This document shows, one piece after another, positions 1 to 64,000 of a stretch of 64,000 nt of DNA. Source of the stretch: Dehalococcoidales bacterium (lineage in GTDB: Bacteria > Chloroflexota > Dehalococcoidia > Dehalococcoidales > Fen-1064); NCBI GenBank assembly GCA_020342155.1, contig CP070842.1, positions 1,368,405 to 1,432,404 on the forward strand, read 5' to 3'. Positions within the stretch are counted from its first letter, which is position 1, and every line of letters starts with the position of its first letter. Below the pieces are notes generated by a model. The model did not search any database. It was not told the DNA's origin and saw nothing but the letters and a program-made list of their open reading frames with translations. Both the position numbers and the translations under genes were made by a program.

Positions 1-1
1 G

Positions 2-250
2 CTGATAGAGCTCGAGGCGGCACATGCCAAGCTTTCTAATGACCGACAACAGCTGGCGGCAGGAATTGTACCCGGGACGGTTGCGGTCTATGAGCAGTTG
101 AGATTGCGAAGAGGGACTGCCGTGGCCAGGGTGGAGCAAGGAGCGTGTCGTGGTTGCCAGATAACGCTGCCGACTACTGAGCTGCAACAGGTCAGAGGTG
201 GTGGTCTGGTACGCTGTGGTAGTTGCGGGCGTATCCTTTTTCTTGCCTGA
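2..250 (+). CDS. C4-type zinc ribbon protein (zf-RING_7/DUF164), C-terminal part
   Basis: This is the 3' end of a gene that begins upstream of the window; 82 codons are visible before the TGA at 248-250. The visible part starts with a helical, probably coiled-coil stretch (LIELEAAHAKL) and ends in a four-cysteine zinc ribbon, CRGC followed about 20 residues later by CGSC. That layout, a long coiled coil and then a C-terminal C4 ribbon, is typical of the zf-RING_7 (DUF164) family, whose exact role is unsettled but which is thought to bind nucleic acid. The RNase H-like gene begins 9 bp downstream on the same strand, so the two are probably co-transcribed. Family assignment is fairly secure; function is not. 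Confidence 0.75.
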   Translation: MIELEAAHAKLSNDRQQLAAGIVPGTVAVYEQLRLRRGTAVARVEQGACRGCQITLPTTELQQVRGGGLVRCGSCGRILFLA

Positions 251-259
251 TAATATGTC

Positions 260-658
260 ATGACAGCAGATAGAGTTATCATAAATGCCGATGGTGCTTC
301 TCGCCACAATCCGGGTCCGGCGGCCATCGGTGCCACCATAAAAGATGAGCAAGGCCACCTGCTTGCCTCGATATCCCGGCGTATCGGGCGGGCGACCAAC
401 AATCAGGCAGAGTACCAGGCCCTGATTGCTGCTCTGGAGAAAGCCATTGGATTAGGTGCCCGGAGGGCTGATATCCGGCTAGATTCAGAGCTGGTGGTCA
501 AGCAGATGAAAGGCCGGTACCGGGTGAAGAATGCTGCCCTCAGGCCGCTCTACCTGAGGGTGGGCGAGCTTTTGAATCAATTTGAAGGCTTCACCATCAC
601 AAATGTTCCCCGTGCGCAGAATGCCGAGGCCGACAAGCTGGCTAACAAAGCCCTGTGA
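260..658 (+). CDS. Ribonuclease HI-like protein
   Basis: A 132-residue single-domain RNase H fold protein. The four expected acidic metal ligands are visible: D11 in NADGASRHNPGP, E51 in NNQAEYQAL, D75 in RLDSELVV and D125 in NAEADKLANKAL. Such enzymes cut the RNA strand of RNA-DNA hybrids with two metal ions, in the cytoplasm. The glycine-rich N-terminal motif and short length resemble the compact Bacillus/archaeal-type RNase HI group more than E. coli RnhA, because the basic protrusion is absent. It follows the zinc-ribbon gene by 9 bp, suggesting one operon. I have not assigned rnhA because several paralogous subfamilies share these motifs. Confidence 0.88.
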   Translation: MTADRVIINADGASRHNPGPAAIGATIKDEQGHLLASISRRIGRATNNQAEYQALIAALEKAIGLGARRADIRLDSELVVKQMKGRYRVKNAALRPLYLRVGELLNQFEGFTITNVPRAQNAEADKLANKAL

Positions 659-669
659 AGTACTTCTGC

Positions 670-939
670 CTAATTATGACCCAGGTACCTGGTTCTCTTC
701 CTCTCCCTTCCCCGAGCCCATTCCGAGTCCATATCCAGGTTATGAGTTGCCGCAATCTCGAACAGAAGAAAGAGTACATCGTATAGCTGATGACTCAGGC
801 GTTCGCGGTCGTTAAGCTCCTCTTTTAACAAGGTAATCTCCTGGTCGAGCAAGTCCATAACCCGGGAGACAGGTTCCTGCCTGGCTGTTATTTGCCCAAG
901 AAATTCGGCGACCTCATCTCGATATTTGTTAAGGCTCAT
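670..939 (-). CDS. Small MazG-like protein
   Basis: An 89-residue all-helical protein converging on the RNase H gene with an 11-bp gap. The C-terminal half (HQLYDVLFLLFEIAATHN, then DMDSEW, then a basic tail RERKRTRYLG) looks like the end of a MazG-type nucleotide pyrophosphohydrolase domain, in which an ExxE...ExxD acidic set binds Mg2+ and the protein cleaves NTPs to NMP and PPi. The first acidic residue of the second pair appears to be Gln here (QLYD), so activity is uncertain. The start is ATG at 939. The fold assignment is by pattern only; a conserved hypothetical of unknown role is the alternative. Confidence 0.55.
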   Translation of the reverse strand: MSLNKYRDEVAEFLGQITARQEPVSRVMDLLDQEITLLKEELNDRERLSHQLYDVLFLLFEIAATHNLDMDSEWARGRERKRTRYLGHN

Positions 940-991
940 ACTCGACTCTCCCTGAAATAATGCCGGGACTTCTGAACGGCTTTCTGATATC

Positions 992-2239
992 CTAACCGGG
1001 CTGACTATCCGCCTCTTGTTTGGCTAATTTCGCACCGGCGCTGAAGATATTGCGTGCAATGTAGCTTGGTTCAACATTGGCGCGTGCCTCAAGCAATTCT
1101 GATTTCAATATTAGCGCATTTTTCCTCTTTGTCCCGTCTTCAGTGCCACGTATCACGAAGTCAATTATATTTAGAGCTAGCTGGATTTTTCCGGCATCCC
1201 TGAGCATGTTAGCTTCTTGCACGAAACTGTCTACACTGGCTAGCTTTACAATCTCGGCAGCGATATCCTTACTTGTCGCGGGGAAGAGTTCGGCAGGATT
1301 GCCATTGTACCAACCAGCATAACGACGGTGCACGCCATGGATAATAAAGGTCGGATGGCCATATAACGGCTGCAACCACGGTTTTTTAGCCAGGTCTTCC
1401 GGTATTTTAACCTTATCGATAATTTCTTCAATCCAGCAGCCTTCATTAAGCAGACGGACGACTTCATCCTCGATAAATCTGAGGTATCTCGCGGTATCCA
1501 ACAAAACTTCCATTGCCAGGTCTTTAGATAGAACCTGTCCAGCAGCAACCACGTAGTCAGGATTCTTCCCGGCAACTGCTTCTAGAGCCTCCGCCCACTC
1601 AAGCGCCCAGCGCTGTACTTTAAAAGGATTGCCCACGTTGGGCACACCACTGATAAGCAGGTCACCAACAAGCGCAGTCTTCCGTTCCGGGACCCATACC
1701 CAGAGAGAATCATCCGTCTCACCATAATAGCTGTATAGCTCAAAGGTCAGTCCACCGAACTCGAATTGCATGGCGTCATCAAAAGTGATATCCGGGTAGA
1801 AGAATTGCTGAGGTAGAACTGGTTCACCAGCTGGGATAGCAAACTGTATCGTGTTTATATGCTCGTGCTGGCCTTTTAATTTCTGGTAACGGTCAAACCG
1901 CCTGGCTACATTCTTGTGCCCGATAATGTGTGGCCTAGGATATTTGTGAGTCTCGGCATCTGTATTGAATGCAGGTACACTCCAGACATGATCCATGTGT
2001 CCGTGGGTGTAGATAATAGCGTGGACAGGCTTGTCCGTTCGTTTTCTGATTACCTCAACCGCTTTCTTCCCGAACCGGTTGCCCATCGGCACATCAATGA
2101 CTATTACGCCATCATCTGTATATACAACACTCGTGTTACTGATACCCAGCCGTACAATATCCGGCGTAGCTTGCTGCTCTTCCGAAATCCCGGTTAAGAC
2201 ATCTACATATTGCCGGTTTTCATGCGTTCTGCCAGTCAT
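992..2239 (-). CDS. MBL-fold hydrolase, alkyl sulfatase-like
   Basis: A 415-residue metallo-beta-lactamase-fold hydrolase. The zinc-binding motif THGHMDH lies at residues 78-84. The domain after it (about 240-350) has the helical pattern of the dimerisation domain of SdsA1/BDS1 alkyl sulfatases, including a substrate-side stretch around YGHPTFIIHGVHRRYAGWYNG. Such enzymes hydrolyse primary or secondary alkyl sulfates to alcohol and sulfate; many relatives have other ester substrates. There is no obvious signal peptide, so a cytoplasmic location is likely. A good ribosome site (AAGGAGGAG) precedes the ATG. It lies 44 bp downstream of the serine hydrolase gene on the same strand, so the two may be co-expressed. 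Confidence 0.82.
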   Translation of the reverse strand: MTGRTHENRQYVDVLTGISEEQQATPDIVRLGISNTSVVYTDDGVIVIDVPMGNRFGKKAVEVIRKRTDKPVHAIIYTHGHMDHVWSVPAFNTDAETHKYPRPHIIGHKNVARRFDRYQKLKGQHEHINTIQFAIPAGEPVLPQQFFYPDITFDDAMQFEFGGLTFELYSYYGETDDSLWVWVPERKTALVGDLLISGVPNVGNPFKVQRWALEWAEALEAVAGKNPDYVVAAGQVLSKDLAMEVLLDTARYLRFIEDEVVRLLNEGCWIEEIIDKVKIPEDLAKKPWLQPLYGHPTFIIHGVHRRYAGWYNGNPAELFPATSKDIAAEIVKLASVDSFVQEANMLRDAGKIQLALNIIDFVIRGTEDGTKRKNALILKSELLEARANVEPSYIARNIFSAGAKLAKQEADSQPG

Positions 2240-2283
2240 TATACGCTCCTCCTTAGAGAGTGAACTTATATAAGGACTCTATA

Positions 2284-3582
2284 TCATGTCAGGGCTTGAT
2301 ATACCAGCCGCTCAATGTCCTCGATGTAACTGCCGCCGGGAATCATCTGGCGGTTCATTACCTGCGTGAAGTAAATGACGAACAGGTCTTCCTTGGGGTC
2401 GGCGAAGTAGCCGGTACCGGCAGCGCCACCCCAGCCGTACGACCCTACCGATTGCAGTAGAGGAGTTACGTTTGTATCTGTCCTGACCCCGACACCAATG
2501 CCAAATCCCCAACCAGGACCACGCAGTGGTACAGGTATTTGACCGGTATGACTGCTCGTCATCAGCTCAACAGTTTTTCGCCCAAGAATACGTACACCTT
2601 CCAGTTCGCCACCGTTGAGAAGCATCTGGGCAAACCTTGCGTAGTCGGCGATCGTGGTGAGTATCCCGCCCCGGTCACCACCGGCGCCAAACCAGTTCTT
2701 CGGGCCTTTTACCTTTTCGCTTGTCTCCGGACGGTCAACAACTGCCAACCCCCATTTCTCTCCGTCTCGCTCCATTCGGTAGCTGGTGGTAAAGCGCTCG
2801 AGCTGCCCCTCTGGCAGGTAAAAGGAGGAGTCTTTCATCTTGAGAGGTTCGAATATTCTCTCTCTATAGAATTCCTCCAGGGTCTTTCCTGTCACTATCT
2901 CTATTACCGTACCAGCGACGGGATAACCGACTTGATACTCAAACTCAGTTCCCGGGTGAGCGCTGAGCGGCAACTTGGCCAGGTTCTCAATCATTTCTCT
3001 GATACTTGTGGCTCGTGCTTCCGCCGGTCCCGACAGTAATCTGGCCTTGATAAGGACATCCCGGTTCAGAGTAATTTCCTGCAGCGGGATACGGGCCACT
3101 GTCGGCAGGCCGGTGGTGTTGCGCAGACAGTCGCGGACTGTAATCTCGCGGCGTGCCAGTACGGTGGGCGTCATCATTGCAGTCCTGGGTTGTTCCTCCA
3201 TCCCGGTCAAATTTGAGCTACGTACCCTTGGATTCTTGAAAGCGGGAATATACCTGGATACAGGGTCATCAAGATTTAGCAGTCCATCCTCGACAAGTAT
3301 CATGGTGGCGACACCAGCAATCGGTTTGCTATTGGACCATAACCGGAAGAAGGCGTCTTTTCGCACAGGCTGTTTACTCTCAATGTCCATGTACCCTGCG
3401 GATTCGAAATGCACTATCTTACCGTGACGGGCTACCAGCGTAATCATGCAGGGCACTTTCTGCTCGTCGACATATTTCTGCATAGCCGGAGGTATCCTCG
3501 ACAGTCGCTCGGATGAGAAACCCGCCTCTTCAGGCTCTGCCACTGGTAACGGCCACACGTTATTTGATTTGTTTGAATTCAT
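2284..3582 (-). CDS. Serine hydrolase, beta-lactamase (class C/EstB) family
   Basis: A 432-residue penicillin-binding-protein-like serine hydrolase. The nucleophile motif SxxK is S83-N-S-K86 (LWSNSKPIAG), and the tyrosine motif is probably the YQVGYP stretch near 205. I place the start at 3582, because this ATG has GAGGAGA about 6 bases upstream; a longer reading to 3609 lacks a ribosome site. No signal peptide is evident, so this is more likely a cytoplasmic esterase or amidase of the EstB type than a secreted beta-lactamase. The MBL hydrolase gene follows 44 bp later on the same strand, so the two hydrolases may share a substrate class. Confidence 0.85.
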   Translation of the reverse strand: MNSNKSNNVWPLPVAEPEEAGFSSERLSRIPPAMQKYVDEQKVPCMITLVARHGKIVHFESAGYMDIESKQPVRKDAFFRLWSNSKPIAGVATMILVEDGLLNLDDPVSRYIPAFKNPRVRSSNLTGMEEQPRTAMMTPTVLARREITVRDCLRNTTGLPTVARIPLQEITLNRDVLIKARLLSGPAEARATSIREMIENLAKLPLSAHPGTEFEYQVGYPVAGTVIEIVTGKTLEEFYRERIFEPLKMKDSSFYLPEGQLERFTTSYRMERDGEKWGLAVVDRPETSEKVKGPKNWFGAGGDRGGILTTIADYARFAQMLLNGGELEGVRILGRKTVELMTSSHTGQIPVPLRGPGWGFGIGVGVRTDTNVTPLLQSVGSYGWGGAAGTGYFADPKEDLFVIYFTQVMNRQMIPGGSYIEDIERLVYQALT

Positions 3583-3786
3583 ATTCGTCTCCTCTTCTTT
3601 ATATGGCATACAGTAACATGGCGTTAATGCTCAGTCAAAATACAATTCTTTCTTGGGTGTCTTGGTGGATGGGCTGCCGTCAAGCTATTTCACCGTTCTG
3701 GGCTTCCTATGACAGTGAGTAGACTGTTTTATTTAGGGCCGGACAACTGGACTAGCTATTGTAGGATTATTTATAATTAACTCAGC

Positions 3787-4692
3787 ATGTCGAATGATTT
3801 ACTTGTCCTTGAAAAAGAGATCGTAAGACCAGAGAAACCAACTTTTATGATAGCTGGTTTCAATCAATGGGCTAATGCAGGAAACGTGTCTAGCGGAATT
3901 CCGGAATATCTTATTGAAAAATTGAAGGCAAGAAAAATAGGACATATTCGTAAAGGTGATTTTTACATTTTTCAACTACCGGGAAGTCACTTCCTGTTCA
4001 GGCCTTCGCTAAAGTATGTGGAGGGATATGAAGAACACTATGAGGAAGAGCCGGTTAATGATTTTTATTATGCGGAAATTGATGACAAGGCGCTTATCGT
4101 ATTCATTGGTACTGAGCCGAATCAACGTGAAGATGTGTATGTAAATACACTCCTGGATGGTGCTACAGAGCTGGGTGTGAAGAGAATCGTTATACCAGCA
4201 GGTGTGGGAGGGGAGGTTCCGTTTGATAGGGAAAGACTTGTAAGCTGTAATTATAGTCTGAAGCATATGCAGGAAGAACTGAAGGATTATGCAGTTACAT
4301 TTTCGAATTACGGCAGGAACGCCACAATTGGTATGGTCATAACTCACCATTGTAAGGAAAGAAATATCGAATCTGTCAGGCTAAGTGCGCGGACACCGAG
4401 TTACCAACTGCAGCTTACAATCCCTAGTGACAAAAAAGCAATATATGACATATTAAGAAGAATAAGGTACATGTTTGGAATTGATCTTGATTTATCTGAT
4501 TTAGAGAGAGAAAGCAAGCAACAAAACTCCGATTTTCAAAATGCACTGAAAAGATTATGTGTGGAGAATCCTGAACTCGAACCTCAGGTAACAGATTATA
4601 TGGAGCAGGTTGAAAAGGAATTTAAGGAGTTAAGATTTAACGAACCGACGAAAATACCTGATATTTTCCTGAAAGAATTTGACAGTCATTGA
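3787..4692 (+). CDS. PAC2 family protein
   Basis: A 301-residue protein with the PAC2 (proteasome assembly chaperone 2-like, COG2047) fold pattern: an N-terminal MIAGFNQWANAG loop, a central glycine-rich VIPAGVGGEVP turn, and a C-terminal helical tail rich in Glu and Lys. The family occurs in archaea and some bacteria; its bacterial role is not established. The gene is visibly AT-richer than its neighbours (AAA, ATA and AAT codons are frequent), hinting at transfer. There is no Shine-Dalgarno sequence before the ATG; a TATAAT box at 3772-3777 would start transcription a few bases before it. It is monocistronic between divergent and sRNA-like neighbours. Confidence 0.78.
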   Translation: MSNDLLVLEKEIVRPEKPTFMIAGFNQWANAGNVSSGIPEYLIEKLKARKIGHIRKGDFYIFQLPGSHFLFRPSLKYVEGYEEHYEEEPVNDFYYAEIDDKALIVFIGTEPNQREDVYVNTLLDGATELGVKRIVIPAGVGGEVPFDRERLVSCNYSLKHMQEELKDYAVTFSNYGRNATIGMVITHHCKERNIESVRLSARTPSYQLQLTIPSDKKAIYDILRRIRYMFGIDLDLSDLERESKQQNSDFQNALKRLCVENPELEPQVTDYMEQVEKEFKELRFNEPTKIPDIFLKEFDSH

Positions 4693-4815
4693 CCTACCCC
4701 ATTATTAATACCACCAATCGGCCAACCGACTCACTCATACTTAATTAAAGCCCCCAAGAATCCTTGTACTTTCATAGAACTACAACTATCCTGTTTAGTC
4801 GCGTCAAAAATGATA

Positions 4816-4844
4816 TTGACAACGATTCGCCAAAGGACTACAAT
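4816..4844 (+). promoter_or_regulatory. Sigma70-type promoter for a short transcript
   Basis: TTGACA (4816-4821) and TACAAT (4839-4844) are separated by exactly 17 bases. This is one of the best consensus promoters in the window. Predicted start is near 4851, about 135 bases before a strong terminator and upstream of no obvious long gene. Confidence 0.7.
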
Positions 4845-4850
4845 CAAATC

Positions 4851-4985
4851 CCCAGTACAACGTTAATACCTAACCATGCCGGCCTCAATACATGGGATGA
4901 GTCCCGGAAGGAGGTGGGGTGGTGGGGGAACGGTTAAGAGCACTGGTATCGCCAATATGTTCGGTGATAGCCAGTGCTCTTTTTT
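4851..4985 (+). ncRNA. Candidate small RNA or attenuated leader
   Basis: The interval between a consensus promoter and a strong intrinsic terminator would give an RNA of about 135 nt. The middle part is purine-rich (GGAAGGAGG followed by a GGTGGGG run). I see no match to a riboswitch or known RNA class that I can name. It could be an independent sRNA, or an attenuator leader for the small protein gene at 5067, which starts 82 bp after the terminator. A 40-codon ORF opens at 4876 but runs through the terminator hairpin and is unlikely to be the main product. Confidence 0.5.
4938..4985 (+). terminator. Strong intrinsic terminator
   Basis: Outer stem GAGCACTGG (4938-4946) pairs with CCAGTGCTC (4971-4979). 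An inner stem, TATCGCC (4947-4953), pairs with GGTGATA (4963-4969) with one G:T pair and a 9-base loop. Six T residues follow (4980-4985). Confidence 0.85.
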
Positions 4986-5066
4986 ACCAAAACCTGCTTA
5001 GCTTAAAGCGTAGATTATTGCGCACAACAGTATAATATTACAACATGGTGAAAGGAGTCAGAGACA

Positions 5067-5363
5067 ATGCCAAAGTATTTCATGACCTGGGAAGTAGACC
5101 CGACCAGAGTACCTACCGACCTCAAGGAGAGGAGCGCGCTGTGGGGTGGGATGTTGGAGATGATAAAACAGCAGATGAAAGACGGCACGACTACCGAATG
5201 GGGGAGTTTTGTCGGCGAGGGTAGAGGATATTCAGTCGGCGAACAGAGTGAAAAAGAACTGGTCAAAACCCTGCAGCAATTTTACCCGTATGTCACCTTC
5301 GAGGTACACCGGGTATTGACAGTAGACGAGATGGCTGAAGTTATTAAATCCCTGGGTGAGTAG
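5067..5363 (+). CDS. Small conserved protein, probable dimeric alpha/beta-barrel fold
   Basis: A 98-residue soluble protein with AAAGGAG placed well before the ATG. The alternation of strands and helices (PKYFMTWEVDP, a helix through KERSALWGGMLEMIKQQM, then WGSFVGEGRGY, then YPYVTFEVHRVLTVDEMAEVI) resembles small stress-responsive A/B-barrel or DUF3303-like proteins. No catalytic residues can be assigned. A TATAAT box sits about 35 bp upstream of the start, so it may have its own promoter as well as any read-through from the short transcript unit upstream. It converges with the CPBP protease gene. Confidence 0.65.
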   Translation: MPKYFMTWEVDPTRVPTDLKERSALWGGMLEMIKQQMKDGTTTEWGSFVGEGRGYSVGEQSEKELVKTLQQFYPYVTFEVHRVLTVDEMAEVIKSLGE

Positions 5364-5473
5364 TAGAACGGATTTCACTCAATGGGACCAGAGCGACCTT
5401 ATTATAGTGAGATTAAGACGGTGTCCAGTAACGCACGGCTGGTAGGTCTTCAATGGTCTGTCAGCGGTGCTGC

Positions 5474-6109
5474 TTACAGCAAATTCACGAAAACTCGCGC
5501 TATTATGTTTATGTAGATATGCATAATAACCGCTGGCCAACAGGAGTTACTCCGGTAGGCCACATAGCCGAAATAGATACCCATGATTATCGTGCTGACC
5601 ATCTCTATTTCCGGCTTGCCGAAGTGAAGCAGGACAAACGGCACCATCTGCACCAGGATACTGGCCTCTCCCAGTTTTTCCTTTAGCCCGAAGAGAAGGA
5701 AACCGCGTAGTATGAACTCCCAGGCGAAAAGGGAAGCGGCTATTTCAAGCGAGTACCTTACCAACTGGAGTTCCACCTGAGTGTAGTAATCTGCTACTGA
5801 GGGCATGCGGGACGCGGCATACAGGATTGGCAGTCCCAGGATGACTACAACTGCCAGGTGTAACCCCCATATCCTCCAGTTCCCTAATCTCAAGCCGAAG
5901 TCAAGGGGATTCCTCCGTAGCAGGAATACAATCGATAGGATGGGTATGATTGCATAGTACACCAGCGAACTGACCCAGTCAGGCCGGATTGGATGGTACT
6001 CGTTAAGGGCCAGACACAAAGCCGCCATGCAGGTAACAATGACCTCTCTGATGTACCTTCGGAGGAAGGTGTAGAGCGCTCTCAGTTCTGTCTTGAGTAA
6101 TCTGAGCAT
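5474..6109 (-). CDS. CPBP family intramembrane metalloprotease
   Basis: A 211-residue integral membrane protein with about six hydrophobic segments. The CPBP/CAAX-protease motif is recognisable: WEFILRGF (W130-E131...R135) for motif 1, LLHFGKP (H162) for motif 2, and IMHIYIN near 193 for motif 3. In most family members motif 1 is EExxxR; here the first glutamate is Trp, leaving a single Glu. Such proteins cleave prenylated or other membrane substrates, or act in bacteriocin immunity and signalling. The start is ATG at 6109; the gene is monocistronic. Fold is confident, peptidase activity less so. Confidence 0.75.
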   Translation of the reverse strand: MLRLLKTELRALYTFLRRYIREVIVTCMAALCLALNEYHPIRPDWVSSLVYYAIIPILSIVFLLRRNPLDFGLRLGNWRIWGLHLAVVVILGLPILYAASRMPSVADYYTQVELQLVRYSLEIAASLFAWEFILRGFLLFGLKEKLGEASILVQMVPFVLLHFGKPEIEMVSTIIMGIYFGYVAYRSNSCWPAVIMHIYINIIARVFVNLL

Positions 6110-6220
6110 GGTGCCTCTTTCGCACTAATAGTGTCATAAATGACCGGGGCTATGCAATATCAGGCTTTATGTAACGAGCTAGTTCTTGCCTTACTTCTTC
6201 TTAAAGAGGATGAAAACCAA

Positions 6221-6620
6221 GGGGGGACACCCCCTATCCCCCGCCAAGAGGGATTTCGTCCCTCTGGACTCCCCAAAACGGTGAGAGGGATAGTTCTTAT
6301 GCAAGTACCTTCACACCTTATGGGCAAATCCTGTTATTACATGGGATATTCCTTACTCTGGCCGCAGGTTAATAAGAGGAGCCTGAGAGGAATGTAGTCA
6401 CTAAACACCATCGAAGGGGAGTAGCAAAAGAAGCGGCCACCACTAAACATTATTGAGGAGAGTTGAAGAGGGGCGCTAGCGCCCCTCTTATTAGTTTTTC
6501 CCCTTCCCCACTGGGGAAGGGGATACAGGGGATGGGGTCACTACTACTAAACAGGGCATATTAGTTGAATGACAGAATATCAGAGTATCATTAGTCATAT
6601 AAACGAGTACCTGTAATTGA
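6221..6620. repeat. Dispersed structured intergenic repeat, copy A
   Basis: This non-coding stretch between the CPBP and lipase genes is a member of a repeat family also found at 34642-34975 and, much shortened, at 32589-32651. It contains a GAGGGA-TTTCG-TCCCTC hairpin (6249-6265), a perfect 24-base palindrome (6466-6489), and a perfect 11-bp stem with a 3-base loop (6499-6523). The tail is GGATACAGGG, GGGTCACTACTACTAAACAG and an ATTAGTCATATAAACGAG-like end. The short ORF across it is not coding-like. The rest of the 598-bp gap holds nothing else I recognise. Confidence 0.75.
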
Positions 6621-6707
6621 CGGTTCCTGCATTACTGGCGTATATTTGTTATTCAGACAACCGTTATGGACTAGAATGTGGATTGTTTGGGAAGGAGATA
6701 CGGAGCT

Positions 6708-7493
6708 ATGAAAAACAGGGAAGGCAATTTCAAAGGGTTTCAGGACTTTAATATTTACTACCAGTGCTGGCTGCCGGAAGGAGATACCAGAGCGGTATTA
6801 CTGATTGCCCATGGCTTTGCCGAGCACAGCGGACGCTATGGAAACGTGGTCAACCACTTTGTTCCCAAAGGCTACCCTGTCTATGCCCTTGACCATCGGG
6901 GACACGGTAGGTCGGATGGCGAACGCGTTCAGGTTGAACACTTCAGTGACTACACCAGAGACCTCAAGACCTTTTTTGATATCGTTCGCCAGGAGAACCC
7001 TGATGACAAGATTTTCCTTGTTGGACACAGCATGGGTTCAGCCATTAGCCTGGCCTATACTCTGCGATACCAGCATGAATTGGCCGGACTGATAACCTCC
7101 GGCGGAGGTCTGGCAAGACCTGGCGACCCACCACCACCACCAAGACCAACCGGTCAGCCCCTGGACACAGCGTTTCTAAGCCGTGACCCGGCTGTCATTG
7201 AAGCCTATGTGAACGACCCACTCGTCTATCGAGGGCCGATACCCCAGAGGTCGGCGGTGGCGGATATGAGGAGTACGTTACCCGAGCGGGTGCCGGAGAT
7301 AAAGTTGCCTGTCTTGATAATGGCGGGTAATGGCGGTGCGGATGGCGCCCGCAGCCAGGTGCTCTATGAACTCATCGGCTCCGAAGATAAAACACTCAAG
7401 CTCTATGAGAACTTGTTACACGAGATATTCAATGAGCCGGAGCACCCGCAGGTTATGGCTGACATGGAGGCGTGGTTGGAGGCCCACCTCTAA
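6708..7493 (+). CDS. Alpha/beta hydrolase, monoacylglycerol lipase-like
   Basis: A 261-residue serine hydrolase. Motifs in order are oxyanion loop HGFAEHSGRY (35-44), the lysophospholipase signature DHRGHGRSDG (62-71), and the nucleophile elbow GHSMG (S108). The acid is probably in the AGNGGADG region and the catalytic His in LLHEIFNEP near the C-terminus. The whole resembles monoacylglycerol lipase/PldB-type enzymes that release fatty acids from monoglycerides or lysophospholipids. I use the ATG at 6708 because AAGGAG lies upstream; a reading from 6678 lacks a ribosome site. No signal peptide. The nitroreductase gene follows after 95 bp. Confidence 0.88.
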   Translation: MKNREGNFKGFQDFNIYYQCWLPEGDTRAVLLIAHGFAEHSGRYGNVVNHFVPKGYPVYALDHRGHGRSDGERVQVEHFSDYTRDLKTFFDIVRQENPDDKIFLVGHSMGSAISLAYTLRYQHELAGLITSGGGLARPGDPPPPPRPTGQPLDTAFLSRDPAVIEAYVNDPLVYRGPIPQRSAVADMRSTLPERVPEIKLPVLIMAGNGGADGARSQVLYELIGSEDKTLKLYENLLHEIFNEPEHPQVMADMEAWLEAHL

Positions 7494-7588
7494 TCTAATT
7501 ACTGCCCTTTGCATTACACGAGTAAATCAGTGCCATGTAACCATGTTGTATGCCAGTGCCGTGACATGGGCAGGATAGGGGAATAATA

Positions 7589-8104
7589 ATGGAATTGATG
7601 GAAGCTATCAGGAAAAGAGCCAGTATTCGCAGCTATGAGGACAGGCCGGTGCCGGAAGAGAAGCTGCTGAAGGTGCTGGAGGCAGCGCGATTAGCCCCAT
7701 CGGCCAGTAACCGGCAGAGGTGGAAGTTCGTTGTCGTGAAAGACGAAAAACGGCGGCGGGCACTATCCATGGCGGCAGGGGGTCAGCCTCAACTGGCCGA
7801 AGCACCCGTGGTGATTGTGGCGGTGGCGACCATGCCGGAGTATGTCATGAGGTGCGGTATACCGGCGTTTTCCATTGACCTGGCAATCGCCGTAGACCAC
7901 ATGACGCTGGCGGCCGCCGATGAGGGACTGGGGACATGTTGGATTGGTGCCTTCTCTCAGGAAGAAGCCAGGGAGGTAGTCGGGGTGCCGGATAACTATC
8001 GAGTCGTTACAGTACTTCCCCTGGGTTTCCCCCGAGAGCCGGGGAGGGAAAAAACACGTAAGTCTCTGGATGAGATAGTCTGCTATGAGACCTTCAAGGA
8101 GTAA
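7589..8104 (+). CDS. Nitroreductase family protein
   Basis: A 171-residue FMN-binding nitroreductase-fold protein. The N-terminal RKRASIRSYEDRPV motif contacts the FMN phosphate; the RLAPSASNRQRWKFVVV stretch is the second FMN motif; and the GLGTCWIGAF and LPLGFPRE segments near the C-terminus are typical of the family. These enzymes reduce nitroaromatics, quinones or flavins with NAD(P)H as homodimers in the cytoplasm; the true substrate cannot be told. GGGGAATAAT precedes the ATG. It converges with the HAD gene and overlaps its 3' end by 11 bp (8094-8104). Confidence 0.9.
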   Translation: MELMEAIRKRASIRSYEDRPVPEEKLLKVLEAARLAPSASNRQRWKFVVVKDEKRRRALSMAAGGQPQLAEAPVVIVAVATMPEYVMRCGIPAFSIDLAIAVDHMTLAAADEGLGTCWIGAFSQEEAREVVGVPDNYRVVTVLPLGFPREPGREKTRKSLDEIVCYETFKE

Positions 8105-8804
8105 ATTCTGAGGAATCGATGTCTATGCCCAGGATTGAGGCAGCGTCGATTAATGAGTTCACTTCATAGTCTGGTTTTGTATCATGTGACCATGTTCTGT
8201 CATTCCTGTTTAACCAACAGGTTACGATTCCTACTTCACCGGCTCCAATAATGTCGTAACTCGAGTCTCCTATATGGATGATATTCTCCGGCTTAACTCC
8301 ATATTGGTCAATAATCTCTGAAAAGAACCTCTTGTCAGCGCTTGCCTTATATGACTCTATCTGTTCGGAAGTGATGACTCTGTCGAAAGGGTACAGTTGT
8401 CTTAGCGGTCCGAGCATATCATCATCGGTGTCACTGGCAAGGCATATTGGATATTCCTTGCTCACCGATTCCAAAAAAGGTACAGTGTCGTCATAGAGGG
8501 TGCTGAAGGGATGTTGATGCGCTAGTACTACCGCCGCCTCTTTTGGGTCGAAATCAAGGCTAATCTCCGGGAAGAACCTAGAGTACATCGTCTCGAATAT
8601 CACCTTCAGCGGGACATACGGCCGTTCCTCAATAATCTGGTCATCAATCAATTGAAATAACAAGTCTCCGACACGATTCCAGTATTCATCGGCCAGTTCA
8701 GCGGTGTATCTGTCCTTCAAGAACGTCCGCCAGACAGCGTGTCTTATGCTGCCGATATCCACCAGTGTCCCGAACATATCTATGCTTGCAACTCTGAACT
8801 CCAT
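8094..8804 (-). CDS. HAD superfamily hydrolase
   Basis: A 236-residue HAD hydrolase with an alpha-helical cap. Motif I is D9-M-F-G-T (ASIDMFGTLVDIG), motif II is in LASDTDDDM, and motif III/IV is in HIGDSSYDIIGAGEVG. The DMFGT form of motif I, with Phe where phosphatases usually have Asp, resembles haloacid dehalogenase and related members that lack the second aspartate acid/base; phosphatase activity should not be assumed. I chose the start at 8804, which has AGGGGAC upstream; a reading to 8873 has no ribosome site and adds an unconserved leader. The 3' end overlaps the convergent nitroreductase gene. Confidence 0.82.
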   Translation of the reverse strand: MEFRVASIDMFGTLVDIGSIRHAVWRTFLKDRYTAELADEYWNRVGDLLFQLIDDQIIEERPYVPLKVIFETMYSRFFPEISLDFDPKEAAVVLAHQHPFSTLYDDTVPFLESVSKEYPICLASDTDDDMLGPLRQLYPFDRVITSEQIESYKASADKRFFSEIIDQYGVKPENIIHIGDSSYDIIGAGEVGIVTCWLNRNDRTWSHDTKPDYEVNSLIDAASILGIDIDSSEFTP

Positions 8805-8971
8805 CAATGTCCCCTGTCGTAACCAGTAAATATTCTGGTTGGTATCCTGACCTGCCTCTGATGATTGTAACATATGCGAATCTGGAATTCATAAATCAAG
8901 GCCGACTGGATAGCCACGAACAAAACGGGACTTGGAGTCTTGTGTGCACGTCTAAAGTATTGCAGGATTTC

Positions 8972-9001
8972 TTGACACTTCCTCCGGCAAACGGCTAAAA
9001 T
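8972..9001 (+). promoter_or_regulatory. Promoter of the tRNA-Phe/tRNA-Gly unit
   Basis: TTGACA (8972-8977) and TAAAAT (8996-9001), spaced 18 bases, end 9 bases before the tRNA-Phe 5' end. Confidence 0.7.
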
Positions 9002-9010
9002 AGCCTTTGC

Positions 9011-9086
<76 letters not shown>

Positions 9087-9092
9087 TCAGGG

Positions 9093-9168
9093 GCGGAAGT
9101 AGTTCAGTGGCTAGAACGCCTCCTTGCCAAGGAGGAGGTCGCGAGTTCGAATCTCGTCTTCCGCTCCA
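9093..9168 (+). tRNA. tRNA-Gly (GCC)
   Basis: Acceptor GCGGAAG pairs with CTTCCGC, the anticodon loop CTTGCCAAG gives GCC, the T arm is GCGAGTTCGAATCTCGT, and CCA is encoded. It follows tRNA-Phe after 6 bases, in one transcription unit. Confidence 0.97.
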
Positions 9169-9254
9169 ATATTTTATATCATAAGCACCGCTTTACTGAT
9201 TTAAGTGGTACTGGTATTATCTGGGTACCCGAATAAAAAAAGGAGGTACGTGCC

Positions 9255-10073
9255 ATGGCTACGGGAAATGGTACCTTGCAGGGGAAGGTGGTGATTATCA
9301 CCGGCGGCGGTACTGGCCTGGGCAAGATGACGGCGTTGCTCATGGCTAAGGAGGGGGCTGATATTGTAATTGCCGCCCGTCGTGTCGGCGCCATCGAGCA
9401 GACCGCTAAAGAGGTCAGAGATATTGGACCCAGGGCACTGGCAATTCCTACCGATGTCAAAGACAGCCAGCAGGTCAATAGCATGGTGGAACGGACATTG
9501 GCAGAGATGGGAGGGCTCGATATCCTGGTAAATAACGCCGGTATTGTTCGCGGCCAGGAACGCAAACCGCTCTGGGAGATAACCGACGAGGAATGGCACC
9601 TCGGCATTAATACCAACCTTACCGGTGCCTTCCACTGCTCCCGGGCAGTGATAAAACACTTCCTCGACCAAGGGCATGGGAAGATTATCAACATTGCTTC
9701 CGGCAATGGTATGAGGGGACAACGGGGCGATTTCATGTACGGCACTGCCAAGGCCGGCCTAATCAATTTCACCCGTATCCTGGCGACTACGTTTGCTCCG
9801 AACAACATCCAGGTAAACTGCATTGCTCCCGGTTTCATTGATGTCACACAGTTGCAGCCGGAGCCGGTTTCCAGTGCGTTTTTCCGGAATGCTCAATTCA
9901 TTCCTGTTGGGCGCTTCGGGGTACCGGAAGACATCGGGCACCTGGCCCTGTTTTTAGCTTCTGAAGCTTCCGATTACATCACAGGTGGTCTGTTTGCCAA
10001 TGACGGCGGTGGTCTGGCTGGAGGCGTCTCCCCGACCGGATATGCACCGGTTATCGCAATGGAGGAGGACTAA
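9255..10073 (+). CDS. Short-chain dehydrogenase/reductase (active-type)
   Basis: A 272-residue classical SDR. The nucleotide-binding motif TGGGTGLG is at 16-23, NNAG at 93-96, the catalytic Ser at about S149 (IASGNG) and YxxxK is Y162-GTA-K166. All residues needed for NAD(P)-dependent oxidation or reduction of a hydroxyl/keto group are therefore present. The start ATG is preceded by AAAGGAGG. The second SDR gene begins 1 base after this stop codon, with its ribosome site inside this gene, so the two are translationally close and probably form one complex. The substrate is unknown; hydroxyacyl-CoA or steroid-like substrates are possible. Confidence 0.9.
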   Translation: MATGNGTLQGKVVIITGGGTGLGKMTALLMAKEGADIVIAARRVGAIEQTAKEVRDIGPRALAIPTDVKDSQQVNSMVERTLAEMGGLDILVNNAGIVRGQERKPLWEITDEEWHLGINTNLTGAFHCSRAVIKHFLDQGHGKIINIASGNGMRGQRGDFMYGTAKAGLINFTRILATTFAPNNIQVNCIAPGFIDVTQLQPEPVSSAFFRNAQFIPVGRFGVPEDIGHLALFLASEASDYITGGLFANDGGGLAGGVSPTGYAPVIAMEED

Positions 10074-10074
10074 G

Positions 10075-10830
10075 ATGGTCTCTAAGGAATACAGTCTGAG
10101 TGGTAAAATAGCCCTGATTGCTGGGGACAGTAAGTACTGGAGCAAGTATGCAGGGGCAGCCCTGGCCGAAGCTGGTGCCGATGTAGCCATCGCTGCTCGA
10201 AACACGAAGCGGCTGGAAGAGGCTGCCGAGGAAGTCCGCCACCAGGGACAGAAAGTATTAGCCCTGCCTACCGATATGACCGATGCCGCACAGGTGCAGA
10301 AAATGGTAGACCAGGTTGTTACCGAACTCGGTCGAATAGATATTCTGGTGAATGCCAATGACCTGCTTCTGGCCAAACCTTTCCTCGAGACATCGGAGAG
10401 CGAATGGCACCGGATTTTTGATGTCAACCTGAATTCTGTATTCAACTGTTGCCGGGTGGTAGGCAAGCAGATGATCAAACAGGGTAAGGGAAGGATTATC
10501 AACCTTATCTCGTGTATGGCTGAAAGGGGAGTCGAGAATTTTGCCGCCTACTGCGCTGCCATGGGGGGCGTACTGCAACTGACCCGGGCACTGGATATCG
10601 AATGGGCCAAACATGGTATCACAGTGAATGCCATCGGCACTGGTTGGATGTCCGAAACTGAGCAGACCGGAGCACCACAGGAAGAGCTTCTCTTAAAATA
10701 CATCCCCGTGAAGCGTTATGGTCATCCCAGAGAGATGGGTCAACTGCTGGTGTACCTGGCATCTGACACCACAGACTTCTTCAGCGGCCAGTTCCTCTAT
10801 GTTGATGGCGCTGCTATGTCTCACCTTTAG
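10075..10830 (+). CDS. SDR-family protein, probably catalytically inactive partner
   Basis: A 251-residue SDR homologue of the preceding gene that has lost the key residues. Where the TGxxxGxG loop should be it reads GDSKYWSK (17-24); NNAG is NAND (93-96); and YxxxK is Y159-CAA-M163, so the catalytic lysine is Met. The serine (S146) and overall fold are kept. The start ATG at 10075 has GGAGGAG just upstream; longer readings overlap the first SDR. A pseudoenzyme subunit that stabilises the active SDR, as described for the BbsCD heterotetramer in anaerobic toluene degradation, is a reasonable inference. Substrate unknown. Confidence 0.85.
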   Translation: MVSKEYSLSGKIALIAGDSKYWSKYAGAALAEAGADVAIAARNTKRLEEAAEEVRHQGQKVLALPTDMTDAAQVQKMVDQVVTELGRIDILVNANDLLLAKPFLETSESEWHRIFDVNLNSVFNCCRVVGKQMIKQGKGRIINLISCMAERGVENFAAYCAAMGGVLQLTRALDIEWAKHGITVNAIGTGWMSETEQTGAPQEELLLKYIPVKRYGHPREMGQLLVYLASDTTDFFSGQFLYVDGAAMSHL

Positions 10831-10845
10831 TCTGGGCTAACAACA

Positions 10846-11580
10846 TCACACGCCGTAGCTCAGTCGAGCCGACAGGCGCACAGGCAGATCGTACGCCTGC
10901 ATCTTTTCCTGAGTGGAACGTATGTCGTAGGGGGTGCGGTAGAGACTTACCAGTTGCTGCTGGCTGTCGTAGATGGCGTAAGCAGCGTCCGGGTTGCCAT
11001 CGCGGGGCTGCCCTACGCTACCGGGATTGATAATCAGGCGGCTTTCCTTCGTTGTCACCGGACTGTCCGGCAGGAGATATCGCGCGGAACAGTCTTCGTT
11101 CTCGTCACAAGTAAATACCACTGGCTGGTGTGAGTGACCTACCAGGCAGAACCGCGTCTCAAAGTAGGCGAGATTCTGGAGGGCGGCTCCGGAGGATAGC
11201 AGATATTCCCGGATGGGCTCTCTGGGGCTGCCGTGCGTCAGGGTGAAGTCGCCTGATTCGCTTATTAAAGGCAGGTTGCTGATGTATTCGATATCCTCGT
11301 CGCTGAGTCGCTGCGCCGTCCACTGATTGGCAGCGGCAGCGTCCGGGTTGAAGTCGGAGATGCTAATCTTCCCGATAGCTGCCCAGTCATGGTTACCGGC
11401 GACACATATATTAGTTGTCTTGCGGATGATAGCCAGGCACTCCCGTGGGTCTGGACCGTAACCGACAACATCTCCCAGACACCATATCTCATCAGCCCCT
11501 CCCCGGTGTTCGATATCGTCAAGTACTGTGGTCAGGGCTGCCAGATTTGAGTGGATATCAGCAATAATTGCATAGCGCAT
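10846..11580 (-). CDS. Calcineurin-like metallophosphoesterase
   Basis: A 244-residue cytoplasmic phosphoesterase with every canonical motif: DIHSN near the N-terminus, GDVVGYG, GNHDW, a later THGSP, and GHSHQP. These motifs hold two metal ions that hydrolyse phosphomono- or diesters. The arrangement and length match the YfcE/MJ0936-like group (often annotated as metallophosphatase family or diadenosine tetraphosphatase-like). It lies 8 bp downstream of the histidine kinase gene on the same strand, so it probably belongs to the kinase/regulator operon, although no functional link is known. Confidence 0.88.
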   Translation of the reverse strand: MRYAIIADIHSNLAALTTVLDDIEHRGGADEIWCLGDVVGYGPDPRECLAIIRKTTNICVAGNHDWAAIGKISISDFNPDAAAANQWTAQRLSDEDIEYISNLPLISESGDFTLTHGSPREPIREYLLSSGAALQNLAYFETRFCLVGHSHQPVVFTCDENEDCSARYLLPDSPVTTKESRLIINPGSVGQPRDGNPDAAYAIYDSQQQLVSLYRTPYDIRSTQEKMQAYDLPVRLSARLSYGV

Positions 11581-11588
11581 ATCGCACC

Positions 11589-13277
11589 TCAGATGTCTGC
11601 CGGAATCGAAGGTGAGTAGCTGCTCTGAATGGGGAGCTCAGTAATCACCGTCGTCCCCACGCCCGGTTCTGATTCTATTTTCAGCCTTGCCCCGATGAGC
11701 TGGGCCCGTTCCTGCATCCCGGCAAGTCCCAGTTTACCGGCAACTGCCAGGTCTTCGATTCTTCCCGGTAGCTCAAAACCGATGCCATCATCCTTTACGG
11801 TGATTGTTGCCATATTATTGTTGAATTCAACTTTAACCCAGGCTCTTGTGGCATGAGAATGCTTCCACATATTCCTGAGGGCCTCTTGGACAATGCGGAA
11901 AAGCACCAGTTCTGTCTCTGGGGGAAACCGGTGTACCAAACCCAGCACGTTCATCTCTATGGTTATCCCGGAGAGATTGCTCAAATCTGAGGTAAGCCAT
12001 TCCAATGCCGGGAGTAGACCCAGGTCGTCCAATAGGGAGGGGCGTAGGTCCTGGCTGAAACGGCGGACCCCGTCTGATATTTGGCTGATGCGTTGCCGTA
12101 TTTCCTCCAGCCGCATGGTGTCTTCCGGTGTGAAGTGGCTGGAGTTGGAAGCAAGCTCATCAATCTCGTGCAGGAGGATAACCAGCCCCTGCGTGGTATC
12201 ATCGTGAAGCTCTTGGGCAATGCGACGGCGCTCCTCTTCCTGGGCCCGGGTGACCTGCCGCAGGTAAAACCTTAGCGTCCGCTGTATCTGTTTTTCCTGC
12301 CGTGCCATTGAGCGTTCTACCGAGTACATTCTGGAGTTCTCAATGGCCATGCCCACCTGCCCGCCGATAATAGTAAGCAGCTCTACTTCGTCTTCCTCGA
12401 ATCGCCGTGATTGCCGTCCCGCTACAGTAAGGGTACCCACCACCTTGTCTTTGGCTTTCAGAGGGACGATAAGCTGTGCCTGAATACCCTCCTGTCTGAC
12501 CACATCGCGGGTAAGCCTCGGGTCCTGGGCCGAGTTGGCTATCTGCAAAGGCTCACCGGTCCTGGCAACCTGACCATTGAAACCTTCACCGACCTTCAGT
12601 CCTTTCAAACCATCGACAAAGCTGTTGGGCACCCCGCGAAACGCCCTCATATGAAGCTCGTTCGTCCTGTCGTCCAGCAGAAATAGCAGGGCGACGTCCA
12701 GGCCTGTGACCTCACAGACGGTGTCAGCGGCTACATCGAGAACCTCCCCCAGCTCAAGTGATTGGGAGACGACCTCGGAGACAGCGTTGATGGCAGACAG
12801 CCTCTTGGCAGTATTCCCAATAAGGTCAAGGGATGCTTGGAGCTCCTGTTTGGTCTTTTCCAGGTCTTGCATCGCCGCCTGTCGGCGACTCTGTTCTCTC
12901 CGGTAGCTCTCGAACCACACGTTCACCAGGCCGCCAACGATGATAATGGCACCAACCTCGAACAGTGCATCTGGCGGACTTGGGGACAGAGAGATTGCTC
13001 GTGGTAGCATAATGGCCAATGCTAACACTAGGGCAGCCAGACCACCACCTATCCTGAAGGCGAAGCCGGCGTAGGTTATCGGTAGCAGGAAATAGACTCG
13101 CTCCAGAGTTTGTCTCGTCAGGTTCAAGAATGAGAATATGGTCGGGGAGCTGAAACCTAGTATTTGCTCTGGGTAGTGGCAGATAGTGCCCACGACGAAC
13201 ATGAGCAGCACAATCCAGAAACGGGGATTCGACAGTATCTTGAATATTGGGCTCATCTTGAGTGAGACCATAGGCAC
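11589..13277 (-). CDS. Membrane sensor histidine kinase, GAF domain, NarL-type
   Basis: A 562-residue kinase. Residues 15-125 hold about four hydrophobic segments (an MHYT/MASE-like membrane sensor of no recognised family). A short coiled coil (128-160) leads into a GAF domain (161-315), then a HisKA_3 dimerisation domain with the phospho-acceptor H358 in RIAQELHDDTTQGL, and a HATPase domain with N-box around 470 (ALRNMWKHS) and G-boxes (DDGIGFE, GLAGMQER). This is the NarX/DegS-type architecture that phosphorylates LuxR-type regulators. Its partner is the response regulator gene 33 bp upstream on the same strand. The ligand of the GAF domain is unknown. Confidence 0.9.
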   Translation of the reverse strand: MPMVSLKMSPIFKILSNPRFWIVLLMFVVGTICHYPEQILGFSSPTIFSFLNLTRQTLERVYFLLPITYAGFAFRIGGGLAALVLALAIMLPRAISLSPSPPDALFEVGAIIIVGGLVNVWFESYRREQSRRQAAMQDLEKTKQELQASLDLIGNTAKRLSAINAVSEVVSQSLELGEVLDVAADTVCEVTGLDVALLFLLDDRTNELHMRAFRGVPNSFVDGLKGLKVGEGFNGQVARTGEPLQIANSAQDPRLTRDVVRQEGIQAQLIVPLKAKDKVVGTLTVAGRQSRRFEEDEVELLTIIGGQVGMAIENSRMYSVERSMARQEKQIQRTLRFYLRQVTRAQEEERRRIAQELHDDTTQGLVILLHEIDELASNSSHFTPEDTMRLEEIRQRISQISDGVRRFSQDLRPSLLDDLGLLPALEWLTSDLSNLSGITIEMNVLGLVHRFPPETELVLFRIVQEALRNMWKHSHATRAWVKVEFNNNMATITVKDDGIGFELPGRIEDLAVAGKLGLAGMQERAQLIGARLKIESEPGVGTTVITELPIQSSYSPSIPADI

Positions 13278-13310
13278 AACACCTCGAGTATCAAAAAAGC
13301 GGTATCCTAA

Positions 13311-13970
13311 TCAGGGAAGGTCGTCTAGACTGAGCAGGCCCCGCTTCAGCCCGTACAGGACGGCTTCCGTGCGTGAAGCAACCCCCAGCTTATTGAAGAT
13401 ATTCCCCAGGTGTACCTGCACCGTGCGTGGGCTGAGAAAAAGCTGTTCGGCAATATCCTTATTACTAATGCCCTTGGCTGCCATTTTCAGAATCTCCGCC
13501 TCACGCTCACTGAGGACATCCACTGCCTTGGCTTCACCAGAGTCGGCAGCAATCAGGCGGCGTACCACACGGCTGGCAACCACCGGGTGCAGAACCGACT
13601 CCCCGGCATATACCGCCCGAATCGCATCTATCAGTTCGTGGACACGTACGCCCTTCAACAGGTATCCGGCAGCCCCCGCCTCGAGGAGGGCGAAGATGTA
13701 CTGGTCATTATCATAGGCGGTGAGTATCAGTACGGCGGTAGGTATTGATAGAGTCTTAATCTGTTTGGTGGCCTCGATTCCGTTAAGCTTGGGCATGCGG
13801 ATGTCCATGACGACGACATCCGGCTTCAGCTCGCTGGCCAACCGGACCGCCTCTTCGCCGTCATCGGCCTCACCAACAACCTCCATGTCCGGTTCACGCT
13901 GAATAAATTCGCGTGTCCCCTCTCGCATGATAACGTGGTCTTCGGCCAGAAGGACCCTGATCTTTGCCAT
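13311..13970 (-). CDS. NarL/LuxR-family response regulator
   Basis: A 219-residue two-domain regulator. The receiver domain (1-120) has the acidic pair E10-D11 and the phosphorylation site D56 (VVVMDIRMP), plus the switch Thr/Lys region (LTAYDND, LLKGV). The C-terminal LuxR-type HTH (about 150-215; LSEREAEILKMAAKGISNKD, then LFLSPRTVQVHLGNIFNKLG) binds DNA. It is the first gene of a minus-strand unit with the GAF histidine kinase and a phosphoesterase. The divergent Cys-rich gene at 14280 lies across a 309-bp intergenic region and is a possible target. Confidence 0.93.
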   Translation of the reverse strand: MAKIRVLLAEDHVIMREGTREFIQREPDMEVVGEADDGEEAVRLASELKPDVVVMDIRMPKLNGIEATKQIKTLSIPTAVLILTAYDNDQYIFALLEAGAAGYLLKGVRVHELIDAIRAVYAGESVLHPVVASRVVRRLIAADSGEAKAVDVLSEREAEILKMAAKGISNKDIAEQLFLSPRTVQVHLGNIFNKLGVASRTEAVLYGLKRGLLSLDDLP

Positions 13971-14279
13971 AGTATTTCGTCAACGACTCCTATATCTGCA
14001 ATTATACTCTGCCTGGATAGTCACTTCAACAGTGCGTAAGGTAGAGAGTGGCCTCATCGATAAGCCATTTGGCGTAGTCAAGAGGTATGACAAGCAAGCA
14101 TGGCTGATAAGACAGGTATTAAGTCAGTGTTCCATAGGGTGTGCTTGGTCAGCGTATCTCAGAATAATACTTACCTGAAGTAATAAATAGGCAGGGTAGC
14201 AGATGGCAATCGGTCGGGGACAGGGTATGCTAGAAGTGGATAAAGAAAGAGATAGCCTCTCAAGAAAGGAGACAACGAA
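13971..14279. other. Divergent intergenic region, nothing recognised
   Basis: The stretch separates the response regulator from the Cys-motif gene. I see a ribosome site (AAAGGAGAC) just before 14280 but no convincing promoter pair, palindrome or RNA structure. A binding site for the adjacent NarL-type regulator could be here but none stands out. Confidence 0.4.
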
Positions 14280-14927
14280 ATGAAAGAGGCGATTTTAAAG
14301 AAAGCATATACGGTGGAACCAATGGCGGTAGAAGAGACCACAGAAGACATCGCAGAAGACAAGGTACTGTCGGTAGCACCAGAGGGTGTCGAGGCACACC
14401 TCGAGAGGGGCAAGGAACATTATGAGTCTGGGCGGTATGTGGAGGCCCTGGCTGAGTTCGATGCTATCCTTCAGGTTGCCCCGGGTCATATTGAGACGCG
14501 GATATTGATTCGAAAGTCCAAAGAAGGACTGGCAGCGCCGGAGGTCGAAACAGTCGAGGGGGAAGAGGAAGCGGCTGGTGGCAAACAGAGAGACTGCGTC
14601 TGGGTACGACTTGGTATGGTATCACAGCGTATCTGCACCAACAATATGGATTGTGTCACCTGTGAGTTTGACCAGATAATGCAGGAGAAGATGGCTAACC
14701 CGGATACAGAGGTCGATTCCACATTAACGACCCTCGAAGAGGCGTCGGGTAATGAAAGGTTGTGCCGGTATGCTATTAAGGGGGATGTCTCCTATCGACT
14801 TTGCAGCCGCGTTTTTCAGTGTGCTACCTGTGAATTTGCCCAGATGATGGAAGACGAACTCCAGAAGAAACTGGACAGGCTTGCCATCCGTCGTGAGGCG
14901 ATGCGTAAGAGGGCTGAAAGCCAGTAA
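14280..14927 (+). CDS. TPR-like protein with duplicated C-x12-C-x5-C-x2-C motif
   Basis: A 215-residue soluble protein. Residues 37-85 form one and a half TPR-like helical repeats (AHLERGKEHYESGRYVEALA...). Two copies of an identical Cys spacing follow: C106/C119/C125/C128 and C162/C175/C181/C184, each ending TCEFxQxM. The motif resembles Cys modules I recall from GcvH-like and signalling proteins of anaerobes, and probably binds zinc or an Fe-S centre. The tail (190-215) is basic and helical. Function is unknown; the position opposite a NarL-type two-component system suggests a regulatory or redox-sensing role. A strong terminator follows. Confidence 0.72.
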   Translation: MKEAILKKAYTVEPMAVEETTEDIAEDKVLSVAPEGVEAHLERGKEHYESGRYVEALAEFDAILQVAPGHIETRILIRKSKEGLAAPEVETVEGEEEAAGGKQRDCVWVRLGMVSQRICTNNMDCVTCEFDQIMQEKMANPDTEVDSTLTTLEEASGNERLCRYAIKGDVSYRLCSRVFQCATCEFAQMMEDELQKKLDRLAIRREAMRKRAESQ

Positions 14928-14956
14928 TACTTGGCTCAGGTAACCGGATAATTCTC

Positions 14957-14987
14957 AAGGGCAGGCACGAGATGCCTGCCCTTTTTC
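14957..14987 (+). terminator. Intrinsic terminator of the Cys-motif gene
   Basis: AAGGGCAGGCA (14957-14967) pairs with TGCCTGCCCTT (14973-14983) around a CGAGA loop and runs into a T tract. The 3' two-thirds of this terminator is repeated at 17585 (see direct repeat). Confidence 0.85.
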
Positions 14988-15017
14988 TATACAAGCCGTA
15001 ATGGTCAGTGATATAAT
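14963..15017 (+). repeat. 55-bp direct repeat, left copy
   Basis: This copy matches 17585-17639 with a single mismatch (T at 14999, A at 17621). It spans the loop and right arm of the terminator, a spacer, and an extended -10 promoter element TGATATAAT (15009-15017). The left copy retains the complete terminator; the right copy has lost the outer left arm. Confidence 0.92.
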
Positions 15018-15309
15018 ATGTTCCGAGAATATTGACACACAACGATACTGTATCTTAGCACAAGTGAGCCCTTTGCGGGTGGCGGAAGATGTAAGGTCGC
15101 CAGAATCCCAGATTTAGTTCCTATAGTCGGTACCTTATTCTTGTTTGTCAGTGATGCAATTGGGTGTATCGGAGATAAGACAAGAAGAGACCAAGTATGA
15201 CTAAACTAATCTGGATTTTCAGAGATACAGCACTCTCTATTTAGCCAATCACTTAAGTGTAGCGAAGAATATGATGAAAACGGCGAATCCCAATTTAGGA
15301 GTAACGTAA
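15018..15309 (+). other. Long leader of the secreted phosphoesterase gene
   Basis: About 290 bp lie between the extended -10 of the left direct repeat and the phosphoesterase ATG. A segment GGTGGCGGAAGATGTAAGG with flanking GGCG/CGCC complementarity (about 15078-15101) can fold, but I cannot match it to a known riboswitch. No open frame of note is present. Confidence 0.4.
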
Positions 15310-17562
15310 ATGATTAAAAAGATGTATCAAATGCCAGTTCGGCTTGTTATTGCTGGGTTACTACTTTTGACCTTCTTTGGTTCGGTGGCAGTTGCGGCTG
15401 ATATCATCAGCTTGGATATAAGGGTCGTTACAGGCTCTGATGATGCCGAAGAATTCACACCGCCATCGTCATCAGCGGGTAAGGTAATATTATCGAGTAG
15501 TGATTTGGAACTAGGTGACAATGGTTCTGACAATCAAGATGTAGGTATACGGTTCCAGGACATTGAAATCCCGCAGGGCAGTGCAATCAGCAGTGCTTAC
15601 ATTCAATTCCAGGCAGACGAAACGAACTCAGGTGATACAAATCTCGCCATCTATGGTGAGGCTATTGATGATGCCCCTGCATTTACTACAGCGACAAATA
15701 ACATCACGTCAAGGACACTGACTACGGTTTCCGTTGCCTGGTCGCCGCTGGCATGGGATACAGTAGGTGAAGCCGGACCGGATCAAATGACGCCGGATAT
15801 TACTCCTGTTATTCAAGAGATCATTAACAGAGACGGTTGGGCATCGGGGAATTCGCTGGTAATAATCATAACCGGGACGGGGCAGAGGACGGCTGAATCG
15901 TATAATGGTGATGCGGCTGGAGCGCCGCTGCTCCACATAGAGTACACGGGTGACCCCTCAGTCAACCAACCTCCTGCGGTTGATGCCGGGAGTGATGCAT
16001 TCGTAGTGCTCGCGGATAGTGTGTCTTTGGATGGCACGGTCAGTGATGATGGCCTGCCTGATGGCACATTAGTGACGACGTGGACGCAGGTAAGTGGCCC
16101 GGGGGTGGTAGTCTTTGGGGATGCTGGTGCTGTGGACACGACGGCGATCTTTGCTGATATTGGCACCTATTTACTGAGGCTGACGGCAGATGATGGTGAG
16201 TTCCAGGTCAGTGATGACGTCATTGTGTCTGTAATCGACACATCGGGTGATGTTATCCGGTTTGCTGTGATAGGAGACTACGGTTATGATTCCAATCCGG
16301 CTTCAAGCGATGTGGCGAATCTCGTAAAAAGCTGGAATCCTGATATTATCATTACAACAGGTGATAATAATAATCCTGTTGGCGCTACTTCTACAATAGA
16401 CCAAAATATCGGCCAGTATTACAGTGATTTTATTTACCCTTACGAAGGTGTTTACGGGCCTGGAGCGACCACTAATCGATTTTTCCCAATCCTGGGTGAT
16501 AATGATTGGGTAACCGATGGTGCCACACCCTACTTCGGTTATTTCACACTGCCAGGCAACGAACGTTACTATGATTTTACCTGGGGACCGGTACACTTCT
16601 TCGTTATAGATAGTGATCCTAGTGAATCTGATGGGGTTGATAGCACTTCAGTCCAGGCTACTTGGTTGCAAGACCGGTTAGCAGCGTCGAGTGCACCCTG
16701 GAAACTGGTTCTTGCACACCACCCACCCTACTCTTCCGGGGAACGTGTCTCAGATTGGATGAGGTGGCCGTTCCAGGAATGGGGTGCGACTGCTGTCCTG
16801 TCTGGCCACAACCATATCTATGAACGTATCGTCCTGGATGAGTTTGTCTACTTCCTCAATGGGTTGGGTGGCCACTCTATTCACTCGATAGGCTCACCCA
16901 TACCCGGCAGTGAGGTACGATATAATTCTGACTATGGTGCCATGCTGGTTGAAGCAACAACTGACAGCATTACTTTCCAATTCTTTAATCGCACGGGTGC
17001 CCTGATAGATACTTACACCATAAACAATACTCCAAATGAGCCGCCCGTAGCTGATCCCAGCGGGCCCTACTCAGGAGAGGTCGGCTCTCCGATTAGCTTT
17101 GACGGCTCTGGCTCCTCTGACCAGGACGGCACCATCGTCTCCTACGATTGGGACTTCGGTGATGGAGGCATGGGGACTGGGGTATCGCCTTCCTACACCT
17201 ATGCTGCTTCCGGTGTGTACACGGTGACATTGACGGTCACCGATAACGACGGCCTTACCGATACGTCGGCTACAACAGCCGAGGCAAGTGCACAAGTGAA
17301 TGAGCCTCCGGTTGTCGAAACATCCTATACAATACCGTACGTAGCATATCTAGATGGTACCATTAGCGATGATGGTCTACCTGATGGTTCCGTATCAGTA
17401 ACATGGTCAATAGTGAGTGGCCCAGGAACGGTGACTTTTGAAGACGCCAACTCGGAGGATACAATGGCCACATTCTCTGTTCCAGGTACCTATGTCTTGC
17501 GTTTGACAGCAGATGATGGAGAGTTGCAGGAAAGTCAGGATGTAACGATTATAATAGACTGA
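15310..17562 (+). CDS. Secreted PKD-domain metallophosphoesterase
   Basis: A 750-residue exported protein. Residues 1-33 form a Sec signal peptide ending in VAVAAD. Residues about 34-215 make a beta-rich domain like DNRLRE/disaggregatase-related modules; 218-310 a PKD/K319-like Ig fold; 316-570 a purple-acid-phosphatase-like metallophosphoesterase (GDYG, TGDNN, LGDND, LAHHPPYSSG, SGHNHIYE); then a classical PKD domain (YDWDFGDG) and a second K319-like domain. It probably hydrolyses phosphate esters outside the cell, held by adhesive beta domains. There is no sortase or anchor signal. The whole gene sits between 55-bp direct repeats, suggesting insertion into an older gene order. Confidence 0.85.
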   Translation: MIKKMYQMPVRLVIAGLLLLTFFGSVAVAADIISLDIRVVTGSDDAEEFTPPSSSAGKVILSSSDLELGDNGSDNQDVGIRFQDIEIPQGSAISSAYIQFQADETNSGDTNLAIYGEAIDDAPAFTTATNNITSRTLTTVSVAWSPLAWDTVGEAGPDQMTPDITPVIQEIINRDGWASGNSLVIIITGTGQRTAESYNGDAAGAPLLHIEYTGDPSVNQPPAVDAGSDAFVVLADSVSLDGTVSDDGLPDGTLVTTWTQVSGPGVVVFGDAGAVDTTAIFADIGTYLLRLTADDGEFQVSDDVIVSVIDTSGDVIRFAVIGDYGYDSNPASSDVANLVKSWNPDIIITTGDNNNPVGATSTIDQNIGQYYSDFIYPYEGVYGPGATTNRFFPILGDNDWVTDGATPYFGYFTLPGNERYYDFTWGPVHFFVIDSDPSESDGVDSTSVQATWLQDRLAASSAPWKLVLAHHPPYSSGERVSDWMRWPFQEWGATAVLSGHNHIYERIVLDEFVYFLNGLGGHSIHSIGSPIPGSEVRYNSDYGAMLVEATTDSITFQFFNRTGALIDTYTINNTPNEPPVADPSGPYSGEVGSPISFDGSGSSDQDGTIVSYDWDFGDGGMGTGVSPSYTYAASGVYTVTLTVTDNDGLTDTSATTAEASAQVNEPPVVETSYTIPYVAYLDGTISDDGLPDGSVSVTWSIVSGPGTVTFEDANSEDTMATFSVPGTYVLRLTADDGELQESQDVTIIID

Positions 17563-17584
17563 GGTGCTTGCCATCTACTAAGTA

Positions 17585-17639
17585 AGGCACGAGATGCCTG
17601 CCCTTTTTCTATACAAGCCGAAATGGTCAGTGATATAAT
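17585..17639 (+). repeat. 55-bp direct repeat, right copy
   Basis: Matches 14963-15017 at 54 of 55 positions. It lacks the outer left terminator arm, so its remaining GGCA-CGAGA-TGCC hairpin is weak, but it keeps the TGATATAAT promoter that now serves thiL. Confidence 0.92.
17631..17639 (+). promoter_or_regulatory. Extended -10 promoter of thiL
   Basis: TG-A-TATAAT is a full extended -10 element with no good -35 box. It ends 7 bases before the thiL ATG at 17647, which places the transcript start at or next to the start codon (leaderless mRNA). Confidence 0.6.
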
Positions 17640-17646
17640 TCGGACT

Positions 17647-18660
17647 ATGAAGGTCTCGGAGCTGGGGGAGTTCGGATTGATTGACCGCCTGGCTGAGATG
17701 GTTGGTCATAGCCAGAGTAGGCAGAAAAGCCCTCTTATAATCGGCATTGGTGATGACACTGCTGCCTGGCAGGGCGATTCATCGGTGCAGCTGGCTACCG
17801 TTGATTCTCTTGTGGAGAGTGTACACTTCACTCTTGATACTGCCTCATACGAGGAGGTTGGCTGGAAGTCACTGGCGGTCAACCTGAGTGACATCGCGGC
17901 TATGGGTGGTCAGCCGGAGTATGCCCTGGTATCGCTGGGCCTGCCTGGCGATACCAATATCGAAGATATAACTGACCTTTACCGGGGAATGCTTGCCCTG
18001 GCCGAGCAGTTCCAGGTACGCATAATCGGCGGCAATGTCGTAAGTGCTCCCCAGCTTGTTATCAACGTCACTGTTTTTGGCAGTGCTATCAGCCGGGATA
18101 GTCTGCTAACTCGTTCGACTGCACGTCCTGGTGATAGGGTGGCGGTTACCGGTCCCTTAGGGGCGGCTGCTGCCGGGGTAGAAATGCTGGGCAAAGGTCT
18201 GGAATTTGAGCCGGAGGTAGTGGTGGCCTTGAGGAATGCCCTTCTCCGGCCTTTGCCTCGTATAGCCGAAGGGCAATTGCTGGTAGAGCACGACGTTAGA
18301 GCTGCTATTGACATCAGCGACGGGTTGATTGCTGACCTGGACCACATCTGTCAGGCGAGTCGGGTTGGTGCCCGGATAGAAGCCGACCGGGTGCCGGTGG
18401 CGCTACCAGTTCAGGCCAGTTTTGGTGAACGGGCATTAGGACTGGCACTGGCCGGAGGGGAAGACTATGAGCTTCTCTTTACCGCTAGTGCCGACCGCGT
18501 TGAAAAGGTAAGAAAGGCAGCCACATGCCCTATATGCGCCATCGGTGAGGTCGTAATTGATGATAAGCACCGGGTAATGCTTGTTGATAGTCAGGGTAGC
18601 CCTGTGAGCCCGTCAGGGAAAGGCTGGGACCATTTCAGGGTGGAAAGAGGTCGGAGATGA
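17647..18660 (+). CDS. thiL: Thiamine-monophosphate kinase
   Basis: A 337-residue ThiL, which phosphorylates thiamine monophosphate with ATP to thiamine diphosphate. Family marks are ELGEFGLIDRL at the N-terminus, GIGDDTAAW (metal and ATP site), VDSLVESVHF, KSLAVNLSDIAAMGG, the AIDISDGLIADLDH stretch and GGEDYELLFT. I prefer the ATG at 17647 over 17623 because homologues begin at ELGEFGLI and 17623 lies inside the direct repeat. There is no Shine-Dalgarno sequence; the extended -10 lies 7 bases upstream, implying a leaderless message. tsaE overlaps its stop codon (ATGA). Confidence 0.94.
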   Translation: MKVSELGEFGLIDRLAEMVGHSQSRQKSPLIIGIGDDTAAWQGDSSVQLATVDSLVESVHFTLDTASYEEVGWKSLAVNLSDIAAMGGQPEYALVSLGLPGDTNIEDITDLYRGMLALAEQFQVRIIGGNVVSAPQLVINVTVFGSAISRDSLLTRSTARPGDRVAVTGPLGAAAAGVEMLGKGLEFEPEVVVALRNALLRPLPRIAEGQLLVEHDVRAAIDISDGLIADLDHICQASRVGARIEADRVPVALPVQASFGERALGLALAGGEDYELLFTASADRVEKVRKAATCPICAIGEVVIDDKHRVMLVDSQGSPVSPSGKGWDHFRVERGRR

Positions 18661-19133
18661 ATAACCTAAATCTGATTACTCATAGCCTGGAGCAGACCTA
18701 TGAGCTGGGAAGAGGTATGGGTAGACTGGTTCAGCCCCATGACGTTTTACTCTTGGTTGGTGAGCTGGGCGCAGGGAAGACTTGCCTTACTCAAGGTATT
18801 GCCTGGGGCCTGGGTATCGAAGAGTACACGTTAAGCCCGACCTTCGTTATCATGCGGGAACTATACGGTCGAATGCCCCTCTACCATATCGACCTCTACC
18901 GACTCGATGATATTGGAGAGATTGCTGCCCTTGGTCTTGATGACTATCTGTATGGTGATGGTGTCTGTGTGGTGGAGTGGGCAGAAAAGGGTCTGAGCGT
19001 AATGCCGGTAGAGCACCTTATGGTCGAGATAGGCCATCTTGGTGATACGGAGCGCAGCTTCCAACTGAAAGCCGGCAGCCAGCGCTACCGCAAGATGCTG
19101 GAGCAATTGAAGGAGACCATACCTGAGCTATAG
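18657..19133 (+). CDS. tsaE: tRNA threonylcarbamoyladenosine biosynthesis ATPase TsaE
   Basis: A 158-residue P-loop ATPase with Walker A GELGAGKT (35-42), the family signature SPTFVIMREL, and the YHIDLYRL stretch. TsaE regulates the TsaB-TsaD complex that adds threonylcarbamoyl to A37 of ANN-decoding tRNAs. Start ATG overlaps the thiL stop codon by four bases, so translation is coupled. tsaB follows after 9 bp, as is common; tsaD is not in the window. Confidence 0.95.
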   Translation: MNNLNLITHSLEQTYELGRGMGRLVQPHDVLLLVGELGAGKTCLTQGIAWGLGIEEYTLSPTFVIMRELYGRMPLYHIDLYRLDDIGEIAALGLDDYLYGDGVCVVEWAEKGLSVMPVEHLMVEIGHLGDTERSFQLKAGSQRYRKMLEQLKETIPEL

Positions 19134-19142
19134 AGAGATTGA

Positions 19143-19823
19143 ATGCAATTAGCTATCGATACTTCGACTGATACTGCCAGTCTGGCGCTGGTAAAGGGTA
19201 AGCACGTGGTGGCCGAATTGACCTGGCGTTGCGGGCAGAACCATACCCGGCAACTGCTGCCGAATCTAGACCACCTGCTCCGTCAGTTTGAGTTGGGTTC
19301 GGAGGCAATAACCGGCATCATCATCGCCAGGGGGCCGGGTAGTTTCAACGGGTTGCGTGTTGGTGTCAGTACTGCTAAAGGGCTGGCCTTCAGCCTCGGT
19401 GTCCCGATAGTCGGCATCAACAGCCTGGAAACGGAAGCTTACCAACACGCTGAGACTGGTCTACCGGTTTGCCCGATATTCAATGCCGGGCGGGGAGAGA
19501 TTTCCGCTGGCATGTACCAGCGGCGGGACGACGAGTGGCTCCAGCTTGTTGACGAGCACATAACCACAGTCGAGGCCTTGTGCTTACAGATAACCACCAG
19601 GACGGTGTTCTGCGGTGAGTATCTGCCAGCTATCGCTCCGCAGATAAAGGAACTGTGCCAGGGAAAGGCAGTCATACCATCGGTGGTTACCAGCTTACGG
19701 CGGGCCGGTTTCCTGGCTGAGCTTGGTCTAAGGAGATTGGAGGCGGGTGATCATGATGACCCGGCGACATTACAGCCGCTATATCTCCGCCGACCGTCAA
19801 TCACCAAGGCCAAGCACCGTTAG
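19143..19823 (+). CDS. tsaB: tRNA threonylcarbamoyladenosine biosynthesis protein TsaB
   Basis: A 226-residue ASKHA-fold protein of the TsaB family. It begins with LAIDTSTDTASLALV and carries the conserved ARGPGSFNGLRVGVSTAKGLAF segment. TsaB is the non-catalytic partner of TsaD. It is co-transcribed with tsaE (9-bp gap) and is followed by a HAD phosphatase gene after 25 bp. Length matches the family. Confidence 0.94.
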   Translation: MQLAIDTSTDTASLALVKGKHVVAELTWRCGQNHTRQLLPNLDHLLRQFELGSEAITGIIIARGPGSFNGLRVGVSTAKGLAFSLGVPIVGINSLETEAYQHAETGLPVCPIFNAGRGEISAGMYQRRDDEWLQLVDEHITTVEALCLQITTRTVFCGEYLPAIAPQIKELCQGKAVIPSVVTSLRRAGFLAELGLRRLEAGDHDDPATLQPLYLRRPSITKAKHR

Positions 19824-19848
19824 TGATTGTACACAATATAGGGGGACA

Positions 19849-20529
19849 ATGACGACAGAGAGCCCTAAAGCCGTAATCTGGGACATGGATGGTGTCATTG
19901 TAGATACAGCCCCTTACCATGAAGAGGCGTGGCGTGAGACCTTTCAGAAGAGAGGTGTAGAGTTTACTGACGAGGACTTCCGACGTAGCTTCGGTCAGAG
20001 GAACGATACCATAATCAGTGGGGTACTGGGTAACACCCCCTCCCGTAAAACGATCGATGTCATTGCCAACGATAAGGAAACCAACTTTCGTCGGAAGATT
20101 CGCCAGCGTATTGAGCCATTACCGGGTGTCATTCAACTGCTTTCGGCACTTGCCGCCGGCGGATTCCGGCAGGCACTGGCGACATCGGCACCGTTACAGA
20201 ATGTACGCCAGATAATAAAGGACCTGGGTATTGAAGGATACTTCGGGGGCATAGTCACTGAAAAGGACGTGACCGAGGGCAAGCCCGGCCCGCAGGGTTT
20301 CCTGCTGGCTGCCCGGAAACTCGGGGTAGAGCCTGAAGACTGTATTATTATTGAGGATGCGGTTGTTGGTGTTACCGCTGCCAAGCGAGCTGGTATGGAT
20401 TGTGTGGCCGTTACGAATACCCATCGCCGAAGTCGTCTTAGGGAAGCCGACCTTATTGTTGATAGCCTGGAAGACGTGACCGTGACTGACCTGGAGGCAT
20501 TGCTCAGTCGCCCTCGGGTAGGGAGTTAA
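19849..20529 (+). CDS. HAD hydrolase, beta-phosphoglucomutase-like
   Basis: A 226-residue HAD of the PGMB-like subfamily. Motif I is D12-M-D14-GVIVDT with the canonical second Asp, the cap begins near HEEAW, motif II is ATSAP, the conserved Lys is in TEGKPGPQGF, and motif III/IV is IIEDAVVGVTAAKRAGM. It dephosphorylates or isomerises a sugar phosphate. The ATG at 19849 follows GGGGG; a longer reading from 19747 overlaps tsaB and adds an unlike leader. It sits in the thiL-tsaE-tsaB-ndk unit. Confidence 0.9.
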   Translation: MTTESPKAVIWDMDGVIVDTAPYHEEAWRETFQKRGVEFTDEDFRRSFGQRNDTIISGVLGNTPSRKTIDVIANDKETNFRRKIRQRIEPLPGVIQLLSALAAGGFRQALATSAPLQNVRQIIKDLGIEGYFGGIVTEKDVTEGKPGPQGFLLAARKLGVEPEDCIIIEDAVVGVTAAKRAGMDCVAVTNTHRRSRLREADLIVDSLEDVTVTDLEALLSRPRVGS

Positions 20530-20555
20530 AGCTACTACAAGTACAGGAGTTTGAT

Positions 20556-20975
20556 ATGGAAAGGTCCCTGGTTCTTATAAAACCCGACGCTATGGAAAGG
20601 GGGCTCGGGGGTATTATTATTGGCCGTTTACAGCAGCAGGGGCTAAAGCTGTTGGCAATGAAGATGCTGCACATGGATAAAGGCCTGGCGGAACGGCACT
20701 ACGCCATCCACAAGGACAAGCCGTTTTTTAATAGTCTGGTGGAATACATCACGTCAACACCAATTATTGCCTGTGTCTTTGAGGCTGAAGGTGCTATTGA
20801 TTTAATCAGGCAGGTGATGGGGGCCACCGACCCCGCTAGGGCGGAGACCGGTACGGTGAGGGCTGATTTTGGTCTGGATATCCAGAGAAATGCTACCCAC
20901 GCCTCTGATTCGGTAGAGAACGCCCACAAGGAGATTGAGCTATTCTTTACTGCGGACGAGATATTTGACTGCTGA
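20556..20975 (+). CDS. ndk: Nucleoside diphosphate kinase
   Basis: A 139-residue NDK that moves the gamma-phosphate between nucleoside triphosphates and diphosphates through a phosphohistidine. It starts with ERSLVLIKPDAMERG, and the active site is RNATH115ASDS (family consensus NxxHGSDS, with Gly to Ala here). Length is close to the family norm of about 140. Last gene of the thiL unit; its stop codon lies 8 bp from that of the converging rsfS gene. Confidence 0.96.
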   Translation: MERSLVLIKPDAMERGLGGIIIGRLQQQGLKLLAMKMLHMDKGLAERHYAIHKDKPFFNSLVEYITSTPIIACVFEAEGAIDLIRQVMGATDPARAETGTVRADFGLDIQRNATHASDSVENAHKEIELFFTADEIFDC

Positions 20976-20983
20976 GTCAGGCT

Positions 20984-21328
20984 TCACTGCATCCTGATGA
21001 TGGGGACTGCCTGGCTCCACAGTTCATCAAGTTTGTAGTATTCCCGCTCGGTGGCAGCGAAGATATGAATTACGACATCGCCAAAATCGAGTAGCATCCA
21101 GCCCGAGTCCAGCGTGCCTTCCCGGTGATGGGGCAGGACGCCTTCTTTCTTCAGTGTTTGCTCAATCTCGTCATGAATGGCACTTACCTGCCGCTCGCTC
21201 TCACCGCTGCAAATAACGAAGTAACTGGCGAAGCTGCAAATCTCATGAACATCAAGCAGGACGATATCTGAGGCCTGCTTTTCGCTGGCGGCTTCTACTG
21301 TCTTTCGTGCTATCTCTATTGTATCCAG
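20984..21328 (-). CDS. rsfS: Ribosome silencing factor RsfS, apparent CTG start
   Basis: A 114-residue RsfS (Iojap family) read in the frame with LDTIEIARKTVEAASEKQ at the N-terminus, then DIVLLDV, SYFVICSGESERQV, HHREGTLDSGWMLLDFGDVV and FAATEREYYKLDELW. RsfS binds uL14 and keeps ribosomal subunits apart in slow growth. In-frame TGA (21331-21329) lies directly before a CTG (21328-21326) exactly where homologues have their initiating Met; no ATG, GTG or TTG occurs in frame between that stop and the conserved core. AAGGGG sits 8 bases upstream. A CTG start is therefore the best reading; sequencing error is the alternative. Confidence 0.88.
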   Translation of the reverse strand: MDTIEIARKTVEAASEKQASDIVLLDVHEICSFASYFVICSGESERQVSAIHDEIEQTLKKEGVLPHHREGTLDSGWMLLDFGDVVIHIFAATEREYYKLDELWSQAVPIIRMQ

Positions 21329-21544
21329 TCAGCGAACCCCTTAGATTTGTTTAGGGAATTATTATACCACAGACCAACGATATAGAGGTGGCACTGTTAC
21401 TTGGCCAGCCTTCGTGAGTCAGTTCGGATAGATGTTGTAACTCTTATATATATATGCAGAATTTACCATGGATTTCTTGGAATTAGTTGCTGAAGACCAG
21501 CAGCGACCCAACCATATCGGACTCACCAAGGTTGCCAGCGACAG

Positions 21545-24511
21545 TTATTCGAATCTTAGCGCCTCCGCAGGATAAATTTTTGCAGCCTGTCGCGCCGGCA
21601 GATAGGTGGTGAGTAATGAAGCCCCGTAGGCGATGATAACCACCACCACGACATTAACCCAGGGAACCTGATAAGTAAGGCCGGCAAAAGATTCTTTCAT
21701 CGCATCTATGATTTGTACCGAGAGGCCGGCACCCAGGGCAACACCGAGGCCGATACCGAGCAAAGACACGAAAGAAGATTCCAACAAGAATGAGAACTGC
21801 ACCATGCTTTTTTGAAAACCCAGGGCTCGAAGCACACCAATCTGCTTTCGGCGCTCCACCACGGAGCGAGCGGCAATAACCCCCAGGGCGGCGATGCCCA
21901 CCAGCAGACCCAGGCCCATAAAGCCCTGGAGTAAATTGTTAATCATCACGCTGGCACTGGCGTTTTCGCGGATTTCCTCTGCCATCACCTCCGCCTGCAT
22001 ACCGTGCTCCACGAAGGTCGCCTCCAAAGCCTTAGCTGTAGTTTCGGCGTCAACACTGTCCTTGAGCTGGAACATGTAGGACAGGGGTGGTACCGGCTGA
22101 GAGAACAGAGAATTAACCGTCTCTTGGGATGTTAAAATCCCACTGGCATAAAAGGCTTCCTGGTTCAATACCCCGATTACCCGGAGCCGTTGTTCTACCC
22201 CGGTAAAAGGGTCTTGAACCTGGATAAATACCTCGGGTATGGTCTCATCCTCGATGTAGAATCCCTCCAATCGGAAGTCCAGGGTAGGACCACCCATTTC
22301 ATAACTTTGCTTGGTAGGTACCAGATAGGCACTAACCACTGCGGTACCAGGCTCTTCCTGTAAGGTTTGCCATATATCCTGCTGCGAGTCGTAGCCGGCA
22401 GCTATTACATCGAACTTATACGTGATATTCTCAGTGTAGCTCGAATCCACTCCCTGAAGGTAGAAATCAGTGAATTCCTGGTCCGTTCCCTCCTGTTTTA
22501 CCTTCACCGGCGCTCCGTTTAGACTGCTGATGGCCTGGAAGTCATCCAGTTCAACCTCTTCGCTCTTTTGGAGCGCAGTACGAATTTCCGGGATAGGATT
22601 AGCGTAGCTGGTATTGGCCCGGATGTCGAAGCCTCCGGAAAGTCTCTCGGTATCTTCGAATATAACTGTCATGCTATTAATAATAAAGGCCATCACGACG
22701 AGGGTAAACACTACCAGAGAAAACATGGTAAGGGTGATGCCGGTACGAAATCGGTTCTGCATCGGGTACGAGATAGCAGTTTTGAGCACTGGGGGTAGTC
22801 CCCGGATACGTCCGAAGATGCGCACCACAGCCCCCAGTAAAATGTCTGAATTGTAGATGACGGTCCACACCGCTCCAACCACGAGCATTATACCGGAGAG
22901 GAAGAACATTTCCATCCCCTGTTGCATCTCCGGTAGGACAGACTCCAGCGTATCAGCCGGCAAAAACCACCACGCCACTACGCCCAAACCGGCTATGGTA
23001 AAGGCGGCCCGGTCCGGTAAACCGAACCTTCTGGCCAGTAGCGGTACGCCGATGATAACAAGCGATACTCCGAGCATGAACATAGCCAGCTGTTCTCCCT
23101 GAAGGCCAGCTACTGTAAGTAGAATTCCTGCAACCGGCAGGAGGATAGCCAGGATCAATCCCCTGATGCTCTTGCGACTAACTGTCGGCTCGGGGATGTC
23201 ACGGATGGCTCTTACAATGTTCAAGCGGCTAACCCGCCATGATGAAATCATGACCACAACGAAGGTCAGTACCGTACCCATGGTGTAGGCCAGTACCAGA
23301 CTCTGCCAGTTAAAGGCAAAGGTCAGTTCAAGGTCCGCCTGGCCAAAGGCAATGGCGATGATACGAACCATCCCCCACCCTGCCGCCACTCCCAGCAGGC
23401 TACCTATGACGGCAGCGACAAGAGCATATATGGCTCCCTCGAAGGCGAACATGCGCACTATATGGCCACGCTGTGCACCAACGGCACGGGTAATACCCAA
23501 CTCCGATTTCCGCTCCGCGGCCAACATGACAAAAATGAGAAAGATGAGCAAAATGCCGGCTGCGATGGAGAACTGCCCAAAAATGAGAAAGATGGTAGAG
23601 AAGGCACTACCGGCCTCGTCGGCATCATCAAGGGCATCCTGCTTTACAGGAGTGGCCTCCAGGGTACCCGCCTCTAAAATGGGTTCCAAACGGGATAATA
23701 CCGTATCAGTGTGCCGGGCACCCTGAACGGAATCTCCCTGGTTCGTGATAATAATCGAATTGATCTTATTCTCGTTGCCTGTCAGTTCCTGTAGCTGTGG
23801 CAGGGGCATTACCAGTGAGAAATCACCGGAAGGATTCGCTCCCTTCTCGTATAATCCAACCACCTCCAAGACGGTAGGTACGGATCCTAAATACGAGTAC
23901 ACTGTATCGCCTGGGCTTACTACCAGCTCTTCGGCCAGCATGTTGCTTATATACACTTGACCATGAGCCAGGTCAGAAAGAGAGAGTATTCCTCCCTGCT
24001 TGTCCTCCAGTCGGTCAAAGCCGCTCATCCACTGCTCAGCATAGCCAAGGATGTTGACCCGGGCTTCATTCAATCCAGCATCTGGCACGATAACCGGAGC
24101 AACCTCGGTGATCAGAGGGGCTATTCCTGCGACTTCAGATACATCCACCAGGCCGTCCCGCACCGTATGAAAAAAGGCCTCGTCATAATAACTAGGTTGG
24201 CCAGACGTCTGCCGTGCTTCTGCCTCTATTACCACGTCTATTTCACCAATTTCCTGGAGTGCCTGGACCCGTATGGAATGCGTCAGGGTGTCTCCGGTGG
24301 TTAACGAGGCAGAGAAAAGCATGGTGGCTAGCATCAGCCCCATTACAATAAGAATTGCTTGTGCACGACGCCGGGGAGCGTTACGAACCGCCAATTTGAA
24401 GATCACCCGATTTCGCATGACAACCACGATCATTACAGCAATCCCCAAGCTGAAGATGATTAGTAAGGCTACCATAAGCTGATCTATAGGTATACCAAAT
24501 AGTTTCTCCAT
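21545..24511 (-). CDS. ABC transporter permease, FtsX/MacB-type double unit
   Basis: A 988-residue permease made of two FtsX-like halves. Transmembrane segments include about 12-32, a set at 305-430 (with the FtsX signature ERKSELGITRAVGAQ), a middle set at 450-620, and a last set at 855-975 (VVERRKQIGVLRALGFQ). Two large extracytoplasmic domains (45-290 and 640-850) lie between. Such proteins work with LolD/MacB-type ATPases in lipoprotein release, peptide or drug export. The likely ATPase is the gene at 24928-25629, with one small gene in between. No ribosome-site problem; start ATG at 24511. Confidence 0.87.
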   Translation of the reverse strand: MEKLFGIPIDQLMVALLIIFSLGIAVMIVVVMRNRVIFKLAVRNAPRRRAQAILIVMGLMLATMLFSASLTTGDTLTHSIRVQALQEIGEIDVVIEAEARQTSGQPSYYDEAFFHTVRDGLVDVSEVAGIAPLITEVAPVIVPDAGLNEARVNILGYAEQWMSGFDRLEDKQGGILSLSDLAHGQVYISNMLAEELVVSPGDTVYSYLGSVPTVLEVVGLYEKGANPSGDFSLVMPLPQLQELTGNENKINSIIITNQGDSVQGARHTDTVLSRLEPILEAGTLEATPVKQDALDDADEAGSAFSTIFLIFGQFSIAAGILLIFLIFVMLAAERKSELGITRAVGAQRGHIVRMFAFEGAIYALVAAVIGSLLGVAAGWGMVRIIAIAFGQADLELTFAFNWQSLVLAYTMGTVLTFVVVMISSWRVSRLNIVRAIRDIPEPTVSRKSIRGLILAILLPVAGILLTVAGLQGEQLAMFMLGVSLVIIGVPLLARRFGLPDRAAFTIAGLGVVAWWFLPADTLESVLPEMQQGMEMFFLSGIMLVVGAVWTVIYNSDILLGAVVRIFGRIRGLPPVLKTAISYPMQNRFRTGITLTMFSLVVFTLVVMAFIINSMTVIFEDTERLSGGFDIRANTSYANPIPEIRTALQKSEEVELDDFQAISSLNGAPVKVKQEGTDQEFTDFYLQGVDSSYTENITYKFDVIAAGYDSQQDIWQTLQEEPGTAVVSAYLVPTKQSYEMGGPTLDFRLEGFYIEDETIPEVFIQVQDPFTGVEQRLRVIGVLNQEAFYASGILTSQETVNSLFSQPVPPLSYMFQLKDSVDAETTAKALEATFVEHGMQAEVMAEEIRENASASVMINNLLQGFMGLGLLVGIAALGVIAARSVVERRKQIGVLRALGFQKSMVQFSFLLESSFVSLLGIGLGVALGAGLSVQIIDAMKESFAGLTYQVPWVNVVVVVIIAYGASLLTTYLPARQAAKIYPAEALRFE

Positions 24512-24560
24512 CCCGTCTCCTATTGATCTCTGTGAAAATATCTACATCAGTGGTGAGAAT

Positions 24561-24878
24561 CTAGGTATTTATTGCACTCGACGGTTCAGCAAAAACTACC
24601 TCGTAGTGCTCACGACCGGGTGGCACACGATAGAAGGTCACGAACTTGGCCAACTGTTCATCGTAGTATCCACTCACCAGGCCAGCGGTTGCTGCTTCTT
24701 CGCTCGCCCACAGACTCATTATAAGGCCCTTGCCTTCGGGGGTACGCATTACATACATACCCTCATATCCTTCCTGTTTTTGTGCTTCGGGTACAACTAA
24801 TTCCTTATACATTTCCAGCGCGTCGTCCAAACTAATTCTCAGCGTGTCAATCTCAAATAACGTCACTCTTGCGAACAT
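24561..24878 (-). CDS. Small ABM-like (dimeric alpha/beta barrel) protein
   Basis: A 105-residue protein whose pattern (ARVTLFEID, helix, YEGMYVMRTPEGKGLIMSLWAS, helix, then REHYEVVFAE) fits the antibiotic biosynthesis monooxygenase/stress-response barrel fold. Such small proteins may act as cofactor-free oxygenases, haem-degrading enzymes or simply ligand-binding dimers; no catalytic residue is diagnostic here. AAGGAGG lies before the ATG. It sits between the ABC ATPase and the FtsX-type permease genes in one minus-strand run, so it may act on the exported compound. Confidence 0.7.
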   Translation of the reverse strand: MFARVTLFEIDTLRISLDDALEMYKELVVPEAQKQEGYEGMYVMRTPEGKGLIMSLWASEEAATAGLVSGYYDEQLAKFVTFYRVPPGREHYEVVFAEPSSAINT

Positions 24879-24927
24879 GCTTTTCCTCCTTAAGCTTCTC
24901 TCAGTATTTTATAAGATAGGACAGGTT

Positions 24928-25629
24928 CTAATTGGCATCCATGTAAAGCTCTTCCACAATCTGTCCATCCGCCATCCGGAGAATCCGATTCGTCTTGCGA
25001 CCTACGGCAAGATCATGGGTGACGATAACGAAGGTCTGCAACTTTTCCTTATTCAGTCTGCATAGCAGGTCAATTACCTCGGCAGCATTTTCGCTATCCA
25101 AGTTGCCTGTAGGCTCATCAGCCCACACAATAGCAGGCTCGTTGGCCAGTGCTCTGGCAATAGTCACCCTCTGCTGCTGGCCTCCGGACATTTCTGCAGG
25201 ACGCTTGGGGGCTTCCTCTGATAGGTCCACAAGAGCCAGAGCTTCCTGTGCTCGCCTGCGGGCATCGCTTTGCTTTACCCCCGCCATCAGGAGGGGGAAT
25301 TCGACATTCTCCACTGCGCTGAGAACAGGGAGCAGATTGTAGGACTGGAAGACAAATCCCATCTTCTCGGCTCGGTAGCGTGTGCACTGCCTATCGGACA
25401 TGGTATGGATCGGTGAACCATCAATAACCACCTGGCCCTTTGTGACATCATCCAGCCCAGACAAGACATTAAGGAGAGTCGTTTTACCACATCCAGAGGG
25501 GCCCATGACAGCCACCATTTCGCCCCGTATTACACTAAGATCAATTCCCCTGAGGGCGTTTACTGTCACTTTACTAGTATTATAGCTCTTGTGAACGCCT
25601 GTCGCCTGAATAATATTACTATTTTGCAC
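24928..25629 (-). CDS. ABC transporter ATP-binding protein, LolD/MacB type
   Basis: A 233-residue ATPase. Walker A is GPSGCGKTT (43-51), the Q-loop is in VFQSYNLLP, the signature is MSGGQQQRV and Walker B is [13 protein letters not shown], the GNLDS ending being typical of the LolD/FtsE/MacB group. It should power the FtsX-type permease encoded further down the same strand. Start ATG at 25629; ribosome site AGGAACC is modest. Confidence 0.92.
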
Positions 25630-25668
25630 AAGGTTCCTCCTATTTACATGATGCAGCTATCTGTTTAA

Positions 25669-26406
25669 TTAGCGTCTACGCTGTACTAGGGCATACGTTA
25701 TAATGAATCCTGCCAAGCACCAGGCCCCAACAACACCAAAAGCCAGCCCGAGATTGACATCCATGTCTGTGAGAGTGCCCCGCGAAAGGTCTGCCATGTA
25801 CTTTACCGGCAACACCCGATGTATCGCCGCCATCCAGTCTGGTAGCTGCTCTATCGGGTACATAACGGGCGAGAATAACATTATGGCGAACACTATAACC
25901 TGAGTAGCCAGGTTCGCCATCTCCGGCCTGGGGGCTCCGTGAGCAATAGAGTACCCTAAAAACATACCGGTTGCCGATATGAGCAGCACGGCGGGTATAA
26001 CCAGCGGGCTTATCTCCAGCCCAAAATTATAGCGAATGGCTCCTATTACTAGTGCTAAAACAAGACCCGGTAAGGCAATCAATACCCAGATTGTGGCGTC
26101 GGCGGCGACGTAAACCAGTCTTGGTATAGGCAAAGACCAGATATAGTCAAAGGTGCCTTCAGTTCTGGCCATGGCTACTATCTGAGGCACCAGTACCAGT
26201 CCAACTGTCATCAAAATGATGGTCGGGGCACCGGTAGTAATAAACTTAGCCGTATCCGGTGTAATCTCGCGGTAAAAAAACCCGAGACCAAAAATGAAAC
26301 CGGTGGCAATCATGACCTGGACAACCAGGGTAAGGGCCAGTATCGGTTTTTTACTGAGTGCCTGCCACTTCAGCATAAGACCGTAACTACGAAGCGACTG
26401 TGTCAT
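25669..26406 (-). CDS. ABC-2 type transporter permease
   Basis: A 245-residue membrane protein with six hydrophobic segments and no large soluble domain, as for ABC-2 exporters of the DrrB/NodJ kind. Its start overlaps the end of the upstream ATPase gene by 20 bp, showing tight coupling. The pair would form a drug or lipid exporter. Conserved features are weak at sequence level, so the substrate cannot be inferred from the protein alone. Confidence 0.82.
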   Translation of the reverse strand: MTQSLRSYGLMLKWQALSKKPILALTLVVQVMIATGFIFGLGFFYREITPDTAKFITTGAPTIILMTVGLVLVPQIVAMARTEGTFDYIWSLPIPRLVYVAADATIWVLIALPGLVLALVIGAIRYNFGLEISPLVIPAVLLISATGMFLGYSIAHGAPRPEMANLATQVIVFAIMLFSPVMYPIEQLPDWMAAIHRVLPVKYMADLSRGTLTDMDVNLGLAFGVVGAWCLAGFIITYALVQRRR

Positions 26407-27391
26407 GATTCACCTCATTTTCCGGCAGCTCCTGTGCATCAGCCCGACCGACCATTTTCACGTACACATCTTCTAGAGTAGTCGGACCAATGGAGAATTC
26501 CTCCACTACGCCATCTTCTTTAAGACTGCGCGCCCATTGCATTGCCGGTGCTATATCCCTTTCTGCCAATCTGGCAACCAGGCGTCGACCAGTGAACACG
26601 GTCGATTGTATAAACTCCGGTAGTGCTGGTGCGTCTACCCTCGGCTCCAGAGTAAGCTCGAGCCGCATGTTTTCATTACCATTTTCCTTAAGTGAACCCG
26701 GTGTTCCCATTCCAACAACTTTACCCTGGTCTACGATTGCCAGGCGGTCGACAGCCCGTTCCGCTTCAAGTACGTTATGTGTCACCAGCAGCACAGTGGA
26801 ACCCATGCCTATAAGAGCTCGTACCTGCTGCCAGAGGAGTCGACGTCGCAAGGGGTCAACGTCATTCGTTGGCTCATCAAGTATAACGATACGACCCGGC
26901 ACAACCACTGCCATACAGAAGGCGACCAGACGGCGCATTCCCCCGGAAAAACTCTCCGCAGCTTTATTTGCCCATTCTTCCATCTCCAGCTGGGAAATCA
27001 GCTCCCGTGCTCGTTCTCGTACACGTCTGGCATCACCTCCACGGACCCTGCCCACCAGCTCAATTGCCTGCCTGGTGGTAAGCCCGGTAATAGGCACCTG
27101 GGTTTGAGCCTGTAAAGAGCAGGCCTGTCGGGCATAACCGGGCTTGGCAATAACGTCGACACCGTCCAGCGTAATCCTCCCTGAGTCGGGTTTCACCAGA
27201 CCAATTATCTGGTTAACTAGGGTTGTCTTGCCGGCACCATTAGGTCCTAATAAACCGAATATTTCACCTTCTTGCAACGACAAGGAAATATTGTCATTTA
27301 CGAGCACACCTTTAACATATTCTTTGCATACGTTGTATACTTGGAGAACTGCGGAAGATTGAGAATCATTTTTCATTTGTACAATCGCCAT
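26387..27391 (-). CDS. ABC transporter ATP-binding protein, DrrA-like
   Basis: A 334-residue ATPase: Walker A GPNGAGKTT, signature FSGGMRRLV, Walker B IVILDEPTNDVDP and switch His in LLVTHNVLEAERA. After the core (to about 235) comes a C-terminal extension ending in TTLEDVYVKMVG, the typical DrrA/daunorubicin-resistance tail. Note Asn-Asp-Val-Asp in place of the usual GLDP after Walker B. It is coupled to the ABC-2 permease by overlap, and lies 77 bp after the RPH-like gene. Start could be ATG 27391 or ATG 27376; the first is used. Confidence 0.9.
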   Translation of the reverse strand: MAIVQMKNDSQSSAVLQVYNVCKEYVKGVLVNDNISLSLQEGEIFGLLGPNGAGKTTLVNQIIGLVKPDSGRITLDGVDVIAKPGYARQACSLQAQTQVPITGLTTRQAIELVGRVRGGDARRVRERARELISQLEMEEWANKAAESFSGGMRRLVAFCMAVVVPGRIVILDEPTNDVDPLRRRLLWQQVRALIGMGSTVLLVTHNVLEAERAVDRLAIVDQGKVVGMGTPGSLKENGNENMRLELTLEPRVDAPALPEFIQSTVFTGRRLVARLAERDIAPAMQWARSLKEDGVVEEFSIGPTTLEDVYVKMVGRADAQELPENEVNHDTVAS

Positions 27392-27467
27392 GTGTTTTCA
27401 TTGTTCCCTCATCACACGAATGGTCACTTGAAATCTCATACATTGTTAAATCTAAAAAACCTTGTTA

Positions 27468-29990
27468 TTAAACTGCCGTAATTTCAACCACTCCTCTGCT
27501 CCCGTCGACAGTGACGGTTTGTCCATCTACCAGACGCTGAGTCGCATCCCTCGTCCCTAGAACTGCTGGAAGACCATTCTCACGGGCAATGATTGCAGTA
27601 TGTGACAGAACGCCCCCACTATCGGTAACGACAGCACTAGCTTGTGTAAAAAGCATTGACCATGCCGGGGTAGTGACAGGGCAGACAAGTACATCACCTG
27701 GCATCAATCGAGAGAATTCGGACTCATTGCGGATTATACGGACAATCCCGGTGTAGCGACCAGGTGATCCGGGTACTCCCGTAATCTCATTATTAGTGGA
27801 AGCACCGGGAGATACCGTAAGTCCAACGTTCATAAACCAAAGCTGCGCTCTGGTCATGGTGCGCCACGGTTCAGGCATAATACCAGGATCTGGTGGTTCG
27901 GCTTCTTTGCCATACGACGACGGTCCAGGATGGGCTGCCACCCAAGCTTGCTCAGACTTACGGTCCTTAATCAACGTCGAAAAGTCCTGCTGTTCCCCGT
28001 TTAGTGCAGAGCGAAGCTCTGTGTCCTCGAGGTAAACGGCGTCCAAGTGGTCAGCAATGATACGACGATCGACAAGCCGACGACCGATCTCGAGAGCCGC
28101 ATAGCGTACAAGAGCGTTAGGTACGTTATCGGTATAGAATACATTGTCTTCGCGCACGGGATTTGTTTGCTGGGCAGCCTCAAGAGCCTTTTCGAAGCGT
28201 TTGCTATTTTTAGGATTTTGCACTGCTAACTCAAGTCGAGCACGCTTGATAGTTTCTTCACGGATCTTTCGCGGATCACTGGCTTCTGGGAATATTGTGC
28301 CATTTATACGATCTCGAAGGAGGCTCACAAGTAGGTCGGGCTTTTCTGCAATTGTCGGACTTCCTGGTTCGTAGTTGGTAGTTCGATGCCCATATCCTCT
28401 CAGATACGCATCTAAGGCATCGGCTACTTTGGGCTCAGCCTGATACAGCCGAGGAATCACATTAATACCATCGGAAATTATCTTTTTAGCTGCCGGGTAG
28501 CGACTTATAAAAGCAGCTAACTCAACCAGTTTTCGTCCTGGCTCAGATGAAGTCTTAGAAGTCCCGGAGACCAGTAACATCGCTTTGGCAGTATCCCAAC
28601 CAAGCAACTGCCTACATACTTCGGTAAGTTCATAGTTTCTAAGCAGATAAGGCATCATGAGTCGAAAATGGACGGCCTGACCCCAGCGTAGGAAGTCTAT
28701 TGTTTGATCAAGGTGACGAAGTAATTCCTCATCATCAAGTTCAGTCAGGTTCACGCTGAGGATATCATGGGCTTTCTGATTAAACTGATCACGCCATTCA
28801 CTATACCAGCGCTCTATTGTTCGGTCCATAAGTTTAGTCCGGAAAGCCTCTCTGGCGATTCGTTGCCGTCGTCTAATACTTGGTATGATGCGCATAGCTA
28901 GGAAGAGAATCCACGAGGGTGGTGCTGGGCCTGACCGTTCGTTACCGCCTGGTAGAATGATATGCGCGTAAACCTCACCACCGATTGACCGCTGCTCGAT
29001 ACCCTCAATCGGCAAGCCAAATTCTTGACACATGGTTGCCATACCATAATCCAATGCTGGTAGGTATACTGATGCGCCAAACGGGGTGATCGGAGAAGTG
29101 AAATGGGCGGCGTCCTTCATCCAGAATCCCTCGCTGGGGACGGACAACTCAAGGCGTTGAGGAAGCGCCGTAATGGGACGTGCTTGGAGGAGGAACAGCT
29201 CCCCTGCAGTAAGTGCCCACTCAATATCCTGTGGCGGACCGAAATACTGCTCCACACGGCGTGCCAGCTCGGCTACAGACTTGGCTTGATCAGCGTTGAT
29301 GGCACCTTCGGGAGCACGCTGGCAAATCACCTCATCGTCTCTAACAATCCACTCGTCAGGTAAGGCTTGACCAGCAACTAATCGCTCACCAAGACCCTCG
29401 ACCGCGTTAACTACCACTTCGGTCCGGTTGCCGGTGACCGGATTAGCGGTAAAGACAACACCAGCAGCATCTGCTTGCACCATACGCTGAACGAGTACAG
29501 CCATGCCGGCATTATTCTGTTTATCCTTTCCCCCACGATATGTAAAAACACGCTCGCTAAAAGCTGATGCCCAGCAATGACGAATTGCTGACATCAAGTC
29601 ATCTTCACCACGAACATCAAGAACTGTCTCGTACTGTCCGGCAAAGGATGCATCGGGTAGATCTTCAGCTACTCCGGATGATCGTACCGCTACAGAACCA
29701 TTACCGAGTTCTGCTAACGCCGCTTTAACAGCTTCGGCAACATCAGAGGGCACAACTGCATCCTCAGCTTTTTCCTGAGAAGCATTACAGTCTAAGTTGT
29801 TTGCTAGAAGGAACCGATCAAAAGCATCCGTGGTTACCACGAATCCGTCAGGCACAGGGAATCCGGCGGACAGTAGTTCACCAAGATTAGTTGCCTTTTC
29901 CCCAGCACGATTTGTGTTGTCCTTTGATAGGCTATCCAGTGTGAGTGTATATCGCCCTTCTAGGGCGATATACTGCTTGAGCTGATCCAT
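27468..29990 (-). CDS. PEP-synthase/rifampin phosphotransferase-like enzyme
   Basis: An 840-residue protein with an ATP-grasp PPDK N-terminal domain (1-310; AGEKATNLGEL, VAVRSSGVAEDLPDASFAGQ, GVVFTANP), a middle helical domain (about 320-735) and a C-terminal swivelling phosphohistidine domain with H797 in GGVLSHTAIIA. There is no PEP-binding TIM barrel, and the middle domain opens with GFWMKDAAHFTSPITPF, both as in rifampin phosphotransferases, which transfer the beta-phosphate of ATP to the antibiotic. The substrate here is unproven. AAGGAGG precedes the ATG. Divergent from the two-CW HTH gene and followed by ABC exporter genes. Confidence 0.82.
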   Translation of the reverse strand: MDQLKQYIALEGRYTLTLDSLSKDNTNRAGEKATNLGELLSAGFPVPDGFVVTTDAFDRFLLANNLDCNASQEKAEDAVVPSDVAEAVKAALAELGNGSVAVRSSGVAEDLPDASFAGQYETVLDVRGEDDLMSAIRHCWASAFSERVFTYRGGKDKQNNAGMAVLVQRMVQADAAGVVFTANPVTGNRTEVVVNAVEGLGERLVAGQALPDEWIVRDDEVICQRAPEGAINADQAKSVAELARRVEQYFGPPQDIEWALTAGELFLLQARPITALPQRLELSVPSEGFWMKDAAHFTSPITPFGASVYLPALDYGMATMCQEFGLPIEGIEQRSIGGEVYAHIILPGGNERSGPAPPSWILFLAMRIIPSIRRRQRIAREAFRTKLMDRTIERWYSEWRDQFNQKAHDILSVNLTELDDEELLRHLDQTIDFLRWGQAVHFRLMMPYLLRNYELTEVCRQLLGWDTAKAMLLVSGTSKTSSEPGRKLVELAAFISRYPAAKKIISDGINVIPRLYQAEPKVADALDAYLRGYGHRTTNYEPGSPTIAEKPDLLVSLLRDRINGTIFPEASDPRKIREETIKRARLELAVQNPKNSKRFEKALEAAQQTNPVREDNVFYTDNVPNALVRYAALEIGRRLVDRRIIADHLDAVYLEDTELRSALNGEQQDFSTLIKDRKSEQAWVAAHPGPSSYGKEAEPPDPGIMPEPWRTMTRAQLWFMNVGLTVSPGASTNNEITGVPGSPGRYTGIVRIIRNESEFSRLMPGDVLVCPVTTPAWSMLFTQASAVVTDSGGVLSHTAIIARENGLPAVLGTRDATQRLVDGQTVTVDGSRGVVEITAV

Positions 29991-30144
29991 AATTTACCTC
30001 CTTCTTAAATAGGGTAGGTGATAGTTTAATATTAAGAATACAGGGCAAATAGTATATTTATAGTGATATAATACCACAATGTGGTAGTATTATTCAACCA
30101 CAATGTGGTATAATTTAAAATGAAAAAGATACTTTTTACATGAG
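29991..30144. promoter_or_regulatory. Divergent promoter region with twin operators
   Basis: Two identical 13-base palindromes, ACCACAATGTGGT, lie at 30073-30085 and 30097-30109, 24 bases centre to centre. The second abuts and overlaps a TATAAT box (30109-30114) pointing to the HTH gene; the first faces AT-rich -10-like sequences for the RPH-like gene. The layout suggests a dimeric regulator, most simply the HTH protein itself, controlling both genes. Confidence 0.72.
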
Positions 30145-30528
30145 ATGGACAAAAAAGAATTTTCTCAAGTCAGACATGTCTTAGGTAGGACCCAAGAACA
30201 ACTAGCTCAACTATTGTGTGTTTCTCCCAAGGCAATACAAAGCTTTGAACAGGGTTGGAGGAATATTCCTTCGTATATTGAGCGTGAAATGCTACTCCTT
30301 CTATCCCTGAAGCGAACTGCAGACAGAGGTGTTCGACCTTGTTGGGATATCAAGAACTGTCCTGATGAATGGAGAAATAACTGCATAGTATGGGAATTAC
30401 AGGCAAGACATTTCTGTTGGTTTTTAAATGGGACATTTTGTCAGGGGAGAATGTACAATACATGGGCCGAGAAGATTGTATTGTGTAAAGAATGTGAAGT
30501 CTATCAGTCAATGCTGTCCGCCACATAG
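30145..30528 (+). CDS. HTH regulator with Cys-rich two-CW domain
   Basis: A 127-residue protein. Residues 5-55 form an XRE/MqsA-like helix-turn-helix (RTQEQLAQLLCVSPKAIQSF). Residues 64-120 carry C66-W67, C72, C80, C91-W92, C99, C114 and C117, matching the two-CW Cys module. The domain probably binds zinc or an Fe-S/redox centre and tunes DNA binding. AT-rich codon use and position opposite the RPH-like gene suggest a dedicated local regulator acting at the twin operators in between. There is no clear ribosome site before the ATG. Confidence 0.75.
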   Translation: MDKKEFSQVRHVLGRTQEQLAQLLCVSPKAIQSFEQGWRNIPSYIEREMLLLLSLKRTADRGVRPCWDIKNCPDEWRNNCIVWELQARHFCWFLNGTFCQGRMYNTWAEKIVLCKECEVYQSMLSAT

Positions 30529-30808
30529 ATTTGGGAACTACTGAAGAGAACGGATGTTATATGTGTTCGGGAAAAATTATTATATTTAGAGGGAAAAATG
30601 GCAGCAATATCTGGAGCAATGGAGAGACATCACTAACTGATAATAGGGATTCTGGCAAGCAATAATAGTTTTCTTCATCGTAGCCTGTATTTTTGATAAT
30701 GTGATACCTGTCTGTCACTGGATATTCCAATGCGACCACCCCTATCATGCGATGGCGCAGTAAAAAAGTTAAGTACATCTGGGAGAATAATAAAGGAGGA
30801 GACAACAA
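30529..30808. other. Intergenic stretch, nothing recognised
   Basis: AT-rich sequence between the HTH gene and the small membrane protein gene. No convincing ORF on either strand, no strong hairpin. It ends in a good ribosome site (AAAGGAGGAG) for the next gene. Confidence 0.4.
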
Positions 30809-31045
30809 ATGGACTGGGGAATTGTAGCTTCAGTGGTAGTGGCTAATGTTCTAGTGATTCTAGGAATACTAATGCTCATAGGATTTATGGTATTACTAAT
30901 TGGGAGAAGCATAAAGAAGAAAGCACAAGTGAAGACATCAACCAGCGAAAGTCCCACCGGTAAAACACCAGCGGGAATAGAACAACCAGAAGTAATAAGA
31001 AGCTGCCCAATGACATTCTGCCCACTGAACAAGGTGGTAGAGTAG
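30809..31045 (+). CDS. Small single-pass membrane protein with C-terminal CxxxxC
   Basis: A 78-residue protein with a long hydrophobic segment (residues 5-32, VASVVVANVLVILGILMLIG and on), a basic stretch (RSIKKK) and a flexible polar tail ending in SCPMTFCPLN. The basic stretch after the segment puts the C-terminus in the cytoplasm. AAAGGAGGAG lies 8 bases before the ATG, which makes a real gene likely in spite of its size. Unknown family. The Cys pair and the neighbouring AhpD-like gene hint at a redox or metal role; this is speculation. Confidence 0.62.
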   Translation: MDWGIVASVVVANVLVILGILMLIGFMVLLIGRSIKKKAQVKTSTSESPTGKTPAGIEQPEVIRSCPMTFCPLNKVVE

Positions 31046-31201
31046 CCGCCAAAATAAAGACAAGATTGCATATGGCTTCAGCCTCGTCGATTCTATTGAG
31101 GCTGAAGACTGCTTATTGGGCACAGTGAATGAGTACGAATTGGTGGGAAGAAGGTTATTTATGTACTTTTCACTCGTATCTGACTTAGAGGGAGAGTGAT
31201 T

Positions 31202-31615
31202 ATGGGTTCTATTAAATTAATTCCAGAGGAAGAGGCAACTGGAAGAGTTAAGGAGATATTCGAGGAAATAAAGGAAAAGCTCGGAATAGACTTCGTGCCG
31301 AACCTGTACCGGGCGATGGCGCCCATCCCGGAGTATCTTGAGACACAATGGAACAAGACTAAAGCAATCATGCAAAGACCGGGTAAACTTGATAAGCTAA
31401 CCAGGGAAATCATCGCCGTGGCTGTATCCACGGTAAACGGATGCAGGTATTGAACCGAGGTCCACACTTCCGCGGCGCGGAAGCTCGGTCTTGATGATGA
31501 GGGTATAACCGAACTAATGACAGTCGTTGATCTGTTCAGTGGCCTTAACAAGTTCTCAGACGGTCTTCAGCTTGAAATGGATGAGAAGCCTTGGTACGGT
31601 TGTGGTTCAGCCTGA
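31202..31615 (+). CDS. Carboxymuconolactone decarboxylase/AhpD-family protein, candidate selenoprotein (in-frame TGA)
   Basis: Read through the TGA at 31451-31453, this is a 137-residue CMD/AhpD-family protein. The family's redox motif CxxCxxxH appears as C81-R-Y-[TGA84]-T-E-V-H88, so the TGA replaces the second catalytic Cys. The frame after it remains intact and family-like (SAARKLGLDDEGI, LFSGLNKFSDGLQLEMDEKP) to a TGA at 31613. A stem-loop starts immediately after the codon (see SECIS entry). AhpD-like selenoproteins are known. The alternative is a single nonsense mutation or sequencing error. The enzyme would reduce peroxides or disulfides. Start ATG 31202; GTG 31196 is possible. Confidence 0.72.
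31454..31489 (+). promoter_or_regulatory. Candidate bacterial SECIS stem-loop
   Basis: Directly 3' of the in-frame TGA, ACCGAG (31454-31459) pairs with CTCGGT (31484-31489) and, inside it, TTCCGC (31468-31473) pairs with GCGGAA (31477-31482) around a GGC loop. The apical loop begins 21 bases after the TGA and its first base is G, consistent with the distance and loop rules I recall for bacterial SECIS elements. An internal loop (GTCCACAC) separates the stems. Confidence 0.55.
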
Positions 31616-31739
31616 ATGCCGTGAGCATTCAGTTGCACTGAAAATCAACAGCGCCCAACAATGCGATATGTGCATTTGATCTAAAGAGAAGTACTTAAAA
31701 CGTGACAATCAGGTTGAACAATGAAAAAGAGGAGCAAAG

Positions 31740-31875
31740 ATGAGAGTAGAAGATCTATCAACTTACGGAACAACTTTTGACTATATGCCGCGGAAAGCAA
31801 TGATAGAACAAATGAAAGTAATGTTTTCCGAACTTACAAGAAAGTTTGGATTATTTGGCACCGTTGGATTTCGTA
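31740..31875 (+). pseudogene. Truncated gene start, cut by the recombinase segment
   Basis: A ribosome site (AGGAGCAAAG) and ATG open a frame that looks coding for about 44 residues (MRVEDLSTYGTTFDYMPRKA, then MIEQMKVMFSELTRKFGLFG). After residue 44 the frame is only the antisense of the serine recombinase gene and has no coding character. The rest of the original gene is not found on the far side. I do not recognise the family. Boundary near 31875 is estimated; a hairpin CCACGGG-ACCTG-CCCGTGG lies at 31882-31900. Confidence 0.45.
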
Positions 31876-31926
31876 GATACCCACGGGACCTGCCCGTGGC
31901 ACTTGTTAAAAACCAACGATTTATAG

Positions 31927-32436
31927 TTAAGGGAATCTTGTTCTTTTCTTCCTTTTTCTCTTATCTTTTGAACCAGATGGCCTGCCTAGCCTCCTACCCT
32001 GAGCTACGGCCCGGGCTAATCCTGCCTTCGTTCGCTCCGATCTCCGCTGACTTTCCATCCGTGCTACCCAACCCGAAAGAGCATAGAGCACCTCAGCCAG
32101 TTCTCCAGGGGCCTCGGTCCACGATTCCTGGTAACTGAGAACGCGTACACCGTATATCCTCAGCTTATCAACCAACTTCAATATGGCTAGAGCACCTTCC
32201 CTTGATAACCTATCGAGGCTCCAAACCAGCACGGCATCAAATTTGTGGCGTCGAGCGTCTGCTACCAACTTCGCCAGCTCTTTTTGGTGGCCAGCTTTCC
32301 AAGCTGATTCACGTTCACTGTATATCCCGACAACCTGAAAGCCACACTGCTTTGCCCAATCCTCCAGTACTATAGATTGATTGGTAGTGTTCTGGTCGTC
32401 GGTACTAACTCGAACATAAATAACAACCCGCATCAA
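31927..32436 (-). CDS. Serine recombinase (resolvase family), small
   Basis: A 169-residue serine recombinase. The nucleophile is S11 in YVRVSTDDQ; catalytic arginines lie in the VWSLDRLSREG stretch and the E helix follows. After residue 145 the protein has only GRRLGRPSGSKDKRKRKKR, a basic stub where resolvases have the HTH_7 DNA-binding domain, so it may be truncated or belong to a short group common in uncultured Chloroflexota. The start is probably TTG 32436 or ATG 32433. It may have inserted next to the truncated gene at 31740; no terminal inverted repeats are obvious. Confidence 0.83.
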   Translation of the reverse strand: MMRVVIYVRVSTDDQNTTNQSIVLEDWAKQCGFQVVGIYSERESAWKAGHQKELAKLVADARRHKFDAVLVWSLDRLSREGALAILKLVDKLRIYGVRVLSYQESWTEAPGELAEVLYALSGWVARMESQRRSERTKAGLARAVAQGRRLGRPSGSKDKRKRKKRTRFP

Positions 32437-32588
32437 CTATGCCCTGATTAAGAGTCGAGTGCTCCTACGTCTACCGAATTACACAACAATTCGTTACCTG
32501 ACAAAAAACCTGATTAAGACCTCGTGGTGGTCACTGGATATCCAACTCAGTTAAGAAGGGTATAACACTGGTCGGATTATCAGTTCGG

Positions 32589-32651
32589 CAAGGGGGACAC
32601 AGGGGGATGGGGCTTCCACTACCAAACAGGGGCATCACTAATCGCATGGAC
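32589..32651. repeat. Dispersed structured intergenic repeat, copy C (deleted)
   Basis: AGGGGGACACAGGGGGATGG, then GGCTTCCACTACCAAACAGG and CATCACTAATCGCATGGAC join the head of the repeat directly to its tail as seen in copies A and B, with the internal hairpins missing. Confidence 0.65.
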
Positions 32652-32663
32652 ACGCCCATTTTC

Positions 32664-32692
32664 TTGACAGTCAGGCAGGCTAAAGATATTAT
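32664..32692 (+). promoter_or_regulatory. Sigma70-type promoter
   Basis: TTGACA (32664-32669), 17-base spacer, TATTAT (32687-32692), 23 bases before the ATG of the endonuclease IV-like gene; a G-run ribosome site lies between. Confidence 0.68.
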
Positions 32693-32715
32693 GCCTTTGG
32701 GGGGTAAATTGGATC

Positions 32716-33555
32716 ATGACCGGATTACTTTTTGGTACGGCGGGCACTCCCCATAGTACTAAGAAGCCATCTACAGCCAGTGGTATCGAGCGTGTTTCCG
32801 AGCTTGGACTGGGTTGTATGGAGATGGAGTTTGTCCGGCGTGCTAGTATGGGTGAAACAACCACTCGTGTTGTTGCCGAAACGGCTGCCAGGACTGGGGT
32901 GAAACTCACCGCTCATGCACCATACTACATCAACCTCAATGCCCGGGAACCGGAGAAGGTCAGGGCTAGCCAGGAAAGAATACTGCAGACGGCAAGGATT
33001 GCTTCCTGGTGCGGGGCTCACAGTGTCGCTTTTCATGCGGCTTTCTATCTTGGTGACCCGCCGGAGCAGACCTACCGGACGGTAAAGAAGCAACTGGAAG
33101 AAGTGCTGGAGCAGCTCAGTCAGGAGAACATTAAAGTCTGGATTCGCCCCGAACTCATGGGGAGGGGGACGCAGTTCGGTAGTCTTGAGGAATTGCTTGA
33201 CCTGTCCCTTGAGCTCGAAATGGTGGCTCCCTGCATTGATTTTGCTCATTATCATGCCAGAGACGGTAAGAATAACTCCTACGATGAGTTTAGTTCTATT
33301 CTCTCGCGAGTTGAGGAGCGGCTGGGTCGGGATGCCCTGGACGATATCCATATCCACGTCTCTGGAATAGCCTATGGAAAGAAGGGCGAAATCAAGCACC
33401 TGAACATGCACGAATCGGATTTTCAGTACATAGAATTTATTAGGGCCCTGAAAGACTATGATGTCAAAGGGATGGTAGTCTGCGAAAGTCCCAATCTAGA
33501 AGACGATGCCTTGCTCCTGCAGAACACTTACCATGATCTGTTGGGACCGGCTTGA
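32716..33555 (+). CDS. Endonuclease IV-like TIM-barrel protein
   Basis: A 279-residue protein of the AP endonuclease 2 (xylose isomerase-like TIM barrel) family. Likely metal ligands: LTAHAPYYINL, VAFHAAFYLGD, RPELMGRG, CIDFAHYHARDG, IHIHVSG and VVCESPN. These follow the order of E. coli Nfo zinc ligands, so cleavage 5' to abasic sites is a fair inference. The length (279) fits. A consensus promoter lies just upstream; the downstream DinB gene is co-directional. Confidence 0.83.
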   Translation: MTGLLFGTAGTPHSTKKPSTASGIERVSELGLGCMEMEFVRRASMGETTTRVVAETAARTGVKLTAHAPYYINLNAREPEKVRASQERILQTARIASWCGAHSVAFHAAFYLGDPPEQTYRTVKKQLEEVLEQLSQENIKVWIRPELMGRGTQFGSLEELLDLSLELEMVAPCIDFAHYHARDGKNNSYDEFSSILSRVEERLGRDALDDIHIHVSGIAYGKKGEIKHLNMHESDFQYIEFIRALKDYDVKGMVVCESPNLEDDALLLQNTYHDLLGPA

Positions 33556-33623
33556 TGAAAGCAGATGAGCCATAACCTAATAGAAACACAGGAAACTAGC
33601 ATAAAGACAAGGAGGAGAATGAA

Positions 33624-34136
33624 ATGAATGTGGCGGAATTCATCCATGGGTCTGTAACTGGCCTCAACAGCACGATTATTGATGACGTAAAACCACTGAC
33701 CCAGCCGCAATCGGAATGGCAACCTGCCCCCAATGCTAACCCTATCGGTTTCATCCTCTGGCACTTCATGCGGGTCCAGGACAACATGATACACGGGTTT
33801 CAGGGTAAGCCGCCGGCATGGGAGACCGAAAAATGGTATGAGAAGCTGGGTATAGACGTAAAGGCATCGGGTGTTGGCTTCCAGGAACCTGAGGTAAAGG
33901 GTGTTGCCGCACTGCCGCTTGCTGACCTTATTGCCTATGCTGAGCGTGTGTCCCAGTGCTCTGCGGACTACTTCGGGTCTCTAGAGGACGCTGATTTGGA
34001 GCGTGCCCCCGACCCTGAGCGGCCGAGACGAACTATCGCCGTAACAGTGCGTGCCTTTCTAATTGGGCACGGTTGGTGGCATGACGGAGAGATCAAGTAT
34101 CTCAAGGGCATGCAGGGCATGCCTTTTGCCTATTAG
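33624..34136 (+). CDS. DinB family protein
   Basis: A 170-residue four-helix protein with the DinB/DinB_2 pattern: FILWHFMRVQDN carries the first His, and the C-terminal IGHGWWHDGEIKYLKG supplies two more, forming a likely three-His metal site. DinB-fold enzymes include bacillithiol or mycothiol S-transferases, but many remain uncharacterised. AAGGAGGAG lies before the ATG. It follows the endonuclease IV-like gene by 68 bp on the same strand. Confidence 0.85.
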   Translation: MNVAEFIHGSVTGLNSTIIDDVKPLTQPQSEWQPAPNANPIGFILWHFMRVQDNMIHGFQGKPPAWETEKWYEKLGIDVKASGVGFQEPEVKGVAALPLADLIAYAERVSQCSADYFGSLEDADLERAPDPERPRRTIAVTVRAFLIGHGWWHDGEIKYLKGMQGMPFAY

Positions 34137-34268
34137 TCTATTAATCAGATGCCCGTTCAGTATGAGATTTTCACTACTGTTGTGAAGCGTTATCAACTCT
34201 ACATTAGTACCTCAACAGTAATCGGTGGCTATTAGCCTGTAGATACAGTCGAGACCTGAGATAAGTCT

Positions 34269-34613
34269 ATGCACGAGATGTCTATTGCTCAAAGCATCGT
34301 TGATATTGTAGAGAAAGAGCTGGTCAGCCATGGGGTCGAACAGCTCAAAGCTGTGAATATTGCCGTCGGGAAGTGGGCGGCGGTCGTACCGGAGCAGTTA
34401 GCTTTCTGTTTCAGCATAGTAACCGCAGATACTAATATGGCTGGGGCTACTCTAAATATTAAAGAGGTGCCTCTTGGCTATACGTGCTCTGCCTGTGGAG
34501 AGGAGTTCGCCTCCGGGGAAATGGCGATTGTATGCCCTAAATGTGGTGATACCAATATTACTCTGACCAATGGTAGAGAATTGACTATTGAGAGTATCGA
34601 GGTAGCTGACTGA
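34269..34613 (+). CDS. hypA: Hydrogenase/urease nickel incorporation protein HypA
   Basis: A 114-residue HypA. It begins MHEMSIAQ, with H2 as the nickel ligand, and has a zinc site C73xxC76...C89xxC92. HypA delivers nickel to [NiFe]-hydrogenase precursors together with HypB. No other hyp or hydrogenase gene is in this window, so it is an orphan here; it may serve a locus elsewhere. Ribosome site is weak. Repeat copy B follows. Confidence 0.92.
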   Translation: MHEMSIAQSIVDIVEKELVSHGVEQLKAVNIAVGKWAAVVPEQLAFCFSIVTADTNMAGATLNIKEVPLGYTCSACGEEFASGEMAIVCPKCGDTNITLTNGRELTIESIEVAD

Positions 34614-34641
34614 TTCGGATAGCTGTATCTCTATTACATAT

Positions 34642-34975
34642 AGAGGGGTACAAGGGGGACACCCCTCTGGACTCCCCAGAACGGTGAGGGACCAGACTTC
34701 CAGCAGTGGTCATTTGCACCTTATAGCGTGCCGTACTGTTCTATCAAGAAATTGGGTAGTGCCTGCAAACAGGAAGTGTAAAGAGGTGAAATTTCTGGGG
34801 CAAATAAGCATTCCAAACACCGTTAAAGAGGTGGAGTTGAAGAGGGACGCTAGCCCCTCTTTCTTATTATTCCCCCTTCCCCACCGGGGAAGGGGGATAC
34901 AGGGGGATGGGGCCACCACTACTAAACAGGGGGTGAGGTTAGAAGAGAATATAGAAGCGTGGCTAATCATATGAA
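34642..34975. repeat. Dispersed structured intergenic repeat, copy B
   Basis: It occupies most of the 443-bp gap between hypA and ftsH. Shared with copy A: the GGGGGACACCCCTC head, GGACTCCCCAGAACGGTGAGGG, the GAGTTGAAGAGGGACGCTAG segment, the 11-bp hairpin (34872-34896), GGATACAGGGGGATGGGG, ACTACTAAACAGGG and a TAATCATATGAACAAG end. In the hairpin the terminal T:A pair of copy A is C:G here, a compensatory change. The 24-base palindrome of copy A is imperfect here. Confidence 0.75.
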
Positions 34976-35011
34976 CAAGACTATCACCTTCCACATTGGC
35001 ACCTGTTCTGC

Positions 35012-35017
35012 TATAAT
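35012..35017 (+). promoter_or_regulatory. -10 box of ftsH
   Basis: TATAAT about 40 bases before the ftsH ATG; a weak -35 (TTCCAC, 34989-34994) is 17 bases upstream. Confidence 0.5.
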
Positions 35018-35056
35018 AGTAAAGATAGAGCCTAAGGTTCACTGTTCGGAGAGGAT

Positions 35057-36991
35057 ATGATGCCGAGGTGGCGGCGAATCAGCTTGCTTTACGTGGCAAT
35101 CCTGGTTGGTGGGATTGCCTTGATTGCCTTTGCCCTTCAACCATCTGGACCGCGCCCTGAGGAAATTCCCCTGAGCGAAATTATTAGCGAGTCGCAAGAC
35201 AACCAGATAGAGGAGCTAATTGTTGAGGGTGAGTGGATAACGGCTACCACAAAAGATGGCCGAGAACTAAGGAGCTATAAGGGTGAGACCAGCATATTTG
35301 AGATTGCAGGTCTTGTCCTTGAAGGTGTGAAATATGATATCAGGCCCGCTGGCTTGAACTGGGGGAATATATTACTCAGCTTCTTGCCCCTCCTCCTCCT
35401 GGGTGGTCTGATATTTTTCCTCTTTTTCCGCGCCCGGGGGGCTAATACCCAGGCGATGAGCTTCGGGCGGAGTCGGGCGAGACTGTTCCCGGGCGATAAG
35501 CCTTCGGTGACTTTCGATGATGTTGCCGGTGTTGACGAGGCCAAGCAAGAGCTTGCGGAAGTAGTTGATTTTCTCAAATCCCGTGAGAAGTTTCAGGACG
35601 TCGGGGCGCGTATTCCCCGGGGTATCCTGCTCGTGGGGCCGCCCGGCACAGGTAAGACATTGCTGGCCCGGGCTATTGCCGGTGAGGCCGGGGTACCTTA
35701 TTTTTCGATAAGTGGTAGTGAATTTGTTGAGATGTTTGTCGGCGTTGGCGCTTCACGTGTACGCGACCTTTTCGACCAGGCGAAGCGTAATACACCGTGC
35801 ATCATCTTCATTGATGAGATTGACGCCGTGGGACGGCACCGGGGAGCCGGTTTGGGTGGTAGCCATGATGAGAGAGAGCAGACCCTGAACCAGATTCTTA
35901 CCGAGATGGATGGATTTGACACCAACACCAGTGTGATTGTACTGGCAGCGACCAACCGGCCTGATATCCTCGACCCGGCTCTGCTGCGACCCGGACGCTT
36001 TGACCGTCGTGTCGTACTTGACCTGCCTGATGTCGCCGGGCGGGTGGCCATTTTGCAGGTCCACTCTAAAGGCAAGCCTCTGGCCAAGGCGGTTGACCTT
36101 GATGTGCTGGCTAAGGAGACAGTTGGCTTCAGCGGCGCTGATCTAGCTAATTTGGTCAATGAGGCGGCCATACTGGCTGCCCGGCGTAATGAGAAGTCCA
36201 TCCATATGCCGGACTTCGAAGAGTCCATTGACCGCGTAATCGCCGGTCCGGAGCGGAAGAGCCGGCGGATAAGCGATAAAGAGAAGGAAATCACTGCCTA
36301 TCATGAGGCCGGCCATGCTTTGGTGGCCTGGATATTGCCCAACGCTGACCCGCCGCATAAGATCTCGATAGTGGCACGGGGGATGGCGCTCGGTTACACC
36401 AAGCATTTGACTGAAGACCGTTACATGATGACGCCGTCCCAGTTTAATGATATGATATCCGGTTTTCTCAGCGGACATACGGCCGAGCAGCTTATCTTCG
36501 GAGAAGCGAGCACCGGGGCTCAAGATGACATCAGGCGGGCCACCAATCTGGCGCGCCGGATGGTGACTGACTTCGGCATGAGCGACAAACTGGGGTTGCG
36601 GACCTTTGGTGACAAGCAGGAGATGGTCTTTCTCGGCCGGGAAATTTCGGAGCAGAAGGACTACAGCGACAGGGTTGCCCTTGAGATTGACCGCGAGGTT
36701 GATAAGATTATCCGTAATGCTCACGAGGTAGCCACTAAAGTCCTCACGGAGAACAAGGCGAAACTAGTGCACCTGGCAAAGACGCTTATTGCCAGGGAAA
36801 CTCTGGGTGGTGAGGAGCTGGAAGAGGTATTGAAGGCGGAGGTACCATCCGAGACAGAAGCACAGGTGCTAGCTGCCGATACCGCGATGACGGCTGAAGA
36901 GAAACATAAGCCTCAGAAAAAACGCCGGGCCAGAAAAGCCCCGGTAGTGGGGCCGATTCTCACCGAGCCGTCTCCAGCCCCGTCTGACTGA
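35057..36991 (+). CDS. ftsH: ATP-dependent zinc metalloprotease FtsH
   Basis: A 644-residue FtsH. Transmembrane helices at about 8-28 and 103-124 flank a small extracytoplasmic domain. The AAA domain has Walker A GPPGTGKT (194-201), Walker B IIFIDE (249-254), pore motif around MFVGVGAS, and second-region homology around [20 protein letters not shown]. The M41 zinc site is HEAGH (416-420) with a distal Asp in the C-terminal third. It extracts and degrades membrane and cytosolic proteins as a hexamer. The tail (610-644) is basic, with KKRRARK. Monocistronic, with its own promoter. Confidence 0.97.
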
Positions 36992-37029
36992 ACGGCGATT
37001 GCCCTCTCGCTGTACTTATTATGTGTCCT

Positions 37030-37998
37030 CTATCTCCGTCGGTTGATGATAAAATCTGCCAGTTCACACAGTGACTGGCGGGCTTCGGTGTTCGGTAGTT
37101 GCTCCAAACGCCGACACGCGCGGTTGCGGTAATCGGTGGCGACTTCGAAGCACTCTTCAATGATTGGTGAGTTACGCACCTGTTCGATTGCCTGCGAGAT
37201 GTACTTCTCGCCGTCCTTGGCGTGAAATAGCTGCTTTACTGGGTTATCTTTGCCGGGGTAATGCTCGAGGAGAAGCATCGCCGGCAGGGTAAGGGTGCCC
37301 TGAGACAGGTCAGAACCGACCGGCTTACCCATTTCCTCCTCTGTGCCGATGAAGTCTAGGATATCATCCACAATCTGGAAAGCGATGCCGAGGTTGTGCC
37401 CGTATTCCCTCATTATCTCAACCCCTTCTTCGGGCGCCTCACTGAGGATTGCCCCGGACTCCGTTGCCATAACGAAAAGGGCGGCGGTCTTGCTTGCAAT
37501 CCGGTGCAGATAGTTCTTACGAGCCTGCTTCAGTTCGAAGGCGCTTTGGGACTGGGCTATTTCGCCGCTGGTTATAATCATCAGGGTGAGGGGAAGGAGC
37601 TTGATTACGCGTAGATTGTCTGTTCTTGCCACCAGCTCACCCGTTTGGGCAAACAGATAATCCCCCAGGAGTACGGCCTGCTCGGTGCCCCATAGCTTAT
37701 TGACTGTTGGTCTGCCCCAGCGTACGGCGGAGTTATCGATGGTATCATCATGCATTAGGGTAGCCAGGTGCAGCAGTTCAACTGCCATGGCTATTGGCAT
37801 CAGGGTATCGATGTTATAATTATAGGACTTGGCAGATAGGAGGGCCAGAATGGGCCGAATCTTCTTGCCACCCCCTATGAGACTATATTCCAGGAGTTCG
37901 GCAAGATAGGGATTTCCGACCTGGCAGATTGATTTTAGCTCCGCCTGTACCGCTGTCAGGTCTTCCTGTACGGGTCTATAAATATCGCTTAGCTCCAA
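37030..37998 (-). CDS. Polyprenyl diphosphate synthase, TTG start
   Basis: A 322-residue trans-isoprenyl diphosphate synthase. The first aspartate-rich motif is D84-D-T-I-D88 (LMHDDTIDNSAVRWG) and the second is in AFQIVDDILDF; GGGKKIRP lies near 42-49. It condenses isopentenyl diphosphate units to a long prenyl chain for quinone or carrier lipids. The start codon is TTG at 37998, with AAGGGGG 7 bases upstream. Chain length cannot be read with certainty. It converges with ftsH and follows metG on the same strand. Confidence 0.92.
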   Translation of the reverse strand: MELSDIYRPVQEDLTAVQAELKSICQVGNPYLAELLEYSLIGGGKKIRPILALLSAKSYNYNIDTLMPIAMAVELLHLATLMHDDTIDNSAVRWGRPTVNKLWGTEQAVLLGDYLFAQTGELVARTDNLRVIKLLPLTLMIITSGEIAQSQSAFELKQARKNYLHRIASKTAALFVMATESGAILSEAPEEGVEIMREYGHNLGIAFQIVDDILDFIGTEEEMGKPVGSDLSQGTLTLPAMLLLEHYPGKDNPVKQLFHAKDGEKYISQAIEQVRNSPIIEECFEVATDYRNRACRRLEQLPNTEARQSLCELADFIINRRR

Positions 37999-38035
37999 GA
38001 ATGTCCCCCTTCGTTTACAGGCGATTAGCCAATCG

Positions 38036-39733
38036 TTAGTATGCCGAGCCCAGTCGGCTGGTCTCCTCTTCTACGACCTTATCGTCCAGTTTGGTGAACA
38101 GTGGTTGTGGCGTTTGAAGCCGTTGTCCAGGCTGTAACTGTTGCCATTTCCAGCCATAATCCTCCACTCTGCCTTTGAATCCCAGCATTTCGTGTAGCTT
38201 TTGTGAGCTGAACGGCAGGAATGGGTACATCATAGTCTTCAGCTGAGTAATTACACTAAGAGTCACGTATAGTGATTTTGCAGCATCCTTTCGGTCCTCT
38301 TTAATTGTCTTCCACGGTGCTTTCTCATCGAGATAGCGGTTGGTCTCGTGGGCTAAATCCATAGCGTACATCAGAGCAGCTTTGAAATGGCAGTTATCGA
38401 GTGATTCATCTACGAGGTTTGCCCTCGTTGTTTCGGCTCTTAGTTCCAATTCTGTGTATTTTGTCTGAAACCCCTCAATGTCTGTGATACCCATGTCTTC
38501 ATAGGTGGGAACGCAACCGTCAAAATTGCGGTAGGTGAAGGTGAGCACCCGGTTTACCAGATTGCCCCAGGTGGCCACCAGTTCATCGTTGTTACGCCGC
38601 ACAAACTCCCGCCAGGAGAAATCGGTATCGCTGGTCTCCGGCATGTTAATAGAGAGCATGTACCGCAGTGGGTCGGGGTTGTACCGTGAAAGATAGTCCG
38701 GTAGCCAGACCGCCCAGTTCTGGCTGGTGGACAGCTTCCTGCCTTCGATAGTAAGGAACTCGTTCGCCGCGACATCGTAGGGAAGGTTGAGGTCTCCATA
38801 ACCCATCAGCATTGCCGGCCAGATAATGGTGTGGAAAGCGATGTTGTCCTTGCCGAGAAAATAATAACTCTTGGTAGACTCATCCTGCCAGAAGGAACGC
38901 CATTTCTCCGGGTCACCCTGTAAATTGGCCCACTCCTTCGTGGCGGAGAGGTAACCGATAACGGCCTCGAACCAGACGTAGATGCGTTTGCCCTCGAATC
39001 CCTCTACCGGTACCGGAACTCCCCAGTCAATGTCGCGGGTGAAGGCCCGGTCTATCAGGCCTTCTTCCAGAAAGCGTGTGGTGAAGTTGAGGACGTTCGG
39101 TCTCCAGTGTGTCTGTTGCCTCACCCAGTACAGCAGTCTATCTCTGAAAGCGGGCAGTCTGATGAAGAACTGTTCAGAGTCGCGGTAAACCGGGGTTGTA
39201 CCGCATACGCGGCAGCGAGCATCGACGAGATCGGGAGCGTCCAGTAGCTTACCACATGCTTCACACTGGTCGCCGCGGGCGTTGGGAGACGCGCAATGCG
39301 GACATGTACCCTCGACGTAACGGTCAGGCAGGAAGCGCTGGCAATTGGAACAGTATGCCTGCGAAACGGTCTGCTTGTACAGGAAGCCCTTCTCAAAGAG
39401 TTTCAGGAAGATGTCCTGCGCCGCCTCGACGTGGTTATCTGTATCCGTAGTAGTGTACAGGTCAAAAGAGATACCCAGCTTCTGCCAGCAATCGAGGAAT
39501 TCCTGCTGATAGTAGGCGGCAATCTCCTGGGGGGTTTTACCTTCCTGCTCGGCTTTAATGGTTGTCGGTGTGCCGTGGCTGTCAGACCCGGAGACCATGA
39601 CCACCTCGTTTCCTTTGGTGCGGTGGTATCGGGAAAAGATATCTGCCGGTAAATTGGCCCCGGCAATCTGACCCAGGTGTAATGAGCCATTAGCGTAAGG
39701 CCAGGCTACACAAACAAGAATTCTCTCAGCCAT
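38036..39733 (-). CDS. metG: Methionyl-tRNA synthetase
   Basis: A 565-residue class I synthetase. HIGH is present as H-L-G-Q in YANGSLHLGQ, four CxxC knuckles (YCSNC, TCPHC, QCEAC, RCRVC) form the two-zinc insertion of the E. coli type, and KMSKS appears as KLSTS. It ends without the C-terminal tRNA-binding domain. I use the ATG at 39733, where homologues begin (ERILVCVAWPYAN). A GTG at 39769 overlapping the stop codon of the upstream small gene would add 12 residues and cannot be excluded. Confidence 0.95.
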   Translation of the reverse strand: MAERILVCVAWPYANGSLHLGQIAGANLPADIFSRYHRTKGNEVVMVSGSDSHGTPTTIKAEQEGKTPQEIAAYYQQEFLDCWQKLGISFDLYTTTDTDNHVEAAQDIFLKLFEKGFLYKQTVSQAYCSNCQRFLPDRYVEGTCPHCASPNARGDQCEACGKLLDAPDLVDARCRVCGTTPVYRDSEQFFIRLPAFRDRLLYWVRQQTHWRPNVLNFTTRFLEEGLIDRAFTRDIDWGVPVPVEGFEGKRIYVWFEAVIGYLSATKEWANLQGDPEKWRSFWQDESTKSYYFLGKDNIAFHTIIWPAMLMGYGDLNLPYDVAANEFLTIEGRKLSTSQNWAVWLPDYLSRYNPDPLRYMLSINMPETSDTDFSWREFVRRNNDELVATWGNLVNRVLTFTYRNFDGCVPTYEDMGITDIEGFQTKYTELELRAETTRANLVDESLDNCHFKAALMYAMDLAHETNRYLDEKAPWKTIKEDRKDAAKSLYVTLSVITQLKTMMYPFLPFSSQKLHEMLGFKGRVEDYGWKWQQLQPGQRLQTPQPLFTKLDDKVVEEETSRLGSAY

Positions 39734-39765
39734 CACTTTTTTCCGAGCAGCACGGGTCTCAGTGG

Positions 39766-39999
39766 TCACACGTTATAGGACTCGCTGGGGAAAAATGTCA
39801 GCGTCTGCTCGCCTTTCTCCTCTCTATACTCAGCGTAGCCTTTTTCCAGACTGCAGGTGGAGCAGTAGTAGTAACTCTTACCACTTTCGGTTTCAATGCC
39901 GTCTTCCTCATCGATAACCAGATAGCGCTCTGAATAGGGAATCACTATCCCGCAGTTATCACACTGGACATTCCCCAACGATATACAACCCTGTCGCAC
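39766..39999 (-). CDS. Small zinc-ribbon protein
   Basis: A 77-residue protein with CDNC near the N-terminus and CSTC 30 residues later, a likely structural zinc site. Between them is an acidic stretch (VIDEEDGIETE). The gene ends at the possible GTG start of metG (GTGA overlap), so the two are probably co-translated. No family recognised; a small zinc protein of unknown role. Confidence 0.7.
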   Translation of the reverse strand: MRQGCISLGNVQCDNCGIVIPYSERYLVIDEEDGIETESGKSYYYCSTCSLEKGYAEYREEKGEQTLTFFPSESYNV

Positions 40000-40044
40000 C
40001 GCTCATTCCTCCCTAAAATATTTCTTACACAGTCTGTATCTCAA

Positions 40045-40860
40045 TCAAACCAGCCTAAGCCAGGCCTGGTACAGCTCCTTCTTTGACAAATGTGTCTCCC
40101 ACGCCACCCTGGCAATCGCTTCCCGGGCGGGCAGACCAGAGCGGCGCATTTGCTTCAGCCACTGCTCGATATCATCGGTCAGTCGGGGTTTTTCGCTATC
40201 TCGCTTACCCTCTATGACTAGGGTAAACTCCCCCCTCGGCTTGGTGAAATGCTCGAGGGCTTGACTGATAGAGCCCCGAAAGACCTCCTCGTGTAGCTTG
40301 GTAAGCTCACGGCAGACCGCAAGACTCCTGTCCCCGAAAATGGAGAGCATATCTGTCATTGAGGCGGTCAATCGGTGGGGGGCTTCGAAGATAACCAGCG
40401 TGGACGGTTCACCAGCGACGCTTTCCAGAAGGCGACAGCGGCCACTTGACCGGCTGGGCAGAAAGCCCAGGTAGATAAATCTGTCCGTAGGCAGGCCGGA
40501 TACGGCCAGCGCTGCCGTAACCACCGACGGGCCAGGAATCGGGACCACCTGAAATCCTCGTTGAATGGCGGCGGTAACTATTTCATAGCCGGGGTCGGAG
40601 ATGCCGGGCATCCCGGCTTCTGAGACGAGAGCGACATCTCCCTCTTCGAGATGTTCCAGGATGCGGTTGATTTTAGGGGTCCTGGTGTGCTCGTGGAAGC
40701 TGGCTAAAGGCGTCGTGATGTCGTATCTGGTAAGTAGACGCTTTGTCTTGCGGGTATCCTCCGCAGCAATAAGCTTCACCTCACGTAAAACGCGCAGGGC
40801 ACGCAAAGATATGTCCTCCAGATTACCGATGGGAGTCGCTACAACATAAAGGATGGGCAT
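40045..40860 (-). CDS. rsmI: 16S rRNA (cytidine-1402-2'-O)-methyltransferase
   Basis: A 271-residue RsmI. It begins ILYVVATPIGNLEDIS, has the family's EDTRKTKRLL, SEAGMPGISDPG and PIPGPSVVTAALAVSGLPTD stretches, and VFEAPHRL in the second half. It is a tetrapyrrole-methylase-fold enzyme that uses AdoMet to methylate the ribose of C1402. Length is near the family norm of about 280. It is the first gene of the minus-strand unit with the zinc-ribbon protein and metG, 45 bp apart. Confidence 0.95.
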   Translation of the reverse strand: MPILYVVATPIGNLEDISLRALRVLREVKLIAAEDTRKTKRLLTRYDITTPLASFHEHTRTPKINRILEHLEEGDVALVSEAGMPGISDPGYEIVTAAIQRGFQVVPIPGPSVVTAALAVSGLPTDRFIYLGFLPSRSSGRCRLLESVAGEPSTLVIFEAPHRLTASMTDMLSIFGDRSLAVCRELTKLHEEVFRGSISQALEHFTKPRGEFTLVIEGKRDSEKPRLTDDIEQWLKQMRRSGLPAREAIARVAWETHLSKKELYQAWLRLV

Positions 40861-40962
40861 TTTGTATTCCCTCAGCCAAGTTATTATAACCTACACCGAA
40901 CGGAGCAGTCCAGAGTAGCAGTCGATGTTGAAGTATATGTAGAAATACTGCCCGGAATTTTC

Positions 40963-40991
40963 TTGACTGGACCAGTAGGTTCTGGTATATT
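40963..40991 (+). promoter_or_regulatory. Sigma70-type promoter of guaB3-like gene
   Basis: TTGACT (40963-40968), 17-base spacer, TATATT (40986-40991). The ATG at 41014 follows with an AAAGGAG ribosome site in between. Confidence 0.72.
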
Positions 40992-41013
40992 ATTGATTAA
41001 AAGGAGTAGGAAG

Positions 41014-42150
41014 ATGACTGCTCCCGACTTCAAGCAGCTTCGCCGTTCCTACGGCTTTGACGAAGTTGCTCTGGTCCCCGGCGACGTAACGATTAATCCT
41101 GACCAAATTAACACCGACTTCAAGATTGGCGACCTCACCTTTACTATCCCGATTCTGGCTTCAGCCATGGATGGCGTTGTCAATGTAAACTTTGCCATCC
41201 TTCTGGGTAAAATGGGCGGACTGGCGGTGCTGAACCTGGATGGCGTGCAGACCCGCTACGAAAACCCGGAAGAGGTGCTGACTGAGATTGCCCGGGCACC
41301 GAATGCCGAGGTCACCGCTCTGATGCAGAAGATATATTCCGAACCAATCAAGGAAAACCTGATTGGCGAGCGGGTGCAGGCCATCAAGCGGGGGGGAGTA
41401 GTCTGTGCCGTCTCGGTGGTACCTGCCAATACCAAGCGGGTCGCCCCGCAGGTTGTGGAGGCCGGTGGAGATATACTTGTTGTCCAGTCTACGGTTACCA
41501 CCGCTCGTCATACTTCGAAGAGCGAGCGGGGTCTTATTTTTCCTGAGCTTATTGCATCGATACCAATACCGGTGGTCGTCGGGAACTGTGTCAGCTACAG
41601 TACCTGCCTCGATTTGATGAGAACAGGCATATCTGGAGTCCTGGTTGGTGTTGGGCCAGGGACAGCCTGCACCAGCCGTGCCGTTATCGGCGTAGGGGTG
41701 CCCCAGATAACAGCTACGCTCGACTGTGCCGCTGCCAGGGAGCGGAACTTAAAAGAGACGGGTCGCTATGTACCGATAATAACCGATGGCGGTTTCCATA
41801 AGGGAGGCGATATCTGTAAGGCCCTGGCCGCTGGTGCCGACGCCGTTATGCTTGGTTCGGTCTTTGCCCAGGCTGAGGAAGCGCCGGGTCATGGATATCA
41901 CTGGGGTATGGCAAACCCGCATCCGGACCTGCCCCGGGGTACCCGAATCAACGTAGGCACCACCGCACCGTTGAAACAGATACTATTCGGTCCGAGCTCG
42001 ATGACCGATGGCAGCCAGAACCTGGTCGGGGCGATTCGTACTGCCATGGGATTCTGTGGAGCGGCTACTATCCGCGAGATGCAACAGACTGAGATGGTGA
42101 TTGCACCCGCAATCACTACTGAAGGCAAAGCCTGGCAGATGTCGCAGTAA
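41014..42150 (+). CDS. guaB3: GuaB3 family IMP dehydrogenase-related protein
   Basis: A 378-residue IMPDH/GMPR TIM barrel without CBS domains. Marks are [41 protein letters not shown] and the catalytic loop [20 protein letters not shown] with its Cys. These fit the GuaB3 subgroup known from actinobacteria and cyanobacteria, where oxidation of IMP to XMP is reported for some members and uncertain for others. The start at ATG 41014 has AAAGGAG upstream; a longer reading to 40963 would begin in the promoter. It converges with an unknown TIM-barrel-like gene. Confidence 0.9.
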
Positions 42151-42221
42151 TAGCACTGCGAAGCTGTTCGTTGCCCTTTCCGATACCAGAAAAGAAGCGA
42201 AACAATCTCTGGTAAAGGTGT

Positions 42222-43013
42222 CTAGTCGTCTTCGTCTTCCTCCTCTTCGATATCGGCCATTGTCTCGACATCGTGCCCGGTGCGAGGTAACATGACATCC
42301 ACCTTCTGCCGTTTACGGGCGGTTGGTAGTTCCAGTCCGTCAATGACCTGGCGTAGACGGATGACCTCGCCGGCAGGCTGCTTGGCTCCGGTCTCAACGA
42401 CCACCCCATCAATGCCGGCCTCCCAGAGGAGTTGCAGTTCATCGGCACCGGTACCGGGTGGAATCAAGGTCAGCAGGGGCTTGGATACAAAACTGGCAAA
42501 GCGTTGAAAGAGCATCAATTGGTGCCAGGTGATAAGGTCGTCTTCTTCTAGTCGGGGGGTAACCAGTACCGCGTCCACCGGCAGTTCGTTAACCGTTCGT
42601 AACAGGCCTTCGGCGATTGATGTCTCTACCTGGATAATGATACCGGCACCATCACTCGGGGGCACAACTAGGGTAGTACCAGCGGCCGGAAAAACGACAA
42701 AATCAAAGTCCAACCTTAATGCCTGCTTTAGCCCCTCCCGGGCGTCCCCTCCGAGCCAGATACCCCAGGGGATGTCCGGTGTGGGTGGGACTACCTTCTT
42801 TGTGGTTCTGGTACCAGAACCCAGCTTGGAGACTCGAAGTAGTCCAGCGTTAGCGCCGGTGGTATAGTCAGCGGGGGCACCGGTGTCACCACTCGCTACA
42901 GCAGCAACGAGCTGGATCTGGTGTTTGGGTTGCTCTGTTTTTGACGTTCGGAAACCTATCGGCTGCGGGGCGGCCTGTGAAATCCGGGTCAGGTTATCAA
43001 TAAACTTGCTCAT
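42222..43013 (-). CDS. Conserved hypothetical, possible TIM-barrel protein
   Basis: A 263-residue soluble protein I do not recognise. Repeating beta-alpha units (DFDFVVFPAAGTTLV, IIIQVETSIAEGLLRTVNEL, AVLVTPRLEEDD, LLTLIPPGTGADELQLLWEA, IDGVVVETGA) suggest a TIM-barrel-like fold. The C-terminus is strongly acidic (a run of Glu/Asp at the last ten residues). The N-terminal 70 residues have an unusual GDTGAPADYTTGANAGLL segment. It converges with the GuaB3 gene and shares its strand with the DUF457-like gene upstream (107 bp). Function unknown. Confidence 0.75.
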   Translation of the reverse strand: MSKFIDNLTRISQAAPQPIGFRTSKTEQPKHQIQLVAAVASGDTGAPADYTTGANAGLLRVSKLGSGTRTTKKVVPPTPDIPWGIWLGGDAREGLKQALRLDFDFVVFPAAGTTLVVPPSDGAGIIIQVETSIAEGLLRTVNELPVDAVLVTPRLEEDDLITWHQLMLFQRFASFVSKPLLTLIPPGTGADELQLLWEAGIDGVVVETGAKQPAGEVIRLRQVIDGLELPTARKRQKVDVMLPRTGHDVETMADIEEEEDEDD

Positions 43014-43120
43014 GGGCTCCTATCATATAGAGATTGTTATTGGGGATACCTGTTGATAGATTAGACCTGATTGAATTGTAGTCTAAACAGCGGGCTAATT
43101 CAAGGTAATTACGGCGCTCT

Positions 43121-43762
43121 TTATGAGTTGGAAAGATGACCACGCCTGATGAAGTTTATAAGCCTACCGTTGCGTACCAGTACCCAGAGAAAAAGGATGA
43201 TGACCACGCCCCCGATGATTTCCGGGATGAAAACGGCCGGATTGTGCAGCAGGTCGTACCATATGTTTTCTGTCCAATCGGTGAGTTCAGCTCTGGGGAA
43301 TTCTATCCCATAGAAGGGCCAGAGCAGGGTCGTGAGCAACTCTTGTCGCCACATTCCGTCGAGAATAAGATGAGCAAATGTACCTGCGGAGAGAACAAGT
43401 AACCAGGTTCTGCTGGTTCGGTAGCGGAGAAAAAGTCCCCCCAACGCCACAAGACTAGTAAACAGTAAGGTATGGAAGAATATCCGTCCACTGGACAAAG
43501 ACTCCCGGAACAGGACCTGTCCCAGGGGCTTATCGATGATATCGGGCAGAAGTGAACCAACCAGCAGTATCCTTAAGTCCCAGTGGTGACCGAGACGGGT
43601 GAACCATGATGACAGTCCATGGGAGACAGGTATTCCGGGAGTGTTATTATCGGGTTCAATTTCGGAATACGCATTTTCCCGTTTACGTATTGTGCTGGTA
43701 ACGAGACCATTTAGTAATGTTATAGCGCCGAGAGTAATGCCGGCGTGCCCGAATACTAACAA
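43121..43762 (-). CDS. YdjM/DUF457-like membrane metal-dependent hydrolase
   Basis: A 213-residue integral membrane protein with four to five helices. His/Asp positions at HAGITLGA (N-terminus), SLLPDIIDKP, IFFHTLLF and TFAHLILDGM follow the YdjM/DUF457 pattern, whose members are predicted membrane-bound metal-dependent hydrolases. Activity has not been shown for most. It lies 15 bp downstream of the aldo/keto reductase gene and is probably co-transcribed with it. Confidence 0.8.
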   Translation of the reverse strand: MLVFGHAGITLGAITLLNGLVTSTIRKRENAYSEIEPDNNTPGIPVSHGLSSWFTRLGHHWDLRILLVGSLLPDIIDKPLGQVLFRESLSSGRIFFHTLLFTSLVALGGLFLRYRTSRTWLLVLSAGTFAHLILDGMWRQELLTTLLWPFYGIEFPRAELTDWTENIWYDLLHNPAVFIPEIIGGVVIILFLWVLVRNGRLINFIRRGHLSNS

Positions 43763-43777
43763 CCGCCCCCACTATCT

Positions 43778-44818
43778 TCAGGCTACTTGCTCCTGGTATT
43801 GCTTTTTTGCCTCCTGATACCATCGGGTGCGCTCCGCGATGATTTCCCTGATGGGAAGCTCATAGGGGCACCTCTCCTCGCAGTCACCACACTCGGTACA
43901 GGTGGCTGCTCTCTCCATACCGTCGCTTATCCAACCGGAGAACATCCGTTGCGGTGGTAGGCGCTTGGCGAAACCAGCACTGTTCATCACCAGTGATATC
44001 GGGATTTCCTGAGGACAGGGCTGACAGTAGTCGCAGCGACGGCAGAACCTTGTACCCAGCTCCTCGCGGAGGCGCTGCATTTCAGCCTCATCTTCGGCGG
44101 TTATCCCGGTACTCCTCTGGACTATCCCGGCAATCTCTTCAATCTCCCAGAGGTGCTCGATACCGGGTATATATACGATGTCGGGGAACTGAAGGAGGTA
44201 CTTGAAAGCGACGGTGGCGTTGTCGAGCATGCCGCCGCCCATCGGTTTCATGTCGATAAAGCCGACGTCGTGCTCACGGCAGAGCGGCAGCAACTCGTCA
44301 GCGGCCTCAAGTGCAATGAAGTTGAAAGGAAACATGAGTGTCTCGAACTGGCCTGTTTTCACCGCTTCCTTGGCGACATCCATCGAGTGGGAGGTGATGC
44401 CGATATGCCTTATCTTTCCGGCCTTTTTAGCATCTTCGACCACGGCGCGAGGGCCTTCAGGGTCCATGACAATTTTCAGGTGCTCGAAGGTGCTGACACC
44501 GTGAAACTGGTACAGGTCTATATAATCAGTCTGTAGGTGTTCCAGACTTAAATCGAGGTGCTTTTCGATGTTCTCGCGGTCCCTGGCACCAGATTTGGTG
44601 GCTATAATAAGCTCCTGGCGATTTCCCGCAATAGCCTTGCCGACACGTTCTTCACTGGTGGTGTAAGCATTGGCGGTATCGAGGAAAGTAATACCGAGTT
44701 CGACGCATTTTCTAACAACGGCAACTGCGTCTTCTTCGGAGAGTCGTTGTATCGGGATGCCCCCGAAGCCCAGTCTCGTTACCATCATGTCTGTCTTGCC
44801 CAACCTGATTTTCTCCAC
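43778..44818 (-). CDS. Aldo/keto reductase with C-terminal 4Fe-4S motifs
   Basis: A 346-residue protein. The AKR barrel (1-270) has the catalytic Asp in FLDTANAYTTSEE, Lys in ATKSGA and His in LYQFHG. After it come Cys clusters CRRCDYCQPCP and CTECGDCEERCPYE, which look like two ferredoxin-type iron-sulfur sites, an arrangement found in the AKR-4Fe-4S group of anaerobes. The substrate is unknown; electrons may pass between ferredoxin and NADPH or a carbonyl compound. First gene of a unit that includes the YdjM-like gene. Confidence 0.88.
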   Translation of the reverse strand: MEKIRLGKTDMMVTRLGFGGIPIQRLSEEDAVAVVRKCVELGITFLDTANAYTTSEERVGKAIAGNRQELIIATKSGARDRENIEKHLDLSLEHLQTDYIDLYQFHGVSTFEHLKIVMDPEGPRAVVEDAKKAGKIRHIGITSHSMDVAKEAVKTGQFETLMFPFNFIALEAADELLPLCREHDVGFIDMKPMGGGMLDNATVAFKYLLQFPDIVYIPGIEHLWEIEEIAGIVQRSTGITAEDEAEMQRLREELGTRFCRRCDYCQPCPQEIPISLVMNSAGFAKRLPPQRMFSGWISDGMERAATCTECGDCEERCPYELPIREIIAERTRWYQEAKKQYQEQVA

Positions 44819-45028
44819 GCTGAACCTCCGTTTTCACTGCTTAATGCGAATTCTCTCTGCACAATAATAACATAGTGCCTGTCCGTGATACTAATTAGCT
44901 TGGTAATAGTGCCCTTGACTTAGGTACTGTATCGATATAGAGCTAACCTTTTAGTAACTGATGCGTTATAGCTATTACAACCGCGGTTCAAAAAGAGAAC
45001 TATCAAGGAAAGAAGGAGGAACACCCAG

Positions 45029-47098
45029 ATGAAAAAGAAATGGTTCGCAATGGTATCGGTGCTGATGGTGCTGGTGGTGCTTTTCACAGGGCTACCCGCC
45101 ATGGCCCAGGCAGATATCAATGACGATACAGGGACAAGCCCTTTATGTCCAACCCTGGGTATCAGAGCTCCAAGAATAGCTATGGTTGGCCAGGAAGTGA
45201 CTATCGGTGTCTACGAGCAGGGTAATGGTACGCCGGTGAAAGATGCTTTCGTTTTTGCCCTTTCGCGGGACAATGCCGAGATTTTCCAGGCAGAGGTGAC
45301 CGCGCTCAGGGAAGACAGCACAATTGCCGATGCTGACAAAGACTACAGGTACTTGGCAGATGTTTACGGTGAGTTTATCGATATTACAGATGAGAATGGC
45401 GAGGTGCAACATACCTTTGGTGAGGCAGGCTGGTATCTACTTGTGGCTGTTAAGGAGGGTTACTATCCCGGGTTTGCGCCCATTGCCATCAGACCGGCAG
45501 TCAAAGCTCTACGTATCAGAGCCCCGCAGGGGGCTTCGGTTGGTGAAGAGGTAACAATCACCGTTTTCGACCGGATTACTCAGGAACCGGTGGAAGGTGC
45601 TCTGGTCTTTGCGCTTTCACCGGGTGCTGCTGAGGCGTTGAAGGAAGAGATAGCTCTGTTTAGAGGAGACAACACTGTCGCCGCAACCGAGATAGACTAT
45701 GAGTCTCTGGTGCGCATGTATGGTGAGTTCCTTGACATCACGGACGAGAATGGCGAGGTACGGCACACTTTTGATAGGGCGGGTCGGTACCTGCTGGTAG
45801 CCGTCAAGCCGCACTACCTGCCGGGGTTTGCTCACATTACTATTAAACCAATGGTTAAAGCCCTTGGCATCAAGGCCCCGAATGCGGCTCCAGTCGGTGA
45901 GGAAACCACCATTACTGTCTTTGAGCGTGGCACCGGTGAGTCGGTAGAAGGTGCTCTGGTCTTTGCCCTGTCACGGGAAAATGCCGAGGCTCTCAAAGCA
46001 GAGATGGCCCCGCTCAGAGAAGACAGCGTTACAGCCGCTGCCGACGTAGACTATGAGGCACTGGCGCGAGCATACGGTGAGTTTATCGACATCACGGACG
46101 AGAAAGGCGAAGTGCACCATGCCTTTGATAAGGCAGGCTGGTACCTGCTGCTGGCTGTCAAGCCAGACTACTTACCAGCCTTCCGGCCGATTCACATCGG
46201 GACTGTCCCCACAGCTCTGGTTATCAGGGCACCCAGGACGGCTCCGGTTGGTGAAGAGGTAACCATCGGCGTCTTCGAGCGTGGTACTGGTGAACCCGTA
46301 GAAGGTGCCGGGGTCTGGGCACTGTCTCGAGACAATGCCTTGGCACTGAACGAAGAGATGGCTGTACTCAGGGAGGACGCTGTGAGTGTTGCCGATACTG
46401 ACTATGAGGCACTGGTACGCATTTACGGCGAGTTTATCGACTTTACAGATGAGAATGGTGAGGTACACCATGCCTTTGATGAGGCAGGCTGGTATCTACT
46501 GGTAGCTGTCAAGCCTGGCTGCTACCCCGGTTTTGCTTCAATCCGCATCGGTGAGTTCCCTAAAGCTCTAGGTATCAGGGCTCCGAGAATGGCCCCGGTT
46601 GGTCATGAAGTAACCGTCGGTGTCTTCGAGCGAAGGACCCAGAGTCCGGTAGAGGGAGTCGGTGTTTGGGCAGTATCAAGGGATAAGATTAGCGCCCTAA
46701 AGGAAGAAATAGCCAAGCTCAGAGAGGAAGCCGGGACTGCTACCAACGATGTGAACTATGAATCCCTGGTGAGCCTTGTCGGCGAGTTTATCGACTTTAC
46801 AGATGAAAATGGTGAGGTCAGTCATACTTTTGAAGAGCCGGGCCTGTACTTACTCGTGGCTGTAAAGGGAGGCTACTTCCCCGGATTCGTCCCGATTCAG
46901 ATACGCTCACTCAGCGTGAACGCGAGTGGAAACGTTCTGCAGGTAAATGATCTCAGGCCAGTCCAGGCAGATGACCCCAGACTAATCCAGGCGCAGCAGG
47001 TTAATGCATCAGGGTCTCTGAAGGCGCTCCGTTGGACAAACGCAACCGGTAATCAGATCCAGCTAGACGTCAAACCGGAAATTGCTGAGACCGAATAA
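45029..47098 (+). CDS. Secreted protein with five tandem ~117-residue repeats
   Basis: A 689-residue exported protein. The signal peptide is residues 1-30, ending PAMAQA. Five repeats start near residues 43, 159, 278, 396 and 513, each about 117 residues, opening (L/V)xI(R/K)AP...VG(E/Q)E(V/T)T(I/V) and ending in DENGEV.H.F...G.YLLVAVK..Y.P.F..I.I. They look like Ig-like or carboxypeptidase regulatory-like beta modules. The tail (628-689) is unlike them. No anchor or catalytic motif is visible. It could be a cell-surface structural or adhesion protein. AAGGAGG precedes the ATG, and a strong terminator follows. Confidence 0.8.
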   Translation: MKKKWFAMVSVLMVLVVLFTGLPAMAQADINDDTGTSPLCPTLGIRAPRIAMVGQEVTIGVYEQGNGTPVKDAFVFALSRDNAEIFQAEVTALREDSTIADADKDYRYLADVYGEFIDITDENGEVQHTFGEAGWYLLVAVKEGYYPGFAPIAIRPAVKALRIRAPQGASVGEEVTITVFDRITQEPVEGALVFALSPGAAEALKEEIALFRGDNTVAATEIDYESLVRMYGEFLDITDENGEVRHTFDRAGRYLLVAVKPHYLPGFAHITIKPMVKALGIKAPNAAPVGEETTITVFERGTGESVEGALVFALSRENAEALKAEMAPLREDSVTAAADVDYEALARAYGEFIDITDEKGEVHHAFDKAGWYLLLAVKPDYLPAFRPIHIGTVPTALVIRAPRTAPVGEEVTIGVFERGTGEPVEGAGVWALSRDNALALNEEMAVLREDAVSVADTDYEALVRIYGEFIDFTDENGEVHHAFDEAGWYLLVAVKPGCYPGFASIRIGEFPKALGIRAPRMAPVGHEVTVGVFERRTQSPVEGVGVWAVSRDKISALKEEIAKLREEAGTATNDVNYESLVSLVGEFIDFTDENGEVSHTFEEPGLYLLVAVKGGYFPGFVPIQIRSLSVNASGNVLQVNDLRPVQADDPRLIQAQQVNASGSLKALRWTNATGNQIQLDVKPEIAETE

Positions 47099-47139
47099 AG
47101 TGTGAGGCGGGACTATTACCTCCCCCCTCTATAGCAGGA

Positions 47140-47176
47140 GGGAGCCCCACCTTAGGTGGGGCTCCCTTATTTATTT
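47140..47176 (+). terminator. Intrinsic terminator
   Basis: GGGAGCCCCACC (47140-47151) pairs with GGTGGGGCTCCC (47155-47166) around TTA, followed by TTATTTATTT. It ends the five-repeat protein gene. Confidence 0.88.
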
Positions 47177-47214
47177 AGCACGCAATCAGTTTCTTTGTCA
47201 GTGATAAGAGTAAG

Positions 47215-47964
47215 TTATATTCTCACCACTGCTGAGGGGGTCTCTTGGAAGGGGTGGATTCGTGTCACAAGTGAGAAGAGAAAGGGATAGTTTGATTGCA
47301 GGTGTTCTGTATAGGCCACCCACTCAATTATCAGGAGGCTGAAAAGCCGCTCTATATCAACCGAGATATGACCTATGTCGGAATCTGGGAGTTCGTCCAG
47401 TGAGGCGCGGGCTTCGAGCTCTTCAGTGAGGTGGAAGGTAGCCCATAGCAGGTCGGTAAAGCGTTCGTGTTCCAGTATATTGGGATTCTCCAGAAGCGTA
47501 ATTAAGAATGGGCGTTTTTCAAGAAGTAGTGCTCTTAACGCTTCCAGGTCCAGTTCCTGGCAGTCGGGTTCGTAGTGAAGGCTTCTGGCGAAATTCACCG
47601 CCTTCCTGAAGTCAGTACGTATCCAGTCAGGGCGGACATTTAAGTTCTGGCTGATTTCCTTGTTGGCCCGCATGCAGTGAAGTAAGCCGCGGAGAAGCTG
47701 GTCACCTATCTCGCTGAAGAAGGCACCAACCACCATGTTCATCTTCTGTCGGATGCTCTGTTTCTCGCGGTAGGTGAGGATGCGCTCTATTACTATCACC
47801 ACGAGGAATACCTCCAGCGGAAGGAAAGCAAGGTCGCCAATCATAAAAATGAAAATGTGGTGTACATCCTCGAATATAAAGTAGTGAATAAGATAAGTTA
47901 TTGCGGAGACTGCCGCGAATAAACAGGCTAGTAGGATATATGTTTCAATACGCCGCATTGTCAT
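47215..47964 (-). CDS. Membrane-anchored helical protein, unknown
   Basis: A 249-residue protein with two transmembrane helices (about 7-30 and 38-60) and a long cytoplasmic helical domain. The domain contains REKQSIRQKMNMVVGAFFSE and several Leu-rich helices (LEALRALLLEKRPFLITLLE). I do not recognise the family beyond this. It converges with the five-repeat gene and may begin at residue 1 or 3 (both Met). Function unknown. Confidence 0.7.
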   Translation of the reverse strand: MTMRRIETYILLACLFAAVSAITYLIHYFIFEDVHHIFIFMIGDLAFLPLEVFLVVIVIERILTYREKQSIRQKMNMVVGAFFSEIGDQLLRGLLHCMRANKEISQNLNVRPDWIRTDFRKAVNFARSLHYEPDCQELDLEALRALLLEKRPFLITLLENPNILEHERFTDLLWATFHLTEELEARASLDELPDSDIGHISVDIERLFSLLIIEWVAYTEHLQSNYPFLFSLVTRIHPFQETPSAVVRI

Positions 47965-48133
47965 CCTCCCGTTCTAAATATCACTCACTGTTGAATAGTG
48001 ATAGTATAATAGACTTCTACTATGGAGAGGTACTGGGTAAAGCTAACCCGGTTCTTACCGAAGAGACAATTATCACCACCAATGTCGGTTAGTCATTATG
48101 ACACAGTTAAGTTAGCTTCGCGATGATAAAATA

Positions 48134-48598
48134 TTAGTCATCGTGTTCAGAGCCAGGGGCACGTACCATCAGAACGGGAACGGGGGCCTGACGGAATAAT
48201 CGTTCAGCGACACTACCCAGGAATAAACGGCTGACACCAGAGCGTCCGTGGGTAGCGATAATGATAAGGTCAACACTGTTGTTCTTGGTATACTCGACCA
48301 GTTGTTCGAGGACGTTACCGAAAAGGACGGTGGTTTCTACCATAACTCCTTTATCTCTGAGTAGTCGTGCTTTTTCTTCAAGGTAGGTAGTGGCCACACC
48401 AACACTATCTTTCTCAAGGTGCTCACGCTCCTCAGGGCTGATTCTTGTTTCGGCACCACCGTACATGTGCAGGGGTGGGACGGCCATAACCAGTGTTACC
48501 GAAGTTACGTTGCACCCGGTTGCAATCGATTCAACATGTGGCAATACGCACTCCGCCAATTCCGAACCATCGAGCGGGACCATAATGTGCTGATACAT
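48134..48598 (-). CDS. Universal stress protein
   Basis: A 154-residue UspA-fold protein. It begins QHIMVPLDGSELAE, and the ATP-binding signature is G-RS-G-VSRLFLGSVAERL (G2xG9xG(S/T)). It probably binds ATP as a dimer and responds to stress. The divergent gene is a P-type ATPase; the 108-bp gap between starts contains promoter signals for the latter. Confidence 0.93.
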   Translation of the reverse strand: MYQHIMVPLDGSELAECVLPHVESIATGCNVTSVTLVMAVPPLHMYGGAETRISPEEREHLEKDSVGVATTYLEEKARLLRDKGVMVETTVLFGNVLEQLVEYTKNNSVDLIIIATHGRSGVSRLFLGSVAERLFRQAPVPVLMVRAPGSEHDD

Positions 48599-48669
48599 GT
48601 GTTTTACCTTTCTCTGGCAAGGGTATGTCTTTCTCTGGTCACTTTTATCTTAACATATCGCAACATGTC

Positions 48670-48699
48670 TTGATAGTTTTACCTTTTCCCCTATATACT
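48670..48699 (+). promoter_or_regulatory. Promoter of the P-type ATPase, leaderless layout
   Basis: TTGATA (48670-48675), 18-base spacer, TATACT (48694-48699). The -10 ends 7 bases before the ATG at 48707, and there is no ribosome site. Confidence 0.55.
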
Positions 48700-48706
48700 G
48701 GGTTTC

Positions 48707-51436
48707 ATGAATGAGATAGCGGAGAAAAGATGGCACAACCTGCGGCGTGATGAAGTGCTGAAGATACTCGACTCTCGACCCTCAGGGCTGAGCGAGACTG
48801 AGGCAAGAGCACGGTTACGCCAGTATGGTCTCAATCAGCTTGCAGGCAAGAAGAAGGTACCACCTGTAATTGTCTTTCTCCGCCAGTTCCTCAGTCCTTT
48901 AATCTATGTCCTGTTAGCGGCCACGGCAATCTCCTTTGCCATGGATCACTTTATCGATGCCATCGTGATACTGGTGGTGCTACTGCTGAATGCTGTCATT
49001 GGTTTCGTACAGGAAACACGAGCAGAGAAGGCAATGGAGGCCCTCATCCAGATGGCAGCCCCCCGGGCAAATGTTCAGCGTAACGGCAGGGTAGAGGTGC
49101 TGCCAGCAAGACAGGTTGTCCCCGGCGATATCCTGTTGCTGGAGACGGGCGAAAAAGTACCGGCAGACGCACGGCTGATTGAGGTCTCCAACCTCAAGGT
49201 CAACGAGGCGACTCTTACCGGCGAATCAATGCCGGTGGAGAAGACGACCGGGCCCCTCGGTGAGAATGTTCCGGTAGCCGAAAGAAAGAACCTGGTCTAC
49301 ATGGGGACCATCATTACCTACGGTCGGGCCCGCGCCGTGGTGGTTAATACCGGCATGACCACGGAAATAGGCCGGATTGCCAGTGCTATCCAGGAAGTGA
49401 AGCCGGAGAAGACACCCCTCCAGAAGAGCATTGGCAAGCTGAGCCAGTATCTGGTAGTCCTTTTCCTGGGCGTCTGTGGCCTGCTGGTGGCCGTTGGTCT
49501 GTTGAAGGGGTTGGAATGGCTGGATGTATTCCTTCTAGCAGTTGCTGCTGCCGTCTCGGCAATACCGGAAGGACTGCCGGCGGTCGTTACCATTGTCCTG
49601 GCGATAGGTATGAGGGTGATGGCGAGGCGCAATGCCGTCATACGGAAACTGGTGGCGGTGGAGACGCTCGGTTCAGCCACCGTTATCTGCTCGGACAAGA
49701 CGGGTACGTTAACGGTGAATGAGATGACGGTCAACCGGGTTTATACCGACAGCCAGTGGGTTGAGGTGAGCGGCGAGGGCTACCAGCCACAAGGAGAATT
49801 CCGCCGTGATGACCAGGTGCTTGACCCGAAAGACGAGAGGCCTCTTGGGCTGCTGTTGCGGATAGGGGCGTTGTGCAACGATGCCCTGCTGGTTGAGGAT
49901 GAGGACGAGAATAGCAAAATCTTTGGAGACCCCACCGAAGGAGCGCTGGTAGTGGCGGCTGCCAAGGCCGGGCTGGACAAGGAAAGGATGGAGAAGAGCT
50001 TTCCTCGCCTGGATGAAATCCCGTTCCAGAGCGAAAAGCAATATATGGCCACGATGCACCCGCGGGATGGAGGCAGGGTAGTCTATGTGAAAGGTGCCGT
50101 CGAGAAACTTCTTCCCCTGAGCAGTCATTTCCTTAATAAGGATGGCCCGGTGCCACTTACTGAGGGTGATGTCCAGGCTATTACGGGTGCTAACGAGGCA
50201 ATGGCAGGTGAAGCTATGAGAGTGATGGCCACTGCCTATGCTGACCTTCCCGAGGGTGTGGATGACCTCAGGGACGAACACATTCGGGGTAATCTGGTAT
50301 TCGTTGGTCTGATGGGGATGTCCGACCCGCCCCGGGAAGAGGCTAAAGAGGCGGTACAGTTGTGTCGACAGGCAGGTATCAAGGTGGTGATGATAACGGG
50401 CGACAACCAGGTGACCGCAGAATCTGTGGCGAGGCAGCTGGAATTACCACCGGGCGAAACTGTTAGGGGAGTCGAATTACAGGAGATGAGCGATGAGGAG
50501 CTCTCCAGGCGGGTGGAAAGTATCTCTGTTTTTGCCCGGATAGAGCCATTGCACAAGCTGAGGATAGTCAATGCCCTTAAGGAAAAGGGGCACATTGTCG
50601 CCATGACGGGTGATGGTGTCAACGACGCCCCGGCACTAAAAACCGCCGATATCGGCGTGGCTATGGGCATAACTGGTACCGATGTCGCCAAGGAAGCCAG
50701 TGATATGGTGCTGGCTGACGACAATTTTGCCTCGGTGGTGGCGGCGGTAGAGGAGGGTCGGGCAATATACAACCGACTGCGCAATGTACTTTTCTTTTTC
50801 CTCGGCACCAACCTCGGTGAGTTGCTGGCGTTAATCCTCAGTGTACTAATCGTTGGTCAGGCACCGTTACTGGCGGTACAAATACTCTGGGTTAACCTTG
50901 TGACTGACACGGCCGGAGGTATCCCCCTGGGATTTGAACCGAAATCCAATAATGAACTCAAACAACACCCCAGACATCCTAAGGTGGGCCTTGTCTACCC
51001 TGGGCTACTACTCCGGGTTGGTTATCTGACAGTTCTTATGGGTGTCGGTACCTATGCGGTCTTCAATTGGGCACAGGCCAGAACGACGTTAGAGGAGGCA
51101 CGTACCATTGCCTTCTGCACTATGGTAGTCTTCCAGTGGTTCCAGGCATTTAATGCCCGCTCCGATGAAAGTACTGTCCTTCAGCTGGGCTTTTTCCGTA
51201 ACCGCTGGCTGATTGTATCCATCGCGATAGCCGCTATCCTGCAGGTAGCCGTCGTCTATGTACCCTTCCTGCAGACGGCCTTCAGAACAGTGCCTCTGGG
51301 TATTGATATGTGGGGGATAGCTCTCCTTGCCGGTGGCGGCCTGTTCGTTATTGAGGAAACCCGAAAAGCGTTATTCCCCCGACTTTTCAATCTGGGGAAA
51401 TGGCAGCCCGTATCGAAAAGGGCTGACCACAACTAA
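48707..51436 (+). CDS. Cation-translocating P-type ATPase (P2, Ca2+-type)
   Basis: A 909-residue P-type ATPase. Cation_ATPase_N domain at 5-75, TM helices at about 58-100, actuator loop with TLTGES, the IPEGLP motif of TM4 (P2-type), phosphorylation site D330 in CSDKTGTLT, nucleotide-binding domain, and the hinge TGDGVNDAPAL; six more helices at the C-terminus. The pattern fits Ca2+/Mg2+-type (PMR1/SERCA-like) pumps that export cations. No ribosome site precedes the ATG and a promoter ends 7 bases before it, so the message is probably leaderless. Divergent from the USP gene. Confidence 0.93.
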   Translation: MNEIAEKRWHNLRRDEVLKILDSRPSGLSETEARARLRQYGLNQLAGKKKVPPVIVFLRQFLSPLIYVLLAATAISFAMDHFIDAIVILVVLLLNAVIGFVQETRAEKAMEALIQMAAPRANVQRNGRVEVLPARQVVPGDILLLETGEKVPADARLIEVSNLKVNEATLTGESMPVEKTTGPLGENVPVAERKNLVYMGTIITYGRARAVVVNTGMTTEIGRIASAIQEVKPEKTPLQKSIGKLSQYLVVLFLGVCGLLVAVGLLKGLEWLDVFLLAVAAAVSAIPEGLPAVVTIVLAIGMRVMARRNAVIRKLVAVETLGSATVICSDKTGTLTVNEMTVNRVYTDSQWVEVSGEGYQPQGEFRRDDQVLDPKDERPLGLLLRIGALCNDALLVEDEDENSKIFGDPTEGALVVAAAKAGLDKERMEKSFPRLDEIPFQSEKQYMATMHPRDGGRVVYVKGAVEKLLPLSSHFLNKDGPVPLTEGDVQAITGANEAMAGEAMRVMATAYADLPEGVDDLRDEHIRGNLVFVGLMGMSDPPREEAKEAVQLCRQAGIKVVMITGDNQVTAESVARQLELPPGETVRGVELQEMSDEELSRRVESISVFARIEPLHKLRIVNALKEKGHIVAMTGDGVNDAPALKTADIGVAMGITGTDVAKEASDMVLADDNFASVVAAVEEGRAIYNRLRNVLFFFLGTNLGELLALILSVLIVGQAPLLAVQILWVNLVTDTAGGIPLGFEPKSNNELKQHPRHPKVGLVYPGLLLRVGYLTVLMGVGTYAVFNWAQARTTLEEARTIAFCTMVVFQWFQAFNARSDESTVLQLGFFRNRWLIVSIAIAAILQVAVVYVPFLQTAFRTVPLGIDMWGIALLAGGGLFVIEETRKALFPRLFNLGKWQPVSKRADHN

Positions 51437-51457
51437 AGTCTGGATGGGGGTGGCAGC

Positions 51458-51874
51458 CTAGCCGTGATACACCCTGTCCAGGGTTTCCTTGAGGCGGGGT
51501 ACCGTGGTGAATTTGCCGATATCCTTCGGAGTAATCCATTTGGTCTCTGTATGTTCCCAGTCTGTTCGAATTTTACTCCGGTCTTTAACGTGGAAAAGAT
51601 ATGGGTGCACCACCCACCTGACATTGAGTTCTTCATCTTCTACGGACAGGGGTTCACCCTTCTTGAGTAGCTCAAGGTCCATCGGCTGCAGGCTGGTCTC
51701 TTCGCCTATCTCTGTTAGAGACTGCTCGTCAGCGGTAGTCTCTACATAGCCACTGACCCCAGCCCATCTCCCCTGGTAACTGCCTACCTGCTGACTGCGT
51801 CGTAGCAGTAGAATTTCCCCGTCTGATTCAATGAAGCAGGTGACGACGTGCTTCTCGGGCAGGCTGCTAGTCAT
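51458..51874 (-). CDS. NUDIX hydrolase with shortened Nudix box
   Basis: A 138-residue NUDIX-fold protein. The region AGVSGYVETTADEQ followed by SLTEIGEETSL corresponds to the Nudix box, but about two residues are missing between the Gly and the helix, and the RE pair is TE. The EE pair that binds metal is kept. Activity on nucleoside diphosphate derivatives is plausible but not certain. The ATG at 51874 overlaps the end of the DUF2207 gene, showing coupling. Longer readings overlap that gene in another frame and are not real. Confidence 0.78.
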   Translation of the reverse strand: MTSSLPEKHVVTCFIESDGEILLLRRSQQVGSYQGRWAGVSGYVETTADEQSLTEIGEETSLQPMDLELLKKGEPLSVEDEELNVRWVVHPYLFHVKDRSKIRTDWEHTETKWITPKDIGKFTTVPRLKETLDRVYHG

Positions 51875-53768
51875 CGTCCTTGCTTTGGCTCTCGGCTGCC
51901 TCATCAACCTCTGCTTCTGACGAAGCGACCATGATTGCCGGCCCGACCTGTGCCATTGCCGGCAGTGCCCTGCGGACCTCGCCAAGCAACTTATAGAAGC
52001 CACGCCTGATGTCCAGGAGTGATAATTCCTCACCCCCAGACCTGGCATCTTCTTCAGGCATCAGGTGCGGATTGTACCAGTGTGGGACCGGTGCTGGTCT
52101 ACCCATCGTGGTGAGTGCTCTCACCAGTTTCTTACCGAGGCCGAATCGGACGGCGTAGGGCAGGTCTCTGTCCAGATGGTCTGCTCCCCTGGTGAGGATT
52201 AGCCTCTCCCTGGCGGTAAGCCACAGGTAATACCGGTATGCCTGCCACTGTGTTGCCACTAGGGCACCCTTTTCGGTCCTTTTTACCCGGGCCGGTACCC
52301 TGTTCAGGTGCCATGATGCCACGCCGAAGGCTAACGTGATCCCGCCGACAAACAGTGCCGCTCCACCAGCCTGGATAACAATGGATAGAGCGAGGATAAC
52401 AATACCAAGAAGGGAGCATACAAAGCCAATCCTGCCAAGGTGACTGGCCCACCGGCCTGTGGTTCGAATTATTTCCCTGTCGACCTTCTGTAATAGACCG
52501 AGGCGGATTCCATCAAGGTCCAGTGCCTCCTGAGTCCGCTCGGCCGTCTTACGCCAGACCTGCCTGTTTTCAGATAGATAGAGACGTGGCTCACCGTGGA
52601 AGAGGAGGTCCATAAGGTGTGACTGGTAGCCGTAGGGTGGGGTCTTCTCACACCGCTCCAGCAGGAAGTCCCTCTTCTGACCGTACCAGCGCTTCTCGAC
52701 CCGCTCAGTGATTGTTATGAAACCCTGCTGGGCAAGATAGAAGATGTCACCCAGAAAACCGTAGGCACCGTTTATCAGCTTTCCCACCAGGGCGGGGGGC
52801 AGGTCATCGGGTGGGGTGGTAAGATACGAGGATGGAGGATAGATTATTGGCTCGGCAGCACGCCTACGCTGAATCGCCAGGAGCCAGAAAGAACCGCCAA
52901 GGATGAGAGTAATGCCCAGGCCAATCAGGCACCAGTTGATGACGCGCATGGCGAGAGGGTTATATTCTATCCATTGTCTGGCTGTCTCGATGGTCTGGGT
53001 TATCCACTCACCCACCCCTTCTGGTTCTCGCAGAGCGAAGGGAGTAGTATCCACAATGCCTTTGGGGAGGACTACCCTGATACCAAGTTCCTCGTTGTCG
53101 GGTACTGAGCCTGTGGTGAATTCGATTGTCCTATCGTCTATTATACTAATTTCTGCCGCCACTCCATGGCTGTCGATAAAGAGTTGAGTAGAAGATACCG
53201 GCTCTGGTAGGTGGACGGTCACTGTCGCCTGGCCGATAGCCGTGTCCCGATCGCCGAAGATGGCCATCCAGTTGAGCTGGTCTCCATCATCGAAGAACCG
53301 CAGCCCGCCATGGACAACATAAGTGACCTCAAAGACGCGGCTTCCGCCTGTCGTCTCGGGGTACCACCAGCCTATCCACAGATTGTTGTCCTCAGTCCAG
53401 GTGTGGTAGGCGTAATAGTTACCAGCAGGCGACTCGCCAGTTTTCTGATAGTTATCTATCCACTGTTTGACCGCAGGATTTCGCAGATAGGGGCTGCCGT
53501 CTTCATAGACCTGAACCCCGTCAATTGAATCAACTCCATCGAGGGGAATCCAGCGGTAGCCATAGTGGAAAGTGCCTGACAGGAAGGAGTACTTCTGCGT
53601 CTCAGTGATTTCCATGTCGGAGTTGGAAAGGATATTGATGTCGATGTGGAGGGAATCGAAGGACGTTATCTCCTCTTCCGCGGCCTGGACTTGTAGACAT
53701 AATGCCAGTGTAGGAACTGCAATTAGGAGGAGACAAAATGCTGCCAGCCAGGAGTTCTTGTGAAGCAT
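51867..53768 (-). CDS. DUF2207 domain membrane protein
   Basis: A 633-residue membrane protein (COG4907 type). A signal-like helix (7-28, LAAFCLLLIAVPTLALCLQV) is followed by an extracytoplasmic DUF2207 domain (about 35-250), a transmembrane helix near 285-305, a cytoplasmic region, a pair of helices near 455-500 and a soluble tail ending in an acidic stretch. Function is unknown; members are often in envelope loci. I prefer the ATG at 53768, which opens the signal sequence, over 53801. The NUDIX gene overlaps its 3' end by 8 bp. Confidence 0.82.
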   Translation of the reverse strand: MLHKNSWLAAFCLLLIAVPTLALCLQVQAAEEEITSFDSLHIDINILSNSDMEITETQKYSFLSGTFHYGYRWIPLDGVDSIDGVQVYEDGSPYLRNPAVKQWIDNYQKTGESPAGNYYAYHTWTEDNNLWIGWWYPETTGGSRVFEVTYVVHGGLRFFDDGDQLNWMAIFGDRDTAIGQATVTVHLPEPVSSTQLFIDSHGVAAEISIIDDRTIEFTTGSVPDNEELGIRVVLPKGIVDTTPFALREPEGVGEWITQTIETARQWIEYNPLAMRVINWCLIGLGITLILGGSFWLLAIQRRRAAEPIIYPPSSYLTTPPDDLPPALVGKLINGAYGFLGDIFYLAQQGFITITERVEKRWYGQKRDFLLERCEKTPPYGYQSHLMDLLFHGEPRLYLSENRQVWRKTAERTQEALDLDGIRLGLLQKVDREIIRTTGRWASHLGRIGFVCSLLGIVILALSIVIQAGGAALFVGGITLAFGVASWHLNRVPARVKRTEKGALVATQWQAYRYYLWLTARERLILTRGADHLDRDLPYAVRFGLGKKLVRALTTMGRPAPVPHWYNPHLMPEEDARSGGEELSLLDIRRGFYKLLGEVRRALPAMAQVGPAIMVASSEAEVDEAAESQSKDDD

Positions 53769-53956
53769 AGCTACCCACCCCATTAACCGCCACCGTGGCA
53801 TCTTATGAAAGACGCAAAGAAAATGTTACTATTGTTGTGGGTTATTGTCAAGAAAAGTGATGTGTGGGTAGCGCATCATTTTAAAGATACAGGAGGTTTG
53901 TCCCTGAGAGTAAAATAAAGTAATTACTGATACCTAGCAATTGGTGATTCTGCTTT

Positions 53957-53980
53957 AGGTGGTACTTATTGGTACCACCT
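53957..53980 (+). terminator. Perfect 9-bp hairpin, possible terminator
   Basis: AGGTGGTAC (53957-53965) pairs with GTACCACCT (53972-53980) around TTATTG. The following TGTCATTT is only moderately T-rich. It stands alone in the 368-bp gap upstream of the DUF2207 gene; it could mark an element boundary instead. Confidence 0.5.
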
Positions 53981-54044
53981 TGTCATTTATGATCATAAAA
54001 AATTTGTTAGCAAAATGTTAGCAGATGGTGAGGGGGTCGAGTGT

Positions 54045-54085
54045 AGGCCGTGTAGGTTTCGAACCTGCGACACCTGATTAAAAGT
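54045..54085 (-). repeat. tRNA-Lys-like 3' fragment (possible attachment-site scar)
   Basis: Read on the minus strand, ACTTTTAATCAGGTGTCGCA followed by GGTTCGAAACCTACACGGCC matches the half of a tRNA-Lys(UUU) from the anticodon loop through the T arm to the acceptor stem. The 5' half is absent, so this is not a working tRNA. Such 3' fragments arise when elements integrate at tRNA genes. No integrase is nearby. The rest of the surrounding gap (53769-54136) holds only the hairpin at 53957. Confidence 0.6.
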
Positions 54086-54136
54086 TAATAATTGGGTATT
54101 GATAATAATGTGCGATTTATATATTTGGAAAATGTA

Positions 54137-54562
54137 CTAATTTTTACCGTGGATTAAATACTTAGGCATTACACCAAGCTGCTGAATAAGACCCACATCA
54201 GTGACATTCCAAAATTCTACCCACCTACCAGCTACAATTCTAGTTAAAAAAGCGACGGTGACATCAATATTTTTCCCGGTCGGTGGGATACCCATATATT
54301 CGCCTCTGTGAGTCGCTTTCCAGTTCACCAATACAGCCACTTTGTCTCCCTCAGCAACCATGTCCTTTATAGTAATATGGATATCAGGGAAGGCAGTGAA
54401 AAACGTATTGGCGTAATTTTTTAGCTGCTCTAGAGATACATCACCGGTAGGTAAGTGCTCAATGTATTCGGGGGCAAGAATCTTAAAAAAATTTTCTAGC
54501 TCTCTCTGATTCCAGAAGTCAATAACACGGCGTACGAGTGCTTTATTCTCTTTTATAGACAT
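54137..54562 (-). CDS. SnoaL-like (ester cyclase) family protein
   Basis: A 141-residue alpha+beta-barrel protein with the SnoaL pattern: VIDFWNQRELENFFKILAPEYIEHLP, then AFPDIHITIKDMVAEGDKV, then WKATHRGEYMGIPPTGK and FWNVTDVGLIQQLG. Such small NTF2-like proteins include polyketide cyclases and many of unknown activity. It is AT-richer than the genes around it and lies next to the tRNA fragment, which fits an imported gene. Start ATG at 54562 with GAGGAGC nearby. Confidence 0.85.
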   Translation of the reverse strand: MSIKENKALVRRVIDFWNQRELENFFKILAPEYIEHLPTGDVSLEQLKNYANTFFTAFPDIHITIKDMVAEGDKVAVLVNWKATHRGEYMGIPPTGKNIDVTVAFLTRIVAGRWVEFWNVTDVGLIQQLGVMPKYLIHGKN

Positions 54563-54642
54563 GGTAGCTCCTCGTATTGGTTGGTTCTATTCACCTATTA
54601 ATGCACTGTCGGCGTGTGTGATATTAGCTCAGAATAAGAAAA

Positions 54643-55122
54643 TTATCCCAAACTCTGCAGGTATTCCTTCACCCAGGTAAGGGCGGTCTCGGCGGCGCGG
54701 TGTTTGTTTTCTTCACGACTACCGGTGAAGATATGTTTGCGACTGAAGGTCCCACCTTTGTGTGATAGTCCAATGTAAAAAAGCCCCACCGGCTTCTCCG
54801 GGGTGGACCCACCTGGTCCAGCGATGCCGGTGTCAGCGACACAGATGTCAACATCAAGCGCCCGGCGACCTCGCTGTGCCATCTCCTCGACCACCTGGGG
54901 ACTGACGGCACCGTGCTGGTTGATGCTTCCTTCGCTCACGCCCACCAGGTTGATTTTAGCCTGGTTGCTGTAGGATGTAATCGAACCCAGATAGCAGTTC
55001 GAGCTACCGGGAACGTTGGTAATGAGGTGGGAGAGCAGACCGCCGGTGGCGGACTCGACCACTCCCAGGGTCAGTCCTCTCTGGCAAAGCAGACTGACGA
55101 TATCCTGCTCCGGTCCAGTCAT
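54643..55122 (-). CDS. CinA C-terminal domain protein (nicotinamide-nucleotide amidase)
   Basis: A 159-residue stand-alone CinA-C domain. ESATGGLLSHLITNVPGSS and GIAGPGGSTPEKPVGLFYIG are family signatures. PncC enzymes of this family deamidate nicotinamide mononucleotide to NaMN. The start codon overlaps the radical SAM stop (ATGA), so the two are translationally coupled. Activity is inferred from the family. Confidence 0.9.
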   Translation of the reverse strand: MTGPEQDIVSLLCQRGLTLGVVESATGGLLSHLITNVPGSSNCYLGSITSYSNQAKINLVGVSEGSINQHGAVSPQVVEEMAQRGRRALDVDICVADTGIAGPGGSTPEKPVGLFYIGLSHKGGTFSRKHIFTGSREENKHRAAETALTWVKEYLQSLG

Positions 55123-56282
55123 AGCGTTTCGAAATTTTCTCCTAACAGCCTGCTCAACGCCTCGCGCTCGTTCTCATGGTCACCCCGGTTGAGTTCGTGA
55201 ACTATCTGTTCAACTACCTGGTACTTGCGCGCGTCATTGAGTTCATCGAGGCTGGTGTAGATACGTGCCCTCCGGCCAATCCTGAAATTGGTACGTTCTT
55301 CGGGAGATAGTACCAGGAAGCGGTCGATAGTGGCTAGCATCCTGCCCTTGTCGTCGGGCAGCTTGCCTTCAACCTCTTGTAACAGATTGCCGATGTGGTC
55401 GCTGACAAAGTTGGAGTTACAATCCAGGTGCTCTATCAGCAGTCGCAATTCATCGACCATTTCTTCATCGGTTGTCTGTACCCAACTGCCCTCGGCGACA
55501 TCGGCGTACATCGGTAGCAATGGACTAACACTGAGGGTACGGATCCGGATAAAGTCGGCGTCTATCGCGCTGAGTACCCGGGCAGTCTCGATAGCGTGCT
55601 CCTGCCACAACCCTCGGCCACCCAACCCCAGGAGGACATACTCGGAAAGCGATATGCCGGACTCAACTACCTTGCGGCCGCCTGTAATTTGCTCGGTGGC
55701 GGTTACCCCTTTGTCCATCAACTTGAGTACAGTGTCACTTCCCGATTCCAGCCCGATATGTAACCGTGTCAACCCGGCCTCGTGTATCTCCACTAGCTCC
55801 TCGAGTGTCTTCTTGGCGGCTGTCTTGGAGCGACCGTAGCTGGTGATACGGTTAACATCGGAGAAGGTCTCCTTGGTAAATCTCAGCACCTCGGCTAGCT
55901 CATGAGTCCGCATTATCAGGCTATTAGCGTCCTGAAGAAATACGTTCTGTCCACCGCCATACAGCCAGAGGGCAACATTATACGTGGCCTGGTCTGGCTT
56001 CCGGGATAGTATCATTCGCGCTGTCTCACGTAACCGGCCGGGCATGGCCCACTTCCAGGAAAGCCCTGCGATTCGGTCGTAGATACGCTTGACCGCCTCA
56101 ATGTCCTGCTTTATCTCCTCAACCGACCGTAACTCGAATCTTTGGCCCTTGTACATCCCGCAGAAACGGCACCGGTTCCAGGAGCAGTTCCGGGTTAGCC
56201 TGAGAAGCAGCGAGAAAGCCTCACTCGGTGGTCGGAATGGGCCCAGCTCAAAAGAGTCTGCTATTACCGGCTGTTGCTCCAT
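55119..56282 (-). CDS. Radical SAM protein, CX4CX2C type
   Basis: A 387-residue radical SAM enzyme. The cluster motif is C33-SWNR-C38-RF-C41, followed by GMYKG; the spacing is CX4CX2C rather than CX3CX2C, as seen in this family of uncharacterised radical SAM proteins. The TIM-barrel half shows RLHIGLESGSDTVLKLMDKG and YVLLGLGGRG. No SPASM or B12 domain. The reaction is unknown. Start at ATG 56282, which has AGGAGC upstream; a longer reading to 56339 has none. Coupled to the CinA-C gene. Confidence 0.88.
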   Translation of the reverse strand: MEQQPVIADSFELGPFRPPSEAFSLLLRLTRNCSWNRCRFCGMYKGQRFELRSVEEIKQDIEAVKRIYDRIAGLSWKWAMPGRLRETARMILSRKPDQATYNVALWLYGGGQNVFLQDANSLIMRTHELAEVLRFTKETFSDVNRITSYGRSKTAAKKTLEELVEIHEAGLTRLHIGLESGSDTVLKLMDKGVTATEQITGGRKVVESGISLSEYVLLGLGGRGLWQEHAIETARVLSAIDADFIRIRTLSVSPLLPMYADVAEGSWVQTTDEEMVDELRLLIEHLDCNSNFVSDHIGNLLQEVEGKLPDDKGRMLATIDRFLVLSPEERTNFRIGRRARIYTSLDELNDARKYQVVEQIVHELNRGDHENEREALSRLLGENFETL

Positions 56283-56370
56283 CAATGATGCTCCTGGATT
56301 GATTATATCGTAACTATAGCTTAAAATACAGCGAAGCAAGGCTAGGATTCTGTATTACGGGAGTGTCTTT

Positions 56371-56586
56371 ATGGCAATAATATCAATGGTGCTCGGGATT
56401 GCAGGTGCGCTATGCGGAATACTTGGTATGTTAACGATGCTGGGAGCACTTCCCACTTTCATTCCGCTAGAAGAGGCTATCGGGCCTTACGTGGCGACTA
56501 CTGCCTTCTGGTGGGGTTTAGCAGGCCTTATGCTCCTCGGCAGTATAGCTATCAGCGTCACTCAGCGCCGCACTCCGTATGATTAA
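56371..56586 (+). CDS. Small two-helix membrane protein
   Basis: A 71-residue protein with two hydrophobic segments (5-29 and 43-64) and a polar tail SVTQRRTPYD. GGGAG sits 9 bases before the ATG. It lies between two minus-strand genes. No family recognised and no function proposed. Confidence 0.58.
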   Translation: MAIISMVLGIAGALCGILGMLTMLGALPTFIPLEEAIGPYVATTAFWWGLAGLMLLGSIAISVTQRRTPYD

Positions 56587-56602
56587 TAATTATCCCTGAG
56601 GG

Positions 56603-57337
56603 CTACCCGCCACTAGCACCACCAACGGCTATGGTCTCGCCGTTTACAATCCTTGAAGCATCTGAAGCCAGATAGAGTGCTGCCCCGGCAACATCTTCGG
56701 GAGCAGCCGCTCTGTCCTCGGCGGGTGTCCCTTTCCACAGGGCCTCACTAAAGCGGGTCTTTATTAACCCTGGCGCGATGGCGTTGACCCTGATATCGTC
56801 CTTACCCCACTCCATTGCCATGACCCTTGTCATCATTATAAGGGCGGCCTTGCTGATGCTGTACATATGAAGCCCACTGGGATTTATACCGGCGGTGGAG
56901 GCGATATTGATGATATTACCACCACCCTGTTCCTGCATCACTCTGGCAACCAGCTGGCTTAGCAGGAACGGCCCCTTGAGATTAACATTCATTACCACAT
57001 CCCAGGCCCACTCTTCAGCATCAACCAACGGGCCCATGTAGGGGTTGGTACCAGCGTTATTGACCAGGATATCGATGCGGCCAAACTCCCCCTTTACCTT
57101 CTCGACAAGGTTCTTGGATTCGTCCACTTTGGCAACGTGGGAAGCTATCGCCAGCCCCTTTCGGCCGGTTGCCTTGATTTCTTCGGCTACCTGCTCCAGG
57201 TCCGGGAGTTTCCGACTGCTGACGACTACGTCGGCTCCCGCCTCGGCGAATGCCAGCGCGATGGCCCTTCCGATGCCACGACTGCCGCCGGTCACCAGCG
57301 CCACTTTATTATCCAGAGAAAAATTGACAATGCCCAC
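56603..57337 (-). CDS. Short-chain dehydrogenase/reductase, GTG start
   Basis: A 244-residue classical SDR with ALVTGGSRGIG (TGxxxGIG), NNAG (in LVNNAGTNPY), catalytic Ser in NIASTAG and YSISK. It should be an active NAD(P)-dependent oxidoreductase; the substrate is unknown. I place the start at GTG 57337, with AAAGGAG upstream; the longer reading to 57394 has no ribosome site. It ends 16 bp from the stop of the small membrane protein gene, on the opposite strand. Confidence 0.88.
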   Translation of the reverse strand: MGIVNFSLDNKVALVTGGSRGIGRAIALAFAEAGADVVVSSRKLPDLEQVAEEIKATGRKGLAIASHVAKVDESKNLVEKVKGEFGRIDILVNNAGTNPYMGPLVDAEEWAWDVVMNVNLKGPFLLSQLVARVMQEQGGGNIINIASTAGINPSGLHMYSISKAALIMMTRVMAMEWGKDDIRVNAIAPGLIKTRFSEALWKGTPAEDRAAAPEDVAGAALYLASDASRIVNGETIAVGGASGG

Positions 57338-57482
57338 GTTTGTACTCCTTTCTCGCGGTAAACTATGTACCAAAATAGCACACGGCACTGCCACTAATCA
57401 AGCTGGTGGAGGCTGCATGAGCTTGTTCGTTATATGGCAGAGTTGTTATAATGCGGCTGGTGAAAGATTTATCTGATTGCTA

Positions 57483-57512
57483 TTTACATCGCGGACGCTG
57501 TGGCGGTACAAT
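57483..57512 (+). promoter_or_regulatory. Promoter of tRNA-Cys
   Basis: TTTACA (57483-57488), 18-base spacer, TACAAT (57507-57512), about 33 bases upstream of the mature tRNA. Confidence 0.55.
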
Positions 57513-57545
57513 ATAGAAGTTAATTTTACCTGTCACGTGTTCTGA

Positions 57546-57620
57546 GGCGACGTAGCCAAGTGGTTAAGGCGGGGGTCTGCAAAACCTCTATCGGCGGTTC
57601 GAATCCGCCCGTCGCCTCCA
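57546..57620 (+). tRNA. tRNA-Cys (GCA)
   Basis: Acceptor GGCGACG pairs with CGTCGCC, the anticodon loop region GTCTGCAAAAC gives GCA, the T arm is GGCGGTTCGAATCCGCC, and TCCA ends the gene. Upstream of the PHP pair. Confidence 0.96.
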
Positions 57621-57653
57621 TTTGTTTTACCAGTTCATTGTGGAGGTCTATTT

Positions 57654-58559
57654 ATGAATCAGTCATCCATGGAAGAGCGTTTTCGCTATGATTGTTCCGG
57701 TAAATGGTTTAAGGGTAGTGTTCACGTCCACACAACCAACTCCAGTGGCGGTCTGACGGTGGCTGAGGCAACTGCTTTCTATGCCGAGGCAGGTTACGAC
57801 TTCATCTGCATTACAGATAAGATAGTGCCCTTTATCGGGGGTACAGATGACCGGTACCCACTTCTGGTTTTGGGTGGAATCGAGCTGGATGCTAATGACA
57901 ACCAGGGTTCCTATTACCATGTCGTCTGCATTGGAGGTGTCAAAGGTATTTCCGCGAAGATGGGATTAGATGAGGCGATTGAGAGAGTACGGACACAAGG
58001 GGGCATCCTTGTCTGGGCCCATCCGCATACGTCCAATAACACTGTTGTTGAAGGGCTTCGTCATGGTTTTCACGGCGTTGAGGTGTTCAACTCTATCGCC
58101 CAGATAGCCTTCGGGAAGGGCATGGGAGCTTTTCACTGGGATGCCTCACTGGTACATCAGCCCGATATGCTAGGATTTGCTACCGACGATGCCCACTTCA
58201 TCAAGGAGGTTCCGGCCGAAAAGGGTGGGTGGATAATGGTCAATGCACCGGAGCTTTCCCGTGATGCGATAATGGCGTCAATCCGTATGGGGAACTTCTA
58301 CAGTTCTAGCGGCCCACTATTCAAATCAATATCTATCGAGCAGGGGAACCGGATAGTGGCTGAGACTTCTCCCGTCATCTACGCACGTTTGGTTGGTGCC
58401 GGGGGAATGAACAAGTATCGAGGTACGGCTAATAAAGAACCGATGACTGACATACACTTCCGTTTGCCTGATGACTGGTCTTATGCGCGTCTGGAGATTG
58501 AGGATGCTGCCGGTAAAATAGCCTGGAGCAATCCTCTTCTCAGGGGTACGGATAATTAA
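57654..58559 (+). CDS. PHP-domain protein, copy 1 (metal-site changes)
   Basis: A 301-residue PHP (polymerase and histidinol phosphatase)-fold protein, a tandem duplicate of the next PHP gene with the same N-terminus. H24 and H26 (HVHTTN) are kept, but the Asp of the HxHTxxSDG motif is S31, and the His of ITDH is K56. Both are usual metal ligands or neighbours, so phosphoesterase activity may be lost or altered. Later motifs (GIELD, AHPHTSNN, TDDAH) are intact. GGAGG lies before the ATG. Between tRNA-Cys and a decayed tRNA-Leu. Confidence 0.86.
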   Translation: MNQSSMEERFRYDCSGKWFKGSVHVHTTNSSGGLTVAEATAFYAEAGYDFICITDKIVPFIGGTDDRYPLLVLGGIELDANDNQGSYYHVVCIGGVKGISAKMGLDEAIERVRTQGGILVWAHPHTSNNTVVEGLRHGFHGVEVFNSIAQIAFGKGMGAFHWDASLVHQPDMLGFATDDAHFIKEVPAEKGGWIMVNAPELSRDAIMASIRMGNFYSSSGPLFKSISIEQGNRIVAETSPVIYARLVGAGGMNKYRGTANKEPMTDIHFRLPDDWSYARLEIEDAAGKIAWSNPLLRGTDN

Positions 58560-58566
58560 CTCTCTG

Positions 58567-58595
58567 TTGTAACCGTTTCTTCAAAGCAGTAAAAT
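58567..58595 (+). promoter_or_regulatory. Former tRNA-Leu promoter, now before PHP copy 2
   Basis: TTGTAA (58567-58572), 17-base spacer, TAAAAT (58590-58595). It aligns with the promoter of the intact tRNA-Leu at 59592-59621, so the second PHP gene may be expressed from an inherited tRNA promoter. Confidence 0.55.
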
Positions 58596-58605
58596 AGCTA
58601 CCACT

Positions 58606-58638
58606 GACCGGGATGGCAGAATTAGCAGACGTAGTGGT
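58606..58638 (+). pseudogene. Decayed tRNA-Leu, 5' fragment
   Basis: GACCGGGATGGCAGAATTAG and CAGACGTAGTGG align with the 5' third of the real tRNA-Leu (59633 on), with point changes, and then break off. It marks the end of the first unit of a tandem duplication. Confidence 0.8.
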
Positions 58639-58672
58639 GGTACATTGAATCATTGGTAAGGGAGGTCTTGTC

Positions 58673-59572
58673 ATGAATCAGTCATCTATGGAAGAGCGTT
58701 TTCGGTATGATTGTTCCGGTAAATGGTTTAAGGGTAATCTCCATATGCATACAACCCTCTCAGATGGCAGACTGACCCTGGCTGAGGCGTGCGCATTGTA
58801 TGCCGAGCGTGGCTATGATTTTATTTCCATTACCGACCACAGGGTCCCGTTTGTCGGGGCCGAATCGGGCGAGCAGTTCCCAATTATGATTTTAGACGGG
58901 ATAGAGCTGGATGGAAGAGACGACCAGGGTTCAGGCTATCATGCGGTTTGCATTGGAGATGTCGGTGGTATTTCGAGGGATATGGACTTGACTGAGGCCA
59001 TGGAGAAGGCCAGGGCCCAGGGATGTTTCCTTATCTGGGCTCACCCGTATGCAAGCAATAATACGGTGGCAGAAGGCCTGCGACACGGCTTTCATGGTCT
59101 GGAAATATACAACCATTCCTGCGAGGTAGGTCTTGGCAAGGGGCAATCAACTTACCACTGGGACTCCATACTCAGGCAACAAATCGATATGCTTGGACTG
59201 GCTACGGACGATAATCACTTCTTCGATGGTCTCCCAACACAGGTGGGAGGATGGGTAATGGTCAACGCCACGGAGCTTTCACCTGAAGGCATACTAGCCT
59301 CAATCCGCCAGGGTAATTTCTACAGTTCCAGCGGCCCGGAATTCAAGTCGATATACATAGAAAAGGGGAATCGGGTAGTAGCCGAGACTTCACCCATAGT
59401 ACATGCGCGCCTGGCTGGCCCAGGTGGGGCGGGGAAATGGAAAGCCGAGGTCGACCTGAGTAATGTGACCGTGTCTCATTTCAGGATACCCGATGACTGG
59501 CCTTATGCGCGTTTGGAAATAGCGGACGCCTTTGGCGGGAAAGCCTGGAGTAACACTCTTCTCAGGGTGTGA
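58673..59572 (+). CDS. PHP-domain protein, copy 2 (intact motifs)
   Basis: A 299-residue PHP-fold protein with all canonical ligands: H24-M-H26, D31 in SDG, D55-H56 in ITDH, E in GIELD, H in WAHPYASNN and D/H in TDDNH. Members hydrolyse phosphoesters with two or three metal ions; the substrate is unknown. It shares its first 21 residues with copy 1 and differs more in the rest. GGGAGG lies before the ATG. tRNA-Leu follows after 60 bp. Confidence 0.88.
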   Translation: MNQSSMEERFRYDCSGKWFKGNLHMHTTLSDGRLTLAEACALYAERGYDFISITDHRVPFVGAESGEQFPIMILDGIELDGRDDQGSGYHAVCIGDVGGISRDMDLTEAMEKARAQGCFLIWAHPYASNNTVAEGLRHGFHGLEIYNHSCEVGLGKGQSTYHWDSILRQQIDMLGLATDDNHFFDGLPTQVGGWVMVNATELSPEGILASIRQGNFYSSSGPEFKSIYIEKGNRVVAETSPIVHARLAGPGGAGKWKAEVDLSNVTVSHFRIPDDWPYARLEIADAFGGKAWSNTLLRV

Positions 59573-59591
59573 AGGGTAGTTTATTGCCCGT

Positions 59592-59621
59592 TTGAAACTG
59601 GCTCAGTAAAAGCAGTAAAAT
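59592..59621 (+). promoter_or_regulatory. Promoter of tRNA-Leu
   Basis: TTGAAA (59592-59597), 18-base spacer, TAAAAT (59616-59621), 11 bases before the tRNA. Confidence 0.65.
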
Positions 59622-59632
59622 AGCTTCCACAG

Positions 59633-59717
<85 letters not shown>

Positions 59718-59824
59718 GCCCCATTAATATAGTAATCAGCCCATCCTTATCTACCTGAAGTTTCTTGACTGATAGCCTCAGGTTAGGTTAAGATACATAG
59801 CTAATCTATGTATATCTTCAGGAG

Positions 59825-60412
59825 GTGAACACCCTGGCCTGGCTGGTTGTATTGCTCGGTTATCTTGTCGGCTCCATCCCCACGGCCTATATCGCCGGGC
59901 GTCTGCTGGGCGCCGGGGATATTCGGTGCTTGGGCGATGGGAACGTGGGGGCCCGCAATGCCTATCATCAACTAGGATCGAAAGTTGGCATAGTTATATT
60001 CTTTATTGACATCACCAAAGGAGTACTGCCAGTCCTGCTTGTTCGGGCAGTCGGCTTACCAGACGTGGTATTTCTGGTAACTGGCATGGCTACCGTCATT
60101 GGTCACAACTGGCCGGTGTTCCTCGGATTACGGGGAGGGCGGGGCGAATCAACGACAATCGGTGTCCTCCTGGCACTGGTCACTCAACCGATGCTTATCC
60201 TCGCAGGGCCGGCATTGGCCACTCTACTGATTAAGAGGAATGTAATCATTGCCAGTTGTGTTCTCTTCATCCCGTTGCCATTGGTGTGCTGGTGGCTTGG
60301 CCTTTCTGGGATACTGGTAGGTTATAGTGTGGCGTTGCCTTGCCTGGTTGGGGCTACTCACTATCTAAGGACAAGACAGGTGTCCGACGTCTCGGCTGCC
60401 GGTGTAACCTAG
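59825..60412 (+). CDS. plsY: Glycerol-3-phosphate acyltransferase PlsY-like
   Basis: A membrane protein of 192-195 residues with five or six helices. GSIPTAYIAGRLLGAGD, GDGNVGARNAYHQLG and GLRGGRGESTTIG correspond to the three PlsY motifs, with Arg where Lys is usual in the last. PlsY transfers an acyl group from acyl phosphate to glycerol-3-phosphate. The GTG at 59825 overlaps its own Shine-Dalgarno (AGGAGGTG), whereas a CTG at 59834 has ideal spacing of 8; the true start may be the CTG. Confidence 0.87.
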   Translation: MNTLAWLVVLLGYLVGSIPTAYIAGRLLGAGDIRCLGDGNVGARNAYHQLGSKVGIVIFFIDITKGVLPVLLVRAVGLPDVVFLVTGMATVIGHNWPVFLGLRGGRGESTTIGVLLALVTQPMLILAGPALATLLIKRNVIIASCVLFIPLPLVCWWLGLSGILVGYSVALPCLVGATHYLRTRQVSDVSAAGVT

Positions 60413-60423
60413 TAACTGGCTAA

Positions 60424-61371
60424 CTAGGCTGTCTTCTTTCTGGTTAACACCGACCGTACCGCTTTCTCGATGTCGCCTGCGGTCAGGCCGTATTTCTGTA
60501 GCAAATCGGCGGGAGAGCCGGACTCAGCATAGGTGTCCTTTACAGCGACAAACTCTACCGGTACCGGCTGGTGCTTAACCAGCACTTGGGCAACCATACT
60601 TCCCAGACCACCGTGAACCAGGTGCTCTTCGGCGGTGACGATCACGCCCGTCTCAGTTGCAGCTTGAATGATGGCAGTCTCGTCGATTGGTTTCAGGGTC
60701 GACATGTTCAGCACCCGGCAGTCTATCCCTTCCCGCTTGAGATTATCGGCCGCTTCGATGGCAGCAGCTACTCTTGTGCCAATAGCCATGATTGTCGCCT
60801 GCGTGCCCTCCCGCATGACCACGGCCTTTCCTAGTTCGAAGCGGTAGTTCTCATCATAAATCAGGGGTAGCTTGGGGCGGCATAGCCTGATATAGAAAGG
60901 GCCAGGAGTAGCGGCGGCCACTCTGACAGCTTGGGTGGTCTCGACGGCATCGGCGGGAACGACAATTGTAAGACCGGGTAGGGCACCGGCTAAGGCAAGG
61001 TCCTCAATCGACTGGTGTGAGACCCCGTCCTCGCCGACGGTAATGCCGCTATGTGTCGTCACCAGCTTGACGTTCAGCCGGGGCTGAGCGACTGACATGC
61101 GAATCTGGTCGAAGCAGCGCCCCGGAGCGAAGACGGCAAAGGTGCTGGCGAACGGAATCTTGCCCGAGGCGGCAAGGCCGGCAGCTATGCTTATCATATT
61201 CTGTTCGGCGATGCCACAGTCAAAGGTACGCTCGGGGAACTCGCTCGCGAAGAACTTGGTCATTGTTGAAGGGCGGAGGTCAGCATCCAGGACCACGATG
61301 TCCTGATTAACTCTGCCCAATTCAGTCAGGGCTTTTCCATAGGCTTCTCTCTGTGAAACGTCAGGCGTCAT
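60424..61371 (-). CDS. Transketolase, C-terminal subunit
   Basis: A 315-residue protein with the pyrimidine-binding domain of transketolase (1-180, with GIAEQNMISIAAGLA bearing the conserved Glu) and the C-terminal transketolase domain. It forms an enzyme with the N-terminal half encoded just upstream (2-bp gap). Together they exchange two-carbon ketol units between sugar phosphates, using thiamine diphosphate. Split transketolases are common in archaea and several anaerobes. Confidence 0.93.
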   Translation of the reverse strand: MTPDVSQREAYGKALTELGRVNQDIVVLDADLRPSTMTKFFASEFPERTFDCGIAEQNMISIAAGLAASGKIPFASTFAVFAPGRCFDQIRMSVAQPRLNVKLVTTHSGITVGEDGVSHQSIEDLALAGALPGLTIVVPADAVETTQAVRVAAATPGPFYIRLCRPKLPLIYDENYRFELGKAVVMREGTQATIMAIGTRVAAAIEAADNLKREGIDCRVLNMSTLKPIDETAIIQAATETGVIVTAEEHLVHGGLGSMVAQVLVKHQPVPVEFVAVKDTYAESGSPADLLQKYGLTAGDIEKAVRSVLTRKKTA

Positions 61372-61373
61372 GA

Positions 61374-62240
61374 CTATGTCAGCTCCTTCAGTGCCAGTTC
61401 CACCTCCTCGGCAGTCGGGGGTATGCCGTGGAAGTGGGGGTTGTTCTCCATGAAGCTAACCCCTTTACCCTTAAGCGTATGCGCAATGATAACAGTCGGT
61501 TGGCCTTTTATCAGGCGGGCCCGGTCAAAGGCATCGGCAAGCTGGGTGAAGTCGTGTCCATCGACCTTAATCACGTGCCAACCAAAAGCCTGCCACTTGC
61601 TATCGAAGGGTTCGAGATCCATGACATCACGGGTCCAGCCGTCTATCTGCTGGTTATTTCGGTCAATAATCGCTATCAGGTTATCCAGTTTGAAGTGGGC
61701 GGCGGCCATGGCTGCCTCCCATACCTGTCCCTCATCGCACTCACCATCACCGAGCAGGGTATAGACCCGGTACGACTGCGCGTTGAGTCGACCGGCCAGG
61801 GCTACTCCGAGAGAGAAAGACAGCCCCTGTCCTAGAGAGCCGGCCGACATCTCCACTCCGGCAGTACGGGTGCGGTCGGTATGGCCCTGGAGCCGGCTAT
61901 TGAGTTGCCGCAGGGATGTCAGCTCCTCAAAGGAAAAGTAGCCGCACTCGGCCAGGACAGCATAGAGCAGGGGGGCGGCGTGCCCTTTACTGAGGATAAA
62001 GCGGTCGCGGTCTGGTCTGTCTGGTTGCTTTGGATTATGTCTCAATACTTGGAAGTAAAGGTTGGTGACAATCTCTACAGCTGATAGCGAGCCACCAGTA
62101 TGGCCGCTTCCCGCCCGACCGATCATAGAGACGACATGGCGGCGTACCCGCTTGGCTATTGTCTCCATATCTGCTACCGAAGGTGACTTCATCTCAATAA
62201 CCCTCTCTGTTTGAATACTCACATCACTAATCTCAGTCAT
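61374..62240 (-). CDS. Transketolase, N-terminal subunit
   Basis: A 288-residue protein with the thiamine diphosphate/metal site GDGECDEGQVWEAA...DRNNQQ and the early GRAGSGHTGGSLSAVE. It is the first gene of the pair. GGAG lies upstream of the ATG, across a run of T residues. thiL in this window makes the cofactor it needs. Confidence 0.93.
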   Translation of the reverse strand: MTEISDVSIQTERVIEMKSPSVADMETIAKRVRRHVVSMIGRAGSGHTGGSLSAVEIVTNLYFQVLRHNPKQPDRPDRDRFILSKGHAAPLLYAVLAECGYFSFEELTSLRQLNSRLQGHTDRTRTAGVEMSAGSLGQGLSFSLGVALAGRLNAQSYRVYTLLGDGECDEGQVWEAAMAAAHFKLDNLIAIIDRNNQQIDGWTRDVMDLEPFDSKWQAFGWHVIKVDGHDFTQLADAFDRARLIKGQPTVIIAHTLKGKGVSFMENNPHFHGIPPTAEEVELALKELT

Positions 62241-62381
62241 TAAAAAAACTCCACGCTTTTAACTTCCACTATTCATTACCATAGGGAAAATCCCCTGCAC
62301 CCAGAACGGCCTGTTTGGTCTATTTCTGCATGCCCACCCGCACCGTACCGGTTGTCCGATACCTGAAAGCGATACAGCTGG
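62241..62381. other. Short intergenic stretch, nothing recognised
   Basis: The 141 bp before the transketolase pair hold no clear promoter or hairpin that I can name. Confidence 0.3.
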
Positions 62382-63851
62382 CTACGCACCATTAAGATAC
62401 CTGCTGTATTGCACAAGGTGTGCCAGTGTCTTGGCCGCTCTCTCCGGGGTTGGATATATCATTAGACCTTTTTCTCGCAGTTTGGCGTAGATTGGTGATT
62501 CCTGTAGCATTGTTGGATTCATACCAAAAATAAGGACGGGTTTCTGGTATTTGTCCATGTATTCGAAGAGCTTGTCCAGATTACGCATCTCTTCGTCTTG
62601 GTATGCCTGGAACATACGCTCGGCTCTTTCGATCAAATCGGGGGCGTTATCGGCCTGCTGAAGGCTTGCCATGGCCATGGAACTCATGGCTCTCATTGGC
62701 ATCGGGCCGATACCACCAATTACGAGCAGCGAGTCCAGGTTTTCGTCTTCCAGCAGTGGCCAGATGCAGGGGTAAGTCACCGGCCCGGTAGCAACAGTAT
62801 CAACCGGGTTGGCGTGTGGCCACCGGTCTGGCAGGACCTGGTTAAGCTTTTCGATGGTATCAGGTGACAGTGGTGCTACATCCAACCCTAACCGGGCACA
62901 GGCGTCAGATGCCACGCAGCCGAAACCACCGCCGCCGGTCAGAATACCCACCCGGTTGCTTCGTGGTAGCGGTTGGTTGAGAAGGGCGGAGGCTACATCG
63001 AACAGCTCCTCGACTTCGTTAACCCTTATCACTCCGGCCTGTCGGAACATGGCGTCATATATCTCGTCACTACCAGCAATTGCACTGGTGTGTGAGCGGG
63101 CTGCCCTTGCCCCGACATCTGTTCTACCGACCTTTACAACCACCGTTGGTTTCTTCTTGGTTACCTCGCCGGCGAGTTTGAAAAATTCCCGTCCCTTGCG
63201 AAGACCTTCAATATAGCCGGTGATGACCTTGGTCTCATTATCTTTAGCCAGATACTCGAAGAAGTCCTCAAAATGCAGGTCGGCTTCATTACCCACGCTG
63301 ACGAACTTGCTGAAACCGGTACCGGCTTCGAGGCCGGCCATCAGGATGTGCATGGCAAAACCACCACTCTGAGAGATAACGCCTACGTCTCCTTTGGGGA
63401 CGGGTATTGGCATACGCAAGGTTGAGAAACCATTGGCAGTATTGAAGTGCCCCATGCAGTTGGGGCCGACTAGCCGCATCCCACCCTGATGAGCGGTCTC
63501 GTATATCTCTTTCTCTAGCCTGGCGCCTTCCTCGCCCGTCTCCCCGAGGCCGGCGGTAATAATAAGTCCTACTTTAACACCGGTAGCAACACAATCACGC
63601 ACCACATCGGGTACATCTGGATAGGGGATGACAATCGCTACGAAGTCGACTGGCTCGGGTAAGTCTCTAACGCTTGGATAGGCCTTGACTCCCTGCACCT
63701 CGGCGGCAGTCTTGTTGACCGGATAGGCCCTTTTCACCGAGGGGGATACTAATACCCGACTGAAGATGCCGGCCCCCCATTTATCTAAAGCATTGGATGC
63801 CCCAACCACGGCAACCGTCTCCGGATCAAACAGCAGGCCGACATGATTCAT
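62382..63851 (-). CDS. Acetyl/acyl-CoA synthetase (ADP-forming)-like protein, alpha-type
   Basis: A 489-residue protein with a CoA-binding domain (VAVVGASNALDKWG), a succinyl-CoA ligase-like flavodoxin domain, and a phospho-His H254 in ARSHTSAIAGSDEIY. This is the alpha-subunit pattern of ADP-forming acyl-CoA synthetases; the ATP-grasp beta part is not fused and not in the window. It would convert acyl-CoA, ADP and Pi into the acid, CoA and ATP with a partner. The 3' end is 141 bp downstream-facing from the transketolase start. Confidence 0.86.
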   Translation of the reverse strand: MNHVGLLFDPETVAVVGASNALDKWGAGIFSRVLVSPSVKRAYPVNKTAAEVQGVKAYPSVRDLPEPVDFVAIVIPYPDVPDVVRDCVATGVKVGLIITAGLGETGEEGARLEKEIYETAHQGGMRLVGPNCMGHFNTANGFSTLRMPIPVPKGDVGVISQSGGFAMHILMAGLEAGTGFSKFVSVGNEADLHFEDFFEYLAKDNETKVITGYIEGLRKGREFFKLAGEVTKKKPTVVVKVGRTDVGARAARSHTSAIAGSDEIYDAMFRQAGVIRVNEVEELFDVASALLNQPLPRSNRVGILTGGGGFGCVASDACARLGLDVAPLSPDTIEKLNQVLPDRWPHANPVDTVATGPVTYPCIWPLLEDENLDSLLVIGGIGPMPMRAMSSMAMASLQQADNAPDLIERAERMFQAYQDEEMRNLDKLFEYMDKYQKPVLIFGMNPTMLQESPIYAKLREKGLMIYPTPERAAKTLAHLVQYSRYLNGA

Positions 63852-63942
63852 AAGTCGCTCCCCCCTTACTTCGCAGGTAACTAATTGGCTGACGGCCTTA
63901 TTATATCACTACTTGAGGTTGCTGTGGCAAGTCTAGGCGCTG

Positions 63943-63971
63943 TTGACAAAAGACCAGTCACGTGCTATGTT
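63943..63971 (+). promoter_or_regulatory. Sigma70-type promoter of a gene beyond the window
   Basis: TTGACA (63943-63948), 17-base spacer, TATGTT (63966-63971). It points off the right end of the window. Confidence 0.62.
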
Positions 63972-64000
63972 TTCGCCAGTCTGTAGGTTTTCAAGAAGTG

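Follow-up and report, generated by a model that had tools for sequence, protein, structure and literature searches.

The gene at positions 31202–31615 (plus strand) of the window, the whole 64,000-nucleotide stretch of DNA analyzed here, is very probably a selenoprotein gene, with hairpin-directed insertion of selenocysteine (Sec) at UGA codon 84 as the best explanation of its sequence. Its relatives in about six phyla appear likely to form a double-Sec AhpD-like family that has not been described before, in which an active-site CxxU motif is combined with a second Sec on a flexible C-terminal arm, the latter served by a SECIS past the stop codon. Within this family the window gene would represent a natural Sec-to-Cys replacement with an orphan SECIS. 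Because the other family members are 60–75% identical to it, the window gene is, as judged from sequence comparison, a Sec/Cys member by ancestry rather than a double-Sec gene itself: the double-Sec arrangement comprises UGA at both the CxxU and the WYGU positions and a SECIS beyond the stop, and the window gene has TGT at the second of these codons.

The probable selenocysteine codon 84 and its hairpin

The short, peroxidase-like gene comprises 137 codons and the stop codon TGA at 31613–31615, and it is intact apart from an in-frame TGA. Translation with that TGA read through yields a product without frameshift (MGSIKLIP...NGC81RYU84TEVH88...KPWYGC134GSA-stop), in agreement with the initial annotation, which had described a frame that is open and family-like on both sides of the TGA and carries no other lesion. 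The same annotation had placed the TGA (31451–31453, plus strand) on the second redox Cys, codon 84, and its coordinates within 31202–31615 are exact. Translation and alignment delineate the redox motif C81-R-Y-U84-T-E-V-H88 (CxxUxxxH; 31442–31465, plus strand), in which C81, position 84, and H88 are each at least 90% conserved in a 25-row alignment. Assignment to the AhpD/CMD superfamily follows from the Pfam CMD profile (PF02627; 64.9 bits, cut-off 23), the predicted helical fold, and the CxxUxxxH motif. The AhpD core domain is the only NCBIfam model above its cut-off for the window protein; neither the peroxidase-related subfamily TIGR01926 (77.5 bits for the window protein and 69.3 for L011, cut-off 81.8) nor AhpD proper (TIGR00777; 31.9 bits, cut-off 191.95) is reached. 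In a fold model with a mean pLDDT of 92, the last block of residues falls to 66, which suggests a flexible C-terminal tail.

Homologues were gathered by one scan of genome contigs and by searches of about 1,700 genomes, resulting in 20 distinct members including that of the window. Codon 84 is TGA in 18 of the 20 (window counted) and TGC in two Chloroflexota members, so that every aligned homologue has TGA or Cys at this position; a search for further frameshifts among them yielded none. When the window gene is compared with the 17 other Sec-containing members, pS amounts to 0.66–1.0 (0.7–1.0 downstream of the TGA), near saturation, and pN downstream of the TGA to 0.09–0.16, not above the upstream value. 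By these measures of few protein-changing differences, the part downstream of the TGA is translated under purifying selection.

A hairpin that follows the TGA, referred to here as SECIS 1, has as its core a 7-bp stem (CTTCCGC/GCGGAAG; 31467–31483, plus strand) closed by the apical loop GGC at 31474–31476. Published limits for bacterial SECIS elements are a loop of 3–9 nt, a stem of 4–16 bp, a G in the first two loop positions, a spacing of 16–37 nt, and a minimum free energy of −7.5 kcal/mol or lower (PMC13188914); SECIS 1, with its GGC loop, 7 bp, a spacing of 20 nt, and −17.1 kcal/mol, falls within them. Codons +5 to +10 after the TGA have a synonymous identity of 0.88, compared to a mean of 0.44 elsewhere, the top value of 114 six-codon windows. 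The upper stem (31467–31473 with 31477–31483) is paired in 95% of the alignment cells and shows compensatory change in two pairs. The loop is GGC in the window gene and GGU in the other 17, still within the published G[G/U] rule. On this comparative evidence, the SECIS 1 hairpin is conserved as RNA. The initial annotation had proposed a larger, two-part stem-loop at 31454–31489 (plus strand), with a G-starting apical loop that begins 21 nt after the codon. The loop is as described, and so is the predicted fold, the region 31448–31500 folding at −18.7 kcal/mol (z −1.9); conservation, however, is confined to the upper stem. Across the family, only 52% of cells are paired in the lower stem (ACCGAG/CTCGGT; 31454–31459 with 31484–31489), which was therefore rejected as part of the conserved SECIS and looks like an extension specific to the window gene.

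The window corresponds to positions 1368405–1432404 of a 2.3 Mb single-scaffold genome that is 93.9% complete and, judging by its relatives and gene content, probably comes from an uncultured member of the class Dehalococcoidia (Chloroflexota). A search of this genome found selA, selB, selC, and selD all present. The selB match scores 358 bits (cut-off 242), and selC is a tRNA-Sec with the anticodon TCA. Adjoining these two genes in one cluster are selA, a UGA-containing selD, and a UGA-containing fdhA, which were assigned by reading the open reading frames beside selB and selC, without a profile. Sixteen nucleotides after the selD UGA lies a 7-bp hairpin with the loop CGGGA. Genome-wide reassignment of TGA was considered and is unsupported, as the long genes in the window lack in-frame TGA codons.

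These data also bear on the possibility of a decaying pseudogene or a sequencing error, that is, a change of TGC to TGA in one strain or assembly that truncates the protein. The genome is a gapped scaffold assembled from metagenomic data, with runs of N near a partial second copy of the gene, which speaks for such an explanation. The same TGA, however, is shared by 17 further genes in several phyla, and this rules out a base-call error as a general explanation; together with the purifying selection downstream of the TGA and the full Sec machinery in the genome, it leaves truncation or error with a negligible probability. The CxxU selenoprotein predicted by the initial annotation is thus sustained by the conservation of the TGA, the selection acting beyond it, the conserved hairpin, and the presence of the Sec machinery.

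A second UGA codon and a hairpin beyond the stop

While the initial annotation recognized the first Sec, it missed a second, C-terminal Sec codon in the family and a SECIS-like hairpin beyond the stop. In the tail motif WYGCG of the window protein, Cys134 is encoded by TGT (31601–31603, plus strand); the corresponding codon is TGA in 17 of the 20 members (WYG-U-G-stop) and never TAA or TAG. Gly comes next in 15 of these 17 genes, and a stop codon follows exactly two codons on in 14. For independent genes, the chance of this last pattern would be about 1e-16; the counts overstate independence, as about nine of the 17 two-UGA genes belong to one Zixibacteria clade. Members with Cys at the tail position have Cys-Gly there, and the window gene is the sole Sec/Cys member found among the 20. 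Five members (L014, L015, L017, L020, and L065) carry UGA-GGN-UGA, in which a predicted Sec UGA and a terminating UGA are one codon apart.

In the two-UGA genes, a hairpin of the form GAAUGC-CGUGN-GCAUUC, or a variant of it, is located 16–21 nt beyond the second UGA, past the stop codon. Across 19 aligned sequences, 97% of cells are paired, three pairs show two-sided changes, and the loop CGU is invariant (19/19). The window gene retains this SECIS 2-like hairpin (TGAATGC-CGTGA-GCATTCA; 31613–31631, plus strand), which runs from the stop codon into the 3' untranslated region. With the loop CGUGA, 7 bp, a spacing of 16 nt, and −10.9 kcal/mol, it lies within the bSECIS limits, and its pattern matches once in the 64 kb window, compared to 0.01 matches expected by chance. 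The hairpin is perfect in the window gene and equally in L010, the partial second copy that this assembly contains. Of the two Cys/Cys members, L019 has lost one pair and L042 has lost the hairpin. Since it is intact in the window gene despite the TGT codon, a recent Sec-to-Cys change is suggested, the gene tree being too poorly resolved to date it.

It could be argued that only the first Sec is real and that the second UGA is an ordinary stop codon, with which the protein ends at WYG; the stop of the window gene would then have mutated to TGT, adding a four-residue tail. The second UGA indeed lies near the protein end, stop codons follow soon after it, and published listings give known AhpD-like selenoproteins a single Sec (PMC13188914). 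Ordinary stops would hardly be expected to be UGA in 17 of 17 genes, to precede Gly and a further stop at such regular distances, to align with Cys-Gly in the Cys-containing members, and to have, 16–21 nt further on, a covarying hairpin in keeping with the bacterial SECIS model, and this account is accordingly very improbable. A different objection concerns the hairpin at 31613–31631, which might have another role (in processing, in mRNA stability, or as the mark of a mobile element) and be kept in Cys members for that reason. It is intact in the window gene with its Cys134, nearly intact in the Cys/Cys member L019, and intact again in L019 behind a fragment of another gene copy. Nevertheless, where a second UGA is present, the hairpin agrees with the SECIS model in spacing, stem, and loop, its layout is that found after the selD UGA in the same genome (16 nt, 7 bp, CGGGA loop), it is lost in the Cys/Cys member L042, and no T-run follows it, unlike in a terminator; another role is therefore considered unlikely. 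On the preferred reading, in which the hairpin is a second SECIS that has outlived its Sec codon, graded decay following Sec-to-Cys replacement is the simplest interpretation of its states in the Cys members. The window gene would then capture an intermediate stage of Sec loss, the codon having apparently changed before the RNA signal.

The fragment in L019 (3860–4080) is C-terminal (AWFGCGGH-stop), is followed by an intact GAATGCCGTGAGCATTC hairpin, and looks like part of a second AhpD-like copy. A dispersed repeat was also considered for the hairpin and rejected: the window holds no second site, and outside the gene's own 3' end the hairpin was found only after this fragment.

Distribution and genomic context

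The members come from Gemmatimonadota, KSB1, Krumholzibacteriia, Zixibacteria, Deltaproteobacteria, and Chloroflexi. SelB was detected in 13 of 16 genomes tested, among them the genome of the window and nine of the 10 tested that carry a two-UGA gene; no match was obtained for the KSB1 metagenome-assembled genome G452 or for G459 and G351. G452 has a two-UGA gene but no SelB match, which may reflect genome incompleteness. G459 and G351 share the same Cys/Cys gene and have no SelB match; the other Cys/Cys genome, G224, has one. The family is sporadic in its distribution, and as two same-genus genomes contain SelB and lack the AhpD-like gene, the pattern points to horizontal transfer or repeated loss. 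No relative of the gene was found in IMG/VR. Two Zixibacteria genomes each hold two two-UGA paralogues (G457, L017/L070 and L065; G460, L020/L064 and L071).

No gene neighborhood is shared across the phyla. The sole recurrent neighbor is a 167–180 aa protein (MPF..K...VLIVPCRFCPA) without a Pfam or NCBIfam match, found about 0.5 kb from the gene in eight loci from the Zixibacteria search (L014, L015, L016, L017, L020, L067, L068, and L069), on the upstream or the downstream side depending on the genome. Two loci (L013 and L019) have a gene that reads as arsM at a distance of up to about 2.2 kb, too few to support a link. In the window, a mobile insertion just downstream of the AhpD-like gene may be marked by a serine recombinase gene (PF00239; 31927–32436, minus strand), into which a short open reading frame lacking a Pfam match extends (31740–32436 in all).

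A second copy, about 98% identical and extending from inside the gene through the hypA–ftsH neighborhood (window 31473 onward), is present at G000:C1:1965769 onward (L010 7774–11155). It is bounded by runs of N, confirms the TGT codon and the second hairpin, and stops short of the TGA; it is probably not a true duplication but a strain-variant contig that was misplaced in the scaffold.

Proposed mechanism and comparison with known systems

A simple model would describe the product as a small thiol/selenol peroxidase-like protein with the AhpD/CMD fold. The hairpin at 31467–31483 would recruit SelB with Sec-tRNA(Sec), leading to the insertion of Sec at UGA codon 84; in most relatives, a second Sec near the flexible C-terminus would be decoded by the second SECIS beyond the stop codon. 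By analogy with the fold family, U84, which occupies the site of the AhpD peroxidatic Cys, would react with a hydroperoxide and C81 would resolve it as a selenenylsulphide, so that the overall activity would be hydroperoxide reduction with a thiol donor, as in the AhpD peroxidases. The tail residue Cys134, Sec in the relatives, may act as an electron relay linking the core to a thiol reductant, similarly to the C-terminal arm of thioredoxin reductase.

Knowledge of AhpD-like and CMD-like CxxU selenoproteins goes back to the Sargasso Sea and Global Ocean Sampling surveys (PMC1088965, PMC2398784), and one Sec is given for them in an inventory from 2026 that covers 119 prokaryotic selenoprotein families and subfamilies (PMC13188914); these sources bear out the initial annotation, which had stated that such proteins exist and that the SECIS sits just 3' of the UGA. 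The known proteins (TIGR01926, PF02627, COG2128) share with the window protein the AhpD core, Sec as the second residue of the CxxU pair, and a SECIS just after the UGA; in contrast, a C-terminal WYG-U-G with a SECIS beyond the stop goes unmentioned for them, and a search of the open-access literature yielded no description of a second, C-terminal Sec in an AhpD-like family. Standard annotation ends the family proteins at Tyr83, or at WYG if the first Sec is recognized, and both redox centers can therefore be lost; the single-Sec entries already listed might be the same proteins annotated short. More generally, the family points to a selenium-based redox defence common to unrelated, mostly uncultured bacteria, and the five genes with predicted Sec-Gly-stop provide a natural setting in which to ask how short a distance between a Sec UGA and a stop UGA a single SECIS allows.

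Three NCBIfam families, NF041238 (AhpD_rel_CFYUT), NF041047 (GSU3128 family), and NF041537 (ArsM/AhpD), likewise have CxxU in an AhpD core domain, but the window protein scores far below their cut-offs (34.5 versus 175, 24.4 versus 110, and 24.2 versus 510 bits, respectively). The best PDB relative both by sequence (36% identity) and by predicted fold (TM 0.86) is 2ouw, the Cys form of an AhpD core protein from Rhodospirillum rubrum. It has the same length and fold as the window protein, yet it carries CxxC without Sec, and its aligned part stops short of the WYGCG tail.

Mammalian thioredoxin reductase ends in a C-terminal Gly-Cys-Sec-Gly arm, and the UXX-star and KCU-star proteins are bacterial proteins with C-terminal Sec arms. 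Both bacterial groups are listed in the inventory (PMC13188914). In the arm of thioredoxin reductase, Sec stands next to Gly on a flexible tail, as in the two-UGA relatives of the window gene. Thioredoxin reductase, UXX-star, and KCU-star have an unrelated fold and are alike in layout only, and at the place of their Sec the window gene has Cys.
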